64,000 nt of DNA from Rhodovarius crocodyli (lineage in GTDB: Bacteria > Pseudomonadota > Alphaproteobacteria > Acetobacterales > Acetobacteraceae): positions 434,001 to 498,000 of the forward strand of contig NZ_SACL01000002.1 of assembly GCF_004005855.1 (NCBI RefSeq), given 5' to 3'. Both the position numbers and the translations under genes were made by a program. The notes beneath the pieces are model-generated. The model did no database searches. It was not told where the DNA came from and worked only from the letters and a program-made list of their open reading frames with translations. Position 1 is the first letter of the stretch. Every line of letters starts with the position of its first letter. This document shows, piece after piece, positions 1-64,000 of the stretch.

Positions 1-519
1 GTCGGCGGGGCCATTGGCCAGGCGCTCCGGCATGATGGCGGGCATATAGCTGGACGGCTTGCCGAGGGCGGCCGGCAGCAGGCCGAAGGGGCGCTTCAGG
101 CGGAACTGCACCGTGCGGTCGTCGAGTGCCGACAGCTCATCGGTCACGGCCCGCAGTTCCTGCCCGAAGGCATCCCGCCGCCACCAGCGCTGCAGGCTGG
201 CCACCACATCCCTGGCCAGCACCGGCGTGCCGTCATGGAACTTCAGCCCCTCGCGCAGGGTCAGTTTCCAGCGCCTGCCGTCATCTTCCATGACATGCCC
301 CGCCACCATCTGGGGCGAGACCTCGAAGCCGTCATTGGTCCCGTACAGCGTGTCATAGACGAGGAAGGCGTGGTTGCGCGTGACATAGGCGGTGGTGAAG
401 GTCGGATCGAGCACGCCCACATCGGCCTGCGGCACGAAGCGGACCACGCTGCCCTGCTGGGCGATGGCCGGGGCGGCGAACAGGCCGGCGCTGCCGGCCA
501 GCAAGGAACGACGGTTCAT
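1..519 (-). CDS. ABC transporter substrate-binding protein, SBP_bac_5 type (3' part outside window)
   Basis: The first 173 residues of a periplasmic oligopeptide-type solute receptor are present; the rest lies beyond base 1. The N-terminus begins [20 protein letters not shown], a twin-arginine-like signal peptide ending in an AxA site. The mature start follows the family pattern, with an [15 protein letters not shown] segment and [18 protein letters not shown], the usual SBP_bac_5 signature. The ATG at 517-519 overlaps the stop of the upstream dehydratase gene by four bases (ATGA), so it is probably the third gene of that operon. The ligand cannot be told; context suggests a receptor for whatever compound the dehydratase and lyase break down. 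Permeases and ATPases would have to lie beyond the edge. Confidence 0.9.
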
Positions 520-2237
520 AACGGGGTCTCCATCAGGCGTCGGGGATCGGTGAGGCGGCCCGTCACCGCGCTGGCGGCGACGGTGGCGGGGCTGGCGAGA
601 AGGATCTCGGCGCTGCGGCTGCCCATGCGGCCGGGCGCGTTGCGGGAACCGGAGGAGACACACACCTCCCCATCGCCCAGCAGGCCCATGTGCAGGCCCG
701 CGCAGGCGCCGCAGCCGGGCGGCGTCAGCACGCAGCCGGCATCGAGCAGGGTGGCGAGCGTGCCGTCCCGCAGGGCGGCGGACTGCACGGCGCGGGAGGC
801 GGGCGTGACCAGCATGCGCACCCCCGGCGCCAGGCGGCGGCCGGCGAGAATGGCGGCGGCCTCGCGCAGGTCCTCGATGCGGCCATTGGTGCAGGTGCCG
901 AGGAAGGCCTGGTTGATGGCGGGCGCGCCGAAATCCGCGATGGGGGCCACCCGGCCGGGCAGGGCGGCCATGGGCGACAGCGCGCCAAGATCGACCACGA
1001 CCTCCTGCATATAGGCCGCCCCGGCGTCGAGACGCGGCCAGCCATGGTCGGGCGGCACCATGGCCGCCTTGGCGCCGAGCTCGACGGCCATGTTGCACAG
1101 GGTCATGCGCTGGGCCGTGGACAGCGAGGCCACGCCCGGCCCGTGGAACTCCAGCGCGCGATAGGTGGCGCCCGCGCTGCCCATCAACCGCAGCAGCGTC
1201 AGGCAGATGTCCTTGGCGGTCACGCCGGGGTTGAGCACCCCGTCCAGCACGATGCGGATGGTCTCGGGCACCCGCAGCCAGATACGGCCGGTGGCCCAGA
1301 CATGAGCGGTCTCGGTGGCACCGAGCCCCGTGCCGAAGCAGCCGACCGCGCCCAGCGTGGTGGTGTGGCTGTCGGCGTTGAAGGCCAGCTCGCCGGGCTT
1401 CACCAGCCCCTGTTCGATGCAGATCTGGTGGGAAATGCCCTCGCCCACCTCATGCAGCCGCTCCACGCCGAGGCGTTGCAGGAAGCGCCGGCCCTCGGCA
1501 TGGGCGGTGGCGTGCTCCACCGTCTCGGCCGGGGCGAAATGGTCATAGAACACACCGAGCCGTTCCGGATGCGGCAGGCGGGTGACGCCGGCGCGATCCA
1601 GGTGGTGCATCAGCAGCGAGATGGTGTCGTCCGGGATGAAGCAGTGGTCGGGCGTCACCTCGGCCATCTCGCCCGCGCGCAGGGGGCGGCCGGCGGCGCG
1701 GGAGAGGATCTGCTCCGCCAGCGTGCCGTTGTCGCGGACAGGCGCATGCAGCGGCGCGGGGGCCGCGGCCGCCAGGCCCGCGAGCAACCCGCCGCGGGCG
1801 ATGATCGCCAGCAGCGCGGCGGGCAGGGGCGGTACGGCAAGACGCTGCCCGTCCGCCTCGATCCAGCCCTCGGCCAGGTCGGCGGTCACGGTGGCCCCGG
1901 TCTCCAGCGCAGGCAGTTCCGGGCAGGCCACGGCGGGCAGGCCGTTGTTGATGCAGTTGCGGAAGAACAGGCGGGAGAAGCCGCGCGCCACCACCAGCTT
2001 CACGCCGGCACCCAGCAGGGCGGTCACCGCTTCCTCGCGCGCGCTGCCGCCGCCCAGGTTGTCGCCGGCCACCAGCACCGGGTGGGCGGCCACGCGGGCG
2101 GGCCATTCGTCACCCAGCCCCTGCAGCGCATGGGCCGCCTGGCGCCTGTGGTCCGTGATGCCCATGAAGCGCGCGGGGTAGAGAAGGTCCGCGTTGATGT
2201 CGCTGCCCGCGACCAGCGCGCTGCCGGAAACCCGCAT
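516..2237 (-). CDS. Fused small-large aconitase-family dehydratase (swivel domain first)
   Basis: This 573-residue protein joins both subunits of an isopropylmalate dehydratase-like enzyme in one chain. Residues 1-155 are a LeuD-like swivel domain ([13 protein letters not shown] at 58-70, [10 protein letters not shown] at 94-103). Residues about 170-565 are a LeuC-like catalytic part: DSH at 289-291, and cluster cysteines at C449 (LGTCTNGR), C509 and C512 (PPGCGACAG). A GRMGS-AEI segment near 536 resembles homoaconitase/dimethylmaleate hydratase relatives. Three cysteines imply a 4Fe-4S cluster and reversible (de)hydration of a 2- or 3-hydroxy diacid. The order small-then-large is opposite to AcnA and recalls AcnB without its HEAT domain. 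The start overlaps the lyase stop (ATGA), so the two are probably translationally coupled. The substrate is unknown; leucine biosynthesis is unlikely given the partner. Confidence 0.9.
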
Positions 2238-3115
2238 CAGCCCTGTTCCGGCCGGTAGCGCGTGTCCATGGCGGCCACCGCCTCCAGCCCGACGATCTCG
2301 TTGAACTCGGCAAAGCCGCTCATCCGGTCGGCCATGGCGGCATAGGTGCCGGCGCGGTTCACCTCGGCATACAGGTCGCCCAGGGCCCGCGTCACGGCGA
2401 ACACCACGTCGGGGTTCTGCACGAAGCGAAAGCCCATGGCCGCGATCTCGGCGGCGGGCGGGGTGGGGGAACGGCCGCCGAGCGCCCAGTTGAACACGGT
2501 GGGGCAGTCGAACTGCGGCGGCACGGAGGCCATCTGCTCCATGGTCTCCAGCGCCTCGATGAAGATCATGTCGGCGCCGGCCTCGCGATAGGCATGGGCG
2601 CGCTCCAGGGCGTCCTCGTAATTCGTGACCGCCAGGGCGTCGGTGCGGGCCAGGATGGCGAAATCGGCGTCGCGGCGGGTGTCCACGGCGGCCTTGATCT
2701 TGGCGACCATCTCCGCCTTCGGGATCACCCGCTTGCCTGCCATGTGGCCGCAGCGCTTGGGGGATACCTGGTCCTCGATCTGCACCCCCGCGACGCCGGC
2801 CTTCTCCAGCCCCCGGATCAGCCGCCCGACATTGAGATGGTTGCCGTAGCCATCATCGCCGTCGGCCAGCAGCGGCACGCCGATACGGTCCGCGATGCGG
2901 GCCGCGGTCTCCACCATCTCGGTCAGGGTCAGATAGCCGACATCGGGCAGGCCGAGGCGACCGGCGGCCACGCAATAGCCGCTCATATAGGCCATCGGCA
3001 GGCCGGCGCGCTCGGCCAGCAGGGCCGACAGCGCGTCATAGACGCCGGCCATGGGGATCAGCTCGGTGCCGGCCATCAGCTGGCGGAGGGCGGCGGGGCG
3101 GGATTCTGTGCTCAC
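2237..3115 (-). CDS. Isocitrate lyase / PEP mutase superfamily C-C lyase
   Basis: The 292-residue protein has the superfamily metal-binding segment DGDDGYG (85-91) and the mobile catalytic loop KRCGH (120-124) with C122. That cysteine is found in isocitrate, 2-methylisocitrate and 2,3-dimethylmalate lyases but not in PEP mutase, so C-C cleavage of a 2-hydroxy diacid is expected. I chose the GTG at 3113-3115 (MSTESRP...) because family homology begins just after it; the frame stays open upstream but that part overlaps the divergent regulator. The gene is first in an operon with the fused dehydratase. The pair matches the logic of dimethylmaleate hydratase plus dimethylmalate lyase, or of a methylisocitrate-type route. 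Oxaloacetate hydrolase activity is a less likely alternative. Confidence 0.9.
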
Positions 3116-3128
3116 GTCACGCAGAATG

Positions 3129-3169
3129 AACCAGTACGATTTTATGGCAATCGGCAAATTGTACTGGTT
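3129..3169. promoter_or_regulatory. Inverted-repeat operator between lyase operon and mocR-type gene
   Basis: AACCAGTAC at 3129-3137 and GTACTGGTT at 3161-3169 form a perfect 9-base inverted repeat with a 23-base spacer, in the 56-base gap between two divergent genes. A minus-strand -10-like TAAAAT (3139-3144) lies between the arms. The placement fits binding of the MocR regulator encoded immediately to the right, controlling itself and the lyase operon. This is inferred from position and symmetry. Confidence 0.6.
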
Positions 3170-3171
3170 TA

Positions 3172-4563
3172 ATGTGCGGGCGCGCCGCGGCGCATAGGAA
3201 AGCGTCAGCCGATGCGTTATCAGGCAGCACCGTTCCCGCCCGGAGAATCCGTCCCCTGGCCACACCCAAATTCCTGACGCTGGTCGACCATCTGGCCCAG
3301 GGCATTGCCAGCGGCCGCTGGCGCGAGGGCGAGCGCCTGCCGCCGCAACGCGAGCTCGCGGCCCAGTTCGGCGTGACCATCGCGACCATGACCCGCGCCG
3401 TGGCCGAGGCGACGAGGATGGGGCTGGTGATCGCGCGTCCCGGCAGCGGCACCTATGTGCGCGGCGCCGAGGCACCGGAGCCCAGCGGCATCGACCTGCG
3501 GCTGAACAACGTGCCCATCGTGCCCGGCATCCGCGCCGCGCTGGCTGCGGCGATGGCCGAGCTGGGGCGTGAAGGCGACCCGGAGCGCCTGTTCGGCTAC
3601 AACCCCGGCACGGGTGCCGCCCGACACCGCGCGGCGGCCGCCCGCTGGGTGGCGCCGCGCGGCCTGACCACCTCGGCCGAGGGGCTGCTGCTGTCCCACG
3701 GCGCGCAGCACGGCCTGGCGGCCTGCCTCGCGGCGCTGGCCCGGCCCGGCGACACGGTGCTGTGCGAGGCCTGGACCTATGCGGGCTTCCACCGCCTGGC
3801 GGCCGAGGCCGGCCTGCGGCTTCAGGGCGTGGCCATGGACGAGGAAGGCATGTGCCCCGAGGCGCTGGCCCGGGCCCTGCGTGAAACCGGCGCGCGCCTG
3901 GTTCTCTGCAGCCCCGCCGTGCAGAATCCCACCACCGCCACCATGGGGCTGGCGCGCCGCCGCGCCATACTGGACGCCTGCCGGGCAGTGGATGCCTTCG
4001 TGCTGGAGGACGACGTCTGCGGCTATCTGGCCGGCGACACCCTGCCGCCGTTGGCCGAGCTGGACCCGGAGCGCGCGGTCTATATCACGGGCCTTTCCAA
4101 GGCCGTCGCCCCCGGCTTCCGGCTGGGGCTGCTGCGCCCCCCGGCGCGCCTGCGCGCGGCCATCACCCAGGCGCTGGGCGTGCATCACTGGGTCGCCCCG
4201 GGCTTCTATGCTGAGGTCCTGGCCCGGCTGGTCGAGGCCGGGGTGCGGGCCGATCACCGGGCAGAGGTCGCGGCGCGCATGGCGCTGCTGGCCGCCCCGC
4301 TAGGCCTGCGGCCGCCGCTCGCCAGCTATCACGCCTGGCTGCCGGTGCCCGATGTCTGGCCCGTGGGCGATTTCGTGGCGGCGCTGGCCGGGCGGGGCGT
4401 GCTGGTGTTGCCGGCCGGGCATTTCGCCGTGGCCGGGGCGCCCGCGCCGCGCCATGTGCGGCTGTGCCTGGGGGCGGTCCCGCCCGAGGCGCTTTCCCGT
4501 GCGGCGGGCATCATCGCCGGGCTGGCGCGCGAACAGCCCTGGGCCCAGCAGGCGATGGTCTGA
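3172..4563 (+). CDS. MocR/PdxR-type GntR regulator with aminotransferase-like domain
   Basis: The 463-residue protein has an N-terminal GntR winged helix (about 32-97, with GERLPPQRELAAQFGVTIAT and GSGTYVRG). A fold-type I aminotransferase-like effector domain follows, with the PLP lysine in the GLSKAVAPGFR segment. Such MocR proteins sense PLP or an amino compound and act on nearby divergent genes. The ATG at 3172 is the first in frame. The first 25 or so residues are not family-like, so a later start is possible. It is divergent from the lyase/dehydratase operon, its likely target, and ends directly against the convergent cardiolipin synthase stop with no spacer. Confidence 0.9.
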   Translation: MCGRAAAHRKASADALSGSTVPARRIRPLATPKFLTLVDHLAQGIASGRWREGERLPPQRELAAQFGVTIATMTRAVAEATRMGLVIARPGSGTYVRGAEAPEPSGIDLRLNNVPIVPGIRAALAAAMAELGREGDPERLFGYNPGTGAARHRAAAARWVAPRGLTTSAEGLLLSHGAQHGLAACLAALARPGDTVLCEAWTYAGFHRLAAEAGLRLQGVAMDEEGMCPEALARALRETGARLVLCSPAVQNPTTATMGLARRRAILDACRAVDAFVLEDDVCGYLAGDTLPPLAELDPERAVYITGLSKAVAPGFRLGLLRPPARLRAAITQALGVHHWVAPGFYAEVLARLVEAGVRADHRAEVAARMALLAAPLGLRPPLASYHAWLPVPDVWPVGDFVAALAGRGVLVLPAGHFAVAGAPAPRHVRLCLGAVPPEALSRAAGIIAGLAREQPWAQQAMV

Positions 4564-6009
4564 CTACAGCAGCGGGCTGAACATGGTCAGCGCATTGTCC
4601 CACAGCCGACGCGGCAGGCCGCGCCCGCGCAGGGCCTTCCGCGTCACCTCGATGGAGGCCGCGCGATAGACCTCCTGGCGCGCCCGCACCTGCGTCACGA
4701 TGTCGCCCGGTCCGAGCAGGGTGTTGTTCTCCAGGTTCAGCTCCATGCTGCGCCGGTCCATGTTGGCGGAGCCCACCAGCGCCACCTCGGCGTCGGCCAC
4801 CAGCGTCTTGGCGTGCAGCAGCCCGCCCTGGAACTCGAAGACGCGCACGCCCGCATCCAGCAGGTCCGGGTAATGGGCCTTGCCGATCGCGCCCACCGCC
4901 CAGGAATCATTGCGCGCCGGCAGGATCAGGCTGGTGGCCACGCCCCGCCGCGCGCAGGCGATGAGGGCCGCCAGCACCGGCGGGTCCGGCACGAAATAGG
5001 GGGTGGTGATCACCACCTCGCGTTCCGCGCCGCACAGCAGCCCGACGAAGACGTCCGACATGGCGCCCCGCACCGCCAGCGGGCCGGTGCCGAAGGCGAT
5101 GGCGGGAAAGCCGCCTTCCAGCGGTGCGGGCGCCGCGGGGGGCAGGGCCAGCTCCTCCTCCGTCTCGGCCATCCAGCTGGCGGTGAACAGCAGCTGGTTC
5201 TGCAGCACGACCGGCCCCTGGAAGCGCAGCATGATGTCCACCCAGGGCGCGAAGCGGCGCTTGATCCGGAACTCCGGGTCGGCCGCGTTCTGGCTGCCGC
5301 CATAGGCGATGCGGTCGTCGATCACGACGATCTTGCGGTGGTTGCGCAGGTCCGCCCGGTTGCCGAGGAAGAACAGCAGCCCCCGGTCGACCTTCAGCGC
5401 GGCGCAGAGCTGCACGCCGTCCCGCGCCATGTCCCGCCAGTGGCGGGAACGGATGAGCGAGCGCGAGCCCAGCCCGTCCGCGATGACCCGGCAGGCCACC
5501 CCGCGCCTGGCCGCCGCCCGCACCGCCTGCATCAGCCGCAGGCCGTTATTGTCGGCCAGCCAGATGTAGAAGGAGATGTGGACGCTGTGCCACGCCGCAT
5601 CGATATCGCGCACCATGGCGTCGATGGCCGCGTCGGCATCGGCCAGCACGGTCGCGCGGTTGCCGCCCACGGCAGGCACGGCGGCGATGGCCTCGCAGCG
5701 GCGGAACACAGGCCGGAAGCCCGCGGGCAGGGCAGGGGCGCCCGCGATCACGGGCGGCCATGCCGCGCGAAGCTGGCCGCGCAGCGCCTGCGCCACCTGC
5801 AGGGAGCGCCGGCGCACCCGGCGCTCCAGCCAGGGCTCGCCCACCAGCAGATAGGCCGCGATCCCCAGGCCCGGCAGCAGCAGCAGCGCCAGCACCCAGG
5901 CCGCGCGCGAGGAAGGGTCCTTGCCGTCCACCAGGATGGCGCGGCCGACGGCCGCGATCTGGGCCGCGGCCAGGCAGAGCCCCCAGAAGAATTCGCCTGA
6001 CATGGTCAC
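4564..6009 (-). CDS. cls: Cardiolipin synthase (phospholipase D family)
   Basis: This 481-residue inner-membrane enzyme makes cardiolipin by phosphatidyl transfer. Two hydrophobic segments lie near 8-25 and 36-56 (with the usual PLD-nuclease N-terminal pattern around DPSSRAAWVLALLLLPGLG). Two HKD motifs follow: HRKIVVIDD (224-232, then GGSQN) and HAKTLVADAEVALVGSANMD (399-418). TTPYFVPDPPVL at 335-346 is typical of bacterial Cls. Length and domain order are normal. It is monocistronic, convergent with the MocR gene and divergent from the purine permease. The upstream gap to the permease start is under 70 bases. I see nothing unusual in it. Confidence 0.93.
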   Translation of the reverse strand: MTMSGEFFWGLCLAAAQIAAVGRAILVDGKDPSSRAAWVLALLLLPGLGIAAYLLVGEPWLERRVRRRSLQVAQALRGQLRAAWPPVIAGAPALPAGFRPVFRRCEAIAAVPAVGGNRATVLADADAAIDAMVRDIDAAWHSVHISFYIWLADNNGLRLMQAVRAAARRGVACRVIADGLGSRSLIRSRHWRDMARDGVQLCAALKVDRGLLFFLGNRADLRNHRKIVVIDDRIAYGGSQNAADPEFRIKRRFAPWVDIMLRFQGPVVLQNQLLFTASWMAETEEELALPPAAPAPLEGGFPAIAFGTGPLAVRGAMSDVFVGLLCGAEREVVITTPYFVPDPPVLAALIACARRGVATSLILPARNDSWAVGAIGKAHYPDLLDAGVRVFEFQGGLLHAKTLVADAEVALVGSANMDRRSMELNLENNTLLGPGDIVTQVRARQEVYRAASIEVTRKALRGRGLPRRLWDNALTMFSPLL

Positions 6010-6075
6010 GCCGCGACTATGCCAGATTCGGATCGAATCGGCGTATCGTTGCGCAGCCAGCCAGGAGGACCCGCC

Positions 6076-7362
6076 GTGGACCGCTTCTTCTCGCTCTCAG
6101 CCCGCGGCACCGATACCCGCACCGAGATCATCGCCGGCCTCTCCACCTTCCTCACCATGGCCTACATCATCGTGGTGAACCCCTCGATCATGGCGGCGGC
6201 GGGCATCGACCAGGGGGCGGCCTTCGTCGCGACCTGCCTGGCGGCGGCCATCGGGTCGATGTTGATGGGCATGATCGCGAATTTCCCGATCGCGCTGGCG
6301 CCCGGCATGGGGCTGAACGCCTATTTCGCCTTCGCCGTGGTGCAGGGCATGGGCGTGCCCTGGCAGGTGGCGCTGGGGGCAGTGTTCCTGTCGGGGCTGG
6401 TGTTCCTGGCGGTTTCCCTGCTGCGGGTGCGCGAATGGCTGGTGAACGGCATTCCGGTCTCGCTGAAATTCGGCATCGCGGCCGGCATCGGCTTCTTCCT
6501 CGGCCTGATCGGGCTGAAGAACATGGGCCTGGTGGTGGGGCATCCGGCCACGCTGGTGGCGCTGGGGCCGATCGCGCAGACCTCCACCCTGCTGGCCTGC
6601 GGGGGCTTCCTGCTGATCGCGGGGCTTTCGGCGCGCGGCGTGCCGGGGGGCATCGTCATCGGCATCCTGGCCACGGCGTTGGCCGGGATTCCCTTCGGGC
6701 TGACCACCTTCCAGGGCATCGCCAGCCTGCCGCCCTCGCTCGCGCCCACCTTCCTGCAACTGGACATCGCGGGCGCGCTCGGCCTCGGCGTCCTGAGCAT
6801 CGTGTTCACCTTCTTCCTGGTGGACCTGCTGGACAACACCGGCACGTTGATCGGCACGGTGCACCGCGCGGGGCTGATGCGGCCGGACGGCACGGTGCCC
6901 AACCTCGGCCGCGCATTGCTGGCCGATTCGACCGGCGCGGTGACCGGGGCGGTGCTCGGCACCTCCACCACCGTCAGCTACATCGAGAGCGCGGCGGGCA
7001 TCCAGGCGGGCGGGCGCACCGGCCTCACGGCGGTCACGGTCGGGGTGCTGTTCCTGCTGGCGCTGTTCCTGGCGCCGCTGGCCACCTCCATCCCGGCCTT
7101 CGCCACCGCACCCGCGCTGGTCTTCGTGGCCTGCCTGATGGCGCGCTCACTGAAGGAGCTGAACTGGGAGGATTCGACCGACTACATGCCCGCCATCGTG
7201 ACGGCACTGGCCATGCCCTTCACCTTCTCCATCGCGACGGGCATCGGCCTCGGCTTCATCGCCTTCGCGGGCGGCAAGGCGATCGCGGGCCGTGCGGCTG
7301 AGGTGCATGGCGCCGTGTGGCTGATCGCGGCGCTGTCTGTCGTGAAGTTCGCGCTGGCCTGA
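6076..7362 (+). CDS. NCS2 family purine permease (AzgA-like)
   Basis: The 428-residue multi-pass permease probably imports adenine, guanine or hypoxanthine with protons. It starts MDRFFSLSARGTDTRTEI and carries the AzgA-subfamily stretches STFLTMAYIIVVNPSIM and ALAPGMGLNAYFAF, VDLLDNTGTLIGT and a GTSTTVSYIESAAGI loop. I chose the GTG at 6076 because a strong ribosome site (CCAGGAGGAC) precedes it by seven bases; an upstream in-frame ATG at 6019 gives an N-terminus unlike the family. It appears monocistronic and is followed by a hairpin at 7369-7388. The exact purine cannot be read from sequence. Confidence 0.92.
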   Translation: MDRFFSLSARGTDTRTEIIAGLSTFLTMAYIIVVNPSIMAAAGIDQGAAFVATCLAAAIGSMLMGMIANFPIALAPGMGLNAYFAFAVVQGMGVPWQVALGAVFLSGLVFLAVSLLRVREWLVNGIPVSLKFGIAAGIGFFLGLIGLKNMGLVVGHPATLVALGPIAQTSTLLACGGFLLIAGLSARGVPGGIVIGILATALAGIPFGLTTFQGIASLPPSLAPTFLQLDIAGALGLGVLSIVFTFFLVDLLDNTGTLIGTVHRAGLMRPDGTVPNLGRALLADSTGAVTGAVLGTSTTVSYIESAAGIQAGGRTGLTAVTVGVLFLLALFLAPLATSIPAFATAPALVFVACLMARSLKELNWEDSTDYMPAIVTALAMPFTFSIATGIGLGFIAFAGGKAIAGRAAEVHGAVWLIAALSVVKFALA

Positions 7363-7368
7363 TCGCGG

Positions 7369-7388
7369 GCGTGACGAAATGTCACGCA
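7369..7388. terminator. Hairpin after purine permease
   Basis: GCGTGAC (7369-7375) and GTCACGC (7382-7388) pair around a six-base loop just after the permease stop. Downstream is only a short T-rich stretch (CTTTTGTTTCTT) ten bases away, so this may be a weak terminator or an unrelated operator. Confidence 0.3.
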
Positions 7389-7504
7389 GAATGACTTTTG
7401 TTTCTTATCAATTGGTTATAGTTGTGGGCGCCCCGTGCCGCCGGTAATCTCATGCCCGTGAGGTAACCGATGGTTGCGACGGGCGTTTCTCTCTCGACCC
7501 GAAT

Positions 7505-7531
7505 GATTTGATAAGATATGCGTATCAAATC
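7505..7531. promoter_or_regulatory. Probable MarR operator
   Basis: GATTTGATA (7505-7513) and TATCAAATC (7523-7531) are perfect 9-base arms around a 9-base spacer, ending 17 bases before the marR-type start codon. A related half site, TTATCAA, occurs near 7406. The size and position are those of a MarR dimer site that would repress the regulator-efflux operon. Confidence 0.6.
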
Positions 7532-7548
7532 GGGCGAGAGGATGTGAA

Positions 7549-7992
7549 ATGAGCGCAGCAGGCGCGGATGAAGGGGTCGCCGTGCTGCGCGCGGTCATGG
7601 CGCTCGGCCGCAGGCTGCGCGCGGCGCGCCCGGCGGCCGGGGTCAACCTCTCGGGCCTCAGCCTGCTCGGCACGCTTGCCAGGCGTGGCCCGATGCCCGC
7701 CGCCCAGCTGGCCCAGGCCGAGCGCCTGCAGCCGCAATCCCTGACCCGGCTGATCGCCGCCCTGGAACGCGACGGGCTGATCGAACGCCACCGCTCGGAC
7801 GCCGACCGCCGCGCGCTGCTGATCGCGCCCACCCCGGCCGGCCGCGCCGCGCTGGCCGAGGAGATCCGCATCCGCCAGGCCTGGCTGGACCGCGCCATGC
7901 ACAGTGCCTTGTCGGCCGAGGAGCGCCGGACCCTGGCCATGGCCGCCGAGGGCATGATGAAACTGGCCCAGGCCGAGGATGTGCAGCCATGA
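7549..7992 (+). CDS. MarR family transcriptional regulator
   Basis: The 147-residue winged-helix repressor has the MarR core: a recognition region LAQAERLQPQSLTRLIAALERDG and the wing LIERHRSDADRRALLIAPT. It starts at an ATG behind GAGAGGATGTGAA and its stop overlaps the start of the outer-membrane factor gene (ATGA). It is thus the first gene of the efflux operon. The 9-base inverted repeat just upstream suggests autorepression of the whole operon, relieved by a pump substrate. The ligand is unknown. Confidence 0.92.
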   Translation: MSAAGADEGVAVLRAVMALGRRLRAARPAAGVNLSGLSLLGTLARRGPMPAAQLAQAERLQPQSLTRLIAALERDGLIERHRSDADRRALLIAPTPAGRAALAEEIRIRQAWLDRAMHSALSAEERRTLAMAAEGMMKLAQAEDVQP

Positions 7993-9365
7993 GCCTGCCG
8001 AGACGCGGCCTCTGCGCCGCCCTTCTGCTGTCAGGGTGCGCGGTGCGCCTGCCGGGCACCAATTCGGGCATCGAGCTGCCCGACCGCTTCACCGCCGCCG
8101 AGGCCGCGGCCCTGTGGCCCGCCGTCGATTGGTGGAAGGGCTTCGGCTCGTCGGAGCTGGATGCGCTGATGGCGGCCGCCGCCACCGGCAGCTTCGACAT
8201 CCGTGCCGCCGAGGCACGGCTTCGCCAGGCCGATGCCCAGGTGCGCGTCACCGGCCAGGCGCTGCTGCCCACCGGCAACCTGACCGCCAACACGACGCGC
8301 AGCCAGACCTCGGGCACCACCAGCGTCAGCGGGCGCACCACCATCCGCTCCATCGACGCGTTGTCGCTGAATGCCAGCTACGAGCTGGATTTCTGGGGCC
8401 GCAACCGCGCGGCGCTGGAGGCCGCGCGGCAGTCCCGCAACGCCAGCCGCTTCAACCTGGCCGTGGTGGGGCTGACGACCCAGGCCTCGGTCGCCAATAC
8501 CTATCTGCAGGTGCTGGCCTCGCGTGAGCAGCTGGAGATCCAGCAGCAGAACCTGGCGGCGGCCGAGCGCATCCTGTCCCTGCTGCGCATCCAGGTGAAT
8601 GCGGGCACCTCCTCGGGGCTGGAACTCGCGCAGCAGCAGACGCTGGTGGACCAGCAGCGCGCGCAGATCCCGCCGCTGCGCCAGGCGGTGGCGCAGAACA
8701 CCGCCTCGCTCGGCACGCTGACCGGGCAGGTGCCCGAGCGTATCGCGGCCCCGCGGATGAAGCTGGCGGAGCTGCGGGTGCCGCCCGCCAGCCCCGGCCT
8801 GCCGTCGGAGGTATTGGCCCGCCGCCCCGACATCGCCCAGGCCGAGGCCACGCTGACGCAGTATCAGGCCAGCGCCTTCAGCGCGCGGGCGGCCATGCTG
8901 CCGGCCTTCACCCTGACCGCCAGCGGCGGCTTCCAGTCCCTGCTGATCGAGAACCTGCTGCGCCCGGGCTCGGCCGTGTTCAGCCTGGCGGCGGGGCTGA
9001 CCCAGCCGATCTTCCAGCTGGGCCAGCTGCGCGCCCAGGCCCGGCTGACCGAGGCCCAGGCCGAGGAAATGCTGGAGAACTACCGCAAGGCGATCGTGGC
9101 GGCGCTGGTCGATACCGAGAACGCGATCGTGGCGCTGAACGAGACGACGGACCAGGAGCGGCTGCAATCGGCCGCCACCCGCAGCGCCGAGACGGCGCAG
9201 GGCATCGCGGAGACCCAGTTCCGCGTCGGCACCGTGCCGCTGATCAATGTGCTGAACACCCAGCAGACCCTGTATTCCGCGCGCAACCAGCTGGTGCAGG
9301 TGCGCCTCGCACGCTTCCAGGCGGCAGTCGGCCTGTTCCGCGCCCTGGGTGGAGGATGGTCGTAA
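7989..9365 (+). CDS. Outer membrane factor of RND efflux (NodT/OprM family lipoprotein)
   Basis: This 458-residue protein would form the trimeric outer-membrane channel of the efflux pump. The signal peptide ends in a lipobox LLSGC with C17 as the lipidated residue. Two tandem OEP repeats follow (about 60-250 and 270-455), with LSLNASYELDFWGRNRAALEAA typed motifs and the second repeat RRPDIAQAEATLTQYQASA. Length is normal for NodT-type factors. It overlaps marR by four bases and the adaptor gene by about ten, so the four efflux genes plus marR are one operon. Confidence 0.93.
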   Translation: MSLPRRGLCAALLLSGCAVRLPGTNSGIELPDRFTAAEAAALWPAVDWWKGFGSSELDALMAAAATGSFDIRAAEARLRQADAQVRVTGQALLPTGNLTANTTRSQTSGTTSVSGRTTIRSIDALSLNASYELDFWGRNRAALEAARQSRNASRFNLAVVGLTTQASVANTYLQVLASREQLEIQQQNLAAAERILSLLRIQVNAGTSSGLELAQQQTLVDQQRAQIPPLRQAVAQNTASLGTLTGQVPERIAAPRMKLAELRVPPASPGLPSEVLARRPDIAQAEATLTQYQASAFSARAAMLPAFTLTASGGFQSLLIENLLRPGSAVFSLAAGLTQPIFQLGQLRAQARLTEAQAEEMLENYRKAIVAALVDTENAIVALNETTDQERLQSAATRSAETAQGIAETQFRVGTVPLINVLNTQQTLYSARNQLVQVRLARFQAAVGLFRALGGGWS

Positions 9366-10756
9366 TGCCCGGAGATTCCCCGATGATCGAGAACCCCGGG
9401 CATGCCGCGCCGCCGCCGGCGCGCCGCAGGCGCCGCGCCTGGCCCTGGCTGCTGCTGATCCTGCTGGTCGCGGGCGGGGCAGGGGGCTGGTACTGGTGGA
9501 CCCACATGCGCCAGCCCGCGGCCACCGAGGCCCAGCAGGGCCGGCGCGGCGCCGGCCAGGGGCGCCCCGCCATTCCCGTGGCGGCCGCCCCCGCCACCCC
9601 GCGCGATATCCCGATCCGCCTCGCGGCGCTGGGCACCGTGCAGGCGCTGAACAGCGTGACGCTGCGCGCCCAGGTGGAGGGTGTGCTGCTGGAAGTGGCC
9701 GTGACCGAGGGCCAGGAGGTCGAGGCGGGCACCGTGGTCGCCCGGATCGACCCGCGCCCCTATGCCGCGGCGCTGGCCCAGGCGGAGGCCAAGCGCGCCC
9801 AGGACCAGGCCCTGCTGGCCAATGCGCGGGTGGATCTGCAGCGCTATACCGAACTGGCGCGCGCCGCCGGCGCCTCCCGCCAGCAGCTGGATACCCAGCG
9901 CGCGCTGGTGCAGCAGTATGAGGCGCTGATCCAGGCCGATGAGGCCGCCATCGCCTCCGCCCGCACGCAGCTGGATTTCACGACCATCCGCTCCCCGGTC
10001 AATGGCCGGGTGGGGCTGAGGCAGGTGGATCCGGGCAATGTGGTGCGTTCCTCCGACACCAACGGCGTGATGGTGGTGAACCAGCTGCGGCCGATCACCG
10101 TCTCCTTCACATTGCCGCAGCAGCAGCTGCGCCAGGTGCTGACGGCGATGGGCCAGGGGCCGGTCGCGGTGCAGGTGGTGGACGCCGCCGGCCAGACCCA
10201 GGCCGAGGGCACGCTGCTGACGCCGGACAACCAGGTGGACACCACCACGGGCACGGTGCGCTTCAAGGCCACCTTCCCGAACGACAACGGCCTGCTGTGG
10301 CCGGGCGCCTTCGTGAATGTGCGCCTGACGGTGGGCACGCTGCGCCAGGTGCTGACCATCCCGCTGGAGGCGGTGCAGCGCGGCCCGCAGGGCGCCTTCA
10401 CCTTCGTCCTGCAGGAAGACAGCACGGTGAAGCAGCGCCCCCTGACGCTGGGGCTGGTGACGGACCGCGTGGCCGTGGTGCAGCAGGGGCTGCAGCAGGG
10501 TGAGCGGGTGATCACCTCCGGCGCGCTGCGGCTGGATGATGGGGCGCGGGTGGTGATGATGCAGCCCCAAGGCGGCGGGCAAGGTGGCGCCCAACCCGGT
10601 GGTGGCCAACCCGGTGGCGGCCAGCCCGGTGCTGGCCAACGCTGGCGCCGGCCCGGGGCAGAGCAGCCCGGCGCGGGCCAGGAAGCCCCGCAGGGCCAGC
10701 GCCCGGAACGCCGCCAGGCGCCCCAACAGGCCCCCCAACAGGCCCCGGCCCCGTGA
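9356..10756 (+). CDS. mdtA: RND periplasmic adaptor (MdtA-like membrane fusion protein)
   Basis: The 466-residue adaptor bridges the inner-membrane permeases and the outer-membrane factor. One N-terminal membrane anchor (about 25-47) is followed by a barrel-sandwich/lipoyl part (ALGTVQALNSVTLRAQVEG), an alpha-hairpin (about 120-165) and beta-barrel segments (DFTTIRSPVNGRVGLRQVDP; LWPGAFVNVRLTV). The start codon at 9356 overlaps the preceding gene; ATGs at 9365 and 9383 are alternatives. The last 60 residues are a Gly/Gln/Pro-rich tail built of GGGQPGG-like and PQQAPQQAP repeats, absent from ordinary MdtA. The stop overlaps the GTG of the first permease. Confidence 0.92.
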   Translation: MVVMPGDSPMIENPGHAAPPPARRRRRAWPWLLLILLVAGGAGGWYWWTHMRQPAATEAQQGRRGAGQGRPAIPVAAAPATPRDIPIRLAALGTVQALNSVTLRAQVEGVLLEVAVTEGQEVEAGTVVARIDPRPYAAALAQAEAKRAQDQALLANARVDLQRYTELARAAGASRQQLDTQRALVQQYEALIQADEAAIASARTQLDFTTIRSPVNGRVGLRQVDPGNVVRSSDTNGVMVVNQLRPITVSFTLPQQQLRQVLTAMGQGPVAVQVVDAAGQTQAEGTLLTPDNQVDTTTGTVRFKATFPNDNGLLWPGAFVNVRLTVGTLRQVLTIPLEAVQRGPQGAFTFVLQEDSTVKQRPLTLGLVTDRVAVVQQGLQQGERVITSGALRLDDGARVVMMQPQGGGQGGAQPGGGQPGGGQPGAGQRWRRPGAEQPGAGQEAPQGQRPERRQAPQQAPQQAPAP

Positions 10757-13700
10757 ACGTCTCCGCCCCTTTCATCGCACGGCCGGTCGCCACCACGCTG
10801 CTGTCCATCGCCATGCTGCTGGCGGGGCTTCTGGGCTACATGCAGCTGCCGGTCTCGGCCCTGCCGGAGGTGGACTTTCCCACCATCGAGGTCACGACCC
10901 AGCTGCCCGGGGCCTCGCCCGAGACGGCGGCGGTGCAGATCACGGCCTCCCTCGAACGCCAGCTCGGCCAGATCGCCGGGCTGACGACGATGATCTCCTC
11001 CTCCGGGCCCGGCGTGTCGCGCATCACGCTGCAGTTCGACCTGGGGCGGAACATCGACGACGCGGCGCAGGACGTGCAGGCCGCGATCAACGCATCTCGC
11101 GGCACCCTGCCGCAGAACCTTCCCTATCCGCCGGTCTATTCCAAGGTGAACCCGGCCGACCCGCCGATCCTGACGCTCGCGCTCACCTCCGAAACCCTGC
11201 CGATCCATCGCCTGTCCGATGTCGCGGACACGCTGCTGGCGCAGCGGCTCAGCCAGGTCTCCGGCGTGGGGCGCGTCTCGGTGCAGGGCAACATGCGCCC
11301 GGCCGTGCGGATCCAGGCCGATCCGCAGCGCCTCGCGGCCTATGGGCTGTCCATGGAGGACATCCGCAGCGCCGTGGTCAGCGCCAACCAGGCCGGGCCG
11401 AAGGGCTCGCTTGATGGGCCGCGCCAGGCCAGCACGGTCATGGCGAATGACCAGATCACGGCGCCGGCCGATTTCGCGCGCGTCGTCATCGCCTGGCGCA
11501 ACGGCGCGCCCGTGCGCCTGTCCGATGTGGCCAATGTGGTGGACGGGCTGGAGAACACGCTGAACGCCGCCTGGCTGAACGGCAGCCGCGCGGTGCTGCT
11601 GGATGTGCAGCGCCAGCCCGGCGCCAACATCGTGGCCACCGTCGAGCGCCTGCAGGACCAGCTGCAGGGCCTGCAGAACGCCCTGCCGCCCGGCGTGCGC
11701 CTGACCATCGTGGCCGACCGGACGGAGACCATCCGTGCCTCGGTGCATGAGGTGCAGTTCACGCTGATCCTGTCGGTCGTGCTGGTGGTGCTGGTGATCT
11801 ACCTGTTCCTGCACAGCGCGCGCGCGACGCTGGTGCCGGCCGTGGCCCTGCCGCTCTCCATCATCGGCACCTTCGGCGTGATGTGGGTGTGCGGCTTCTC
11901 GATGGACAACCTGTCGCTGATGGCGCTGACCATCGCGACCGGCTTCATCGTGGACGACGCGATCGTGATGATCGAGAACATCGTCCGGCTGATCGAGAAG
12001 GGCGAGAAGCCGCTGGCCGCCGCCTTCAAGGGCGCGGCCCAGATCGGCTTCACCGTCGTATCGCTGACGGTCTCGCTCATCGCGGTGTTCATCCCGCTGT
12101 TGTTCATGACGGGCGTGGTGGGGCGGCTGTTCCGCGAATTCGCCCTCACGCTCACCATCTCCGTCCTCGTCTCCATGGTGGTGTCGCTGACGCTGACGCC
12201 GATGATGACCGGCCTGCTGATGCGCCCCGCCGCCGAGATGAAGCCCGGCCTGCTGCCCCGCATCGCGGAGCGCGGCTTCGACTGGCTGCGCGACCGCTAT
12301 GTCTCCACCCTGGACGTGGCGCTGCGCCACCAGTGGCTGATGCTGCTGGTCACCTTCATCACCATCGGCGCCACCGTCTGGCTGTATGTGGTGGTGCCCA
12401 AGGGCTTCCTGCCGCAGCAGGATACCGGCCTGCTGACGGTCATCACGGAGGTGCCGCAGGATGCCTCCTTCACCCGCCTGGCGGAGCGCCAGCAGGAAGT
12501 CGCGCGCGTGGTGGCCGAGGACCCGGATGTCGCGCGCGTGACGGCGGTGGCCGGGGCGGGCGGCATCAACGCGGCCCAGAACCTGGGCAGCCTGACGGCT
12601 GTTCTGCGCCCGCGCGCGGATCGCGTGGCCAATGCGCAGACGATCGCGGAACGTCTGCAGGCGCGCCTGGCCGCCATTCCCGATGTCTCGGTGCAGATCC
12701 AGTCCGTGCCCGACATCCGCATCGGTGCGCGTGCCAGCGGCACCGCCTTCCAGTACACGCTGAGCGATTCCGACACGGCGCGCCTGGCCGAATGGGTGCC
12801 GCGGCTGGTGTCGCGGCTGCATGACGCGCCGGAGCTGCGCAATGTCGCGAGCGACCTGCGCGATGGCGGGCTGCGCCTCTCGGTGAATGTCGACCGCGAC
12901 CTGGCCGCGCGGCTGGGCGTGACCATCCAGGCGGTGGACGACGTGCTGTATGACAGCTTCGGCCAGCGCCAGATCTCCACCATCTATGGCCAGGCCAACC
13001 AGTACCGCGTGGTGCTGGAGGTCGACCCGGCCATGCGCGACGACCCGGCGCTGATCGGGCTGCTGCGCATTCCGGGGGCCGTCAGCAACACGGGCGGCGG
13101 CACGGGCGCGACCCAGGTGACGTCGGGTGCCACGGTGGCCGCCACCAGCGCCAGTACCAGCGGCAACTACCAGGTGCCGCTATCGGGCATCGCCGCCATC
13201 ACCCGGCAGGCGGGGCCGCTGACCATCACCCGGCAGGACCAGTTCCCCGCCGTCACCATCGGCTTCGACCTCGCGCCCGGCGTCTCGCTCGGCCATGCGG
13301 TGCAGGCCATCGAGGGCGCCCAGCGCGCGCTCGGCATGCCCGACACCATGCAGGGCGAGTTTTCCGGCGACGCGGCGGAGTTCGCCAGTTCGCTGGCCAG
13401 CGAGCCCTATCTGATCCTGGCCGCCGTGGTGGTGATCTATCTCGTGCTCGGCATGCTGTACGAGAGCGCGATCCATCCCATCACCATCCTCTCCACCCTG
13501 CCTTCGGCCGGCATCGGCGCGCTGCTGGCGCTGTGGTTCATGGGGCTGGATCTGTCGGTCGTGGGGCTGATCGGCATCGTGCTGCTGATGGGCATCGTGA
13601 AGAAGAACGCGATCATGATGATCGACTTCGCGCTGGAGGCGCAGCGCGACGAGGGTATGACCTCCTTCGAGGCGATCCGCGAGGCCTGCGTGCTGCGCTT

Positions 13701-13935
13701 CCGCCCCATCATGATGACCACCATGGCCGCCCTGCTGGGCGCCGTGCCGCTGGTGCTGGGCGACGGGCCGGGCAGCGAGCTGCGCCTGCCGCTCGGTGTG
13801 TCCGTCATCGGCGGGCTGCTGCTGAGCCAGGTGATCACCCTCTACACCACCCCCGTCATCTACCTGGCGCTGGAACGGCTGCGGCCGAGCCGCGCGCCGG
13901 AACCCATCCCCCGCTCCTCCCTCGGGGAGGGCTGA
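10753..13935 (+). CDS. mdtB: RND multidrug efflux permease, MdtB-like
   Basis: The 1060-residue inner-membrane proton antiporter is a full-length HAE1 RND protein. It starts at a GTG that overlaps the adaptor stop (MNVSAPFIARPVATTLLSI). TM4 carries the proton-relay aspartates D401-D402 (GFIVDDAIVMIE). The segment PPVYSKVNPADPPILTLA is close to MdtB. Periplasmic porter loops are complete. A low-complexity insert rich in Gly, Ser, Thr and Ala lies around 780-800 in the second porter region. It is followed three bases later by a second, divergent permease, as in mdtBC systems that assemble mixed trimers. Confidence 0.93.
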   Translation: MNVSAPFIARPVATTLLSIAMLLAGLLGYMQLPVSALPEVDFPTIEVTTQLPGASPETAAVQITASLERQLGQIAGLTTMISSSGPGVSRITLQFDLGRNIDDAAQDVQAAINASRGTLPQNLPYPPVYSKVNPADPPILTLALTSETLPIHRLSDVADTLLAQRLSQVSGVGRVSVQGNMRPAVRIQADPQRLAAYGLSMEDIRSAVVSANQAGPKGSLDGPRQASTVMANDQITAPADFARVVIAWRNGAPVRLSDVANVVDGLENTLNAAWLNGSRAVLLDVQRQPGANIVATVERLQDQLQGLQNALPPGVRLTIVADRTETIRASVHEVQFTLILSVVLVVLVIYLFLHSARATLVPAVALPLSIIGTFGVMWVCGFSMDNLSLMALTIATGFIVDDAIVMIENIVRLIEKGEKPLAAAFKGAAQIGFTVVSLTVSLIAVFIPLLFMTGVVGRLFREFALTLTISVLVSMVVSLTLTPMMTGLLMRPAAEMKPGLLPRIAERGFDWLRDRYVSTLDVALRHQWLMLLVTFITIGATVWLYVVVPKGFLPQQDTGLLTVITEVPQDASFTRLAERQQEVARVVAEDPDVARVTAVAGAGGINAAQNLGSLTAVLRPRADRVANAQTIAERLQARLAAIPDVSVQIQSVPDIRIGARASGTAFQYTLSDSDTARLAEWVPRLVSRLHDAPELRNVASDLRDGGLRLSVNVDRDLAARLGVTIQAVDDVLYDSFGQRQISTIYGQANQYRVVLEVDPAMRDDPALIGLLRIPGAVSNTGGGTGATQVTSGATVAATSASTSGNYQVPLSGIAAITRQAGPLTITRQDQFPAVTIGFDLAPGVSLGHAVQAIEGAQRALGMPDTMQGEFSGDAAEFASSLASEPYLILAAVVVIYLVLGMLYESAIHPITILSTLPSAGIGALLALWFMGLDLSVVGLIGIVLLMGIVKKNAIMMIDFALEAQRDEGMTSFEAIREACVLRFRPIMMTTMAALLGAVPLVLGDGPGSELRLPLGVSVIGGLLLSQVITLYTTPVIYLALERLRPSRAPEPIPRSSLGEG

Positions 13936-13938
13936 ACC

Positions 13939-16900
13939 ATGTCGATCTCGGCCCCCTTCATCATGCGGCCGATCGCGACGACCATGCTCGCGATCGGCAT
14001 CGCGCTGGCCGGGATCGTAGCGTGGTTCGGGCTGGCGGTGGCGCCCCTGCCGCGGGTGGACCTGCCGACCATCGTGGTGAACGCCAGCCAGCCGGGCGCG
14101 GACCCGGCAGTGATGGCGGCCTCCGTCGCAGCACCGCTGGAACGGCATCTGGGCGCCATCGCGGGCGTGACCGAGATCACGTCGACCTCCGCCCTCGGCA
14201 GCACCTCGATCGTCGTGCAGTTCGACCTGAACCGCCCGGTGGCGGAGGCCGCGAAGGACGTGATGGCGGCCATCAACGCCGCCGGCAGCGACCTGCCGGC
14301 CGGCCTGCCCAACCCGCCCACCTTCCGCCGCGCCAACCCGGCCGATGCGCCCGTGCTGATCATGGCCATCACCTCCGACCAGCTGGAGCCCTCGGCGGTC
14401 TATGACGCGGTGGACAGCATCGTCTCCCCGCGCATCGCCCGCGTGCCGGGCGTGGCCCAGGTGGTGGTGACGGGCGCCGAGCAGCCGGCCGTGCGCGTGC
14501 AGGTGGACCCGGCGGCCGCGGCCTCGGCCGGCATCACGCTCGAGAACATCCGCTCCACCATCACCTCCTCCAACGTCACCCAGCCGGTGGGGCTGTTCGA
14601 CAACGGCGTGCATGCGGGCGCCATCACGGTGAATGACCGCATCGAGCGGCCGGAGGACTATGCCAACCTGATCCTGCGCACTTCCAACGGCGCCATCATG
14701 CGCCTGTCGGATGTGGCCCGGGTCTCGCCCGGGGTGCGGGACCGCCGGCAGGGCGGCAACTACAACGGCCGGCCCGCCGTGCTGATGATCATCTTCAAGC
14801 AGCCGGACGCCAATGTGATCGAGGTGGTGGACGGCATCCGCGGCATGCTGCCCACGCTGCAGCGCTGGATCCCGGCGGGCATCGACATCAACATCATGCG
14901 CGACCGCACCCAGACCATCCGCGCCAGCGTGCTGGATGTGCAGCACACGCTCTACATCTCGATCGCGCTGGTGGTGATGGTCGTCGCGATCTTCCTGCGC
15001 CGCTTCTCTGCCGTGCTGGCGGCGGCCATCGCGGTGCCGCTCTCGCTGCTCGGCACGCTGGCGGCCATGTGGCTGATCGGCGCCTCGCTCGACAACCTGT
15101 CGCTGATGGCGCTCACCATCTCGGTGGGCTTCGTGGTGGACGACGCCATCGTGATGATCGAGCAGATGATGCGCCTGCGCGAGCGTGGCGTGCCGCCCTT
15201 GCGGGCCGCGCTCGAAGGCGCGCGGCGCATCGGCTTCACGGTGGTCTCCATCACCGTCTCGCTGATCGCGGTGTTCATCCCGCTGCTGTTCATGCCGGGG
15301 GTGGTGGGGCGGCTGTTCCGCGAATTCTCCATCGTGCTGGCCGTGGCGGTCGCACTCTCGGCCGTCATCTCCCTGACCGTGACACCCATGGTGGCCGGGC
15401 GCCTCGGCACCGGAGAGGAGAAGCCGCCCGGCTGGTTCGGCCGCCGGTTCGAGCGCCTGATGGACTGGATCATCGAGGGCTACATGCGCAGCCTGGCGGT
15501 GGTGCTGCGCTGGTCGCGCCTGGCGCTGCTGTTCACCGTGGCGCTCGTGGGCGTCACGGTCTGGCTCTACATCATCGTGCCCAAGGACTTCTTTCCGCAG
15601 CAGGATACCGGACTGATCGCGGGCGCGGTGCAGGCCGCGCCCGATACCTCCTTCCAGACCATGATGCAGCGCCAGACGGAGGCCAGCCGCATCATCATGC
15701 AGGACCCCGCGGTGGCGGCGGTCGGCGGCTCCGTCGGGGGCGGCAGCGGGCGCGGCGGCGTCAGCTCCGCCAGCCTGTTCGTCTCCCTGAAGCCGCTGGA
15801 GGAGCGGCCGGGCGTCACGGCCGACATGGTGATCAACCGGCTGCGCCCGCAGCTGGGGCGCATCGCCGGCACCCAGACCTTCCTGCGCGCCGTGCAGGAC
15901 ATCAATGTGGGCGGGCGGTCGGGCAATGCGCAGTTCCAGTACGCGCTGCTGGCGGCCGACCTGGATGAGCTGCAGAACTGGTCCGAGGCGCTGGTGCGCC
16001 GCCTGAAGGAGATACCGCAGCTGCAGGATGTCTCCTCCGACCAGCAGCGCGCGGGGCTGATCACGCGGCTGGTGGTGGACCGGGATGCCGCCGCGCGCCT
16101 GGGCCTGACGGTGCAGGGCATCAACGCCGTGCTGAACAACGCCTTCGCCCAGCGCCAGGTCAGCGTGATCTACCGCACGCGCAACCAGTACCGCGTGGTG
16201 ATGGAGATCGACCCGGCGCTGACCGAGGACCCCAACCAGCTGATGCGCATCTTCCTGCCCGGGCGGGGCGGCACCTCCATCCCGCTCGGCGCGGTGGCGC
16301 GGCTGGAACGGGCCAGCGCGCCGCTGGCCATCATGCACCAGGGGCAGTTCCCGGCCTCGACCATCACCTTCAACCTGGCACCCGGCGTGGCGCTGGGTGA
16401 GGCATCCACCCTGGTCGAGCAGGCGCAGCGCGACATCGGCATGCCGCCCAGCGTGCGCGGCGAATTCGCGGGCAATGCGCGGGTGTTCCGCTCGGTCCAG
16501 CAGGGGCAGGGGCTGCTGGTGCTGGCGGCTCTCGCCTGCATCTATCTCGTGCTCGGCATCCTGTATGAGGACCCGTGGCACCCGATCACCATCATCTCCA
16601 CCCTGCCCACGGCGGGCATCGGCGCGCTGCTGGCGCTGATGCTGACGGGCACGCCCTTCACCGTGATCGCGCTGATCGGCGTGATCCTGCTGATGGGCAT
16701 CGTGAAGAAGAACGGCATCATGATGGTGGACTTCGCGCTGGAGCATGAGCGCGAGGAGGGCGCGGCCCCGATGGAGGCCATCCTGGCCGCCTGCCGCGAG
16801 CGTTTCCGCCCCATCCTGATGACGACGCTGGCCGCCCTGCTGGGGGCCGTGCCCCTGGCCATCGGCGCGGGGGCAGGCAGCGAGCTGCGCCGGCCGCTCG

Positions 16901-17031
16901 GCATCGCCATCATCGGTGGGCTGGCGCTGTCGCAGATCCTCACGCTCTACACCACGCCCGTGGTGTATCTGGCCCTCGAAAGGCTGAAGGCGCGGCTGGG
17001 CAGCAGGACGCGGAAGGTGGCGACGGCCTGA
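13939..17031 (+). CDS. mdtC: RND multidrug efflux permease, MdtC-like
   Basis: This second RND permease of 1030 residues (MSISAPFIMRPIATTMLAIG) is clearly related to, but not a recent copy of, the preceding one. It keeps the TM4 aspartates D401-D402 (GFVVDDAIVMIE) and the GIVKKNGIMMVDFALE segment. The LPRVDLPTIVVNASQPGADP start and the GGGSGRGG loop match MdtC-type partners. Pairing with the MdtB-like protein as a B2C1-type trimer is expected from the family. It is the last gene of the marR efflux operon; the next gene starts 92 bases later. Confidence 0.92.
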   Translation: MSISAPFIMRPIATTMLAIGIALAGIVAWFGLAVAPLPRVDLPTIVVNASQPGADPAVMAASVAAPLERHLGAIAGVTEITSTSALGSTSIVVQFDLNRPVAEAAKDVMAAINAAGSDLPAGLPNPPTFRRANPADAPVLIMAITSDQLEPSAVYDAVDSIVSPRIARVPGVAQVVVTGAEQPAVRVQVDPAAAASAGITLENIRSTITSSNVTQPVGLFDNGVHAGAITVNDRIERPEDYANLILRTSNGAIMRLSDVARVSPGVRDRRQGGNYNGRPAVLMIIFKQPDANVIEVVDGIRGMLPTLQRWIPAGIDINIMRDRTQTIRASVLDVQHTLYISIALVVMVVAIFLRRFSAVLAAAIAVPLSLLGTLAAMWLIGASLDNLSLMALTISVGFVVDDAIVMIEQMMRLRERGVPPLRAALEGARRIGFTVVSITVSLIAVFIPLLFMPGVVGRLFREFSIVLAVAVALSAVISLTVTPMVAGRLGTGEEKPPGWFGRRFERLMDWIIEGYMRSLAVVLRWSRLALLFTVALVGVTVWLYIIVPKDFFPQQDTGLIAGAVQAAPDTSFQTMMQRQTEASRIIMQDPAVAAVGGSVGGGSGRGGVSSASLFVSLKPLEERPGVTADMVINRLRPQLGRIAGTQTFLRAVQDINVGGRSGNAQFQYALLAADLDELQNWSEALVRRLKEIPQLQDVSSDQQRAGLITRLVVDRDAAARLGLTVQGINAVLNNAFAQRQVSVIYRTRNQYRVVMEIDPALTEDPNQLMRIFLPGRGGTSIPLGAVARLERASAPLAIMHQGQFPASTITFNLAPGVALGEASTLVEQAQRDIGMPPSVRGEFAGNARVFRSVQQGQGLLVLAALACIYLVLGILYEDPWHPITIISTLPTAGIGALLALMLTGTPFTVIALIGVILLMGIVKKNGIMMVDFALEHEREEGAAPMEAILAACRERFRPILMTTLAALLGAVPLAIGAGAGSELRRPLGIAIIGGLALSQILTLYTTPVVYLALERLKARLGSRTRKVATA

Positions 17032-17123
17032 GGCGGGGCGGCGCCGAAAAGGTACGAAGGGTGCAAGCCCGAAGCGGGCGCACAAGGGCAGGTTGAGGCC
17101 ATACACCTCACAAGGACCTTCCC

Positions 17124-17777
17124 ATGGCCCTCACCGCTACGCCGACCCCCGGCAAGATGCTGCTGAACGCCGATGACCACATCCTGGTCATGATCGACTT
17201 CCAGTCGCAGATGTCCTTCGCCACCAAATCCATCGACGCGGTGAACCTGCGCAACAACGCGGCCCTGATCTCACACGCGGCGGCCGGCTTCGGCGTCTCC
17301 ACCATCCTGACCACCGTGGCCGAGAAGTCCTTCTCGGGCCCGATGTTCAGCGAGATCACGGATGCCTTCCCCGGCCAGGCGCTGCTCGACCGCACCTCCA
17401 TGAACACCTGGGAGGATGCCGCGGTGATCGAGGAGATCAACCGCATCGGCAAGCCGCGCATCGTCCTCGCCGGGCTGTGGACGGGCGTGTGCATCGTGGG
17501 CCCCGCGCTGTCGGCCATCGACCAGGGCTTCGAGGTGTATGTGATCGCGGATGCCTGCGGCGATGTCTCGACCGAGGCGCATGAGCGCGCGATGGAGCGC
17601 ATGATCCAGGCCGGCGCCCGCCCGATGACCAGCCTGCAGTATCTGCTGGAGCTGCAGCGCGACTGGGCCCGCACCGGCACCTACGAGATGACGACCGGAA
17701 TCGCCAAGAAGTTCGGCGGTTCCTATGGCCTGGGAATCATCTACGCCAAGTCCATGTTCGGCGCGCATGAAGGCTGA
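17124..17777 (+). CDS. Isochorismatase-fold hydrolase, YcaC-like
   Basis: The 217-residue cysteine hydrolase has the YcaC-type active site: D25 (VMIDFQ), R90 ([12 protein letters not shown], where the YcaC branch has Arg in place of Lys) and C123 ([19 protein letters not shown]). Length and spacing match the family, whose physiological substrates are poorly known amides or thioesters. The gene starts a plus-strand run with an alpha/beta hydrolase (overlap of 11 bases), XapX, an amidohydrolase, DoxX and an MFS carrier. The function is therefore assigned only to family level. Confidence 0.88.
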
Positions 17778-18708
17778 GGCCACCCGCCGTGAGGGGGCGG
17801 CCCTGCTGGCCGCTTCCGCCATGCTGCCGGCCCTGGGCCGGGCGTCCACCACAAGCGAAGGACAGACCGCGATGAGCACCGTGACCACGCCCGATGGCGT
17901 CGAGATCTTCTACAAGGATTGGGGCCCGAAGAGCGCCCAGCCGATCATGTTCCACCATGGCTGGCCGCTGAGCGCCGATGACTGGGACGCGCAGATGCTG
18001 TTCTTCCTGTCGAAGGGCTTCCGCGTGGTGGCCCATGACCGGCGCGGCCATGGGCGCTCGGCCCAGGTGGCGGACGGCCATGACATGGACCACTACGCCG
18101 CCGATGCCTTCGCGGTGGTGCAGCATCTGGACCTGCGCAATGCCGTGCATATCGGCCATTCGACCGGCGGCGGCGAGGTCGCGCGCTATGTCGCGAAGCA
18201 CGGCCAGCCCGCCGGCCGCGTGGCCAAGGCCGTGCTGGTCAGCGCCGTGCCGCCGCTGATGCTGAAGACCCCCGCCAACCCCGAGGGCCTGCCCATCGAG
18301 GTGTTCGACGGCTTCCGCGCGGCGCTCGCGGCCAACCGCGCGCAGTTCTTCCGCGACGTGCCGGCCGGGCCCTTCTATGGCTTCAACCGCCCGGGGGCGA
18401 CCGTGCATGAGGGCGTGATCCAGAACTGGTGGCGCCAGGGCATGATGGGTGGTGCCAAGGCGCATTACGACGGCATCAAGGCCTTCTCCGAGACCGACCA
18501 GACCGATGACCTGCGCGCCATCACGGTGCCCACGCTGGTGCTGCACGGCGATGACGACCAGATCGTGCCCATCGCCGATGCCGCGTTGAAGTCGGCGCCT
18601 CTGCTCAGCCGCGGCACGCTGAAGGTCTATCCCGGCTTCTCGCACGGGATGCTGACGGTGAACGCCGACACGCTGAACGCCGATCTGCTGGCCTTCATCC
18701 AGGCGTGA
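17767..18708 (+). CDS. Alpha/beta hydrolase (non-heme chloroperoxidase-like)
   Basis: The core from the internal ATG at 17872 ([18 protein letters not shown]) is a standard 278-residue esterase/perhydrolase. It has an oxyanion HHGWPL segment, nucleophile S97 in GHSTGG, an acid in [11 protein letters not shown] and a histidine in PGFSHGML. An in-frame ATG at 17767 adds 35 residues that read like an export signal: [19 protein letters not shown] after a charged start. Both starts look usable: the upstream one overlaps the previous gene, the internal one has GAAGGA ahead of it. The longer form is given here. Substrates are likely small esters or acids. Confidence 0.85.
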
Positions 18709-18715
18709 ACCCCGC

Positions 18716-18737
18716 GGGCGGGCCGCGCGGCCCGCCC
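18716..18737. other. Perfect 22-base GC palindrome between genes
   Basis: An 11+11 base perfect palindrome (GGGCGGGCCGC and its complement) begins seven bases after the alpha/beta hydrolase stop and is followed by CCTTTCC. It would form a very stable hairpin in RNA, but lacks a real U tract. It may attenuate read-through or protect the upstream transcript, 18 bases before the xapX start. Confidence 0.5.
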
Positions 18738-18755
18738 CTTTCCGAGAGCAATCAC

Positions 18756-19016
18756 ATGAAGGTCTATCTCGCCTCGATCGGCGCGGGGCTGCTGGTGGGC
18801 GTGGTCTACAGCCTGCTCAACGTCCGCTCCCCCGCGCCGCCCGTGGTGGCGCTGCTCGGCCTGCTCGGCATCCTGCTGGGTGAGCAGATCGTGCCGCTGG
18901 CCAGGCGCGTCTTCGCCGGCCACCCGATCAGCGTCTCCGTCATCATGGAAGACAGCCGCAACCACCTGTTCGGCCACCTGCCGTCGCGCGCCGCCAAGCC
19001 CGCCGACGAAGCGTAA
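18756..19016 (+). CDS. XapX domain protein (DUF1427)
   Basis: The 86-residue small membrane protein has two predicted membrane segments (about 3-20 and 27-45) and the XapX hallmark sequence LLNVRSPAPPVVALLGLLG followed by GEQIVPL. A polar C-terminal tail of about 40 residues follows. No biochemical role is known for the family; it often sits beside hydrolases such as these. The ATG at 18756 gives exactly the family N-terminus (MKVYLASIGAGLLVG); the longer open frame upstream is not conserved. Confidence 0.88.
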   Translation: MKVYLASIGAGLLVGVVYSLLNVRSPAPPVVALLGLLGILLGEQIVPLARRVFAGHPISVSVIMEDSRNHLFGHLPSRAAKPADEA

Positions 19017-19032
19017 TTCCGGAGAACCCGCC

Positions 19033-20892
19033 ATGGCAGCCACCGCCGCCCCCGACATGATCCTGCACAATGGCGGGATCACCAGTCTCGACCGTGCCAA
19101 CCCGGCGCCCGAGGCCGTGGCCATCACCGCCGGCCGCTTCAGCGCGGTGGGCGAGGCCCGCGACATCCTGCCCACCGCCGGCCCCGGCACCCGCGTGATC
19201 GACCTCGGCGGCCGGCGGCTGATCCCGGGCCTGTTCGACAACCACCTGCACCTGATCCGCGGCGGGCTGAACTTCAACATGGAACTGCGCTGGGACGGCG
19301 TGCGCAGCCTGGCCGATGCGATGGATATGCTGAAGCGCCAGGCGGCCGTGACGCCGCCGCCGCAATGGGTGCGCATCGTGGGCGGCTTCACCGAGCATCA
19401 GTTCGAGGAAAAGCGCCTGCCGACGCTGGCCGAGATCAACGCGGCGGCTCCGGAAACGCCTGTCTTCATCCTGCACCTGTATGACCGTGCCCTGCTGAAC
19501 GCGGCCGCCCTGCGCGCCGTGGGCTATGACAAGGACACGCCCAACCCGCCGGGCGGCGAGATCCAGCGCGACCCCGACGGCACGCCCACCGGCCTGCTGC
19601 TGGCCAGGCCGAATGCGACCATCCTGTACGCGACGCTGGCGCGCGGGCCGAAGCTGCCGCTGGAATACCAGCTGAACTCCACGCGCCACTTCATGCGCGA
19701 CCTGAACCGGCTGGGTGTCACGAGTGCCATCGACGCCGGCGGCGGCAACCAGAACTACCCCGATGACTATGAGGTCATCCAGAAGCTGGCCGCGGACGAC
19801 CAGCTGACCGTGCGCATCGCCTACAACCTGTTCACCCAGAAGCCGAAGCAGGAGAAGGAAGACTTCCTGCGCTGGACCAGTGAGAACAAGTACCAGCAGG
19901 GCGACGACTATTTCCGCCTGAACGGCGCGGGCGAGATGCTGGTCTATACCGCCGCCGATTTCGAGGATTTCCGTGTCGAGCGCCCGGACATGCCCGAGAG
20001 CATGGAAGGCGACCTGGAAAGCGTGGTGCGCGTGCTGGTGCAGAACCGCTGGCCCTGGCGGCTGCACGCCACCTATGACGAGACCATCACCCGGGCGCTG
20101 GACGTGTTCGAGAAGGTGAACGAGGAGATGCCGCTCGACGGGCTGCACTGGATCTTCGACCACGCGGAGACCGTCAGCGAGCGCAGCCTGGAGCGCATCG
20201 CGCGGCTGGGCGGTGGCGTCGCGGTGCAGCACCGCATGGCCTATCAGGGCGAGTATTTCGTCGAGCGCTATGGCGCCCGCGCCGCGGAGGCCACCCCGCC
20301 GGTGGCGAAGATGCTGGAGATGGGGGTGAAGGTCTCGGCCGGCACCGACGCCACCCGCGTCGCCTCCTACAACCCCTGGGTCGGGCTGTACTGGCTGGTG
20401 ACGGGCCGCACCGTGGGCGGCACCCGCATCACGCCCGAGCGCAACACGCTGGACCGCGAGACCGCGCTGCGCATGCTGACCGAGAAGGTCACCTGGTTCT
20501 CCAACGAGGAAGGCAAGAAGGGCCAGATCGCGGTGGGGCAGCTGGCGGACCTGGCCGTGCTGGACCGCGACTATTTCTCGGTGCCGGGTGACGAGATCCA
20601 GGACATCACCTCGGTGCTGACGGTGGTGGGCGGGCGCATCGTGCATGGCGCGTCGGACTACGCGCCGCTGGCCCCCGACCTGCCGCCCGCCATGCCCGAC
20701 TGGTCGCCGGTGCGCCGCTTCGGCGGCTATCAGCAGCGGCGGCAGACGCCCTTCGCGCGTGCCGTCTCCTGCTGCGCCACCTCCTGCGGTGTGCATGGGC
20801 ACGACCATGCGCGGGCCTGGGCATCGGCCACGCCGGCCGGGCAGGATCGCGGCTTCTGGGGGGCGCTCGGCTGCTCCTGCTGGTCGTTCTGA
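19033..20892 (+). CDS. Amidohydrolase 3 family metal-dependent hydrolase with Cys/His-rich tail
   Basis: The 619-residue protein is a YtcJ-like amidohydrolase. It has an N-terminal beta strand module (PDMILHNGGITSLD), a metal-binding NHLHL after RLIPGLFD, further ligands in HATYD and FDHAET, and the C-terminal GQLADLAVLDRDYFSVP repeat of the composite fold. The start ATG follows GGAGAACCCGCC. After about residue 570 comes a non-family tail with CC-x3-C, HGHDH and a final CSC cluster, suggesting an extra metal site. The stop overlaps the DoxX start (TGATG). The substrate is unknown; formamide- or hydantoin-type C-N bonds are typical of the family. Confidence 0.88.
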   Translation: MAATAAPDMILHNGGITSLDRANPAPEAVAITAGRFSAVGEARDILPTAGPGTRVIDLGGRRLIPGLFDNHLHLIRGGLNFNMELRWDGVRSLADAMDMLKRQAAVTPPPQWVRIVGGFTEHQFEEKRLPTLAEINAAAPETPVFILHLYDRALLNAAALRAVGYDKDTPNPPGGEIQRDPDGTPTGLLLARPNATILYATLARGPKLPLEYQLNSTRHFMRDLNRLGVTSAIDAGGGNQNYPDDYEVIQKLAADDQLTVRIAYNLFTQKPKQEKEDFLRWTSENKYQQGDDYFRLNGAGEMLVYTAADFEDFRVERPDMPESMEGDLESVVRVLVQNRWPWRLHATYDETITRALDVFEKVNEEMPLDGLHWIFDHAETVSERSLERIARLGGGVAVQHRMAYQGEYFVERYGARAAEATPPVAKMLEMGVKVSAGTDATRVASYNPWVGLYWLVTGRTVGGTRITPERNTLDRETALRMLTEKVTWFSNEEGKKGQIAVGQLADLAVLDRDYFSVPGDEIQDITSVLTVVGGRIVHGASDYAPLAPDLPPAMPDWSPVRRFGGYQQRRQTPFARAVSCCATSCGVHGHDHARAWASATPAGQDRGFWGALGCSCWSF

Positions 20893-21272
20893 TGGCGCGC
20901 GCTCTCACCTTCCTCGGGCTGCTGCTGCTCTGCGCGGCCTACCTCCAGGGCGGGCTGAACAAGCTGCTCGATTTTCCGGGCGCGGTGGCGGAGGCGGAGC
21001 ATTTCGCCCTGCCGCTGCCCACGGTCACGGCCGTGCTGACCATCATTCTCGAACTCGGCGCCAGCCTGCTGATCCTGACCGGGCGGCTGCGCTGGCTGGG
21101 GGCGCTGCTGCTGGCGGTCTTCACGCTGGCGGCCACCTTCATCGCCAACCGCTATTGGGCGCTGCCGCCGGGCCATGAACGCTTCATGACCGCCAATTCC
21201 TTCCATGAGCATCTGGGGCTGGTGGGCGCCTTCCTGCTCGTCGCCATCCGGGACCTGGCCCATGAGCGGTGA
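20892..21272 (+). CDS. DoxX family membrane protein
   Basis: The 126-residue protein has four hydrophobic helices and the DoxX-type motif YLQGGLNKLLDFPGAVAEAEHF, with LELGASLLILTGRLRWLGALLLA in the middle. The family is linked to redox or thiol homeostasis in other bacteria, but this member is not assignable. Its start is coupled to the amidohydrolase stop and its end overlaps the MFS start by 11 bases, so the three genes are probably co-translated. Confidence 0.88.
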   Translation: MARALTFLGLLLLCAAYLQGGLNKLLDFPGAVAEAEHFALPLPTVTAVLTIILELGASLLILTGRLRWLGALLLAVFTLAATFIANRYWALPPGHERFMTANSFHEHLGLVGAFLLVAIRDLAHER

Positions 21273-22839
21273 ACCCAAGGGCGGCAGCTTCGCCCCGCTG
21301 CTGCAGCCCACCTTCGCGCTGCTGTGGTTCGCCACCGTCATCGGCAATATCGGCAGCTTCATGCGCGATGTGGCCAGCGCCTGGCTGGTGACCGATCTCG
21401 GCGCCGGGCCCGCCGCCGTCTCGCTGATCCAGGCGGCGGGCACGCTGCCGGTTTTCCTGCTCGCCATCCCGGCGGGTGTGCTGGCCGACATCCTGGACCG
21501 CCGGCGCTTCCTGCTGGCGGTGCAGGTGCTGCTGGCGCTGGTCAGCCTGTCGCTGATGGCGCTCGCCGAGACGGGCGCGATGTCGGTGGCCGCGCTGGTG
21601 GGGCTGACCTTCCTGGGCGGCATCGGCGCCGCCCTGATGGCCCCCACCTGGCAGGCCATCGTGCCGGAGCTGGTGCCGCCCCGCGACATCCGCAGCGCGG
21701 TGGCGCTCAACTCGCTCGGCATCAACATCGCGCGCGCCATCGGGCCCGCGGCGGGCGGGCTGCTGCTGGCCGCATTCGGCGCCACCATCACCTATGGCGC
21801 GGATGTCGCGAGCTATGTCGTGGTGATCGGCGCGCTGCTGCTGTGGCGCCGCCCGCCTGGCGAGGACGACCCGCTGTCCGAGCGCTTCGCCGGCGCCTTC
21901 CGGGCCGGGCTGCGCTATGCGCGCTCCAGCCGGGAACTGCATGTGGTGCTGGCGCGGGCGGCGCTGTTCTTCGTGCTGGGCAGCGCGATCTGGGCGTTGC
22001 TGCCGCTGGTGGCACGCCAGGTGCTGGGGGGCGACGCCGGCTATTACGGGCTGCTGCTGGGCGCGGTGGGGGCGGGGGCCATCCTGGGCGCCTTCCTGCT
22101 GCCCATGGCGCGCCGGCACCTGGACATCGACGGGCTGCTGCTGGGCGCCTCGCTGCTCACGGCGCTGGCGATGGTGCTGCTGGCGCTGGCGCCGCCGCGC
22201 ATGCTGGCGCCGCTCGTGCTGGTGCTGCTGGGCATCGCCTGGATCACGGCGCTGACCGGGCTGAACGGCACCGCGCAGTCCATCCTGCCCAATTGGGTGC
22301 GGGGGCGGGCGCTCGCCGTCTACCTGACCGTGTTCAACGGCGCGGTCACGGTGGGCAGCCTGCTGTGGGGCGCGGTGGCGGAGGGCATCGGCGTGCCCGC
22401 CGCCCTGTGGGTGGCCGCCGCCGCCCTGACGGCCAAGGCGCTGCTGCTGCGCCGCTTCCCGCTGCCGCGCGGGGAAGCCGATCTCAGCCCCTCCCGCCAC
22501 TGGCCCGAGCCGCTGCTGGCGGCACCGATCGAGCACGATCGCGGCCCGGTCACGATCCTGATCGAATACCGGCTGGCGCCCGGCACGGCGGCGGAGTTCC
22601 GCGCGCTGGCGCACCGGCTCTCGGCCGCGCGGCGGCGGGATGGCGCCTATAGCTGGGGCCTGGCCGAGGATGCGGCCGACCCCACCCGCGTCATCGAATG
22701 GTTCATGGTCGAATCCTGGGCCGAGCATCTGCGCCAGCATCGCCGGGTTTCCCATGCCGATGCCGATCTGCAGGGTGAACTGCGGCGCTTTCACATCGGC
22801 CAGACCCCGCCGGAAGTCAGGCATTTCCTCGCACTCTGA
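21262..22839 (+). CDS. MFS_3 family exporter with C-terminal dimeric alpha-beta barrel domain
   Basis: The 525-residue protein has about 12 membrane helices (1-410) of the EntS-like MFS_3 branch, with AGVLADILDRRRFLLAVQ as the loop 2-3 motif and MAPTWQAIVPELVP. The C-terminal 100 residues (VTILIEYRLAPGTAAEFRAL, ending RRFHIG) form an antibiotic-monooxygenase-like cytosolic domain common in this branch. I start it at the ATG at 21262 (MSGEPKGG), overlapping doxX, rather than at 21205 where the N-terminus is out of character. Export of a small organic compound is likely; the substrate is unknown. Confidence 0.88.
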   Translation: MSGEPKGGSFAPLLQPTFALLWFATVIGNIGSFMRDVASAWLVTDLGAGPAAVSLIQAAGTLPVFLLAIPAGVLADILDRRRFLLAVQVLLALVSLSLMALAETGAMSVAALVGLTFLGGIGAALMAPTWQAIVPELVPPRDIRSAVALNSLGINIARAIGPAAGGLLLAAFGATITYGADVASYVVVIGALLLWRRPPGEDDPLSERFAGAFRAGLRYARSSRELHVVLARAALFFVLGSAIWALLPLVARQVLGGDAGYYGLLLGAVGAGAILGAFLLPMARRHLDIDGLLLGASLLTALAMVLLALAPPRMLAPLVLVLLGIAWITALTGLNGTAQSILPNWVRGRALAVYLTVFNGAVTVGSLLWGAVAEGIGVPAALWVAAAALTAKALLLRRFPLPRGEADLSPSRHWPEPLLAAPIEHDRGPVTILIEYRLAPGTAAEFRALAHRLSAARRRDGAYSWGLAEDAADPTRVIEWFMVESWAEHLRQHRRVSHADADLQGELRRFHIGQTPPEVRHFLAL

Positions 22840-22927
22840 GCGTTTCACAGCTTTTCACGGCTTTTGGCTGTCTCACCGGCCGCTTCGGCCCGAAGCCTCC
22901 TCCGGCACCCGCCGGAGGGGGGCACCG

Positions 22928-23287
22928 ATGAACCAGACCATGAATGCGGGGCTTGCCGCCTGGCAGGCCCGCAAGCTGACCGACCACATCGACACCAACC
23001 TGCCCGAGGACCTCAGCGTGGCGCGGCTGGCCACGCTGGTCGGGCTCAGCACCGGCTATTTCTCACGCGCCTTCCGCATCAGCTTCGGCACCTCACCGCA
23101 TGCCTATGTGCTGCTGCGACGGCTGGAGCGCGCCAGGGCCCTGATGCGCCAGCCCGCCCATGCCCTGTCCGAGATCGCGCTGGAATGCGGCTTCTGCGAC
23201 CAGCCGCACCTGACCCGGCGCTTCCAGGAGGCCATGGGCGTGAGCCCGGCGGCCTGGCGGCGCGAGGCGCTTTATTCGGCCGCCTGA
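22928..23287 (+). CDS. AraC family regulator, DNA-binding domain only
   Basis: The 119-residue protein consists almost solely of the two-helix-turn-helix AraC domain. The first helix region is LSVARLATLVGLSTGYFSRAFRISFG and the second is LSEIALECGFCDQPHLTRRF, ending MGVSPAAWRR. There is no sensor domain, as in SoxS/MarA-like regulators and some truncated family members. It lies 88 bases after the MFS gene on the same strand. Its last 16 bases overlap the end of the convergent ABC receptor gene. Confidence 0.88.
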   Translation: MNQTMNAGLAAWQARKLTDHIDTNLPEDLSVARLATLVGLSTGYFSRAFRISFGTSPHAYVLLRRLERARALMRQPAHALSEIALECGFCDQPHLTRRFQEAMGVSPAAWRREALYSAA

Positions 23288-24816
23288 GCGGCATCCATGG
23301 CGAGGGTCAGGCTGTCCATGCGGGGGGCATAGCGGATGCCCCCTCGCATGGCCCACAGGCTGGCCACATGCAGCAGCGGCACCATGGCCACATCCTCATG
23401 AAAGGCGAGGCGCGCGGCCTGGCGCCACAGGCCCTGGCGGCGCGGCGTGTCCGCCGTCGCCAGGGCTTGGGTCAGCAGCGCGTCCAACCGCGGGTCGCCG
23501 TATCCCGTGCCGTTCAGCGCGCCCATGCCGCGGCCGGCGTCGCGCGTGGCGAGAAAGGCGTTGAGGAAGCTGTTCGGCTCTCCCGGTCCGGTCAGCCAGC
23601 CGGACAGCGCCACGCTGAAGCGGCCCGCCGACAGGCGCGGGAAGAAGGCGGCCGGCGGCAGGACTTCGACCTCGGCCTCGATGCCGGCCTGCCGCCACAT
23701 CTGGGCCACGGCCTGCAGCAGGCGCGTGTCGTTGGGAAAGCGATTGCCGGTGCCGGTCAGCGTCAGGCGCAGGCCATCGCCAAGGCCGGCCTCGGCCAGC
23801 AGGCGGCGCGCGGCGGCGCGGTCCATCGCGGGCGGTGCCAGCGCCGGATCATGGGACGCGCGGCCGGGCGGCATCAGCTGGCCGGCAGGTTCCGCCGCGC
23901 CGTCCATCACCTGTTGCGCCAGGGCCGCGCGGTTGACGGCCAGCGACAGGGCCCGCCGCACCCGGCGATCACGCAGCGGGTTGTCGGCGGCCGCCTGCCG
24001 GCTCATCGCCAGGAACATGATGCGCGTGCCGTCCTGCCGCGCCACATGCAGGCCCTCCGTGGCAGCCAGGCGGGGGCCGTCGCGCAGGGGCACGTTCTCG
24101 ATCAGATCCACATCGCCGGCCAGCAGCGCCGCGACCCGGGCGGCGTCATGGGGCAGGATGCGCAGCCGGATTTCGCTCCAGGGCAGGGGCGCGCGCCCCC
24201 ACCAGCCCGCGGCGCGCTCCAGCACGGCGCCCTGGCCCTGGCGGTATTCCGTGAGGCGATAGGGGCCGCTGCCGATCGCGGCGGGGCCGCCCGGGTTGAA
24301 GTCGCCGGGCTGGGCCGTGGCGGCGATGCGCGCGGGTACGATCATGATGGTCGTCAGCCCGTTCGGCAGCAGGGGCCCCGGCCCATGCGTGAACACGCGC
24401 AGCACCTGGGGCGAGACGACCTCCACCCGCTGCAGCCCGACCAGGAAGGGGGTGTAGCGCGCCGGGCTGTTGGCGATGGTCGCGGCGCGGCGCAGGCTGG
24501 CCGACGCATCCTCGGCCGTCACGGCCGTGCCGTCGGAAAACCGGGCGGCGGGGTCGATGCGCAGCTCCCAGCCGTCGCCGGACGGCAGCGGCGCCCAGCT
24601 TTCGGCCAGAAGCGGCAGCAGCCGGCCGTCGCCCGACCATTGCAGCAGGCTTTCATAGAGGTGCCGGTGCAGGGTGAAATTGCCGGCATCGGCGTGGAAA
24701 TGCGGGTCCGCTGTGGTCGGCATGACAGAGAGGCCGATCCGCAGTTCCGCCGCGCCGGCGCCGCCGGCCAGTAGCGACAGCGCGAGCGCCGCCGTACTTC
24801 GCCTGAATATTCTCAT
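23272..24816 (-). CDS. ABC transporter substrate-binding protein, SBP_bac_5 type
   Basis: The 514-residue periplasmic receptor begins MRIFRRSTAALALSLLAGGA with a Sec signal peptide. It carries family stretches such as LYESLLQWSGDGRLLPLLAESW, IGSGPYRLTEYRQGQGAVLER and DRRVRRALSLAVNRAALAQQV. Homology supports the ATG at 24816 over an earlier in-frame start at 24852. Peptides, nickel or other solutes are all possible. No permease or ATPase genes lie nearby, so it is an orphan receptor. The SDR gene starts its coding 17 bases upstream on the same strand and may share its transcript. Confidence 0.9.
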   Translation of the reverse strand: MRIFRRSTAALALSLLAGGAGAAELRIGLSVMPTTADPHFHADAGNFTLHRHLYESLLQWSGDGRLLPLLAESWAPLPSGDGWELRIDPAARFSDGTAVTAEDASASLRRAATIANSPARYTPFLVGLQRVEVVSPQVLRVFTHGPGPLLPNGLTTIMIVPARIAATAQPGDFNPGGPAAIGSGPYRLTEYRQGQGAVLERAAGWWGRAPLPWSEIRLRILPHDAARVAALLAGDVDLIENVPLRDGPRLAATEGLHVARQDGTRIMFLAMSRQAAADNPLRDRRVRRALSLAVNRAALAQQVMDGAAEPAGQLMPPGRASHDPALAPPAMDRAAARRLLAEAGLGDGLRLTLTGTGNRFPNDTRLLQAVAQMWRQAGIEAEVEVLPPAAFFPRLSAGRFSVALSGWLTGPGEPNSFLNAFLATRDAGRGMGALNGTGYGDPRLDALLTQALATADTPRRQGLWRQAARLAFHEDVAMVPLLHVASLWAMRGGIRYAPRMDSLTLAMDAAQAAE

Positions 24817-24832
24817 GGGCAGAAAATAGCAG

Positions 24833-25582
24833 CTAGGCCCCGTAGCCGCCATCGATGGTCAGCACCGTGCCCGTCACGTAGGAGGCGCCTGGCCCGGCGA
24901 GGAACAGGATGCCGGCGGCCACTTCCTCGGCCGTGCCGAAGCGGCCGAGGGCGGTCGCGGCGCGCTGGCTCTCGGCGAAGGGGCCGTTGGCCGGGTTGCG
25001 GCTGCTGTCGATGGGGCCCGCCTGCACCACATTCACCGTGATGCCGAGCGGGCCGAGATCGCGCGCCGCCCCCTTGCTGAACCCCACCACCGCCGCGCGG
25101 CTGGCCGCGTATTCGGCCAGGCCCGGGGCCCCCGCATGGTCGGCCGCCATGCAGCCGACGGAGATGATGCGCCCGCCGCGCCGCATCAGCGGCACCGCGG
25201 CGCGGATGGTGGTGAACACCCCCTGCACATTGACGGCCGCCTGGGCGGCCAGCGCCGCGTCATCGGCATCCGGGTCATCCACCCCGCCGGTGGCGAAATG
25301 CGCGGCGTTGTTCACCAATATGTCCAGCACGCCGAAATCCCGGGCGACGGCCCGGATCAACCTGTGGATGTCCCCGGTATGGCCCTGATCGGCGCGATAG
25401 GCGCGGGCCAGGCAGCCGCGGCCCTCGGCGCAGCGCACCAGCCGGGCGGCGGCTTCCTCGTCGCGGCTGTAGCTGATGGCCAGCGCCGCCCCCGCGTCCG
25501 CCAGCGCCAGCGCGGCGGCGCGCCCGATGCCGCGCGACCCGCCGGTGACCAGCGCCACCTTTCCCGACAGCCTGACCGACAC
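24833..25582 (-). CDS. SDR family oxidoreductase with altered catalytic residues
   Basis: The 249-residue Rossmann protein has the classical SDR cofactor motif TGGSRGIG (13-20), NNAA (91-94), N118 and a C-terminal DGGYGA, like 3-oxoacyl-ACP reductases. The active-site motif is atypical: Y158-AAS-R162 in place of YxxxK, and the catalytic serine position (14 before Tyr) is C144 in SVGCMA. The serine at 141 might substitute. NAD(P)H binding is expected, but the reaction may be slow, altered or lost. It sits just upstream of the ABC receptor on the same strand and 65 bases downstream of the large regulator. Confidence 0.88.
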   Translation of the reverse strand: MSVRLSGKVALVTGGSRGIGRAAALALADAGAALAISYSRDEEAAARLVRCAEGRGCLARAYRADQGHTGDIHRLIRAVARDFGVLDILVNNAAHFATGGVDDPDADDAALAAQAAVNVQGVFTTIRAAVPLMRRGGRIISVGCMAADHAGAPGLAEYAASRAAVVGFSKGAARDLGPLGITVNVVQAGPIDSSRNPANGPFAESQRAATALGRFGTAEEVAAGILFLAGPGASYVTGTVLTIDGGYGA

Positions 25583-25647
25583 GCCGCGTTGTTCCCCTCT
25601 GCCTGGCCGGACATGCTGACAGGCGCCCCAGGGGTTGGATTGGAGAT

Positions 25648-28470
25648 TTATGCGGTGTCGGTGGCGGCGAGCAGCGCCCGCGCCTCAGCCAGCAGGGGGC
25701 AGGCGGCATCGGCCGGGAAGCGGTTCAGGATCGCGGCCAGGCGGTCCCGCTCCGCCTCGCAGCCGGCCCGGCCCATCCGGCCCAGGCTCACGGCCGCGCG
25801 CAGCGACCAGGCATGCGCCTGCTGGCGCCCGGCCACGGCCAGTGCCTCCGCGAACTGGGCGGCGGCTTCCTCCTCGCGGCCCTGCACCAGCAACGCCTCG
25901 CCGATCAGGCGGATGTATTCGGCCTCGAACCACAATTCATGCGCGCCGCGCGCATCGGCCAGCGCGGTCAGCAGGGTCGCGAGCGCCTCCTCCGGCCGGC
26001 CGAGCCGCAGCTGGGCCCGCGCGACGCCGGCGCGCATCATCGGCATGCGGGCGGTAAATGCCGTCGCCGGCATCTGGCCCAGCCTTTCCTGCAACAGGGC
26101 CAGCCCCGCCGCGGTGTCGCCCGCCTCGATGCGTTCCAGCGCCAGGTAGCAGTCGCTCCAGAGCACCCAGCCCCGCGTCTGGCGGTATTCGGCCTGCATC
26201 AGCGCGCGCAGCGCCGAAGCCCGCTGCATGTCGCCCTGCAGATAGGCCAGCGGCCAGGAGGCGAGGCCCAGGGCGAAGATCTCGCTGAAGGGGTGCTGCA
26301 TGGCGCGCGCCTCGCCCAGTGCCTCCTCAGCCACCGCCATGGCCCGCGCCGTCTCGCCCTGCAGCCACAGGATCCGCGCCAGGGTAGCCCTGGAGAGGAT
26401 ACGCTGGTCATAGAAATTCAGCTTGCCCTGATGCGGGCGCAGCAGGCCGGTCGGATAGCGCGCCAGCATCCCCTCGGTCAGCCGGCGCGCTTCAGCCTGC
26501 TCACCCATCATATGCAGCACATAGCCTTCGAGGCGGTCGCCGACCGGCCCGTCCTCCAGCAGGCCCGCGCTCCAGGCCAGCTCGCGGAAGCGGCGGGCAT
26601 GGCCCAGCGCCTCGCGGTAGTCGCGGCGCATCGAACCCAGCGCCAGGCCGTTCAGGGCGCGCAGCTGGTGGTCCACGTCGCCCAGCTGCTCCGCGAAGAC
26701 CAGCGTGTTGACCCAGGCCGATTCCAGCGTGCCGGACAGGAAGACGGTGATGGTGCCGAGCGCGGCATAGAGGCGCATGCCCTGGCGCGGATCGGGCTCA
26801 ACCTCGGCACGGAAGGCGGCGACGGCGTGTTCCAGCCGGCGGCGCGCCTCATCCACCAGCCCGCAGGCGGACCACAGCGGCACGGCCGCCACCGTCAGCA
26901 CGATGCCCATCCCCGGCAGCGCGCCGTCGCACAGGCACCAGTCGATCGCGCAGCGCAGGTTGTCCAGGTCCGGCATCAGCCGGGCCCGGGCCTCGGCCAC
27001 CGGCAGCTTGTCCCACAGCGGCTCGGCCTCGCTGAACAGCTGGGTATAGTAGCGGGCATGGGCATCGGCGACGGAGCCGGCCTCCCCGGCCTCGGCCAGC
27101 TTGTCGGCCAGATACAGCCGCGTGGTGTCCAGGCAGCGATAGGCCTGTTCCTCCAGCCGCGGCTGCAGGGTCAGGAAGGATTTGTCGAGCAGCCTTCCCA
27201 CCAGGTCGATCACCTCCACCGGGTCCTGGCCGGGCTCGGCGGCGATGGCGATGGCGGCATCCATCGGGAAACAGCCCTGGAACACCGACAGCCGGCGCGC
27301 CACGCGCTGTTCCTCGGCGCTCAGCAGGTCGTGGCTCCAGTCCAGCGTGGCGCGCAGCGTCTGGTGGCGGGGCAGGGCGGTGCGCCGGCCCTGCATCAGC
27401 AGGCGGAAACGGTCGTGCAGCCGGTCCGCCAGCACCTGCAGGCCCAGCTGCGGCACGCGGGTGGCGGCCAGCTCGATGGCGAGCGGAATGCCGTCCAGCT
27501 GGCGGCAGATGCGCGCGACCAGCGGTGCCTCGGCGTCGCTCATCTCCTCGGGCGCGCCGGCGGCGCGGACCCGTTCCCGGAACAGCGCCACCGCCGGGAA
27601 GGACGCCACGGCCTGGGCCGTCAGCGCCTCGCCTTCGGGCGGGCTTTCCATGGAGGGCAGGCGATAGGTCCATTCGCCCTCGGCGCGCAGCGGTTCCCGG
27701 CTGGTGGCCAGCACCCGCACGCGCGGGCCGGCCGCCAGGATCTGCTCGGCCAGGCGCGCGGCCTCCGCGATCACATGCTCGCAGCTGTCGAGGATGATGA
27801 GGCGGTGCGCCTGGTCCAGCAGCGCCTCGAAGCGGCCCGGCGCGCCCTCGGCGCCGTGGTTCAGCGCGCCCAGCAGCTGCCCGGCCGCCAGCGTGCCGTC
27901 GGTCAGCGCGCCCAGGTCGATCATGATGGGGGGCTGCTCGAAGCGGGCGGCCACCCGCTGCGCGACGCTGAGCGCCACCGTGGTCTTGCCGACGCCGCCC
28001 GCGCCGATGACGCTGACGAAGCGGTGCCGGCCCAGCGCCTCGTCCAGCAGCGCGATCTCGGCATCGCGCCCGACCACGGATTGCAGGCGCACCGGCAGCT
28101 TGCTGGCGGCGGGCGGCGCGGGCTGGGGCGGCTGGGCCTGCACCGGGGCCACGAAGCTGTAGCCCCGGCCCGGCACGGTCAGCACATGGCGGCCGTCGGT
28201 CTCGCTGTCGCCCAGGGCGCGGCGCAGGGCGGCCATCTGGGCGCGCAGGTTGGAATCATCGACGTGCCGCCCAGGCCAGACGGCCGCCACCAGCATGTCG
28301 CGTTCCAGCACGGCGCCCGGATGCCGGACGAGCGCGATCAGCAGATCGAGCGCCCTCTGGCCGATCCGCACCTCCTTGGCGCCGCGCAGCAGCATCTTGC
28401 GGGCCGGCAGCAGCGTGAAATCCCCGAAGCGGATTTCCTCGGCGCCCATCCCGCGGCCTTCGTCAGGCAT
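25648..28470 (-). CDS. Winged-helix STAND-type ATPase regulator with TPR-like C-terminus
   Basis: This 940-residue protein combines an OmpR/PhoB-type winged helix (about 12-108, ending VPGRGYSFVAPV) with an NB-ARC-like ATPase: Walker A GAGGVGKT (156-163) and Walker B LIILDSCEHV. A long alpha-helical repeat region (about 500-940), TPR-like, probably binds the signal. Such proteins act as ATP-gated transcription activators of the MalT/AfsR kind. The ATG at 28470 is preferred, with 28449 as an alternative; family homology starts at residue 12. The gene is on the same strand as the SDR and SBP genes downstream, which may be its targets. Confidence 0.87.
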   Translation of the reverse strand: MPDEGRGMGAEEIRFGDFTLLPARKMLLRGAKEVRIGQRALDLLIALVRHPGAVLERDMLVAAVWPGRHVDDSNLRAQMAALRRALGDSETDGRHVLTVPGRGYSFVAPVQAQPPQPAPPAASKLPVRLQSVVGRDAEIALLDEALGRHRFVSVIGAGGVGKTTVALSVAQRVAARFEQPPIMIDLGALTDGTLAAGQLLGALNHGAEGAPGRFEALLDQAHRLIILDSCEHVIAEAARLAEQILAAGPRVRVLATSREPLRAEGEWTYRLPSMESPPEGEALTAQAVASFPAVALFRERVRAAGAPEEMSDAEAPLVARICRQLDGIPLAIELAATRVPQLGLQVLADRLHDRFRLLMQGRRTALPRHQTLRATLDWSHDLLSAEEQRVARRLSVFQGCFPMDAAIAIAAEPGQDPVEVIDLVGRLLDKSFLTLQPRLEEQAYRCLDTTRLYLADKLAEAGEAGSVADAHARYYTQLFSEAEPLWDKLPVAEARARLMPDLDNLRCAIDWCLCDGALPGMGIVLTVAAVPLWSACGLVDEARRRLEHAVAAFRAEVEPDPRQGMRLYAALGTITVFLSGTLESAWVNTLVFAEQLGDVDHQLRALNGLALGSMRRDYREALGHARRFRELAWSAGLLEDGPVGDRLEGYVLHMMGEQAEARRLTEGMLARYPTGLLRPHQGKLNFYDQRILSRATLARILWLQGETARAMAVAEEALGEARAMQHPFSEIFALGLASWPLAYLQGDMQRASALRALMQAEYRQTRGWVLWSDCYLALERIEAGDTAAGLALLQERLGQMPATAFTARMPMMRAGVARAQLRLGRPEEALATLLTALADARGAHELWFEAEYIRLIGEALLVQGREEEAAAQFAEALAVAGRQQAHAWSLRAAVSLGRMGRAGCEAERDRLAAILNRFPADAACPLLAEARALLAATDTA

Positions 28471-28538
28471 GCAAGTTGGATCTCGACATCGCACCGCAGC
28501 AGATAGCGGGAAGCGGCGCCGCGATCCAGGGGCGGGTG

Positions 28539-29924
28539 CTAGGCGGCCCCGAAATCCCACCAGAGACCCGCCACCAGCCCCAGCCCCTCGCGGAAGAGTG
28601 ACCCCAGGCCGTGCTCATCGGGCCCGTGCTGGCTGCAGCCGCCATAGGAAAGCGGGATCCAGATAACCGGCGTGCCCAGCGCCTCGCGGAAGAACTCCGA
28701 GGGGCCCGACGCTCCGATATTGGGCACGATATTGGGCCGGCGCCCGGCGGTGCGCGCCATGGAGGCCACGGTGCGCTTCACCCAGGGGTCCTCCGGATCG
28801 GTGCGGGAGGCGGGGAAGTACTGGCGCTCCGTCACCGGCCGCACATCGACCATGGACAGGCCACGGGCATCCAGATGCGCGCGCAGCGCAGGGATGATGC
28901 CGTCCGCCGGCACGTCCACCGTGTGGCGCAGCTGGATGCGCGCCTTCGCCGTGCCGCCCACCGCGTTCACCGGGGATGCCGGCTGGCCGCTGATCGAGGC
29001 CAGCACCACGGCGCTGGACCACATGAAGATGCGCTCCGCGCGGGACATGCCGGGCTCGCCCCAGCCGGCATCGGCGCTGGGGGCGCCGGCCAGGTCCTCG
29101 GTGATGACGGCGGCGCAGGCGTCGCGCACCGCCTGCGGGATCTCGGCGGGCGTCCAGCCCGGCACCAGGATGCGCCCGTCCTGCGAGACGATGGAGGCGA
29201 TGGCATGGGCCAGGATCACGCCCGGGTCGGTCAGCAGCCCGCCCCAATGGCCGGAATGGAAGCCGCCTTCGCGCAGCTCCACCACCAGGTCCATCGCGGC
29301 GCTGCCGCGCGTGCCGAGCGTCACCTCGGGGATGGTGGTCGATTGACGCAAGCCATCGAAGGCGATGAACACATCGGCCGCGCACAGCGCGCGGTCGCGC
29401 TCCAGCATCGCCTTCAGCCCCGGGGAGCCCGCCTCCTCGCCGGTCTCGACCATGACCTTCACGTTGAAGCCGAGGCGGCCGCGCTCGGCCAGCACGGCGG
29501 CGAGGGCCTCGATGGCGACCAGATGCTGGCCCTTGTTGTCCACCACGCCGCGGCCATAGAGGCGGTCGCCCTCGACCGTGACCTTCCAGGGGTCGAGGCC
29601 CGCGCGCCACAGCTCCGGCATGCCGCGCACCACGTCGCCATGGCCGTAGATCAGCACGGTGGGCAGGGCCGGGTCCTCGATGCGGGTGGCCAGCATGGCC
29701 GGGCCGTGGATGGGCTCCGGGTTATCCAGCAGACGCACATCGAAACCCATGCCCGCCATCATCGGGCCCAGCACGTCGCGGGCGTAATGCTCCAGGTCGG
29801 GCTTGCGGCCGGGCGGATGGCTTTCGGTCGGCACGGCGACCAGCGCGCTCAGGCGCTCCAGGAATCGGCCGTCATCGTATCCGGCATGGGCGCGCGCGAT
29901 CGCGCCGTCACGGGTGGCACCCAT
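28539..29924 (-). CDS. M20 family metallopeptidase
   Basis: The 461-residue di-zinc amidase/peptidase has all expected ligands: H95-x-D97 (YGHGDVV), D129 (GVVDNKG), catalytic E163 and E164 (ETGEEAGS), and a C-terminal histidine in HGPDEHG. A dimerisation domain occupies the middle. Relatives act as dipeptidases, carboxypeptidases or N-acyl amino acid deacylases. It follows the Bug receptor gene by 52 bases on the same strand, pointing to uptake and hydrolysis of an acyl-amino acid or peptide-like compound, probably under the divergent GntR regulator. Confidence 0.92.
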   Translation of the reverse strand: MGATRDGAIARAHAGYDDGRFLERLSALVAVPTESHPPGRKPDLEHYARDVLGPMMAGMGFDVRLLDNPEPIHGPAMLATRIEDPALPTVLIYGHGDVVRGMPELWRAGLDPWKVTVEGDRLYGRGVVDNKGQHLVAIEALAAVLAERGRLGFNVKVMVETGEEAGSPGLKAMLERDRALCAADVFIAFDGLRQSTTIPEVTLGTRGSAAMDLVVELREGGFHSGHWGGLLTDPGVILAHAIASIVSQDGRILVPGWTPAEIPQAVRDACAAVITEDLAGAPSADAGWGEPGMSRAERIFMWSSAVVLASISGQPASPVNAVGGTAKARIQLRHTVDVPADGIIPALRAHLDARGLSMVDVRPVTERQYFPASRTDPEDPWVKRTVASMARTAGRRPNIVPNIGASGPSEFFREALGTPVIWIPLSYGGCSQHGPDEHGLGSLFREGLGLVAGLWWDFGAA

Positions 29925-29976
29925 GGCGTGGTCCTCACTGTCAGAAAGGGGCGGGCGCCTGGCGGCGCCCGGTATG

Positions 29977-30969
29977 TCAGCCGTCGATGCGGATGTTCGC
30001 GGCCGAGATCACCCGCCGCCAGCGGGCGATATCGAAACGCATGAACTCGTCCAGCTCCTGCCGCGTGTGGGTCATGGGCGACAGGCCCAGATCACCCATG
30101 CGGGCGGCGAAATCCGGCTGGCGCGTCACGGCGATGGTGGCGTCATACAGGCGCTGCGCGATCGGGGCAGGCAGTCCGGCCGGGCCCATCAGCGCGATCC
30201 AGCCATAGAAGTCATAGTCCGGCACGCCCTGGTCGGCGATCGGCACGACATCCGGCATGAAGGGCGAGCGCTCCTTCGAGGTCACGCCCAGCGCCCGCAG
30301 CCGGCCGGTGCGCACCAGGTCCGCCGTGGCCACCAGCGTGTCGGAGGCCAGCAGGATCTGCCCGGAAAGCAGGTCGTTCATCGCCGCCGCCGAACCGCGA
30401 TACGGCGCATGCGTCATCCGCACGCCGGTCAGCGTCTCGAAATACGCCATGGCCAGGTGCGACGTGGAACCGTTGCCCGAGGAGCCATAGAACAGCCGGC
30501 CCGGATTGGCCCGGGCATAGGCGATCAGCTCCTGGATGTTGTGCACCGGCAGGGACGGGTTCACCACGAACAGATGCGCGCCGATGGACAGCGGCGCCAC
30601 ATGGGTGAAGTCGCGCACGGGGTCATAGGGCAGGTTCGGATACAGCGCGGGCGCGATGGTCAGCGGCCCCGCATTGGCGATGCCGAGCGTGTAGCCGTCA
30701 GCCGGGGCGCGGGCGACGAATTCGGTGCCGATGGTGCCGCCGGCGCCGCCGCGGTTATCCACCACCACCGGCTGGCCGAGGATGTTCATCATCCGGTCGG
30801 CCACGAAGCGGGCCACCAGATCCGACGAGTTGCCGGGCGGGTAGGCGACCACGAGGCGGATCGGCTTGTTGGGGAAGGAGCCCGTCTGGGCCAGTGCGGG
30901 GGCGGCGAGCAGCGCCGCGGCACCGGTCAGCGCCACGCGGCGCCCGGGGTGGAAATTCGTCTTGGTCAT
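29977..30969 (-). CDS. Bug family tripartite tricarboxylate transporter receptor
   Basis: The 330-residue periplasmic binding protein starts MTKTNFHPGRRVALTGAAAL with a Tat-like signal ending ALAQ. It shows the Bug pattern: FPNKPIRLVVAYPPGNSSDL, VVVDNRGGAGGTIGTEFVA, ADGYTLGIANAGPLTI, and LPYDPVRDFTHVAPL. Such receptors bind carboxylates or amides in TctC-type uptake; no TctA/TctB membrane genes are near. It heads an operon with the M20 peptidase and is divergent from the GntR gene across a 184-base gap that holds a promoter and operator-like repeats. Confidence 0.92.
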   Translation of the reverse strand: MTKTNFHPGRRVALTGAAALLAAPALAQTGSFPNKPIRLVVAYPPGNSSDLVARFVADRMMNILGQPVVVDNRGGAGGTIGTEFVARAPADGYTLGIANAGPLTIAPALYPNLPYDPVRDFTHVAPLSIGAHLFVVNPSLPVHNIQELIAYARANPGRLFYGSSGNGSTSHLAMAYFETLTGVRMTHAPYRGSAAAMNDLLSGQILLASDTLVATADLVRTGRLRALGVTSKERSPFMPDVVPIADQGVPDYDFYGWIALMGPAGLPAPIAQRLYDATIAVTRQPDFAARMGDLGLSPMTHTRQELDEFMRFDIARWRRVISAANIRIDG

Positions 30970-31037
30970 GCAGTTCTCCTGGCCTCTCGGTGGGCCGGCG
31001 TTCCCCGTCTGGCCGGACCCTAGCAGGCCGGAAAATG

Positions 31038-31068
31038 TTGACAAGCTGTTTTTATGATTGTAAGACAA
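31038..31068 (+). promoter_or_regulatory. Promoter with overlapping GntR operator
   Basis: TTGACA (31038-31043) and TAAGAC (31061-31066) are 17 bases apart, a sigma70-like promoter pointing to the GntR gene. TTGT-AAG-ACAA (31058-31068), a perfect short inverted repeat of the FadR-type spacing, covers the -10. AAGACAAA occurs twice in tandem (31062-31069 and 31070-31077). This would allow autorepression, and the same site may cover the divergent Bug/M20 promoter. Confidence 0.6.
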
Positions 31069-31153
31069 AAAGACAAATTTGCCGTATGAACGGCCCCCGT
31101 TACCGCGCTGCGGCAATCGGCTATGCAACATCGATGGACGGAAACCCGAGCGG

Positions 31154-31876
31154 ATGGACGGCACCATGGTGGCTATGACGGATGACGCATTGCTTGTGGC
31201 GGGACAGGCGGTCAGCCTGCGCTCGCTGGTCGCGGACCGCTTGAGGCTGGCCATCATCACCGGACGCTTCCACCCGGGCCAGCAACTGCGCGAACGCGAG
31301 CTGTGCGAGCTGACCGGCGTGAGCCGGCCTTCCCTGCGTGAGGCATTGCGTGTGCTGGAAGGCGAGGGGCTGATCACCACCATCCCGCATCGTGGCCCGA
31401 TGGTGACGGCACTGATGCCGGAGGAGATCGACCAGATCTACGCCCTGCGGCAGGTGATGGAGAGCTTCGCCGCCCGCGAATTCGCCAAGGCCCGCCGCCC
31501 TGCCGATATCGCGGCGCTTGAGGCCGCGATGACGAAGCTGGAGGCGCTGGTCGACACCGGCACGCCGCTGGAGCTGTTCGAGACCGGCACCGCCTATTAC
31601 GCCACGATCGCCGCCGGCAGCGGCAATCCCTATCTGGCCCAGACGCTGGGCGCGCTGCACAACCGCATCGCCCTGGTGCGCTTCATCTCCCTGCACCAGC
31701 CCGCGCGCAACCGCCACAGCTTCGCCGCCCTCCGTGCCCTGGCCGAGGCCATCAAGGCAGGGGACGCCGCCCGCGCCGAGGAACTCAGCACCGCCCATAT
31801 GGCGTCCGTCGGCGCCCGGGCCCGCATGATCGTCGAGGCCGGCTATCGCCTGCCCGAAAACGCCCCAGCCGCCTGA
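31154..31876 (+). CDS. GntR family regulator, FadR/FCD subfamily
   Basis: The 240-residue regulator has a GntR winged helix (LRLAIITGRFHPGQQLRERE through GVSRPSLREALRVLEGEGL) and an all-helical FCD ligand domain with the metal-binding pattern typical of the subgroup (histidines near 200-216). The start at 31154 is one of three close ATGs (31154, 31166, 31175); homology begins after the last. It is divergent from the Bug receptor/M20 peptidase pair and 35 bases upstream of the M28-like gene, so it probably controls both directions in response to an organic acid. Confidence 0.9.
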   Translation: MDGTMVAMTDDALLVAGQAVSLRSLVADRLRLAIITGRFHPGQQLRERELCELTGVSRPSLREALRVLEGEGLITTIPHRGPMVTALMPEEIDQIYALRQVMESFAAREFAKARRPADIAALEAAMTKLEALVDTGTPLELFETGTAYYATIAAGSGNPYLAQTLGALHNRIALVRFISLHQPARNRHSFAALRALAEAIKAGDAARAEELSTAHMASVGARARMIVEAGYRLPENAPAA

Positions 31877-31911
31877 AGATGGGCGGCCTGAATTCCGGGA
31901 AAGAGAACCGC

Positions 31912-33552
31912 ATGACCAGCCAAGCCGCCATCGAGCGCGTCGACAGCGCCGAGATGATGCGCCACCTGACGCATATCGCGCCCTATGTGAAGCTCAGCGG
32001 CTCCGCGCAGGAGGCCGAGAGCCTGCGCTACATCCAGTCCGTGCTGGACGGCTACGGCTATGCCACCACCTGGATCGAGCACGACGCCTATATCAGCCTG
32101 CCCGGTGCGGCGCGCGTGACCGTCGATGGCCGGGAACTCAAGGCCATCACCCATTCCATGTCGCAATCCTCGCTGCCCGGCGGGTTGTCCGCGCCGCTGG
32201 TCTATGTGGGCGACGGCACCGAGGCCGATTTCGCGAAGCAGGACGTGACCGGCTGCATCGTGCTGGCGGAGGGCATCGCCTCGCCCCCCGTGTCCTTCCG
32301 TGCCTCGCGCGCCGGCGCGCTGGGGCAGCTGCACATCTCCCCGCATGAGCACCTGCACGAGATGTGTCTGTCCCCCGTCTGGGGCAACCCGTCCGACGAG
32401 ACGCTGGCCAACATGCCGAGCACGGTGGTCTGCACCGTGTCCGACGCCGATGGCTCCGCCCTGCGCGCGGCATTGGCCGGTGGCGCCCGACCCGCCGTGA
32501 CCCTGTTCGCCGAGGTCGATACCGGCTGGCGCAAGACGCCCCTGCTGGTGGCCGAACTGGTCGAGCCCGGCCAGGACTTCATCCTGTTCAGCGGCCATCA
32601 CGACACCTGGTACGAGGGCGTGATGGACAACGGCACCGCCAACATCACCATGATGGAAGTGGCGCGCGTGGCCGCCCAGCAGCGCGCCGACTGGAAGCGC
32701 GGCCTGCGCCTGTGCTTCTGGTCCGGCCATTCCCACGGCCGCTACTCCGGTTCCTCCTGGTACGCCGACACGCATTGGCAGGAGCTGGAAACCCGCTGCG
32801 CCGTGCACGTCAACATCGACAGCGTCGGCGCCAAGGGCGCCAGCGTGCTGTCCGAGGCGCCCACCGCCATCGAACTGCACGGCCTGGCCCATGACGTGAT
32901 CGAGAAGCAGTCCGGCCAGAAGCTCAAGACCAAGCGGATCGGCCGCGGCGGCGACGAGAGCTTCTGGGGCATCGGCATTCCCGCCATGTTCATGGCCTTC
33001 TCCGAGCAGGTGCCGGGCAATGTGAAGATGCGCCATGCCCTGGGCTGGTGGTGGCACACCTCGGGCGACCTGCTGGACAAGATCGACCCCGAGAACCTGG
33101 CCCGCGACGGCCGGATCTACCTGGAGATCATCCACCGCCTGCTGAGCGCCGAGGTGCTGCCCATCGATCACGCACGGCAGCTCGACGCGCTCTCCGCCGA
33201 ACTGGCCAAGCTGGCCCCGCCCGGCCTCGACCTGGCCGACCTGCAGGGCGACATCGCCGCCCTGCGCACCGCGCTGGAGGCCGCCCGCGCCGATTGGGAC
33301 GCGCCCCGCCTGAACGCCGCCCTCATCCGCCTCTCCCGCGCGCTCGTCCCCCTCGACTACACGCGCGGCGACCGCTTCATCCACGACCCCGCCATGCCCG
33401 CCGCACCCTGGCCCAGCCTGGACCCGCTGCGCCGCCTGGCCGCCGCCACGCCCGACACCGACGCGGCACGCCACCTCGCCGTCTCGGCACGCCAGGCGCG
33501 CAACCGGGTGGCCCATGGGCTGCGTGAAGGACTGAAGGCGCTTGGGGGGTGA
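31912..33552 (+). CDS. M28-fold peptidase-like protein lacking the Glu-Glu pair
   Basis: The 546-residue protein starts at ATG 31912 after a GGGAAAGAG site. It has a PA-like inserted domain (about 70-200) and an M28 zinc-peptidase core: GHHDTWYEGVMDN (228-240), NIDSVGAKG (301-309) and a final HTSGDLLDKID. The place where M28 enzymes carry the catalytic and bridging glutamates (EExGxxGS) instead reads SGHSHGRYSGSSW (271-283). Zinc binding may persist with a histidine, but classical aminopeptidase action is doubtful. It probably forms an operon with the GntR regulator. A hairpin-rich gap follows its stop. Confidence 0.88.
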   Translation: MTSQAAIERVDSAEMMRHLTHIAPYVKLSGSAQEAESLRYIQSVLDGYGYATTWIEHDAYISLPGAARVTVDGRELKAITHSMSQSSLPGGLSAPLVYVGDGTEADFAKQDVTGCIVLAEGIASPPVSFRASRAGALGQLHISPHEHLHEMCLSPVWGNPSDETLANMPSTVVCTVSDADGSALRAALAGGARPAVTLFAEVDTGWRKTPLLVAELVEPGQDFILFSGHHDTWYEGVMDNGTANITMMEVARVAAQQRADWKRGLRLCFWSGHSHGRYSGSSWYADTHWQELETRCAVHVNIDSVGAKGASVLSEAPTAIELHGLAHDVIEKQSGQKLKTKRIGRGGDESFWGIGIPAMFMAFSEQVPGNVKMRHALGWWWHTSGDLLDKIDPENLARDGRIYLEIIHRLLSAEVLPIDHARQLDALSAELAKLAPPGLDLADLQGDIAALRTALEAARADWDAPRLNAALIRLSRALVPLDYTRGDRFIHDPAMPAAPWPSLDPLRRLAAATPDTDAARHLAVSARQARNRVAHGLREGLKALGG

Positions 33553-33563
33553 GGGCGTGCTCC

Positions 33564-33779
33564 GGGGGTTTCACCCCCAGGCCCCCACCAAGGGCTCTGC
33601 CCTTGGAACCCGCCAAAGGCCGAAAGGCCTTTGGAAACCGGGAGTTGAAAAAGCCGGAGAGGGACATCGTCCCTCTCCGGCTTTTTCAATTAACTCAAGT
33701 GGGTCCAGGGGCCACAGGCTCCTGGCGGGGGGTTCCAAGGGGCGGCGCCCCTTGATGGGGTTCAGGGGCGAAGCCCCTG
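33564..33779. repeat. Array of seven GC-rich stem-loops
   Basis: Seven hairpins follow one another between convergent genes. They span 33564-33578 (5-base stem), 33588-33606 (8-base stem), 33613-33634 (9-base stem with GAAA loop), 33645-33689 (21-base stem), 33705-33725 (9-base stem with one G-T), 33736-33754 (8-base stem) and 33763-33779 (7-base stem). No reading frame fits. Related but different GC hairpins occur at 59956-60049. I infer a REP-like extragenic element that also ends transcription from both sides. Confidence 0.65.
33645..33689. terminator. Long bidirectional terminator hairpin
   Basis: A perfect 21-base inverted repeat (33645-33665 and 33669-33689) has a three-base loop ATC. 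It carries TTGAAAAAGCC at one end and GGCTTTTTCAA at the other, so each strand has a GC stem flanked by a T run. It lies between the M28-like gene and the convergent ABC receptor gene and should terminate both. Confidence 0.8.
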
Positions 33780-33809
33780 TGCGCCCTTGCCCCCCCAGGC
33801 TGCCCTCAA

Positions 33810-35390
33810 TCACTCAGGCGCCCGGGCCAACCAGAAGCGCATCCGGCCGTCTGCGAAGGCGGGCACGGTGAAGCCGCGGCGGGAGGCGAGGAGCATGGGT
33901 TCGCGGTAGAGTGGGATCATCCAGAAATTGGCGCGTTCGATGGCGAAGGCTTCCGTCAGCAGGGCGGTGCGGCGGGCGGGGTCCATCTCGGTTGCGATGC
34001 GCTCGACAAGGGTGTCGAGGGCCGGGTCGGAGGTGCGGCCGGCGTTCCAGCTGCCGCGTTGCTGGCTGCGGGTGGCGAGCACGTTGTTGAGGATGGAGAA
34101 GCCGTCGAGCTGGGGCGTGTTGGCCCAACCCATCAGGTACATGTCCTGGTCGCGCGTGCGGAAGCGCTGCATGTAGGCGGCGAAGCGCAGCCCGCTGTAG
34201 GTGACGCGGATGCCCACGCGCGCCCACATGGCCGCCGAGGCCTGGCAGAGGCGGTCTGCGTTGACGAAGCGGTCGACCGGGCATTCCAGCGTCATGGCGA
34301 AGCCGTCCGGGTAGCCGGCCTCGGCGAGCAGGCGCTTCGCGCCTTCGGGGTCGAAGCGGGCGCGCTGCACGGATTGGGCGTCGTCGTAGCCGGTGATCTC
34401 GGAGGCGATGAGCGCGTGGGTGGGGCGCGTCAGCCCGCGCATCACGCTGCGGGTCACGCCGTCGAGGTCGAGCGCCATGGTCATGGCCTGGCGCACGCGG
34501 CGGTCGGCCAGCGGGTTGCGGTCGCCGCCGCCGGAGGTGCGGTGCGCCTCATCCACGTTGAAGCCGTAATACATCACGCGCAGGTCCTGGGCCTCGACCA
34601 GGGTGATGTTGGGGTCACGGCGCAGGCGCTCGGCGTCCTGCAGGGGGGTGGGGGTGATGACGTCCAGCTGGCCGGAGAGCAGGGCGGCGAGGCGGGTCGC
34701 GTCATTCGGCACGGGGCGGAAGGAGACACGGTCGATGTTGTGCGCGCGCCGGTCCCACCAGTCGGGGAAGGCTTCCAGCACGGTTTCGGAATCGAGTGTG
34801 CGGGAGACGAGGCGGAACGGCCCGGTGCCGTTGGTGTTGACGTTGGCGTAGCCCGCGCTGCCGCGCGCGGGGTCGGTCGGCAGCGAGGCATCGTGCCGCT
34901 GCATCCAGGCCTCGCTGAGGATGGCCACGCCCGCCAGGTCGTTGATCAGCACGGGGTAGGGGCCGCGCAGGATGACGTCGACGGTGTCGGGGCCGCTCTG
35001 CTCCACTTCCTTGATCATGTGCGTGACCGAGGCATAGGGCGAGTTGGGCACGCTGGCCCGCCGCAGGGAGGCCACGACATCGGCGGGCGTCATCGGCGTG
35101 CCGTCATGGAACTTCACGCCCTGGCGGATGGTGAAGCGGTAGCGGTCGGGCGCCAGCACCTCCCACCGCGTCGCCAGCCCCGGCTCGAAGCGCAGATTGG
35201 CGTCGAGGCGGACGAGGCTTTCGTAGATGTTGCCCAGCAGGGCCGCATTGGCGGTGCTGAACACGCCATGCGGGTCCATGGTCGTCACTTCGCCGTTGTT
35301 GCCCCAGCGGATGCTGCGCTGGGCCTGGGCGTCGGGCGCGGCGAGGAGGGCGAAGGCGGCGGCCGCGATGGCCCAGCGAAAACGCTTCAT
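33810..35390 (-). CDS. ABC transporter substrate-binding protein, SBP_bac_5 type
   Basis: The 526-residue receptor starts MKRFRWAIAAAAFALLAAPD with a signal peptide ending DAQAQ. Family segments include TMDPHGVFSTANAALLGNIY, IRQGVKFHDGTPMTPADV and VRQAMTMALDLDGVTRSVM. The true start is 35390: its ATG overlaps the M81 gene's TGA (ATGA). The frame stays open far upstream, but that is only a shadow of the neighbour. It is the last gene of the island that begins with the argininosuccinate-lyase-like gene, and probably delivers the substrate of the M81 hydrolase or C-N lyase. No partner permeases lie next to it. Confidence 0.92.
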   Translation of the reverse strand: MKRFRWAIAAAAFALLAAPDAQAQRSIRWGNNGEVTTMDPHGVFSTANAALLGNIYESLVRLDANLRFEPGLATRWEVLAPDRYRFTIRQGVKFHDGTPMTPADVVASLRRASVPNSPYASVTHMIKEVEQSGPDTVDVILRGPYPVLINDLAGVAILSEAWMQRHDASLPTDPARGSAGYANVNTNGTGPFRLVSRTLDSETVLEAFPDWWDRRAHNIDRVSFRPVPNDATRLAALLSGQLDVITPTPLQDAERLRRDPNITLVEAQDLRVMYYGFNVDEAHRTSGGGDRNPLADRRVRQAMTMALDLDGVTRSVMRGLTRPTHALIASEITGYDDAQSVQRARFDPEGAKRLLAEAGYPDGFAMTLECPVDRFVNADRLCQASAAMWARVGIRVTYSGLRFAAYMQRFRTRDQDMYLMGWANTPQLDGFSILNNVLATRSQQRGSWNAGRTSDPALDTLVERIATEMDPARRTALLTEAFAIERANFWMIPLYREPMLLASRRGFTVPAFADGRMRFWLARAPE

Positions 35391-36856
35391 GCGTTGCTCC
35401 TGTCGAGCGGGAAGATCGGGCGGCGGACGTGCCGGTAATCGAGCGACAGCAGGTCGAGCGTCGCGACGCCGGGGCCGGTGCAGTCCACGTGGCCGCGGGC
35501 CAGCGGGAGGAAGGCCGGGCGGTGGTTGGTCTTGGATTTCAGCACGATGTAGCGGTAGCGCGTGGGTTCCAGCCCGAAGATGCGGTACTGGAGCGGGTCC
35601 AGCGCCTCGACGCGGCCCTCGCTGACCACCAGCGTCACGCGCCCGGCGTCCAGCACCACGCAGCGGCCGAGATCGACCGGCATGCCGGTGAAGATCGGCC
35701 CCTCCACCGTGAAGCGGCCGAGGGCGATGGTGCGCACCGTGCCGGTCAGGCGCAGCGGCACCAGCGGCTCCTTCAGCGCCGGAATGGGCATCTTGCCGCC
35801 GATATCGAGGGTCACGGTCGCACCCACGCCGGCCGCGATCATCTCGGCCACCGCCTGCGGGTCGCAGATCGGGCCGGCCAGGATGCCGTCCAGCCCTCGT
35901 TCGAGGGCGGCCGCGACGACCGCCATGGAATCCATGGTGCCGCCCGAATGGCAGTTGTCGGAGAAGTCGGCGAGGATCACCGGGCCTTCCATGGCGGCCG
36001 CGCGCTCCATGGATTCCGCCAGCGGCTCGAAGGGGGCCGAGCGGAAATCCTCCCGCAGGGACCAGGCGAGGTCCGCGATGGCCTGGGCGGCGGCGCGGGC
36101 GGCCTCCGCATCGCCGTTCGCGGTGGCCACCACGGTCATGCAGGTGTCCTCGGTATCGGCGAGGGGAAAGCCCGTGAAGACGGTCATGCAGGGCATGCCG
36201 GCGGCCTCGGCCGCGTCGGCGGCCGCGATCAGGCGCGACATCGGCTCCCGGTCGGTCAGGCACTTCACCATGTCGGGCATCATCGGCACGCGGGCCGCGA
36301 CGGTGACGGGGTTGAGGCGGCCTTCCAGCACATCCCGCAGCAGGCGGCCGGCCTTGCGCCCGGTCTCCGGCATGTCCGTGTGCGGGTATGTGCGATACCC
36401 CGGCATCACGCTGCAATTGTTCATGAACTGGTCGGAGAAATTGGCGTGGCTGTCGACCGAGACCCCGATCGGCAGGCCGGGCCGCGCCGCACGGATGCGT
36501 CGCAGCAACTCGCCCTCACCATCCGGAAAGCCTTCCGCGACCATGGCGCCGTGCAGGTCCAGCATCATGGCGTCGCAGCCGAGCGCGGCTTCGCACAGGA
36601 TATCCGACAGGCGCTCGAACGCGTCGCGCTCGACGGGGCCGGAGGGTAGGCAGCGGGCGGCGATGGGCACCGTCACCTCGGCGCCCATTTCCTCCGCGAT
36701 GTCGAGCAGCCCCGACAGGCTGTAGCCGGAATGGCGGAAGGCCCTGTAGGCGTCGGCGCCGTAAAGCGGGCCGTCGGGCCCGAAATCCTTCCAGCGGGTG
36801 GGCACGGGCGAGAAGCTGTTCGTCTCGTGCTTGAACATCCCGGCGACGATCTTCAT
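35387..36856 (-). CDS. M81 family metallopeptidase (MlrC-like)
   Basis: The 489-residue protein belongs to the MlrC family. It starts MKIVAGMFKHETNSFSP and contains DLHGAMVAEG, SVDSHAN and FSDNCHSGGTMDS, which hold the expected zinc ligands, then the C-terminal MlrC domain (LGRCVVLDAGRVTLVVSEGR). MlrC itself cleaves linear microcystin products; most family members occur in unrelated catabolic operons and act on small amide-like substrates that are not defined. It is packed between the SnoaL-like gene (4 bases) and the ABC receptor (overlap). Confidence 0.9.
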   Translation of the reverse strand: MKIVAGMFKHETNSFSPVPTRWKDFGPDGPLYGADAYRAFRHSGYSLSGLLDIAEEMGAEVTVPIAARCLPSGPVERDAFERLSDILCEAALGCDAMMLDLHGAMVAEGFPDGEGELLRRIRAARPGLPIGVSVDSHANFSDQFMNNCSVMPGYRTYPHTDMPETGRKAGRLLRDVLEGRLNPVTVAARVPMMPDMVKCLTDREPMSRLIAAADAAEAAGMPCMTVFTGFPLADTEDTCMTVVATANGDAEAARAAAQAIADLAWSLREDFRSAPFEPLAESMERAAAMEGPVILADFSDNCHSGGTMDSMAVVAAALERGLDGILAGPICDPQAVAEMIAAGVGATVTLDIGGKMPIPALKEPLVPLRLTGTVRTIALGRFTVEGPIFTGMPVDLGRCVVLDAGRVTLVVSEGRVEALDPLQYRIFGLEPTRYRYIVLKSKTNHRPAFLPLARGHVDCTGPGVATLDLLSLDYRHVRRPIFPLDRSNA

Positions 36857-36860
36857 GGCG

Positions 36861-37235
36861 TCAGGCGCGCCGCACGGTCTTCAGGTAGGTATCCTTCTTG
36901 ACGATCAGCCCGTCCCGGAACTCCCACAGGTCGCAGCCCTGCACGTCGATGGTCTTGCCGTCGGCCGTCTTGCCGGTCATGCGCCAGGCCGTGACGGCGC
37001 GGTCGCCCGAGGCGAACTCGTAGTCACGCGCGAAGGAAAGATCGGGCATGCTGCCGTAGACGGCGGCCAGTGCCTCCCGCACGGCGGCCTTGCCCTTGAT
37101 GGCGCGGCCCGCGGGTTCCGGCCCCGCCGCCGCGCAGAAGGTACAGTCCTCGGCGAAGAAGGCCATGATGCGGTCCAGGTCGCGGCTGTTGAAGGCCGCG
37201 CCGATGTCCTGCATCAGCTCTGGGGTCACGCTCAT
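36861..37235 (-). CDS. SnoaL-like / NTF2-fold protein
   Basis: The 124-residue protein has the NTF2-like cone fold pattern of SnoaL polyketide cyclases and related small-ligand enzymes: AAFNSRDLDRIMAFFAEDCTF, AVREALAAVYGSMPDLSF and CDLWEFRDGLIVKKDTY. I place the start at 37235 because GGAGAAATG lies eight bases ahead; an ATG six bases upstream is too close to that site. It is 74 bases downstream of the C-N lyase gene and 4 upstream of the M81 gene. It could be an isomerase or hydratase acting on a pathway intermediate, but the sequence does not settle it. Confidence 0.85.
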   Translation of the reverse strand: MSVTPELMQDIGAAFNSRDLDRIMAFFAEDCTFCAAAGPEPAGRAIKGKAAVREALAAVYGSMPDLSFARDYEFASGDRAVTAWRMTGKTADGKTIDVQGCDLWEFRDGLIVKKDTYLKTVRRA

Positions 37236-37309
37236 GGACATTTCTCCTGGACAATGATTTGTCCAGGAAGCTTGGGGGCGAAGCAAAACCCCGTCAATGC
37301 GGCGCGGCG

Positions 37310-38815
37310 TCAGCCGGCCAGGGTGCGCATCGCGCGGCTGCGCGTTTCGGCGGCAGCGGCGACATGCGCGCGCCAGCCCGCCACCTGCGCGTGCTCGGTG
37401 GCCAGCGCCGCGTGCATCGCGGCCGCCATGCGCCGTACCTCGGCGGGTGCGGGCCCGCCCAGTGTGGTGCGCGTCATCACGCAGCGCGTCGGGTCCAGCG
37501 CCTCTGCCACCTGTCCGGCCGAAAGCCCGGCCTTGTGGCCCGCGACCTCGATCGAGGCTTCCTCGACCAGCGCCAGCGTCGCCTCATGCGCGCCTAGTCC
37601 CGCATCCATCAGCCGGCGGACGACCGCGCCCGCCACATGGTGGGCCGTGCGGAAGTCCATCCCACCGTGCCGCACCAGCAGATCCGCCAGGTCAGTCGCC
37701 GTGGAGTAGTTGGCGCGCGCCCGCGCCAGCAGCAGGTCGGCCTTGGGTTCCGCCCCGGCGGCGATGATGCGGGCCAGCGCCAGGGCACGCAGCGCCTCGG
37801 TCAGCCCGCCCCACACCATGGACAGCGCCTCGCGGTTCGCATCCAGCGTGTTGGTGAAATGGCTGCCGCGGATGCAGGCGCCCGCCGAGGTGAAGGCCGC
37901 GATCACATGGGATGCCTTTGCCTTCAGATGCTCCAGCACGATCGGGTTCTTCTTCTGCGGCATGATCGAGGAAGTGCCGCAGATGGAATCCGGGAACTCG
38001 ACGGCCGAGAACTCATGGCTCACGAAGACATGCATGTCCTCGGCGAAGCGCGACAGGGTCAGCGCCAGCTCGGCCGCGGCGGCCGTGATCTCCAGCGCGA
38101 AGTCGCGGCTGGCCACGCAGTCCAGCCCGTGTTCCAGCACGCCGTCGAAGCCGAGCAAATCGGCCACCATCGGCCGGTCGATCGGGAAGCCGGTGGTGGC
38201 GAGCGCCGCCGCACCCATGGTGGACAGGTTCACCCGCTTCCACGCATCCAGCAGCCGCCCGGTGTCACGCGCCAGGGCAGAGGCGATGCCCGTCAGGTAG
38301 TAGCCGAAGGTGATGGGCTGCGCCGGCTGCAGATGGGTGTAGCCGGGCATCACCACCTCGGCGAACAGCACCGCGCGCTCCAGCAGGATGGCACGCAGGG
38401 CGTGGGCGCCCTCAAGCAGCTGCAGCAGCAGCTCGCGGGCGCGCAGCCGGTCCATGGCGGCCGACAGGTCGTTGCGGCTGCGCGCGATGTGCAGCCGGCC
38501 ACCCGTATCGGCGCCGGTCAGCTCGATCAGCCGCGCCTCGATGTTGAAATAGGCATCCTCGCGCAGCGGGTCGGCCTCGATGGCCTCATGGCCTTCGGCG
38601 TCCATGTGCAGCAGGGCGGCGGCGATGTCGCGCGCCTGGGCGGGCGTGACGATGGATTGCTTGGCCAGCATTAGCAGATGCGCCTGGTTCAGCGCCGAAA
38701 TCAACGGGAAGGCCACGGGCAGGTCACCGGCCACGCGGGGGCCGTAGATGTGTTCCACGACCTCGGGCGCGATGGATTGGGTCAGCCGGCGGCTGACCTT
38801 GGAGGCGTCGTTCAT
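37310..38815 (-). CDS. Argininosuccinate lyase family C-N lyase (probably catabolic)
   Basis: The 501-residue protein is a fumarase/aspartase-superfamily lyase with the ArgH layout: RLHIARSRND (107-116), MPGYTHLQPAQP (156-167, general-acid histidine H161) and GTSSIMPQKKNP (280-291, catalytic serine loop). Several argininosuccinate contacts differ from true ArgH: SRND is followed by LSAA instead of QVAT, GHHL becomes GYYL, NSLDAVSDRDF becomes HGLDCVASRDF, and NPD becomes NPI. It should still release fumarate from an N-substituted aspartate. The gene context (FAD amine oxidase, amino-acid importer, M81 hydrolase) suggests degradation of an aminodicarboxylate, as in EDDS lyase. A divergent housekeeping ArgH cannot be excluded. 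Confidence 0.87.
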   Translation of the reverse strand: MNDASKVSRRLTQSIAPEVVEHIYGPRVAGDLPVAFPLISALNQAHLLMLAKQSIVTPAQARDIAAALLHMDAEGHEAIEADPLREDAYFNIEARLIELTGADTGGRLHIARSRNDLSAAMDRLRARELLLQLLEGAHALRAILLERAVLFAEVVMPGYTHLQPAQPITFGYYLTGIASALARDTGRLLDAWKRVNLSTMGAAALATTGFPIDRPMVADLLGFDGVLEHGLDCVASRDFALEITAAAAELALTLSRFAEDMHVFVSHEFSAVEFPDSICGTSSIMPQKKNPIVLEHLKAKASHVIAAFTSAGACIRGSHFTNTLDANREALSMVWGGLTEALRALALARIIAAGAEPKADLLLARARANYSTATDLADLLVRHGGMDFRTAHHVAGAVVRRLMDAGLGAHEATLALVEEASIEVAGHKAGLSAGQVAEALDPTRCVMTRTTLGGPAPAEVRRMAAAMHAALATEHAQVAGWRAHVAAAAETRSRAMRTLAG

Positions 38816-38841
38816 GATGGGGCGTTCCTTGGAAGAACAGT

Positions 38842-38967
38842 CTTCTTTTTCTGTAGAAAAAGAAGCAAAAAGACTTTTGTTAGTTTTGGTTCGAACTAAC
38901 TAAAATGTAATTATTTATTTTCTAAAATAAACAAAAGTTTTTTGGTTCTTTTTTGCAAAAAAAGAAC
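38842..38967. repeat. AT-rich island of nested inverted repeats
   Basis: This 126-base stretch is extremely A+T-rich in a GC-rich chromosome. It contains an 11-base perfect repeat (38842-38865), ACTTTTGT/ACAAAAGT (38873-38880, 38931-38938), GTTCGAAC flanked by TTAGTT/AACTAA (38880-38903), TTTATTTT-CT-AAAATAAA (38914-38931) and a 10-base repeat at 38945-38967. No gene fits. It separates two co-directional gene groups. I believe similar T-rich elements are common between Acetobacteraceae genes, but cannot verify this here. Confidence 0.6.
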
Positions 38968-38968
38968 A

Positions 38969-39670
38969 TCACAGCGACGCCGCATCCGGCGCCGCCACGA
39001 CAGCGCGCGTCCCGCCCTTCGCCAGCCGCCGTTCCAACCAGCGCGACAGGAGCGACAGGCCGGAGCTGATGACGAAATAGACCGCCAGCACCACGCCATA
39101 GATCTGGAAGGACGGGTTCACGCCCAGCATCACCGTGCTTCGCTCGATGATCAGCCCACCGGCCTTCAGGAACTCCGTGACGCCCACCAGGGCGCCGAGC
39201 GAGGTGGACTGGAACAGCAGTGCCAGCAGGCCGGTATAGGCGGGCAGCACCGCGCGCGTCGCCTGCGGCCACAGGATCAGCAGGTAGATCTTGGCCGTAT
39301 GCAGGCCGAGCGCGCGCGCGGCCTCGGTCTGGCCGGCGGGCACGGAGGTGATGCCGGCGCGCACGATCTCGGACGCATTGGCCCCACCCCACAACGACAG
39401 GCCGAGCGCCACGGCGGGGAAGGGTTCAAGCGGCACGCCCACGAAGGGCGCGCCGAAGAAGATGGTGAAGATGGTGACGATCAGCGGGATGTCGCGGAAC
39501 GTCTCCACATACAGCGCCACGGCGACGCGCAGGGGCTTGGGCTTCAGCGTCGCCAGGCTGCCCAGCACCACGCCGATGGCGGAGGATGCCAGCAGCGTGA
39601 CCAGGGCGAGCGACAGCGTCGCCTTCAGCCCGATCCACAGCAGCGGCAGGTTTTCAATGATCAGGTTCAT
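38969..39670 (-). CDS. Polar amino acid ABC transporter permease
   Basis: The 233-residue HisMQ-type permease has five or so membrane helices and the conserved EAA loop EAARALGLHTAKIYLLILWPQA. It starts MNLIIENLPLLWIGLKATLS, overlapping the previous permease stop (ATGA), which fixes the start at 39670. With the upstream permease it would form the membrane heterodimer of an amino-acid importer. No ATPase gene is present in the operon; the next gene downstream lies beyond the AT-rich island. Confidence 0.92.
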   Translation of the reverse strand: MNLIIENLPLLWIGLKATLSLALVTLLASSAIGVVLGSLATLKPKPLRVAVALYVETFRDIPLIVTIFTIFFGAPFVGVPLEPFPAVALGLSLWGGANASEIVRAGITSVPAGQTEAARALGLHTAKIYLLILWPQATRAVLPAYTGLLALLFQSTSLGALVGVTEFLKAGGLIIERSTVMLGVNPSFQIYGVVLAVYFVISSGLSLLSRWLERRLAKGGTRAVVAAPDAASL

Positions 39671-40329
39671 CGGCGGAACGGGGCCTGCAGGCGATGTTCG
39701 AGCAGCCGTACCGCGAAGGACAGGCTGAGCACGACGGAGAGATAGCCCACCAGCAGCACCGCCAGCATCTCGAAGGCGCGGAAGTCCGACGCGATGCGGT
39801 CGAAGGCGACACCCGTCAGTTCCTGGATGCCGATGGCCGACAGGTAGGCGCTGTTCTTGATGACCGAGACGCAGGTGTTGAGCATGGAGGGTAGCCCCAC
39901 GCGGATGGCCAGCGGCAGCCCCACCAGCCGCAGATACTGCGCCTGCGTGAGGCCGAGCGCGCGGGCGGCTTCCTTCAGGCCCGGCGCGATGGCGGCCAGG
40001 CCGCCGCGCACATTCTCGATCTGGAAGGCGCCGGCCCACAGCGTCAGGCACAGCACGCCCGAGGCGAACAGCGAGAGGGTGAGGCCGAGCGTCGGCAGGC
40101 CGAAGAAGATGAAGAACAGCTGCACCAGGATCGGCGTGTTGCGGATCAGCTCCACATAGGCGGCGATGATGTGCGAGAGCACCGGCACCTTCGCCACCCG
40201 GATGCTGGCCCCCACCAACCCGATCACGATCGAGAAGAGGACGGCCAGCGCGCTCGCCTGCACGGTCAGGGACAGCCCGCGCAGCAGCGCGGGCAGCCAG
40301 CGGACCAGATAGGCGAGGTCAAACTCCAT
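39667..40329 (-). CDS. Polar amino acid ABC transporter permease
   Basis: The 220-residue partner permease starts MEFDLAYLVRWLPALLRGLS and has the EAA motif KEAARALGLTQAQYLRLVGLPLA and the family segment ELIRNTPILVQLFFIFFGLP. The start codon overlaps the receptor stop by a base and the end overlaps the next permease, so expression is coupled. It acts in the cytoplasmic membrane with the receptor encoded upstream. Confidence 0.93.
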   Translation of the reverse strand: MEFDLAYLVRWLPALLRGLSLTVQASALAVLFSIVIGLVGASIRVAKVPVLSHIIAAYVELIRNTPILVQLFFIFFGLPTLGLTLSLFASGVLCLTLWAGAFQIENVRGGLAAIAPGLKEAARALGLTQAQYLRLVGLPLAIRVGLPSMLNTCVSVIKNSAYLSAIGIQELTGVAFDRIASDFRAFEMLAVLLVGYLSVVLSLSFAVRLLEHRLQAPFRR

Positions 40330-41159
40330 CAGCGAGCCGCCGGGCGCGGGTCGTTGAAGGCGGAGAGGTAGAAGGCACGGGTTTCCTCAGGCACCCACTG
40401 GGCGACCCAGCGGTTGTACAGGTCCTCGCGCTTCATGCGGTCCAGCGCGGCATTCACCCAGGCCATCCACTCGGGCTCGTTCTTGCGCACGCCGACGGCG
40501 GCGTCGGTGACACCGAACGGCTCACCCACCAGGCGCAGGGAGGGGTCGCGCGCGGCGATCACGATCAGCGTCGCGGCATCATGCGAATAGGCATCACCGC
40601 GGCCCTGCAGCAGGGCGGTCAGCGCGTCCGACGCGGTGTTGAGGCGCAGCGTGTTCAGGTTCGGCATGTTCGCATCGAACCACAGCGCCTGGGTGGAGCC
40701 GCGCAGCATGATGACGGTGCGGCCCGCCACATCGTCCAGCCGGCGGATCGGGCTGTTCTGGCGCACCAGGATGTCGGAGCCGCCCCAGCGATAGGGGTTG
40801 GAGAAATCGATCACGCGGGCACGGTCGGGCGTGACACCCAGCGTCGCGATCAGGAAATCCACCCGGCGGGCGTTCAGCTGCGGGATGCGGTTTTCCGCCG
40901 TCACGCAGGTCAGCTCGACCTTGTCCGGGGAACCGAAGGCCCAGGTCGCCATCTGGCGCGCCATCTCGACCTCGACGCCCGCGAAGCCGCCATCGGCACC
41001 GCGGAAGCCGTAAGGCGGCTGGTCGCAGCGCACACCGGCGCGCAGAACGCCCGCCGCGCGCATGCCCGACGGCAGCGGCGGCAGGTCCTGTGCCATCGCA
41101 GGCGTGGCGATGCCCAGGGCGAGAAGGGCGGCGCCGAAGGCGCGGCGGAAGGTCTTCAT
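40329..41159 (-). CDS. Amino acid ABC transporter substrate-binding protein
   Basis: The 276-residue family 3 solute receptor has a cleavable signal (MKTFRRAFGAALLALGIATP, AMAQ site). Family blocks follow: LRAGVRCDQPPYGFRGADGG, FAGVEVEMARQMA, RVDFLIATLGVTPDRARVIDFS and the hinge LRGSTQALWFD. The ligand-contact residues typical of amino-acid receptors are there, but the exact amino acid cannot be told. It is 16 bases downstream of the FAD oxidoreductase gene, so uptake and oxidation of the same amine or amino acid is a reasonable inference. Confidence 0.92.
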   Translation of the reverse strand: MKTFRRAFGAALLALGIATPAMAQDLPPLPSGMRAAGVLRAGVRCDQPPYGFRGADGGFAGVEVEMARQMATWAFGSPDKVELTCVTAENRIPQLNARRVDFLIATLGVTPDRARVIDFSNPYRWGGSDILVRQNSPIRRLDDVAGRTVIMLRGSTQALWFDANMPNLNTLRLNTASDALTALLQGRGDAYSHDAATLIVIAARDPSLRLVGEPFGVTDAAVGVRKNEPEWMAWVNAALDRMKREDLYNRWVAQWVPEETRAFYLSAFNDPRPAAR

Positions 41160-41175
41160 GGTCAGCCTCCTGTGG

Positions 41176-42522
41176 TCAGTGATGGTCTGGCACGCGGCCC
41201 AGGCGCTCGGCGAGCACCTCGCCCGGGTTCGCCGCGAAATCGGCGAGGTGGTAGGCGGCAGAGGCGGCGGGCACGAGGGCGCGGCGCAGCGGCGCGAAGG
41301 GAACGGCGGGGAAGGGGATGTCGGCGAAGAAAGCGCGGCGGTTGGTCCGTCCCAGCATCAGCTGGGCCGCATGCCAGCCCAGGAAGCTCATCAGCGCCAC
41401 GCCGTTGCCGTTGCAGCCCACGGCATGCAGCACGCCGTCCTGCTCGGCCACATGCGGCAGGCGGTCCGCCGTCATGCCCACATAGCCGCCCCAGGCATGG
41501 GTCAGGCGGATGGGTTCCAGCTCCGGGAAGATGCGCAGCATGCGCGCGCGCATCAGCGGCGCCAGCTTCGTGGGCGTGGTCTGGATCGCGCGCGGGCGGC
41601 ACCCGAACAGCAGCCGGGTGCCGTCGGGCGAGGGGCGCAGATAGGTCAGCTCATTGCGGCTGTCCGTCACCATGCGCAGCCTGGGGATCAGCCGGGCGAG
41701 CATGCCCTCGGGCAGGGGCTCGGTCGCGATCTGGAAGCTCATGACCGGGATCACGCGCTTCTCCAGCCAGGGGCTGGCGGCGTCCGTGTAGCCGTTGGTG
41801 GCATAGAGGATGTGGCTGGCCCGCACCTGGCCGCGATCGGTGTGGGCGATGTGGCCGCCCGGCACGCGTTCCGTGCGCTGCACGCGGGCGTGGCTGTGCA
41901 GCGTGGCGCCGGCACCGCGCGCCGCACCCCGCAGGGCGCGGTTCAGCTTTGAGGGATGCACCCCGCCGTAATCCTCGACCACGAAGCCGCCGTGGAAATA
42001 GTCGCTGCCCACTTCCTGGCGCTGTTCGGCGCGCGAGAGGATGCGGATCGTGACGCCGGTCTTGCGGTGCAGGGTCTCCGCGTTGCGCTTCAGCGTGTCC
42101 AGGTGGCTGGGGGCGAAGGCGCCGAAGAAGCGGCCGACCAGCTGCAGGTCCGCGTCCAGGTTTTCCCGCGCCACCAGCTCCTTCAGGAACTCGAAGGTGG
42201 CCTTGCTGTCCTCCAGCGCGGCCGCGGATTTCTCGGCGGGCAGGCCCTTCAGCGCCTCGGTCAGCACCAGCTTCTGGCCGGAGCTGACCATGCCGCCGGA
42301 GCGCGAGGAAGCGCCGCCACCCAGCGGCCCGCCATCCAGCACCGCGACCGAGGCACCCGCGCGCGCGGCCTCCAGCGCGGCCGACAGGCCGGCGAAGCCG
42401 CTGCCGATGATCAGCACATCGACATTGCCCGGCAGCGGCGCGGCGCTCGCGTCCTCGGGCGGCGCGGCCTCCCACCAATAGGGGGCTTCGCGGAACTCGG
42501 GGTGGAACGAGGAATCGGTCAT
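41176..42522 (-). CDS. FAD-dependent amine/amino acid oxidoreductase (DAO family)
   Basis: The 448-residue flavoprotein has the DAO dinucleotide fold (VDVLIIGSGFAGLSAALEAA, 34-53), the GGGASSRSGGMVSSG loop near 68-82 and the C-terminal LTHAWGGYVGMTADRLPHVA and GCNGNGVALMSFLGWHAA motifs. These match the gamma-glutamylputrescine oxidase and iminodiacetate oxidase branch. It should oxidise a secondary or primary amine to an imine with FAD. It is the first gene of the operon with the amino-acid importer and is divergent from a LysR gene, its likely regulator. Confidence 0.9.
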   Translation of the reverse strand: MTDSSFHPEFREAPYWWEAAPPEDASAAPLPGNVDVLIIGSGFAGLSAALEAARAGASVAVLDGGPLGGGASSRSGGMVSSGQKLVLTEALKGLPAEKSAAALEDSKATFEFLKELVARENLDADLQLVGRFFGAFAPSHLDTLKRNAETLHRKTGVTIRILSRAEQRQEVGSDYFHGGFVVEDYGGVHPSKLNRALRGAARGAGATLHSHARVQRTERVPGGHIAHTDRGQVRASHILYATNGYTDAASPWLEKRVIPVMSFQIATEPLPEGMLARLIPRLRMVTDSRNELTYLRPSPDGTRLLFGCRPRAIQTTPTKLAPLMRARMLRIFPELEPIRLTHAWGGYVGMTADRLPHVAEQDGVLHAVGCNGNGVALMSFLGWHAAQLMLGRTNRRAFFADIPFPAVPFAPLRRALVPAASAAYHLADFAANPGEVLAERLGRVPDHH

Positions 42523-42558
42523 GTCAGGTCCCTTGGGCCCCCGGCGAGGCCCGCGTTA

Positions 42559-42587
42559 TTGACACTCAACGGACATGATGCCGTCAA
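42559..42587. promoter_or_regulatory. Possible overlapping divergent promoters / LysR site
   Basis: In the 99-base gap between the FAD oxidase and LysR genes, TTGAC (42559-42563) and GTCAA (42583-42587) form an inverted repeat with a 19-base spacer. Each arm is also a -35-like element (TTGACA on plus, TTGACG on minus) facing the gene it would serve. Convincing -10 boxes are not seen, so the assignment is tentative. Confidence 0.35.
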
Positions 42588-42621
42588 ATGCCTTGAAACG
42601 CTGTTCCCATAACCCAGAGGC

Positions 42622-43524
42622 ATGGACTGCATGGATCTGAAGCAGGTCGAGGCCTTCCGCGCGGTGGCGCGGCATGGCGGTTTCTCCCGCGCGGCGCGGG
42701 CGCTGGACGTGACACAGCCCTCCCTCACGCGATCCGTCGCGCGGCTGGAGGAAGCCGTCGGCTTCCCGCTGTTCCTGCGCGGCCACGGCGCCGCGCGGCT
42801 GACACCCGAGGGCGATGCCTTCCTGCGGGAGGTGGAACGCGCCTTCACCGGGCTGGAGCGCCTGCGCGTGGCCGCGCAGGACATCCGCCATTTCGGTACC
42901 GGCCGGCTGCGGGTGGCCTGCCTGCCCGCGGTGGGCGGCGGCTTCATGCCGCGCGCGATCAGGCGTTTCGTCGCGAACTATCCGGAGGCCACGATCTCCC
43001 TGCAGGTGCGGCCTTCCGCCACCGTCTATGAATGGGTGGCCAGCCGGCGCTGCGACGTGGGGGTGGCGGCGCCGCGTCCGGGCTTCGCGGCGGTGGAGGA
43101 AGAACCGTTGCTCGACATGGCGGGCGTGCTGGTGATGCCGCGCGGCCACCCGCTGGCAAAGCTGCGCCGGACCCTGACGCCCGAGGATGTCGCCGATGAG
43201 CCCTTCCTGGCTTCCTCGCCCGAGGACGGCCCGCGCCATGCCGCCGATGAGGCCTTCGCCTCGCTGGGGTTGAAGCCGCGCATGCGGGTGGAGACGCAGT
43301 TCGGCAACACGCTGTGCGCCCTGGTGGCGGAGGGGCTGGGCGTTGCCGTGGTGAACCCGGTGGTGGCGCGCGATCATGCGCGGCTGCCGATCGTGGCCAG
43401 GCCCTTTCTGCCGGAGGTGCGCTTCACATCCCGGCTGCTGCGGGCGCGCAACAGCCCGCTGGACCGGCTGGCCGAGGCCTTCATGGCCGTGCTGCGGGAG
43501 GAGGCGGCGACGGCGATGGGATGA
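42622..43524 (+). CDS. LysR family transcriptional regulator
   Basis: The 300-residue regulator has the N-terminal LysR helix-turn-helix (LKQVEAFRAVARHGGFSRAARALDVTQPSLTRSVARLEE) and a type 2 periplasmic-binding-like effector domain (RLRVACLPAVGGGFMPRAIR, GVAVVNPVVARDH). ATG 42622 and 42631 are both possible. It is divergent from the FAD oxidase/amino-acid importer operon, the most likely target, and convergent with the Bug receptor that ends the nine-gene operon. Confidence 0.92.
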   Translation: MDCMDLKQVEAFRAVARHGGFSRAARALDVTQPSLTRSVARLEEAVGFPLFLRGHGAARLTPEGDAFLREVERAFTGLERLRVAAQDIRHFGTGRLRVACLPAVGGGFMPRAIRRFVANYPEATISLQVRPSATVYEWVASRRCDVGVAAPRPGFAAVEEEPLLDMAGVLVMPRGHPLAKLRRTLTPEDVADEPFLASSPEDGPRHAADEAFASLGLKPRMRVETQFGNTLCALVAEGLGVAVVNPVVARDHARLPIVARPFLPEVRFTSRLLRARNSPLDRLAEAFMAVLREEAATAMG

Positions 43525-43531
43525 GGTGGGC

Positions 43532-43551
43532 GGGGGGCGCGCCCCCCCCCC
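43532..43551. terminator. GC palindrome and C run between convergent genes
   Basis: GGGGGGCGCGCCCCCC (43532-43547) is a perfect 16-base palindrome, and the C run continues to 43551 (10 Cs). It sits in the 40-base gap between the LysR stop and the Bug receptor stop, where it may end transcripts from both sides. No T tract is present. Confidence 0.4.
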
Positions 43552-43564
43552 GCGCCCCTGGGGC

Positions 43565-44536
43565 TCAGCCCTCCGACCAGGGCTGGCGCTGCCACATCTG
43601 GCGGAAGCGGCCATTGGCTTCCTCCAGCCGGTCGCGCCAGGCGGGGCCTTCCAGATAGTCCATGTCGGTGAACTGGATGCGGCACTGTTCCTTGAAGGCC
43701 GGATCGTTCGCGACCTTCGCGGTGGCTTCGCGCAGGCGTGCCACCACATCGGCCGGCGTGCCCTTGGCCACCACGATCCCGCGCTCCGAGCTCATGGTCA
43801 CGTCGAAGCCCGCATCCTTGAAGGTGGGCACATCCGGCGCGAAGGAGGAGCGCACGGCGCCGCCCTGCACCAGCATGCGCACGCCCTGGGGGCTGGCCGC
43901 GACCTCACCCACGTTCAGCCCGCCGACCTCGACCTGGTTGCCCAGGATGGCGGTGCGCATCGGGCCGGCGCCGGGGAAGGGCACATGCACCAGCTTCACG
44001 TTCGCCGCCGCCTGGAACAGCACCAGCGCCAGATGCTCATCCGTGCCCACGCCGGTGGAGCCGAAGGTGATGGTCTCCGGCGCCTGGCGCGCGCGCGCGA
44101 CGAGATCGGCGAAGTCCTTGATCGGGCTCGCGGCCGGCACCGAGAAGGCGGAGGGGTCGGCCACCAGGTTCGCGATGTACTCGAAGTCATTCAGGTTGAA
44201 CTGCGGCGTCCGGCGCTCGATCGGCAGCGTGACCAGCCCGGGCATGTTCGTGATGCCCAGCACATGGCCGTCGGGCCGCGCGCGGGCGACATAGGCAAGC
44301 CCGATCTCGCCGGAGGCACCCGGGCGGTTGTTCACCACGACCGAGCCGCCCAGCTCCTTCTCAAGGAAGCGGGCGAAGGTGCGGGCCGTGACATCGGTGC
44401 CGCCGCCGGCGGCGAAGCCCACGATCAGCTCCATCGGCCGGTCGGGGAAGCGGGCGCGCTGTGCCAGGGCAGGGGTCGAGAGCGCCGTGGCGGCAAGCGC
44501 CATGAAGGCCGGGCGGCGGCCGAACGCGGTGGTCAT
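43565..44536 (-). CDS. Bug family tripartite tricarboxylate transporter receptor
   Basis: The 323-residue receptor starts at ATG 44536 (MTTAFGRRPAFMALAATALS), behind GAGGAAACCC; an in-frame GTG at 44548 overlaps the lactonase stop and is less likely. Bug motifs are FPDRPMELIVGFAAGGGTDV, VVVNNRPGASGEIGLAYVA, TFGSTGVGTDEHLALVLFQ and DVPTFKDAGFDV. It is the last of nine genes in the operon, and the second Bug receptor in it, so it may bind a product, an alternative substrate or the same compound in another form. Confidence 0.92.
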   Translation of the reverse strand: MTTAFGRRPAFMALAATALSTPALAQRARFPDRPMELIVGFAAGGGTDVTARTFARFLEKELGGSVVVNNRPGASGEIGLAYVARARPDGHVLGITNMPGLVTLPIERRTPQFNLNDFEYIANLVADPSAFSVPAASPIKDFADLVARARQAPETITFGSTGVGTDEHLALVLFQAAANVKLVHVPFPGAGPMRTAILGNQVEVGGLNVGEVAASPQGVRMLVQGGAVRSSFAPDVPTFKDAGFDVTMSSERGIVVAKGTPADVVARLREATAKVANDPAFKEQCRIQFTDMDYLEGPAWRDRLEEANGRFRQMWQRQPWSEG

Positions 44537-44544
44537 GGGTTTCC

Positions 44545-45357
44545 TCACTTGGTCATTGGCGGAAGATGTAGCTGAACGGTCTCGCCCTGGCTGCCCGGCA
44601 GTTCGGGGTAGAGCTTGCGGACCTCCGGGTCGTGGCCCGGCACGACGCGGGCGTCGTCGCCGGCCAGGCGGCGGGCGGTGCGCCAGCCGCGGGCCATGGC
44701 GCCCAGGTCGAAGATGATCGGGAAGGGCTCCTCCCGCAGCAGGTTCGCGTAGAAATGCGCGGCGTCGCTGGCCAGCACCACCGGGCCGCGCGCGGTCTCG
44801 ACGCGGACCATCTGGAGGCCGTCGGTGTGGCCGCCGACGCGATGGAGGCTGACGCCCGGCGCGATCTCGGCATCGCCGTCATGGAACTCGACCCGGCCGG
44901 CATAGAGGGCGCGGACCATGCGGACCACATCCTCCACCTCGAAGGCGCCGCGCAGGCAGGAGAAGCACATGTTCCTGCCGGTGGCGAAGCCCATCTCGCG
45001 TTCCTGCAGATGGAAGCGGGCCTCGGGGAACAGGTCCAGATTGCCGGCATGGTCGTAGTGCAGGTGGGTGATCACCACGTCCCGCACGCCGGCGGGCTCG
45101 CAGCCGGCCTCGCGCAGCGCCACATCGACCGTGCGGGTGATGTGGCGCCCGCCGCCGGGGCCCTTCTTGGCCAGGGTCTCGGGCGTGAAGCCGGTGTCGA
45201 CCACGATCTCCCGCTTCCCCGCGCGCAGCAGCCACACGAAATAGTCGAGCGGCATGGGCGCGTCGTGCGGGTCGGGCGCGTGGACGAAGTTGTCCGCCGC
45301 GCGCCGCTCCTGATAGCCGTAGCGAAGGGCCAGCACCTCCCACTGCATGGCGCTCAC
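44545..45357 (-). CDS. Metallo-beta-lactamase fold hydrolase (AHL-lactonase-like)
   Basis: The 270-residue protein has the dinuclear zinc site of MBL lactonases: H98-x-H100-x-D102-H103 (THLHYDHAG), H177 (GGHTDG), D198 (ASDAAHFY) and H242 (VPGHD). The DAAHFY segment is typical of the N-acyl homoserine lactonase branch. In an operon of sugar-acid-like oxidation genes, opening of an aldonolactone or similar lactone is more plausible than quorum quenching. The start overlaps the MFS stop by four bases and the stop lies eight bases before the Bug receptor start. Confidence 0.9.
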   Translation of the reverse strand: MSAMQWEVLALRYGYQERRAADNFVHAPDPHDAPMPLDYFVWLLRAGKREIVVDTGFTPETLAKKGPGGGRHITRTVDVALREAGCEPAGVRDVVITHLHYDHAGNLDLFPEARFHLQEREMGFATGRNMCFSCLRGAFEVEDVVRMVRALYAGRVEFHDGDAEIAPGVSLHRVGGHTDGLQMVRVETARGPVVLASDAAHFYANLLREEPFPIIFDLGAMARGWRTARRLAGDDARVVPGHDPEVRKLYPELPGSQGETVQLHLPPMTK

Positions 45358-46703
45358 TCCGCCGCCTGCGGCCGCGCTTCCCCTTGGGGTGCGCGCTGCG
45401 GGAAGTGCTGCCGCCCGATCATGGCCACCACCAGCGTGGCCAGGCCGGCCACGCAGGCCACCAGCAGCAGGCCGCCCGTGAAGTCACCGGTCGAGGTCTT
45501 GATCCAACCCATCACATAGGGGCCGGCGAAGCCCGACAGGTTGGCCAGCGAGTTGATGACCGCGATGCCGGCGGCAGCCGCCGCACCGGACAGGAAGCTG
45601 CCCGGCAGCGTCCAGAATACCGGCTGGCTGCCATAGATGCCGAAGGCCGCGATGGCGAAGCACAGGATCTTCAGCACCGGCTCCTGAATGACGGCCGCTG
45701 CGGCGAAGCTGCACGCGCCGACCGCCAGGGCGAACACCAGGTGCCACTTGCGCTCACCGGCCGCATCCGAGCGGCGGCCCCAGACTACCATGCTGATGGC
45801 GCCCACCAGCGAGGGGATGGCGGCCACGAAGCCGGTCTGCAGGTTGGACAGGCCGAATTCGCGGATGATGGAGGGCAGGAAGAAGCCCACCGTGTAGTTC
45901 ATCGCGACCACGCCGAAATAGACGAAGCCGAGCGCCAGGACGAGCGGGTTGGCCAGCGCCGCCAGGGGGCTGTGCGTGGCGACACCGGCGCGCTCGCGCT
46001 CCTCCTGCGCCAGGCGGGCGGCGAGCCAGTCGCGCTCGGCGGGCTCCAGCCACTTCGCCTGCCCGGGCTTGTCGGTCAGGTAGCCCAGCACGATGGCGGC
46101 CAGGATAACGGCGGGAATGGCCTCGATGATGAACATCCACTGCCAGCCGGCCATGCCGTGGAAGCCGTCCAGCCCCAGCAGATAGCCCGACAGCGGCGCG
46201 CCGATGACGCTGGCCAGCGGCAGCGCCGTCATGAAATAGCCCACGACGCGGGCGCGATAGGCGCTGGGGAACCACAGGGTCAGATAGAAGATGACGCCGG
46301 GGAAGAAGCCGGCCTCGGCCGCGCCCAGCAGCAGGCGGATGGTGTAGAACACCGCCTCATAGGACAGGCCGGTGGCGGCGGAAATCTGCGGGATGAAGCC
46401 CATCGCCCCCGACAGCACGCCCCAGGTCACCATGATGCGCGCGATCCACATGCGCGCGCCGAAACGGTGCAGCGCCAGGTTCGACGGCACTTCGAACAGG
46501 AAGTAGGTGACGAAGAAGATGCCGGCACCGAGGCCGTAGACGGCCGCCGAGAAGCCCAGGTCGCGGTTCATGGTCAGGGCGGCGAAGCCCACATTCACGC
46601 GGTCGAGGTAGGAGATGATGTAGCAGAGGATGAGGAAGGGCACGATGCGCAGCATCACCTTCCTCATCGTGGCGCTTTCCTGCGCCTGGACGGTACCGGA
46701 CAT
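45354..46703 (-). CDS. MFS transporter, anion:cation symporter family
   Basis: The 449-residue carrier has twelve predicted helices and ACS-family signatures: IISYLDRVNVGFAALTMNRD, YFLFEVPSNLALHRFGARMW and GFFPGVIFYLTLWFP. Members import organic anions such as hexuronates, galactonate, tartrate or phthalate with protons. As the only complete transporter in the nine-gene operon it is the best candidate for bringing in the substrate, a carboxylate. It follows the FAD oxidase by 37 bases and overlaps the lactonase gene. Confidence 0.92.
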   Translation of the reverse strand: MSGTVQAQESATMRKVMLRIVPFLILCYIISYLDRVNVGFAALTMNRDLGFSAAVYGLGAGIFFVTYFLFEVPSNLALHRFGARMWIARIMVTWGVLSGAMGFIPQISAATGLSYEAVFYTIRLLLGAAEAGFFPGVIFYLTLWFPSAYRARVVGYFMTALPLASVIGAPLSGYLLGLDGFHGMAGWQWMFIIEAIPAVILAAIVLGYLTDKPGQAKWLEPAERDWLAARLAQEERERAGVATHSPLAALANPLVLALGFVYFGVVAMNYTVGFFLPSIIREFGLSNLQTGFVAAIPSLVGAISMVVWGRRSDAAGERKWHLVFALAVGACSFAAAAVIQEPVLKILCFAIAAFGIYGSQPVFWTLPGSFLSGAAAAAGIAVINSLANLSGFAGPYVMGWIKTSTGDFTGGLLLVACVAGLATLVVAMIGRQHFPQRAPQGEARPQAAE

Positions 46704-46740
46704 CAGATTCTTCCGTATTGCTGGGCGGCGCGCGCAGGCT

Positions 46741-48150
46741 TCATGGCAGCAGCACGCCTGGATTGAGCAGGCCCTTGGGGTCGATGGCCTGCTTGACGGC
46801 CCGCATCAGCCGCAACGCGGTGGGCTGCTTGTAGCGGGCGAGATCATGGGTGCGGACGCGGCCGATGCCCTGCTCGGCGCTGATCGAGCCGCCGAGCGCA
46901 TCCACCGCGTCATGCACCAGGTTGGAAAGGTCGGGCTGCATGGCGTGCAGCTGCGCGTCGGTGCCTTGGGCCGGGCGGGCCACGTTGTAGTGCAGGTTGC
47001 CGTCGCCCAGATGGCCGAAGGTGAAGTTGCGGATGCCGGGGAAACGCGCCTGGAGTGCCGCATCCGTACTCTCGACGAAGCCCGGCACGGCGGAGACGGG
47101 CAGCGACACGTCATGCTTCAGGCACTTGCCGTCCTCGGCGAGCGCCAGGGTGATGCTCTCCCGCAGGGTCCACATCGCGCGGGCCTGGGCGATGTTCTGG
47201 GCGAGGGCCACATCCTCGACCTCGCCGGCCTCCATCGCCTCGCCCAGCACGGCTTCGAGGCGGGCTGTGGCGTGTTCCTCGCCCTCGGCGTCGCTGATTT
47301 CCAGCAGCACGTACCAGCTGGCGTCCCAAGGGGGCTGAAAAGGCAGGCGCTGCTGCGGGTAGGTGGCCGTGACCAGTTGCAGGCAGGCGCCGGACATCAG
47401 CTCGAAGCCGGTCAGCGCCGCGTGGAAGCCGCCGCGGCAGCGCGAGAGGAAGGCGCCCGCCTGCTGCACGCCGGGCAGGGCGGCCAGTGCCGTCAGCCGG
47501 GCGGCGGGCTGCGGAAACAGCTTCAGGGTCGCGGCCGTGATGATGCCGAGCGTGCCTTCGCTGCCGATGAACAGGTCGCGCAGGGAATAGCCGCTGTTGT
47601 CCTTGCGCAGGCCGCGCAGCCCGTCCCAGATCTCGCCGTCGGGCAGCACCACTTCCAGGCCCAGGCACAGCTCGCGCGCATTGCCATAGCGCAGCACGGC
47701 GGTGCCGCCGGCATTGCTGGCCAGATTGCCGCCGATCATGCAGCTGCCCTCGGCGCCCAGCGAGAGCGGGAACAGCCGCCCGGCGGCCTCGGCCGCCTGC
47801 TGGATGGATTGCAGGATGCAGCCGGCCTCGACGGTGATGGTGTCGTTCTCGGTGTCGATGGCGCGCACGCGGTTCAGGCGCGCCAGGGACAGCACGATGC
47901 CGTTGCCATCCGCGCCCGGCACGCCGCCGGCCACCTGGCCGGTGTTGCCGCCCTGCGGCACCACGGGGGTGCCGTGTTCGGCACACAGCCGCATCACCGC
48001 CGCGACCTGGGCGGTGTCGGCGGGGCGCACCACCGCCTGGGCCTGGCCGCGCACCAGCTTGCGCCAGTCGGTCAGATAGGGGGCGGCTTCCTCGCCGGTC
48101 AGCACATGGTCGGCGCCGATGGCGGCGCGCAGCGCGTCCAGCAGGCTCAT
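46741..48150 (-). CDS. FAD-linked D-2-hydroxyacid oxidase/dehydrogenase (GlcD/DLD type)
   Basis: The 469-residue flavoprotein shows the PCMH FAD domain (VVPQGGNTGQVAGGVPGADG, GSCMIGGNLASNAGGTAVLR, GSEGTLGIITAATLKLFP) and the C-terminal FAD-oxidase domain (FTFGHLGDGNLHYNV, SISAEQGIGRVRTHDLARYK, DPKGLLNPGVLLP). It should oxidise a D-2-hydroxyacid (lactate, glycolate, 2-hydroxyglutarate-like) to the 2-oxoacid, passing electrons to the respiratory chain. The start overlaps the 2-hydroxyacid dehydrogenase stop (ATGA), so the two enzymes are coupled. Confidence 0.92.
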   Translation of the reverse strand: MSLLDALRAAIGADHVLTGEEAAPYLTDWRKLVRGQAQAVVRPADTAQVAAVMRLCAEHGTPVVPQGGNTGQVAGGVPGADGNGIVLSLARLNRVRAIDTENDTITVEAGCILQSIQQAAEAAGRLFPLSLGAEGSCMIGGNLASNAGGTAVLRYGNARELCLGLEVVLPDGEIWDGLRGLRKDNSGYSLRDLFIGSEGTLGIITAATLKLFPQPAARLTALAALPGVQQAGAFLSRCRGGFHAALTGFELMSGACLQLVTATYPQQRLPFQPPWDASWYVLLEISDAEGEEHATARLEAVLGEAMEAGEVEDVALAQNIAQARAMWTLRESITLALAEDGKCLKHDVSLPVSAVPGFVESTDAALQARFPGIRNFTFGHLGDGNLHYNVARPAQGTDAQLHAMQPDLSNLVHDAVDALGGSISAEQGIGRVRTHDLARYKQPTALRLMRAVKQAIDPKGLLNPGVLLP

Positions 48151-49073
48151 GCCCGCACCGGGGTCAGCAGGCGGCCCTCGCGCCCGAAGGCGATCAGATT
48201 GTCCACGACGAGCTGTTCCATGGCCTCACGCGTCTCACGCGTGGCGCTGCCGACATGTGGGGTCAGCACGACATTGTTGCGGTGGAACAGCTCGGGCGGC
48301 GCACCCGGCTCGCCCTCCAGCACATCCAGCCCCGCGCCGCCCAGGGCGCAGATGTCGAGTGCGGCGATCAGCGCCGCCTGGTCCACCACGGAGCCGCGGC
48401 CGATATTGACCAGGATGCCGCGCGGCCCGAGTGCGGCCAGCACCTCGGCCGAGACCAGGTGATGGGTGGCGGGCCCGCCCTCGCAGGCCACCACCAGAAA
48501 GTCGCTCCAGGCCGCGAGTTCGACCAGGGAGGCCATGTAGGCATAGGGCACATCCGCCTTGGGCCCGCGGCCGTGATAGCGGATGTCCATCGAGAAACCC
48601 TGGCCACGGCGCGCGATGGCGCTCCCGATGCGGCCGAGGCCCAGGATGCCCAGCTTCTTGCCCGAGACCTTGGTGGTGATCGGGAAGCGGCCCAGCTCCT
48701 TCCACTCGCCGGCGCGCACATAGCGGTCGGCGGCGGGAATGCGCCGGGCGGCCGCGATCATCAGCCCCCAGGCGAGATCGGCCACGCAATCGTCCAGCAC
48801 ATCGGGCGTGTTGGCGACCGGGATGCCGCGCGCGGCGGCGCCCGCGACATCCAGCGTGTCATAGCCCACGCCCCAGCTGGAAATCGCCTTCAGATTCGGC
48901 AGCGCCGCCAGCATCGCCGCGTCGCAGCCGCGCCGCACGCTGGTGGCCAGCAGTTCCACCCGGGCGCCGTGCTGCTCCAGCCAGCCCTTCGGCTGTTCCC
49001 ACAGCCGCACGGCGCCGAGCGCGTCCAGCTGCGGGTCGGCGTGGGTGCCGATGGGGGCCAGTTGCAGCAGCAT
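48147..49073 (-). CDS. D-isomer specific 2-hydroxyacid dehydrogenase
   Basis: The 308-residue NAD(P) enzyme has the GLGRIG nucleotide motif (KLGILGLGRIGSAIARRGQG), the catalytic Arg in NIGRGSVVDQAAL, Glu in LDVLEGEPGAPPELF and His in TPHVGSATRETREAM. It resembles glyoxylate/hydroxypyruvate reductases. It probably interconverts a 2-oxoacid formed by the RraA-type aldolase and its D-hydroxyacid, opposite to or ahead of the FAD enzyme encoded next. It starts six bases after the aldolase stop. Confidence 0.92.
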   Translation of the reverse strand: MLLQLAPIGTHADPQLDALGAVRLWEQPKGWLEQHGARVELLATSVRRGCDAAMLAALPNLKAISSWGVGYDTLDVAGAAARGIPVANTPDVLDDCVADLAWGLMIAAARRIPAADRYVRAGEWKELGRFPITTKVSGKKLGILGLGRIGSAIARRGQGFSMDIRYHGRGPKADVPYAYMASLVELAAWSDFLVVACEGGPATHHLVSAEVLAALGPRGILVNIGRGSVVDQAALIAALDICALGGAGLDVLEGEPGAPPELFHRNNVVLTPHVGSATRETREAMEQLVVDNLIAFGREGRLLTPVRA

Positions 49074-49079
49074 CGGCGA

Positions 49080-49739
49080 TCAGCCCTTGGGCGAGAGGTA
49101 GCCGGTGGCGCGGCCCGCCTCGGCGAAGGTCTGGCCCTGGTGCATGCGCTCCTCCACCGCGAGGTCGGCGGCCATCAGCGCCTCGGCCTTGGGCAGGATC
49201 TCCTCGACCTTCGCGCGGGGCACGACCACCACGCCGGTCTCGTCGCCGACCACCAGGTCGTCCTGATGCACGGTGATGCCGCCGATCTCGACAGGGCAGC
49301 CCAGCGGCATCAGCCGCAGGCGGCCCTTGCCGGTGGTGGGCGCCACATGGCGGCTGGCCAGCCACAGGCCGGTCTTGCGGATCTCATCCACGTCGCGGCA
49401 GGCGCCGTCGATCACCACGCCGGCGGCACCCAGCTGCTTCGTGCCGTAGGCCGCGAGGCCGCCCATGGTGGAGATGGGCTGCCCGCCCACATCCACCATC
49501 AGCACGCGGCCGGGGGCGGCGGCGGAGACGATGCGCCCCACCGCGAACTCGGCCTTCTCGAACTCATGCAGCTTGCCCGGCACCTGGCGCGCCGTGGTGG
49601 CGAAGCCGCAGATGCGCCCGGAGCCGGATTGCAGCGTCATGCCCTGCACCACGCCCCAGATGTCGAAATAGTCGAGCGCGTCGGACCAGGTGCTGACGGG
49701 AATGGCGCCGGCGCGGGTCAGGATGTCTTCGTCGGTCAC
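49080..49739 (-). CDS. RraA / 4-hydroxy-4-methyl-2-oxoglutarate aldolase family protein
   Basis: The 219-residue protein begins at a GTG (49737-49739), ten bases after the Bug receptor stop and behind GAGGATC. The RraA/HMG-aldolase fold is seen in TARQVPGKLHEFE, VDVGGQPISTMGGLAAYGTK and VIDGACRDVDEI, where R115 and D116 match the substrate and metal residues of true class II pyruvate aldolases. It should split a 4-hydroxy-2-oxo diacid into pyruvate plus a 2-oxo or aldehyde product, or decarboxylate oxaloacetate. The RNase E inhibitor role of E. coli RraA does not fit the operon. Confidence 0.9.
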   Translation of the reverse strand: MTDEDILTRAGAIPVSTWSDALDYFDIWGVVQGMTLQSGSGRICGFATTARQVPGKLHEFEKAEFAVGRIVSAAAPGRVLMVDVGGQPISTMGGLAAYGTKQLGAAGVVIDGACRDVDEIRKTGLWLASRHVAPTTGKGRLRLMPLGCPVEIGGITVHQDDLVVGDETGVVVVPRAKVEEILPKAEALMAADLAVEERMHQGQTFAEAGRATGYLSPKG

Positions 49740-49749
49740 TGGGCGATCC

Positions 49750-50727
49750 TCAGTTGATGGTGGCGCCGGAGACGCGGACCGCCTCGGCCCAGCGGGCGGT
49801 CTCGGCCGCGATGAACTGGTCGAAGCGGGCGGGCGGGTAGTTCGTGACGTCGCCGCCCATCTCGACCAGGCGGCGGGTGAAGGCGGGGTCGGCCACCAGC
49901 GCGCTGATGTCGCGCGCGATCTTCTCGCGCAGGTCATTGGGCAGGCTGGCGGGGGCGAAGGTGCCGAACCAGGTCGCGGCCTCGAAACCGGCCATCCCCG
50001 CCTCGGCGAAGGTCGGCACGTTCGGGATGGCCTGCATGCGGTTGGGGTGGGCCAGCGCGATGGCCTTCATCTCGCCGCTCTGGATATAGGGCAGCACGGC
50101 CGACAGCGTGCTGAAGGAGGCATCGACCAGCCCGCCCAGCACATCCGTGTTCAGCGGTGCGTCGCCGCGATAGGGTACATGCTCGGACCGCACCTCGGCC
50201 TTCAGCGCGAACAGCGCCTGGGTCAGGTGCTGGGCGGTGCCGTTGCCGGTGGAGCCGAAGGTGATGCCCTGGCGCTGGGCCTTACCCCAGGTGATGAACT
50301 CACGCAGGCTGGTGGCCGGCACGTTCTTGGACACGACCAGCACCAGCGGCACGATGGCCGTCAGGGTGATGGCGGTGAAATCGCGGATCGGGTCGTAGGA
50401 GAGGCTGCGATACAGGCTCTTGCTGATGGTGTGCGCGCTGGTCGTCTCGAACAGCGTGTAGCCGTCGGGCTCGGAGCGGGCGACGACCTCGGCGCCCAGG
50501 GTCGCGCCGGCACCGGCGCGGTTTTCCACCACCACCGGCTGGCCCCAGACGGGCGTCAGCTTCTCCGCGATCATGCGCGCGATCACGTCCGTCGCACCAC
50601 CCGGCGGGTAGGGGACCACGAAGCGCACGGGGCGGGTGGGATAGCGGCCCTGGCCGAAGGCCGGGGCGGAAAGGGAGAGAAGGGGAGCACCGGCCATCAG
50701 GCCCAGCGCGCGGCGGCGCATCAGCAT
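49750..50727 (-). CDS. Bug family tripartite tricarboxylate transporter receptor
   Basis: The 325-residue receptor carries a Tat-like signal (MLMRRRALGLMAGAPLLSLS, AFGQ site). Four close ATGs exist at 50745, 50736, 50727 and 50721; I prefer 50727 because GAGGA lies eight bases before it. Bug blocks are YPTRPVRFVVPYPPGGATDV, VVVENRAGAGATLGAEVVA, GITFGSTGNGTAQHLTQAL and NVPTFAEAGMAGFEAATW. It lies 89 bases after the epimerase gene and 10 before the aldolase. TctA/TctB-like membrane genes are not in the operon. Confidence 0.92.
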   Translation of the reverse strand: MLMRRRALGLMAGAPLLSLSAPAFGQGRYPTRPVRFVVPYPPGGATDVIARMIAEKLTPVWGQPVVVENRAGAGATLGAEVVARSEPDGYTLFETTSAHTISKSLYRSLSYDPIRDFTAITLTAIVPLVLVVSKNVPATSLREFITWGKAQRQGITFGSTGNGTAQHLTQALFALKAEVRSEHVPYRGDAPLNTDVLGGLVDASFSTLSAVLPYIQSGEMKAIALAHPNRMQAIPNVPTFAEAGMAGFEAATWFGTFAPASLPNDLREKIARDISALVADPAFTRRLVEMGGDVTNYPPARFDQFIAAETARWAEAVRVSGATIN

Positions 50728-50816
50728 CTTGGACATCCTCGGCATCGTTGGATCGGCCCGTCATCAGTCCCGGCGGGCGCGGGTGGTGCCGGGCGGCGGA
50801 CCGCCCGGCGTCGTTC

Positions 50817-51845
50817 TCACGCGTTGCGCTTGGCCTCGGCGTCGCGCCAGGCCAGCAGGCGGCCCAGCCCTTCGCGCATGGTCACCTGCGGCTCCCAGCC
50901 GATGGCGTCCTTGGCGGCCTTGTGCACGATCTCGAAGGCACCGCCGGAGGTCAGGCGCACCTTGGTCGGATCGGGCTCCACCAGCTCGGCCTGCAGGTCC
51001 GGGCGGCCGGAGAGTTCCGCCACCAGGTTCACCAGCTGCAGCGTGGTGATGGGCTCGGGGCCCGAGGTGTTGACGGCCACATCGGTGGACGGGGCCTCGA
51101 TCGCCATGCAGCAGGCGCGCGCGAGGTCGCCCACATAGACGAAGTGCTTGGTCTCGCTGCCGTCGCCGATCACCTTCGGGCGCTCACCGCGCTTGATGGC
51201 GTCATGCGTCTCCACGATGTAGAGCGCGTTGGCGGCGCGGTAGTGCTGGCGCTCACCGTAAACGGTGGAGAAGCGCAGCACGACGTAGTCCTGCCCGTGC
51301 TTGCGGAAGGCGTCACGGCACAGCTGCTCGCCCATGATCTTGGACGCGCCGTACAGGATGGCGGCCGGGGGCGCGCCTTCGGAGTGGAAGGGCACGCCTT
51401 CGACCAGGTCACCCTTCACGCCCGGGCCATAGCCGTAGACCGCGTTGGAGGAGGAGAAGACCAGCTTCTTCACCTTGTTGGAGCGGCAGGCCTCCAGCAC
51501 GTTCTGCACGCCGCGCACGTTCACATCGATGCCGCCCCAGGGGTCGCGGTCGAAGTTCAGCGTCATGTAGGCGGCGAGGTGGACGATGGCGTCCACGCCC
51601 TCGGTCGCGGCCAGAAGCTGATGCAGCTTCAGGATGTCGCCCTGGACGACCTTGACCTTCGGGTTGCCTTCCAGATGGGCGATGTTGGGCTGCCCGCCGA
51701 AGGAGAGGTTGTCGAAGATGATGACCTGCTCGGCGCCGCGCGCCAGCATTTCATCCACGGTGGCCGAGCCCACGAGGCTCGCGCCGCCGATCACCATGAG
51801 CTTGCTGCCCTTCACCGGGACAGCGGCGGATGCCTTGTGCGCCAT
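50817..51845 (-). CDS. NAD-dependent epimerase/dehydratase family protein
   Basis: The 342-residue extended SDR has a GGASLVGSATVDEML nucleotide-binding start (glycine-rich with Ala-Ser in place of the usual TGG), VVQGDIL, VHLAAYMT, the catalytic serines in SSSNAVYGYG and the YxxxK motif YGASK. GalE/UDP-sugar 4-epimerases are the nearest family. In a catabolic operon it may act as a sugar or uronate dehydrogenase rather than on nucleotide sugars. It starts one base after the aldehyde dehydrogenase stop. Confidence 0.9.
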   Translation of the reverse strand: MAHKASAAVPVKGSKLMVIGGASLVGSATVDEMLARGAEQVIIFDNLSFGGQPNIAHLEGNPKVKVVQGDILKLHQLLAATEGVDAIVHLAAYMTLNFDRDPWGGIDVNVRGVQNVLEACRSNKVKKLVFSSSNAVYGYGPGVKGDLVEGVPFHSEGAPPAAILYGASKIMGEQLCRDAFRKHGQDYVVLRFSTVYGERQHYRAANALYIVETHDAIKRGERPKVIGDGSETKHFVYVGDLARACCMAIEAPSTDVAVNTSGPEPITTLQLVNLVAELSGRPDLQAELVEPDPTKVRLTSGGAFEIVHKAAKDAIGWEPQVTMREGLGRLLAWRDAEAKRNA

Positions 51846-51846
51846 C

Positions 51847-53292
51847 TCAGCGGGCCACCGACATCGGGTTTTCGTGCAGACCGAAATACATGCTCTTCAC
51901 CTGTGCGTAGAGGCGGAGGCCGTCGATGCCTTTCTCGCGACCGATCCCGCTGTTCTTGAAGCCACCGAAAGGCGTGGTGGTGACGGATTGCTTGTAGGTG
52001 TTGATCCAGACGGAGCCGGCTTCCAGCGCGCGGCCGATGCGCCACGCCTTCTTGAAGCTCTCGGTCCAGATGCCGCAGGCCAGGCCAAAGGCCGTGCCGT
52101 TGCCCTTTTCGATCAGCTCCGCCTCGTCCTTGAAGGGGATGGCGACCAGCACGGGGCCGAAGGCCTCCTCCTGGCAGGTCAGGCTGTCATAGGCCAGGCC
52201 GTCGATGATGGTGGGCAGGTAGTAGGCGCCGCGGTCGTAGTCGCCGCCCGTCGGCACCTCGCCGCCGCACAGGATGCGGCCACCCTCCTGGCGGGCGCGG
52301 TTCACGAAGGCCACCACGCGATCACGGTGATGGAAGCTGGCGAGCGGGCCGACCTCCACGCCGGCGGCATCGGGGGGTAGCACCTTCAGCGTCTTGGCGC
52401 GCGCCACGATCTGGGCGAGTACCTCGTCATAGATGCTCTCCTCGATCATCACGCGGGAGCCCGCGACGCAGGATTGGCCGGCGGAGCCGAAGATGCCCGC
52501 GACCACGGCGGCCACCGCATGCTCGATGTTCGCATCCGCGAAGACCACATGCGGGGACTTGCCGCCGAGCTCGAGGGCGACGGGGATCAGCTTGTCACCG
52601 CAGGTGCGGCCGATGGCGCGGCCCGTGGTGGTGCCGCCCGTGAAGCTGACCATGCGCACGCCGGGGTGGGCGACCAGCGCGGCACCGATATCGGCGCCCT
52701 TGCCCTGCACCACCTGCAGCATGTCGGCAGGCAGCCCGGCCTTCAGCGCGATGCGCGCCAGCTCGGGGCCCAGCAGCGGGCTGTCCTCGCTGGGCTTCAG
52801 CAGCACCGCATTGCCCGCCGCCAGCGCCGGCGCGACCTTGGTCGCGTCGTTCATGATGGGCGAGTTCCAGGGCGTGATCGCCGCCACCACGCCGAAGGGC
52901 TCCAGCACGGTGAAGGAGACATACTCGCCGCGGCTCGGCGTCACGTTGGTCTCGATCGTCTCGCAGACGCCGGCATAGTAGCGGAAGGTGCCGATCGCGC
53001 TCTCGACCATGCCCCGGCATTCGGCCAGCGGCTTGCCGTTGTCCTTCATCTGCAGGGTGGCCAGCGCCTCCTTCTCGGCGGCGATGCCGTCGGCGATGGC
53101 GTTCAGCACCAGCGCGCGGCGGTGCGGCAGCAGCGATTTCCAGCCGGAATTGTGATAGGCGTGCCAGGCGCGCCCGACCATCGCGTCGAGCTCGTCCGTC
53201 GTCGTGACCTGCACCTTGCCCACCACCTCGCCGGTGGCCGGGTTCGTGCTGATCAGATCCTCACCCTGGAGGGCGGGCGGTAGCGCATCCAT
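51847..53292 (-). CDS. Aldehyde dehydrogenase
   Basis: The 481-residue NAD(P)-dependent ALDH is complete: N149-type oxyanion residue in ITPWNSPI (N143), E241 in ELGGKSPHVV and the nucleophile C275 in GSAGQSCVAGSR, with EEAFGPVLVAIPF. It would convert an aldehyde to a carboxylate. It is the first gene of the nine-gene operon, divergent from the GntR gene over a 114-base gap containing an inverted repeat. Aldehyde specificity cannot be read. Confidence 0.93.
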   Translation of the reverse strand: MDALPPALQGEDLISTNPATGEVVGKVQVTTTDELDAMVGRAWHAYHNSGWKSLLPHRRALVLNAIADGIAAEKEALATLQMKDNGKPLAECRGMVESAIGTFRYYAGVCETIETNVTPSRGEYVSFTVLEPFGVVAAITPWNSPIMNDATKVAPALAAGNAVLLKPSEDSPLLGPELARIALKAGLPADMLQVVQGKGADIGAALVAHPGVRMVSFTGGTTTGRAIGRTCGDKLIPVALELGGKSPHVVFADANIEHAVAAVVAGIFGSAGQSCVAGSRVMIEESIYDEVLAQIVARAKTLKVLPPDAAGVEVGPLASFHHRDRVVAFVNRARQEGGRILCGGEVPTGGDYDRGAYYLPTIIDGLAYDSLTCQEEAFGPVLVAIPFKDEAELIEKGNGTAFGLACGIWTESFKKAWRIGRALEAGSVWINTYKQSVTTTPFGGFKNSGIGREKGIDGLRLYAQVKSMYFGLHENPMSVAR

Positions 53293-53374
53293 TGCGGCGT
53301 TCCCTCAAGTCTTGCGGCGAGGGTTTGCGCCCATTGCGACATCTTGCAAAGGAACTCGATGTCGCTAATTTGAA

Positions 53375-53388
53375 CGATAAGATTATCG
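53375..53388. promoter_or_regulatory. Probable GntR operator
   Basis: CGATAA-GA-TTATCG (53375-53388) is a perfect 6-base inverted repeat with a two-base centre, 19 bases before the GntR start codon and 82 bases before the divergent ALDH start. Its position fits control of both directions by the adjacent FCD-type regulator. Confidence 0.5.
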
Positions 53389-53406
53389 ATAGTTTTTGGA
53401 AGAATA

Positions 53407-54072
53407 TTGCCCAAGCCCCCCACCCTGGACGTGGAACTGCCCGAGCAGGTCGCCGCCGTCATCGCCGCCATCGAGACCGACATCATCCGTAGCCGGATCC
53501 TGCCGCGCACGCGGCTGATCGAGGACCACCTGATGGAGGACTACAACGCCAAGCGCCATGTGGTGCGCGCCGCGCTGGCGGAGCTGCAGCGGCTGGGCGT
53601 GGTGGTGAAGCCGCGGCATCGCGGCGCGGAGCTGCCGCGCTTCGAGAAGGCGCAGCTGGATGACCTGTATGCCATGCGCGCCGTGCTGCACCGCGCCGCC
53701 GCCCAGGCGACACCCCTGCCGGTGCCCCGCGCGCGGCTGGCCGAGGTGGTGGCTGCCATGAAGGCCCATGCCGCCGCCGCCCGCAGCGGCGACCTGATCC
53801 GCATCCACCGGGAAAACATGGCCTTCCACCGCGCGCTGTACGGGCTGTGCGACAACCCCTACCTGGCCGAGTCCATCCGCCTGCATGACTGGCTGAGCTT
53901 CCCCGCCCGGGCCTATGGCGCGGCCGACCCGGGCGCGCTGGCCCAGGCCTGCGCGGAGCATGAGGCCATGGTCCAGGCCCTGCGCGACAAGGACCGGGAC
54001 ACGCTGGAGCGCCTGTCGGTCATGCACATGGATCGCGCGCGCCAGCTCTATATCCAGAAGTTCCTGGCCTGA
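53407..54072 (+). CDS. GntR family regulator, FCD subfamily
   Basis: The 221-residue regulator has a GntR winged helix (SRILPRTRLIEDHLMEDYNAKRHVVRAALAELQRLGV) and an FCD effector domain with likely metal ligands (HRENMAFHRALYG, EHEAMVQALRD, MHMDRARQLY). It appears to begin with a TTG at 53407 preceded by GGAAG at five bases; no ATG lies in frame before the domain. It is divergent from the nine-gene operon, which it probably represses until an organic-acid inducer is present. Confidence 0.9.
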   Translation: MPKPPTLDVELPEQVAAVIAAIETDIIRSRILPRTRLIEDHLMEDYNAKRHVVRAALAELQRLGVVVKPRHRGAELPRFEKAQLDDLYAMRAVLHRAAAQATPLPVPRARLAEVVAAMKAHAAAARSGDLIRIHRENMAFHRALYGLCDNPYLAESIRLHDWLSFPARAYGAADPGALAQACAEHEAMVQALRDKDRDTLERLSVMHMDRARQLYIQKFLA

Positions 54073-54246
54073 TCCCGCTCTGTCACGCATCGGACGCTTG
54101 ACCGGCGCGGGTGGGTTTTGGAAGGGTTTGCACTGCAATGACGCACGATTCTGCCCCCCGGAGGATTCTCTCCGCTTGACCCAAGCCCCATGGCCTCGCA
54201 TGTGCAGGGCCGCCGCGCTGTTGCGGCGTAGTGGGTATTGCGGACT

Positions 54247-55602
54247 ATGACCAAGCGGCTGCTGATCCGGACCTGGGGCTGCCAGATGAACGTGTATGAC
54301 AGTGAGCGCATGGCCGAGGTGCTGGCGCCGCTGGGCTTCGGGCCGACGGAAGCGCCCGAGGAAGCCGACATGGTCATCCTCAACACCTGCCACATCCGCG
54401 AAAAGGCGGCTGAGAAGCTGTTCTCCGAGCTCGGCCGCCTGCGGCTGGTCAAGGAGGAGCGCCGCCAGGCGGGGCGCGACATGGTGCTGGCCGTGGCCGG
54501 CTGCGTCGCCCAGGCCGAGGGCGCCGAGATCGCGGCCCGTGCCCCCTATGTCGATATCGTGATGGGCCCGCAGACCATCCACCGCCTGCCGGAGATGGTG
54601 GCCCGCGCCAGCCGGGCGGGCGGGCTCGTGCTCGACACCGACTTCCCCGAGGAAAGCAAGTTCGACCACCTGCCCGAGGCCCGGACCCAGCAGGGCGTGA
54701 CCGCCTTCCTGACCGTGCAGGAAGGCTGCGACAAGTTCTGCTCCTTCTGCGTGGTGCCCTATACGCGCGGCGCCGAGACCTCCCGCCCCGCTGCCGCCGT
54801 GCTGGCGGAAGCCCGCCGCCTGGTCGAGGCCGGCGCGCGTGAGATCACGCTGCTGGGCCAGAATGTGAATGCCTATCACGGCGAGGGCGTGGGCGGGCTG
54901 TCCGGCCTGGTGCGGGCGCTGGCCGAGATCCCGGGGCTGGCGCGGATCCGCTACACCACCTCTCACCCGCGCGACATGGGCGATGACCTGATCGCGGCGC
55001 ATCGCGACATTCCGCAGCTGATGCCCATGCTGCACCTGCCGGTGCAGAGCGGCTCCGACCGCGTGCTGCAGGCGATGAACCGCGGCCACACGGCCGACGA
55101 ATACCGCCGCCTGGTGGACCGCCTGCGCGAGGCGCGCCCCGACCTGGCGCTGACGAGCGACTTCATCGTGGGCCATCCGGGCGAGACGGATGCCGACCAC
55201 GAGGCCACCATGCAGCTGGTGCGCGACATCGGTTTCGCCGGCGCCTTCAGCTTCAAGTATTCCGCCCGCCCCGGCACCCCGGCCTCCCGCGCGCCGCTGC
55301 AGGTGGCGGAGGCGGTGAAGGATGCCCGGCTGGCGGAGCTGCAAGCCCTGCTGGCCGAGCAGCAGCGCGGCTTCAACGCCGCGCGCGTCGGGCAGGAATT
55401 CGATGTGCTGGTGACGGGCCCCGGGCGCCACCCGGGCCAGATCGCCGGCCGTTCCCCCTGGTTGCAGGCGGTGCATGCCGAGGGGCCGCAGGGCCTCGAA
55501 GGCAGCATCATCCGCATGCAGGCCGTCTCGGCCACCGCCAACTCGCTCACTTGCGTTCTGAAGGACAGTGCCAAACCCTTGCCGGAGCAACACGCCGCTT
55601 GA
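54247..55602 (+). CDS. miaB: tRNA-2-methylthio-N6-dimethylallyladenosine synthase MiaB
   Basis: The 451-residue methylthiotransferase modifies A37 of tRNAs reading UNN codons. It has the N-terminal UPF0004 cluster cysteines C12, C48 and C86, the radical SAM cysteines C161-x3-C165-x2-C168 ([10 protein letters not shown]) and a C-terminal TRAM domain. ATG 54247 gives [15 protein letters not shown], the normal N-terminus. It leads the miaB-phoH-ybeY-corC block typical of alphaproteobacteria. The stop overlaps the TTG start of the phoH gene. Confidence 0.96.
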
Positions 55603-56675
55603 GCACGACCTACACCCCCCGCCTTTCCTCCCGCCCGTCGGGCACGGCCATCGGTGCTTCCGAGAGCCGATCCGTCACCTTGCCCTTCGAGGACAACCGA
55701 TTGCTCCAGGAGCTGTTCGGTGCCCATGACGAGCATATGGTGAAGGTGGAGAAGGTGGCGGGTGTGCGGGTGGACCGCACGCGCAACGGCATCTGCATCA
55801 CGGGCCCGGTGGAGCGCACGATGGTCGCGGAGGCGGCGCTTCGTGGGCTCTGGCACGGGCTGCAGCGCGGCGAGGGCTGCACCATGGCCCAGGTGGACGG
55901 CGCGCTGCGCTTCGCCGAGGGCGAGCAGGAGCCCCGCCTGCCGCTGCGCGACCTGCCGCAGATCCGCACCCGCCGCGGCACGGTGGCCCCGCGCAGCCCC
56001 GCCCAGGCCGCCTACATGGAAATCCTGGGCAAGCACGACATCAGCTTTGGCCTCGGCCCCGCCGGCACCGGCAAGACCTATCTGGCCGTGGCGCAGGGTG
56101 TCGCCATGCTGATGGCCGGCACCGTCAGCCGCATCGTGCTGTCCCGCCCGGCCGTGGAGGCCGGCGAGCGCCTGGGCTTCCTGCCGGGCGACATGAAGGA
56201 GAAGGTCGATCCCTATCTCCGCCCGCTGTATGACGCGCTGAACGACATGGTGCCCGGCGACCAGCTGACGCGCCGCATGTCCGCCGGTGAGATCGAGATC
56301 GCGCCGCTCGCCTTCATGCGCGGGCGCACGCTCGCCAATTGCTTCGCCATCCTGGACGAGGCGCAGAACACCACCCCCGCCCAAATGAAGATGTTCCTGA
56401 CGCGCCTGGGTGAGGGCAGCCGCATGGTCATCACCGGCGACCCCAGCCAGATCGACCTGCCGAACGGCCAGCCCTCGGGCCTGGTGGAGGCGGTGAACAT
56501 TTTGCAGAACGTGCCCGGAATCGGCATGATGCGCTTCTCGGAGACCGATGTTGTGCGCCACCCCTTGGTGGGACGCATCGTTGCGGCTTACAACCGCGCC
56601 GAGGAGCGGGCAGAGCCCGCGCAACACACCCGCCGTGGACGCGGCTGGGCAGGAGAACATGCCGGACCGAAGTAG
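55599..56675 (+). CDS. phoH: PhoH family ATPase (YbeZ/PhoL)
   Basis: The 358-residue protein has Walker A GPAGTGKT (153-160), [23 protein letters not shown] (Walker B) and an N-terminal KH-like RNA-binding region. PhoH-like ATPases work with YbeY in rRNA handling. I start it at the TTG at 55599, overlapping the miaB stop, giving [11 protein letters not shown]; an earlier ATG (55551) runs 50 bases into miaB. The end overlaps ybeY by 17 bases. Order and coupling are as in other alphaproteobacteria. Confidence 0.94.
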
Positions 56676-57150
56676 TCCCCCGGAGGGCCGATCTAGGCCC
56701 TTCATCGAGATCATCACGGCGGCGCCAGGCTGGCGTCGTCTGGTGAAGCAGCCGGAGTTGCTGGCGCAGCGCGCCGCACTCGCGGCCATCCGTGCGAACG
56801 GCGTGCCGGTCCCCCGCGGGGCCGCGCTGACCGTGCTGCTGGCGGATGACCGCACGTTGAAACAGCTCAACAGCGACCATCGCGACAAGGTGAAGCCCAC
56901 CAATGTCCTCAGCTTTCCGGGCATCGGCCCGGCGCTGGGCGATATCGCCATCTCGGTCGAGACGGTGCGGCGGGAAGCGCAGGCCGAGGGCAAGAAGCCC
57001 ACGGCCCATTTCGCGCATCTGATCGCGCACGGCACGCTGCATGTGCTGGGCCATGACCATCTGGAGGCCGGCGAGGCACGGTTGATGGAGCGCACGGAGT
57101 CGCGCGCCATGGCCATGATCCGCCAGCCCAACCCATGGCGCCGCACATGA
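56659..57150 (+). CDS. ybeY: Endoribonuclease YbeY (16S rRNA maturation)
   Basis: The 163-residue metalloprotein has the zinc motif H124GTLH128VLGHDH134, preceded by NVLSFP and GDIAIS, all standard for YbeY. The protein matures the 3' end of 16S rRNA and takes part in ribosome quality control. ATG 56659 follows GCAGGAGAAC and yields a normal length; earlier in-frame starts lie deep inside phoH. Confidence 0.95.
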   Translation: MPDRSSPPEGRSRPFIEIITAAPGWRRLVKQPELLAQRAALAAIRANGVPVPRGAALTVLLADDRTLKQLNSDHRDKVKPTNVLSFPGIGPALGDIAISVETVRREAQAEGKKPTAHFAHLIAHGTLHVLGHDHLEAGEARLMERTESRAMAMIRQPNPWRRT

Positions 57151-57163
57151 GGGGGCGCCGCCT

Positions 57164-58060
57164 ATGAGCGAGGGAACCAACCCGCCCTGGATCGCGCGGC
57201 TGGCGGGCAAGCTGCGCAAGCGGCCGCACGAATCGCTGCGCGACCGCGTCGAGGAACTGATCGTGGCGCCGGAGCCGGAGGACGAGGAAACCTCGACCAC
57301 CGAGCTCGACGCGAACGAACGCGCGCTGCTGACCAATGTGCTGAAGCTGCGCGGCACCACGGCGGTGGATGTGATGGTGCCGCGCGCGGACATCATCCCG
57401 CTGCCCGACAGCCTGACGATGGAACAGGCCATCGCCGCCACCGCGCGCGAGGGGCACTCCCGCTACCCGGTCATCCACGGGCAGCTGGATGAGGTGCTGG
57501 GCATGGTCCACATCAAGGACATCTTCGCCTATGCCGGCGCCCGCGAGGAGTTCAGCCTGCGCAAGATCCTGCGCAAGCCGCTGTTCGTGGTGCCGAGCGT
57601 GCCCGTGCTCGACCTGCTGCTGCGCATGCGGCAGGAGCGCATCCACATGGCGCTGGTCGTCGACGAGTATGGCGGCATCGACGGCCTGGTCACCATCGAG
57701 GACCTGGTGGAGACCATCGTCGGCGACATCGCGGACGAGCATGACGAGGTGGGCGCGCCCCACATCACGGAACGCCTGGACGGGACGATCGACCTGGATG
57801 CGCGGACCACGGTGGGCGAGTTCGAGGCCCGTTTCGGCCCGGTGCTGACCGAGGAGGAGCGCGGGGCGGACATCGACACGGTGGGCGGCCTGGTCTTCAC
57901 CCTGGCCGGCCGGGTGCCGGTTAAGGGTGAGCTGATCAGCCATTCCTCAGGCCTGGAGTTCCGGGTGCTGGATGCGGACCCCAGGCGGATCAGGCGGTTG
58001 CGGGTGCGGCCGCCGGGCGCAGGCACTGTAGCGGGGGCCGGCAAGGCCGCCGCCGAATGA
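57164..58060 (+). CDS. Hemolysin/CorC family CBS-domain protein
   Basis: The 298-residue cytosolic protein has two CBS domains (VMVPRADIIPLPDSLTMEQA and LFVVPSVPVLDLLLRMRQE, with the MALVVDEYGGIDGLVTIEDL consensus) and the C-terminal CorC_HlyC transporter-associated domain (TVGEFEARFG, DTVGGLVFTLAGRVPVKGE). There is no membrane DUF21 part. It belongs to the CorC type that affects magnesium/cobalt handling and usually follows ybeY. A strong terminator comes four bases after the stop; lnt, often next, is not here. Confidence 0.93.
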   Translation: MSEGTNPPWIARLAGKLRKRPHESLRDRVEELIVAPEPEDEETSTTELDANERALLTNVLKLRGTTAVDVMVPRADIIPLPDSLTMEQAIAATAREGHSRYPVIHGQLDEVLGMVHIKDIFAYAGAREEFSLRKILRKPLFVVPSVPVLDLLLRMRQERIHMALVVDEYGGIDGLVTIEDLVETIVGDIADEHDEVGAPHITERLDGTIDLDARTTVGEFEARFGPVLTEEERGADIDTVGGLVFTLAGRVPVKGELISHSSGLEFRVLDADPRRIRRLRVRPPGAGTVAGAGKAAAE

Positions 58061-58063
58061 AAC

Positions 58064-58088
58064 AGGCGCCCTTCGGGGCGCCTTTTTT
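58064..58088 (+). terminator. Rho-independent terminator after corC-type gene
   Basis: AGGCGCCC (58064-58071) and GGGCGCCT (58076-58083) form a perfect 8-base stem with a TTCG loop, followed by six Ts (58083-58088). This is the clearest intrinsic terminator in the window and ends the miaB block. Confidence 0.93.
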
Positions 58089-58102
58089 GTCTGTATTGTA
58101 TG

Positions 58103-58130
58103 TGCCTGATTTCCTGAATTGATGCAGGCA
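58103..58130. promoter_or_regulatory. Candidate MocR operator
   Basis: TGCCTG (58103-58108) and CAGGCA (58125-58130) form an inverted repeat with a 16-base spacer, 24 bases before the start of the second MocR-type gene. A TGCATGCA palindrome follows at about 58135-58142. Probably an autoregulatory site; no divergent gene is present. Confidence 0.4.
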
Positions 58131-58153
58131 ATGTGCATGCATATCTTCCCGGC

Positions 58154-59533
58154 ATGTCCAGCAATCCCAGCATCTGGCAACCCGCCGTCAGCCGCAGCGA
58201 AGGCCCGCTCTACCTGGCCATCGCCGATGCGCTGCAGGCGGACATCCGCTCCGGCGAGTTGCCGCCGGGACGGCGCCTGCCGCCCCAGCGCAGCCTGGCG
58301 GAGGCGCTGGGCGTGGACTTCACCACCATCAGCCGCGCCTATGCCGAGGCCGCGCGGCGTGGCCTGGTGGAGGGGCGCGTAGGGCAGGGCACCTTCATCC
58401 GCGCCCAGCCGGTGCCGCAGGCGGTCCGGCCCGATGCCGAAAGCGGCATGCTGGACATGAGCATGAACACCCCGCCCATGCCGGCCGATGCCGCCCTGGC
58501 CCGGCTGGTGGCCGAGACCCCCTTGCCCGACCTGCGTTTCCTGATGCGCTACCAGACCCCGGGCGGCACGCGTGAGGACAGGGCGGCGGGGGCGGCCTGG
58601 CTGGCGCCGCGCCTTGGCGCCGTGCCGCTGGACCGCCTGCTGGTGGCACCGGGCGCGCAGGGCGCGCTGCTGGCCGTGCTGGGCACGCTGGCCCAGGCAG
58701 GCGACACCATCTGCGCCGAGGCGCTGACCTATCCCGGCCTGATCGCGGCGGCGGCCCATCTGCGCCTGCGCCTGGTGGGGCTGCCCATGGATGCCGAGGG
58801 CATTCTGCCCGACGCTTTCGAGCAGGCGTGCCGGGAGCGCGCGCCCCGGGCGCTCTACTGCAACCCGACCCTGCAGAACCCCACGACCATCACCCTGCCG
58901 GCCGGCCGGCGCCTGGCGCTGGTCGAGATCGCGCGCCGCCATGGCGTGCCGATCCTGGAGGACGATGCCTATGGCGCGCTGCCCGAGGCAGGCCCGCCGC
59001 CCATCGCAGCCTTCGGGCCGGATGTGACCTGGCATGTGGCGGGGCTGGCCAAGCCGGTCTCTCCGGTGCTGCGCGTCGCCTATCTGGTGGTGCCCGAAGG
59101 CGCGCCGCTGCAGCGCGTGGTGGGCGCCATCAGGGCGACGGCGGCGATGGCCTCACCGCTGGGCGCGGGGATCGCGACGCGCTGGATCCATGACGGCACC
59201 GCCGCCGCCATCACCGCCGGCATCCGCCGGGAAGCCCGCGCCCGCCAGCGCCTGGCCGCGCGGCTGCTGCCCGCGGATGCGCTGCGCGCCGACCCGGAGG
59301 GCTTTCACCTGTGGCTGTCCCTGCCGGCGCCCTGGACGCGGGGCGCCTTCGTCGCGCGGCTGCGGGCGGCCGGCGTGGGGGTGGTGGCAAGCGATGCCTT
59401 CACCCTGGCCGAAGCGCCGGAGGCCCTGCGCATCGGCCTCGGCGCGCCTGCCGATAGCGGCACGCTGGAACAAGCATTGGGCATCATCGCGGGCCTATGG
59501 CGCGATCTGCCCACCGATACCCTGATCGTCTGA
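58154..59533 (+). CDS. MocR/PdxR-type GntR regulator with aminotransferase-like domain
   Basis: The 459-residue protein has a GntR winged helix (GELPPGRRLPPQRSLAEALGVDFTTISRAYAEAARRGLVEG, then GQGTFIR) and an aminotransferase-like domain with the PLP lysine in VAGLAKPVSPVLRVAYL; here the usual SLSK is GLAK. ATG 58154 (MSSNPSIW) is preferred to 58133. It shares layout with the regulator at 3172 but is clearly a different lineage. Its target is not evident; the DUF983 gene starts 14 bases later and may share its transcript. Confidence 0.9.
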   Translation: MSSNPSIWQPAVSRSEGPLYLAIADALQADIRSGELPPGRRLPPQRSLAEALGVDFTTISRAYAEAARRGLVEGRVGQGTFIRAQPVPQAVRPDAESGMLDMSMNTPPMPADAALARLVAETPLPDLRFLMRYQTPGGTREDRAAGAAWLAPRLGAVPLDRLLVAPGAQGALLAVLGTLAQAGDTICAEALTYPGLIAAAAHLRLRLVGLPMDAEGILPDAFEQACRERAPRALYCNPTLQNPTTITLPAGRRLALVEIARRHGVPILEDDAYGALPEAGPPPIAAFGPDVTWHVAGLAKPVSPVLRVAYLVVPEGAPLQRVVGAIRATAAMASPLGAGIATRWIHDGTAAAITAGIRREARARQRLAARLLPADALRADPEGFHLWLSLPAPWTRGAFVARLRAAGVGVVASDAFTLAEAPEALRIGLGAPADSGTLEQALGIIAGLWRDLPTDTLIV

Positions 59534-59547
59534 AAGACCATCCTGCC

Positions 59548-59949
59548 ATGAATGAGCCACGCCAATGGCCGCCCTTGTCGCCCTTCCAGGTCGGCATCCG
59601 CGGCCGCTGCCCCCGCTGCGGCGAGGGCCACCTGTTCGACGGCTTCCTGAAGCTGGGGCGGAGCTGCGAGGTGTGCGGCCTGGACTACAGCTTCGCGGAC
59701 CCGGCCGACGGCCCGGCCTTCTTCGTCATCTGCTTCGCCTGCATCCCGAGCGCCCTGCTGGGGGTGTGGATCGAGGTGCAGTTCCAGGCGCCCTACTGGG
59801 TGCATCTGGTGACCACGCTGCCCTTCGTGCTGCTGACCTGCATTCCGCCGCTGCGGCCGCTGAAAGGCTGGCTGGTGGCGAGCCAGTATCAGAACGAGGC
59901 AGGGGAGGCGCGGGTGGCGGTGAAGGAAACCGGGGTGCCCGCCCCTTAG
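59548..59949 (+). CDS. DUF983 family membrane protein
   Basis: The 133-residue protein has an N-terminal zinc-ribbon-like CPRCGEG (21-27) and CEVCGLDY pair, the DUF983 pattern, then two membrane helices (about 58-75 and 85-102). The family is of unknown function and occurs widely in alphaproteobacteria, often near cytochrome oxidase or nudix genes. ATG 59548 is chosen because the conserved N-terminus follows. Hairpins follow the stop. Confidence 0.88.
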   Translation: MNEPRQWPPLSPFQVGIRGRCPRCGEGHLFDGFLKLGRSCEVCGLDYSFADPADGPAFFVICFACIPSALLGVWIEVQFQAPYWVHLVTTLPFVLLTCIPPLRPLKGWLVASQYQNEAGEARVAVKETGVPAP

Positions 59950-59955
59950 GCCCCC

Positions 59956-60049
59956 GGTAAGGGGCGCCGCACCCTGCGTCCCCGCCAAACGCTTACCAGG
60001 TGGGGGGGCAGGGCCCCTCAATGGAGGCTCGGGGGGCACAGCCCCCCGA
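59956..60049. terminator. GC hairpins between convergent genes
   Basis: TCGGGGGGC-ACA-GCCCCCCGA (60029-60049) is a perfect 9-base stem with a three-base loop. GGTAAG (59956-59961) and CTTACC (59992-59997) bracket a second possible fold. The stretch lies between the DUF983 stop and the stop of the first MetQ-like gene, and it resembles the hairpin array at 33564-33779 in style. Confidence 0.55.
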
Positions 60050-60055
60050 ACACGC

Positions 60056-60859
60056 TCAGCCGCCCGAGATCACCGCGCCGCCGAAGGTTGCTTCCACCCA
60101 GGCCTTCACCTCCGGGTTCGCATAGCCGGATGCCAGCTTGCGCGCCCAGGCCGCGTTCTCGTTCGCGCGGCGCACCACCACCAGGCAGGTGTAGACGCTC
60201 TGCTCATTCTCGCGCGCCAGCGCGTCGCGCAGGGGGTTGAGGCCGGCGGGCACGGCGTAGTTGCCGGTGATGGCACCGGCATCCACGTCATCCAGCGCGC
60301 GCACGATGGTGGCGGCCTCCAGCTCCACGATGCGCACGCGCTTCGGGTTCTCGGTGATGTCGGCAACCGTCGCGCGGTGGTCCGCGCCGGCGCGCAGGCG
60401 GAACACCCCGGCCTGGGCCAGCAGCAGCAGGGCGCGGCCGCCATTGGTCGGGTCGTTCGGAATGGCCACGCGCGCGCCGTTCGGCAGGGAGGCCAGGTCG
60501 CGGTGCTTGCGGGAGAACACGCCCATCAGCGTCAGCACGGTGCGGCCGACGGAGACGAAGTCATAGCCGCGCGCGGCCTTCTGCGCCTCCAGGAAGGGCA
60601 TGTGCTGATAGGCGTTGGCATCCAGGTCGCCCGATTGCAGGGCGGCGTTGGGCTGCACGAAGTCGCTGAACTCGGTGGCGCGGGTGATGAAGCCGTCGCG
60701 GGCGAGCACTTCGCGCACCTTCTCGAAGGCCTGGGCATGGACGCCCTGGGTGACGCCCACGCGCACCGGGCGGGCGGCGGTGCCCAGATCGGCACCCTGG
60801 GCGAAGGCAAGGCCCGGCGCCACGAGGGCGGGCAGGCTCAGAAGGGAACGACGCAGCAT
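60056..60859 (-). CDS. metQ: MetQ/NlpA family ABC receptor (second copy)
   Basis: The 267-residue receptor has the NlpA-family segments VRVGVTQGVHAQAFEKVREV, LDANAYQHMPFLE, RVAIPNDPTNGGRALLLLAQAG and GNYAVPAGLNPLRDAL. It has a Sec-type signal (MLRRSLLSLPALVAPGLAFAQ) and no lipobox cysteine, unlike the classic MetQ lipoprotein. It begins 11 bases after its neighbour and is last in the metN-metI operon. Methionine or a related compound is the likely ligand; the copy may have a different specificity. Confidence 0.9.
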   Translation of the reverse strand: MLRRSLLSLPALVAPGLAFAQGADLGTAARPVRVGVTQGVHAQAFEKVREVLARDGFITRATEFSDFVQPNAALQSGDLDANAYQHMPFLEAQKAARGYDFVSVGRTVLTLMGVFSRKHRDLASLPNGARVAIPNDPTNGGRALLLLAQAGVFRLRAGADHRATVADITENPKRVRIVELEAATIVRALDDVDAGAITGNYAVPAGLNPLRDALARENEQSVYTCLVVVRRANENAAWARKLASGYANPEVKAWVEATFGGAVISGG

Positions 60860-60870
60860 GGTGATGCTCC

Positions 60871-61692
60871 TCAGAAAGCGGGGACGACGGCGCCCTGGAA
60901 GGTCGCCTGCACGAAATCCTTGATTTCCTGGTTCTGATAGGCAGCGACCAGGCGCCGCACCCAGGGGGCGTTCTGGTTGTCGCGATGCACCGCGATGAGG
61001 TTGGCATAGGGGCTGTCGGAGCTTTCCAGCGCGATGGCGTCGCGCACGGGGTTCAGCCCGGCCGGGATGGCGAAGTTGGTGTTGATGGTCGCGGCTTCCA
61101 CTTCCTCCAGCGCGCGGGGCAGCTGGGCGGCTTCCAGCTCCACGATGCGCAGGCGGCGCGGGTTGGCGGTGATGTCGGCCACGGTCGCGCTGTAATCGGC
61201 ACCCGGGCGCAGGGTGAACGCGCCATGCTGGGCCAGCAGCACCAGGCCGCGCCCGCCATTGGTCGGGTCGTTCGGAATGGCGATGCGCCCGCCATTGGGC
61301 ACATCGGCGATGGCGCGGTGGCGCTTGGAATACAGGCCCATCGGGAAGATCAGCGTCTTGCCCACAGACACCAGCGGCAGGCGGCGGTCGCGCACGGCCT
61401 GGTTCAGGAAGGGCTCATGCTGATAGGAGTTGGCGTCCAGGTCGCCGGCGGCCAGCGCCGCGTTGGGCTGGATGTAGTCGCGGAATTCAGTGACACGCAG
61501 GTGCAGGCCGTCGCGGGCCGCGATCTCCTTCACCTTCTCCATCACCTGGGAATGCGGGCCGGCGGTGGCGCCGATGCGGATCGGGCGGGCGGCGGTGCCG
61601 ATCTCGGCATTCTGGGCCTGGGCCAGGGCGGGAGCCCAAAGGGGAGACGAGAAGACGGTGGCGGCCAGCAGGCCGCGGCGGGTGTTGATCAT
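60871..61692 (-). CDS. metQ: MetQ/NlpA family ABC receptor (first copy)
   Basis: The 273-residue receptor starts MINTRRGLLAATVFSSPLWA with a twin-arginine-like signal and also lacks a lipobox. Family blocks are IRIGATAGPHSQVMEKVKE, LDANSYQHEPFLNQAV, RIAIPNDPTNGGRGLVLLAQ and NTNFAIPAGLNPVRDAI. It lies 36 bases downstream of metI and shares the operon with metN, metI and a second copy. The two copies are similar in length but clearly diverged, so the duplication is not recent. Confidence 0.91.
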   Translation of the reverse strand: MINTRRGLLAATVFSSPLWAPALAQAQNAEIGTAARPIRIGATAGPHSQVMEKVKEIAARDGLHLRVTEFRDYIQPNAALAAGDLDANSYQHEPFLNQAVRDRRLPLVSVGKTLIFPMGLYSKRHRAIADVPNGGRIAIPNDPTNGGRGLVLLAQHGAFTLRPGADYSATVADITANPRRLRIVELEAAQLPRALEEVEAATINTNFAIPAGLNPVRDAIALESSDSPYANLIAVHRDNQNAPWVRRLVAAYQNQEIKDFVQATFQGAVVPAF

Positions 61693-61728
61693 TGTTTCTG
61701 CCGTGTTTTCTTATCGATGCCGGGTTTT

Positions 61729-62391
61729 TTATCGGTGACTGAGCTTGCGGACGAGGTAATCGCCGAGGGATTGCAGCCCCTGCACCAGGATGATGAGCAG
61801 CACCACGACGGTGGCCATCACCTCAGGCATGAAGCGCTGGTAGCCGAAGCGGATGCCGAGATCGCCGAGCCCGCCGCCGCCGATGGCGCCTGCCATGGCC
61901 GAGAAGCTCATCAGCGAGACGACGGCCACCGTGGTGGCGGCGATCAGGCCGGGCAGGGCCTCGGGCACCAGCACCTTGGCCACGATCTGCAGCCGGGTGG
62001 CGCCCATGGCGCGCGCGGCCTCGACCACGCCGGGGTCGACCTCACGCAGCGCGTTCTCGAACAGCCGCGCCAGGAAGGCGGTGGCGGCGAGGGCCAGCGG
62101 CACGATGGCCGCCGTGGTGCCGATGGAGGTGCCGACCACGAGGCGCGTGAAGGGAATGATCGCCACCATCAGGATGATGAAGGGGGTGGAGCGCAGCGCG
62201 TTCACCAGCAGCCCGATCGGCCGGTTGACCCAGCCATTGGGCGACAGGCCCCGGGGGGCCGTGACGAACAGCAGCAGCGCGATGGGCAGGCCGAGGGCGA
62301 CGGAGATGGCCGTCGAGGCGCCGACCATGATCAGCGTCTCCCAGAAGGCTTCCAGGAACAGGTCCTGCATGGTGGGGGTCAGCCAGCTCAT
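61729..62391 (-). CDS. metI: Methionine-type ABC transporter permease MetI
   Basis: The 220-residue permease has five membrane helices, the MetI-typical EAARAMGATRLQIVAKVLVPEALPG (EAA loop) and SAMAGAIGGGGLGDLGIRFGYQRF. It starts MSWLTPTMQDLFLEAFWETL at an ATG overlapping the metN stop. It would form the homodimeric membrane part of the D/L-methionine importer together with MetN. Confidence 0.94.
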   Translation of the reverse strand: MSWLTPTMQDLFLEAFWETLIMVGASTAISVALGLPIALLLFVTAPRGLSPNGWVNRPIGLLVNALRSTPFIILMVAIIPFTRLVVGTSIGTTAAIVPLALAATAFLARLFENALREVDPGVVEAARAMGATRLQIVAKVLVPEALPGLIAATTVAVVSLMSFSAMAGAIGGGGLGDLGIRFGYQRFMPEVMATVVVLLIILVQGLQSLGDYLVRKLSHR

Positions 62392-63440
62392 CAGGCGTGC
62401 TCCTCGATGGGCGTGACGGTCAGGCCGAGTTCCTGCATCCAGAGCAGGCTGGCCGTGACCTTGGCGGGCGCGCCATAGGCGGCGACGGCCATGATGCCGA
62501 AGGGCTCGCCCGAGATCTCGTCGATGCGGCCCGAGACGATGTTGTAGTCCACGCCGAACTCGCGGCTGGCCTGGCTGATCACGGCACGCGTGCTGTTGGG
62601 GCCGGCGAACAGCACATGGGCCAGGTAGCGGGTCTCGCCGGCCTCGGGCGCGGGCAGGCGGGCGATGGTCTCGGCGGGCACCGAATGGCCGATGACCTCG
62701 GACACGAAGCGGCGCGTGGTGGGCTGCGCGGGCCTGGTGAACACGTCGAAGACGCGGCCGTGCTCGATCACGCGGCCTGCCTCCATCACCGCCACGCGGT
62801 CGCAGATGGCCTTCACCACGCCCATCTCATGGGTGATCAGCAGCACCGTCAGGTCCAGCCGGGCCCGCAGGTCGCGGATCAGGGCCAGGATTTCCTCGGT
62901 CGTCTCGGGGTCCAGCGCGCTGGTCGCCTCGTCGCACAGCAGCACGCGGGGGCGGGAGGCCAGCGCGCGCGCGATGCCCACGCGCTGCTTCTGGCCGCCG
63001 GAGAGCTGTGCGGGGTAGGCGTTGGCGCGGGCTTCGAGGCCCACCAGGGGCAGGATCTCGGCCACGCGGCTGCGGCGCTCGGCTGCGGGTACGCCGGCCA
63101 CTTCCAGCGGGAAGGCGATGTTCTCGGCCACCGTGCGGCGGGAATGCAGGTTGAAGTGCTGGAACACCATGCCGATGCCCCGGCGCGCCCGGTTCAGCCC
63201 CGCATCGTCCAGCCCCAGCATGTCGTCGCCCAGCACCCGCACCTGGCCGCTGTCCGGACGCTCCAGCAGGTTAACACAGCGGATCAGTGTGGATTTGCCG
63301 GCGCCGGAGCGGCCGACAATGCCGAAGATCTCGCCGGGCTGGACCGAGATGGACACGTCGTCGAGGGCGAGGGTTCCGCCGGCGGCATAGCGCTTGCGGA
63401 GCCCCTCCAGCACGATGGCGGGCGGTGCGGAATTCTGCAT
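62391..63440 (-). CDS. metN: Methionine-type ABC transporter ATPase MetN
   Basis: The 349-residue ATPase has Walker A GRSGAGKST, signature LSGGQKQRVGIARAL, Walker B VLLCDEATSALDPET and the His-loop THEMGV. The C-terminal NIL domain (VLFAGPNSTRAVISQASREF to the end) is the methionine-sensing domain that gives trans-inhibition. I chose ATG 63440 (MQNSAPPAIVLEGL); the frame remains open to 63512 but without homology. It lies 71 bases after the small 71-residue gene. Confidence 0.94.
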   Translation of the reverse strand: MQNSAPPAIVLEGLRKRYAAGGTLALDDVSISVQPGEIFGIVGRSGAGKSTLIRCVNLLERPDSGQVRVLGDDMLGLDDAGLNRARRGIGMVFQHFNLHSRRTVAENIAFPLEVAGVPAAERRSRVAEILPLVGLEARANAYPAQLSGGQKQRVGIARALASRPRVLLCDEATSALDPETTEEILALIRDLRARLDLTVLLITHEMGVVKAICDRVAVMEAGRVIEHGRVFDVFTRPAQPTTRRFVSEVIGHSVPAETIARLPAPEAGETRYLAHVLFAGPNSTRAVISQASREFGVDYNIVSGRIDEISGEPFGIMAVAAYGAPAKVTASLLWMQELGLTVTPIEEHA

Positions 63441-63511
63441 GGTGGCGGCGGTATGCCCCAGGGAGTGCGGAACCGCCAGGGCCTGCGAAAGCAGCCCTGC
63501 CATTACAGCCA

Positions 63512-63727
63512 TCAGTGGCGCAGCGAGGTACCCAGCGGGGGCACGGTCGGGTGGTTCACCGCCAGGTGCAGGCGGGCGATGCGTTCCGCTGCCTCGGGGG
63601 TCGCGAAATCCTGGCGGTCGAGGTCCGAAAGCCGGCCGTCGAGGGCGATCAGGAACCAGCCCTGGTCGCCGCGCTGGAGCAGGGCGACGACGGAGCCGGC
63701 GGCGGAGATGGGAAGGGAGGTGCGCAT
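63512..63727 (-). CDS. Small hypothetical protein upstream of metN
   Basis: A 71-residue open frame (MRTSLPISAAGSVVALLQRG) with high GC third positions lies just upstream of metN on the same strand. The sequence includes GWFLIALDGRLSDLDRQDF, a pattern like small soluble beta-alpha proteins, and no membrane segment. A longer form from 63814 exists but the ATG at 63727 is more natural. I do not recognise a family. It may be a genuine small gene of the met operon. Confidence 0.55.
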   Translation of the reverse strand: MRTSLPISAAGSVVALLQRGDQGWFLIALDGRLSDLDRQDFATPEAAERIARLHLAVNHPTVPPLGTSLRH

Positions 63728-63776
63728 GGGAAGCTCGCTGTCATGAAAACCACAGGAAAAAACGCGTATTCCTGGA

Positions 63777-63860
63777 TCAGCAACAGCGCATGGCGACCGC
63801 CAGCGTCTCCTCATCGGCGGGCATGAGGATATTCAGCGCCACACCGGCTGCCGCGGCCAT
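63777..63860 (-). CDS. Possible Met/Cys leader peptide
   Basis: A 27-codon frame (ATG at 63858-63860) ends Ala-Met-Arg-Cys-Cys-stop and contains three methionines. An inverted repeat CAGGAA/TTCCTG (63753-63774) follows its stop at once. It lies in the leader between a sigma70-like promoter (63925-63953) and the met operon. No clear ribosome site precedes it, so it is only a candidate. Confidence 0.2.
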   Translation of the reverse strand: MAAAAGVALNILMPADEETLAVAMRCC

Positions 63861-63924
63861 GGCGGCGAGCAGGGAGGGCAGGTCGATCGCGAGGAGCGAG
63901 GAGAGGACGACGCTGGACATGGCG

Positions 63925-63953
63925 TGGATATACACACGCCAATTCGTACATTC
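63925..63953 (-). promoter_or_regulatory. Sigma70-like promoter of the met operon
   Basis: Read on the minus strand, TTGAAT (63948-63953) and TATATC (63925-63930) are exactly 17 bases apart, in an AT-rich stretch of otherwise GC-rich DNA. Transcription would begin near 63918 and run through the possible leader ORF into the 71-residue gene and metN. Confidence 0.55.
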
Positions 63954-64000
63954 AACGTGAAACTCTTATTCCACACATTAATTCGCGGAATGGGGCCACC

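Follow-up and report, generated by a model that had tools for sequence, protein, structure and literature searches.

Several described systems come close to the operon reported here. In the nicotinate fermentation of Eubacterium barkeri, DmdAB and Dml are dimethylmaleate hydratase and dimethylmalate lyase, and, likened to the operon by description rather than by their sequences, they place a hydro-lyase of the hacA_fam/IPMI_arch kind beside a PrpB-like lyase with a K[KR]CGH loop, as the operon does. Petal death protein acts on 2-alkylmalates, and both it and PrpB have the fold family and the K[KR]CGH loop in common with the operon lyase. On plasmid pLGM of Ancylobacter pratisalsi, and at similar loci, the same isocitrate lyase/PEP mutase, LeuC and LeuD parts lie side by side, but in the order lyase-LeuC-LeuD, as separate subunits and with no function annotated. 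The domain order 4-linker-1-2-3 is known for AcnB, AcnX type I and "fungal IPMI", according to the accessible text of PMC8184944. No paper evidently on the DmdAB/Dml genes was among the literature matches listed, and the search returned nothing on petal death protein with methylmalate; both are weak negatives, as few subscription papers were covered.

The window analyzed here is the whole stretch of 64,000 nucleotides from Rhodovarius crocodyli (contig NZ_SACL01000002.1, positions 434,001 to 498,000), and the operon lies at its left end (Table 1). The initial annotation had described a 573-residue chain with a LeuD-like domain ahead of a complete LeuC-like part bearing C449, C509 and C512, coupled by overlapping codons to a KRCGH lyase and a solute receptor. 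The open reading frame, the profiles and the codons confirm the chain, and the coupling is equally clear from the gene junctions, where the lyase stop and dehydratase start share TGATG (2235-2239) and the dehydratase stop and receptor start share ATGA (516-519), together with K120-H124 and the SBP_bac_5 match. The divergent MocR gene is kept at locus L009 (Rhodovarius lipocyclicus) and at L153, in a genome of a second genus (G768).

Table 1. Genes and functional parts of the operon and its neighbors; positions are those of the window unless a locus label precedes them.
Feature	Position	Strand	Remarks
C-C lyase, PEP mutase/isocitrate lyase superfamily	2237..3115	-	292 aa, GTG start
KRCGH catalytic loop of lyase, K120-R-C-G-H124	2744-2758	-	
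Fused LeuD-LeuC-like dehydratase	516..2237	-	single 573-aa ORF
LeuD-like swivel domain of dehydratase, residues 1-155	1773..2237	-	TIGR02087; alignment to 2pkp and 3vba
Recognition loop FMGI of dehydratase, residues 24-27	2157-2168	-	
Ala/Pro-rich linker of dehydratase, residues 156-171	1725..1772	-	site of a stop and a start in relatives
LeuC-like part of dehydratase, residues 172-573	519..1724	-	TIGR01343, TIGR02086
Cluster cysteine codons C449, C509, C512	891-893, 711-713, 702-704	-	
SBP_bac_5 family-5 solute-binding protein, gene start	1..519	-	PF00496; remainder left of window, L026:12948-14000
M81/MlrC-type hydrolase	L026:11469-12944		PF07364/PF07171; minus strand, after receptor, outside window
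MocR-type regulator (GntR and aminotransferase domain)	3172..4563	+	divergent; longest possible start

In the dehydratase, the Pfam search found Aconitase_C, with its best stretch at residues 53-101, and Aconitase in two stretches, the best at 196-398, while NCBIfam placed LEUD_arch over 5-153 and IPMI_arch and hacA_fam from 172 to 566-567. The LeuC-like part scores above the cut-offs of the hacA_fam/IPMI_arch kind (TIGR01343, 445.3 against 385.7 bits; TIGR02086, 443.5 against 410.15), models that span other substrates too, and the LeuD-like domain narrowly misses its own (TIGR02087, 108.0 bits against 108.95). The DmdAB/Dml logic invoked at the outset fits this subfamily. Homoaconitase and AcnB identities were rejected on scores far under the cut-offs (NF040615, 347.5 against 550; NF040604, 89.1 against 230; NF006690, 95.2 against 782), and the AcnD model score is likewise far under its cut-off.

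An AlphaFold2 model of the 573-aa chain has a mean pLDDT of 90.8 and a pTM of 0.83, with the lowest confidence in the linker and the final residues and an internal minimum of 64-66 at residues 151-170. Residues 1-573 of the model superpose on AcnB residues 162-836 over 548 aligned positions (rmsd 3.4, Z 38.1), and the match to AcnX type I covers 466 (rmsd 6.3, Z 18.8). The swivel-first, one-chain order is that of AcnB without its HEAT domain, and also that of AcnX type I; it is not a new architecture. The absence of a HEAT domain, as first proposed, stands, with zero residues ahead of the swivel domain, but the supposed distinctness of the domain order does not, the order being AcnB's and already described. 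What does set the fused dehydratase apart from AcnB and AcnX type I is a sequence of the two-subunit LeuCD-like branch and a recent fusion. In the alignment of recognition loops, G26 stands opposite the Arg of YLRT in the M. jannaschii homoaconitase subunit; the position is also G in L009 and L153, and A in L088 (genome G405). G or A in place of the Arg would fit an alkyl group at that place better than a carboxylate. According to the accessible text of PMC7308503, substrate preference is set by this recognition-loop region.

The lyase matches PF13714 with 158.2 bits. Its nearest named model is prpB (TIGR02317), yet it falls under the cut-offs of both PrpB equivalogs (TIGR02317, 253 against 354.4; NF008455, 227.5 against 353), which distinguishes it from PrpB, and under that of the PEP mutase equivalog (TIGR02320, 112.7 against 319.55). 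The closest solved structure is petal death protein (1zlp), followed by PrpB.

Linkage between dehydratase and lyase was scored by tblastn, with the operon lyase and other reference proteins as queries, at 68 loci with a related LeuC, which are mostly best-scoring matches rather than a random sample and include the source locus, L009 and the loci that supplied references. The scoring left out L082 and L076 (duplicates), L084 (AcnA-type), L062 and most archaeal loci, as well as the class-scan places in G250, G361, G437, G458 and G464 and the second place in G347. Of the 68 loci, 43 have a lyase on the same strand no more than 3 kb away, as against 1 of 22 canonical LeuC controls, 20 of which were hand-picked from weaker matches rather than at random; within 8 kb the counts are 46 and 2, and without the source genome, L009 and L013 a lyase is within 3 kb at 40 of 64 loci. 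The dehydratase and C-C lyase envisaged in the initial annotation are, then, a real and recurring pair, and their linkage is conserved though not universal: among the 17 loci of the genome_contigs scan, a lyase was found at L009 and L013 only, and one relative, in Deinococcus, is part of a lysine operon. On a Peribacillus plasmid (L151:6527-10695), a CaiB CoA-transferase, LeuC-like and LeuD-like proteins and an HMG-CoA lyase occur together, in place of a pairing with the operon-type lyase, and the CoA-transferase and HMG-CoA lyase appear to be an alternative, CoA-based partner for this kind of dehydratase. A CoA-transferase and an HMG-CoA lyase also occur near the L088 copy.

The DNA of lyase and dehydratase is 83.8% identical, over ungapped columns, to that of R. 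lipocyclicus, where a TGA ends LeuD and an ATG opens LeuC. The source genome lacks both codons, and at the junction it differs by two gaps, of 8 and 2 bases, and by 3 extra bases; in L153 the LeuD/LeuC junction reads TGATG. Neither alternative frame of the fused ORF has a stop over codons 146-180, and no ATG or GTG occurs between codons 118 and 190 (there is one TTG, at 151), so a single base error would not restore two tidy genes. The fused form was met in one genome and is known from the assembly alone, as might be expected of an assembly error or a decaying gene, but the several junction changes relative to L009, the stop-free alternative frames and a full-length open frame with intact catalytic residues make such an origin very unlikely.

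The fusion was not encountered elsewhere in the collections scanned. At the 17 genome_contigs loci, LeuD and LeuC are always in different frames, and LeuC leads in 16, LeuD only in L009. In the class scan 49 of 385 genomes match at 1e-52 or better, source genome included, and among the places listed none but the source has both domains in a single open frame; the G453 match extends as far as query residue 105 but runs through a stop. Three of 397 genomes in the family scan pass 1e-95 (the source genome, G005, probably R. lipocyclicus, and G768), and both domains are spanned in the source genome only. Nine of 398 genomes in the phylum scan pass 1e-70, again including the source and with no other spanning place, and of the 134 plasmid records that match at 1e-40, none has a single place spanning 80% of the query. 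LeuD matches lie beside LeuC at 47 of the 68 compared loci, with LeuC first at 44 and LeuD first at L088, L009 and the source locus. L153 has the order MocR, lyase, LeuD, LeuC, receptor, and L088 has lyase-LeuD-LeuC followed by a TRAP transporter, both unfused. A LeuC tree, which left out L062, L084, L071_2 and L153 (obtained later), joins the source locus, L009 and L088 in a clade with support of 100/99. Because L009, L153 and L088 keep the same order unfused, the lyase-LeuD-LeuC order is an older trait of the small clade, in which the two genes fused late. The fusion is local and recent, with no other close relative found fused. The one-chain form had been put forward as the hallmark of a new pathway, a reading that finds no support, as this form was seen in one genome only, three relatives are unfused and the order is already described; chains of the same domain order were found in AcnB, AcnX type I and, distantly, L062. 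The L062 protein (L062:6647-8887), from another genus of the family, is a less similar single chain of 746 aa, LeuD-like then LeuC-like, near a CitMHS-type transporter, and L084 encodes a less similar AcnA-type single chain in the order LeuC-LeuD.

Four LeuC genes with LeuD partners lie elsewhere in the source genome, along with one frame of AcnA length and one of 998 aa. Scores above the cut-offs of the named models were obtained for LeuC, LeuD and LeuB at C48 and for the C47 LeuC; the other C48 LeuC, adjoining a second lyase, also passes the leuC model, so a leuC pass is no proof of a leucine role. A second dehydratase-lyase cassette (L040:6033-11948) encodes LeuD, LeuC of the bacterial type, a KKCGH lyase, an SDR, a Bug receptor and PrpF. 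Superfamily, domain make-up and the public names of relatives would all suit an isopropylmalate isomerase for leucine, but the fused dehydratase scores 213.1 bits against the leuC equivalog cut-off of 560.25 (TIGR00170) and the gene was found in only three family genomes at 1e-95, while LeuC, LeuD and LeuB elsewhere in the genome pass their own models. It is not the genome's only LeuCD, a question raised by the initial annotation, and because separate LeuC, LeuD and LeuB exist it is probably not the leucine enzyme, so that we consider the leucine role extremely improbable.

An M81 gene follows the receptor in both members of the genus, the source genome and L009, and was found only there; no M81 match was obtained in L153, whose sequence ends some 770 bases past the receptor. 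An M28-family hydrolase adjoins MocR in L153 (L153:6466-7692), and the source genome has a 50% identical M28 hydrolase at L026:3484-4689, some 7 kb past the M81 gene. Together with the family-5 receptor, these hydrolases hint at import of an amide-bound precursor. No match to a PrpF-type methylitaconate isomerase was found at the source locus (L026) or L009, although PrpF is present in L013 and the second C48 cassette. Relative to the DmdAB/Dml cluster, then, the source operon has a receptor and an M81 hydrolase instead of PrpF, and its dehydratase is one chain, with separate subunits in L009, L153 and L088.

Elsewhere in the class, related dehydratase-lyase pairs sit in larger islands, for which reference proteins were taken from L063 and L064, both of which match by construction. 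The order LeuC-LeuD-lyase-HyuB-HyuA-isochorismatase occurs at 11 loci in ten families (L063, L090, L091, L096, L101, L102, L103, L104, L111, L112 and L114), with one other match in between at L101, and a lyase with a PuuE-like enzyme of the polysaccharide deacetylase family on the same strand within 8 kb occurs at six (L064, L067, L071, L093, L098 and L106), with isochorismatase on the same strand at five. Two of the 22 controls likewise have HyuA and HyuB no more than 8 kb away. Outside the class, L160 is rearranged (LeuC, LeuD, HyuB, HyuA, isochorismatase, then lyase), and its LeuC is nearest to the Hyu/PuuE clade, at 50-60%. One 24-row clade of the LeuC tree, apart from the source locus, L009 and L088, holds nine of the 11 Hyu loci (L101 and L103 were lost, as their matches ran across a stop) together with five of the six PuuE loci, the exception being L071. 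The recognition loop reads YMK in all 11 Hyu loci, against FMG in the fused dehydratase and YLA in L088. These islands suggest an undescribed route from an amide or imide to a diacid and on to the lyase; nothing evidently on a LeuCD-lyase-hydantoinase/imidase cluster was among the literature matches listed, which covered few subscription papers. The islands inform the chemistry of the source operon and do not prove it. No HyuA, HyuB, PuuE or isochorismatase match was found at the source locus or L009, and imide chemistry for the source operon is disfavored since the Hyu/PuuE islands are mostly in the other LeuC clade.

The operon probably breaks down a small branched diacid. The reading we prefer, to which we give an even chance, is that it resembles the DmdAB-Dml module, with the two dehydratase genes fused in this lineage, and that it hydrates an alkylmaleate-type diacid and splits the product. 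We infer the substrate class, the direction, the products and the roles of receptor and hydrolase as follows. The family-5 receptor would serve uptake of a solute, which the M81-type hydrolase would perhaps free from an amide; hydration (or isomerization) of a maleate-type diacid with an alkyl substituent, by the [4Fe-4S] dehydratase, would give a 2-hydroxy acid, and the KRCGH lyase would break the C2-C3 bond of that acid, leaving pyruvate or glyoxylate as the oxo-acid and a short carboxylic acid. The ancestor would have had lyase, LeuD and LeuC in this order, with stop and start codons that overlapped or lay close together, and minor changes in length that removed the LeuD stop and the LeuC start would have produced one chain folding as AcnB does without HEAT. 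The unfused order in L009, L153 and L088, the lyase linkage, the hacA_fam/IPMI_arch passes and distant leuC score of the LeuC-like part, the recognition loop and petal death protein as best solved lyase match support this DmdAB-Dml-like model, and the TIGR02087 near miss, an operon without PrpF, the incomplete linkage and the restriction of M81 to two genus members count against it.

An isomerase and lyase in the style of aconitase and isocitrate lyase, in which the dehydratase shifts the hydroxyl of a tertiary alkylmalate through alkylmaleate and the lyase cleaves the 3-alkylmalate so formed to glyoxylate and an acid, would draw on half-reactions both common in aconitase-superfamily enzymes and on the ICL/PrpB-type loop of the lyase; nothing, however, sets isomerization apart from plain hydration, and the best solved lyase match is a 2-alkylmalate enzyme, so we regard this as possible but rather unlikely. 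A tricarboxylate route like the methylcitrate cycle, with hydration of 2-methylaconitate and cleavage of methylisocitrate, would account for PrpB as the nearest named lyase model, but seems improbable with a lyase under the PrpB cut-off, a dehydratase far under the AcnD and AcnB models, and a recognition loop without a basic residue. Phosphonate synthesis is hardly credible: PEP mutase is paired with a LeuCD-type phosphonomethylmalate dehydratase in the proposal for pantaphos (accessible text of PMC7858074), but here the lyase has KRCGH and a PEP mutase score far under the cut-off, and no synthase or monooxygenase is among the operon genes. We also entertain, as a long shot, that the dehydratase-lyase pairs form the lower half of undescribed routes that begin with substituted maleates in amide or cyclic imide form, the source operon being the M81 version with a newly fused dehydratase. 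HyuAB with isochorismatase, a PuuE-like imidase with isochorismatase, or M81/M28 metallohydrolases would then free the diacid, the LeuCD-like enzyme would hydrate it and cleavage by the lyase would yield an oxo-acid plus a short acid; alkylmaleimides from tetrapyrrole breakdown (methylethylmaleimide, hematinic imide) are one candidate source.

The operon therefore combines known superfamily chemistry with an uncharacterized catabolic setting and a recent gene fusion; the fused architecture itself is not the novelty, and the idea of a dehydratase-lyase pathway is plausible. Several relatives are annotated as 3-isopropylmalate dehydratase, and their neighbor genes often disagree. The Hyu/PuuE and isochorismatase islands point to an uncharacterized pathway open to direct testing. 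The fusion cleanly illustrates the making of one aconitase-superfamily chain out of two adjacent genes that remain apart in close relatives, and it shows a possible origin of the AcnB/AcnX domain order.
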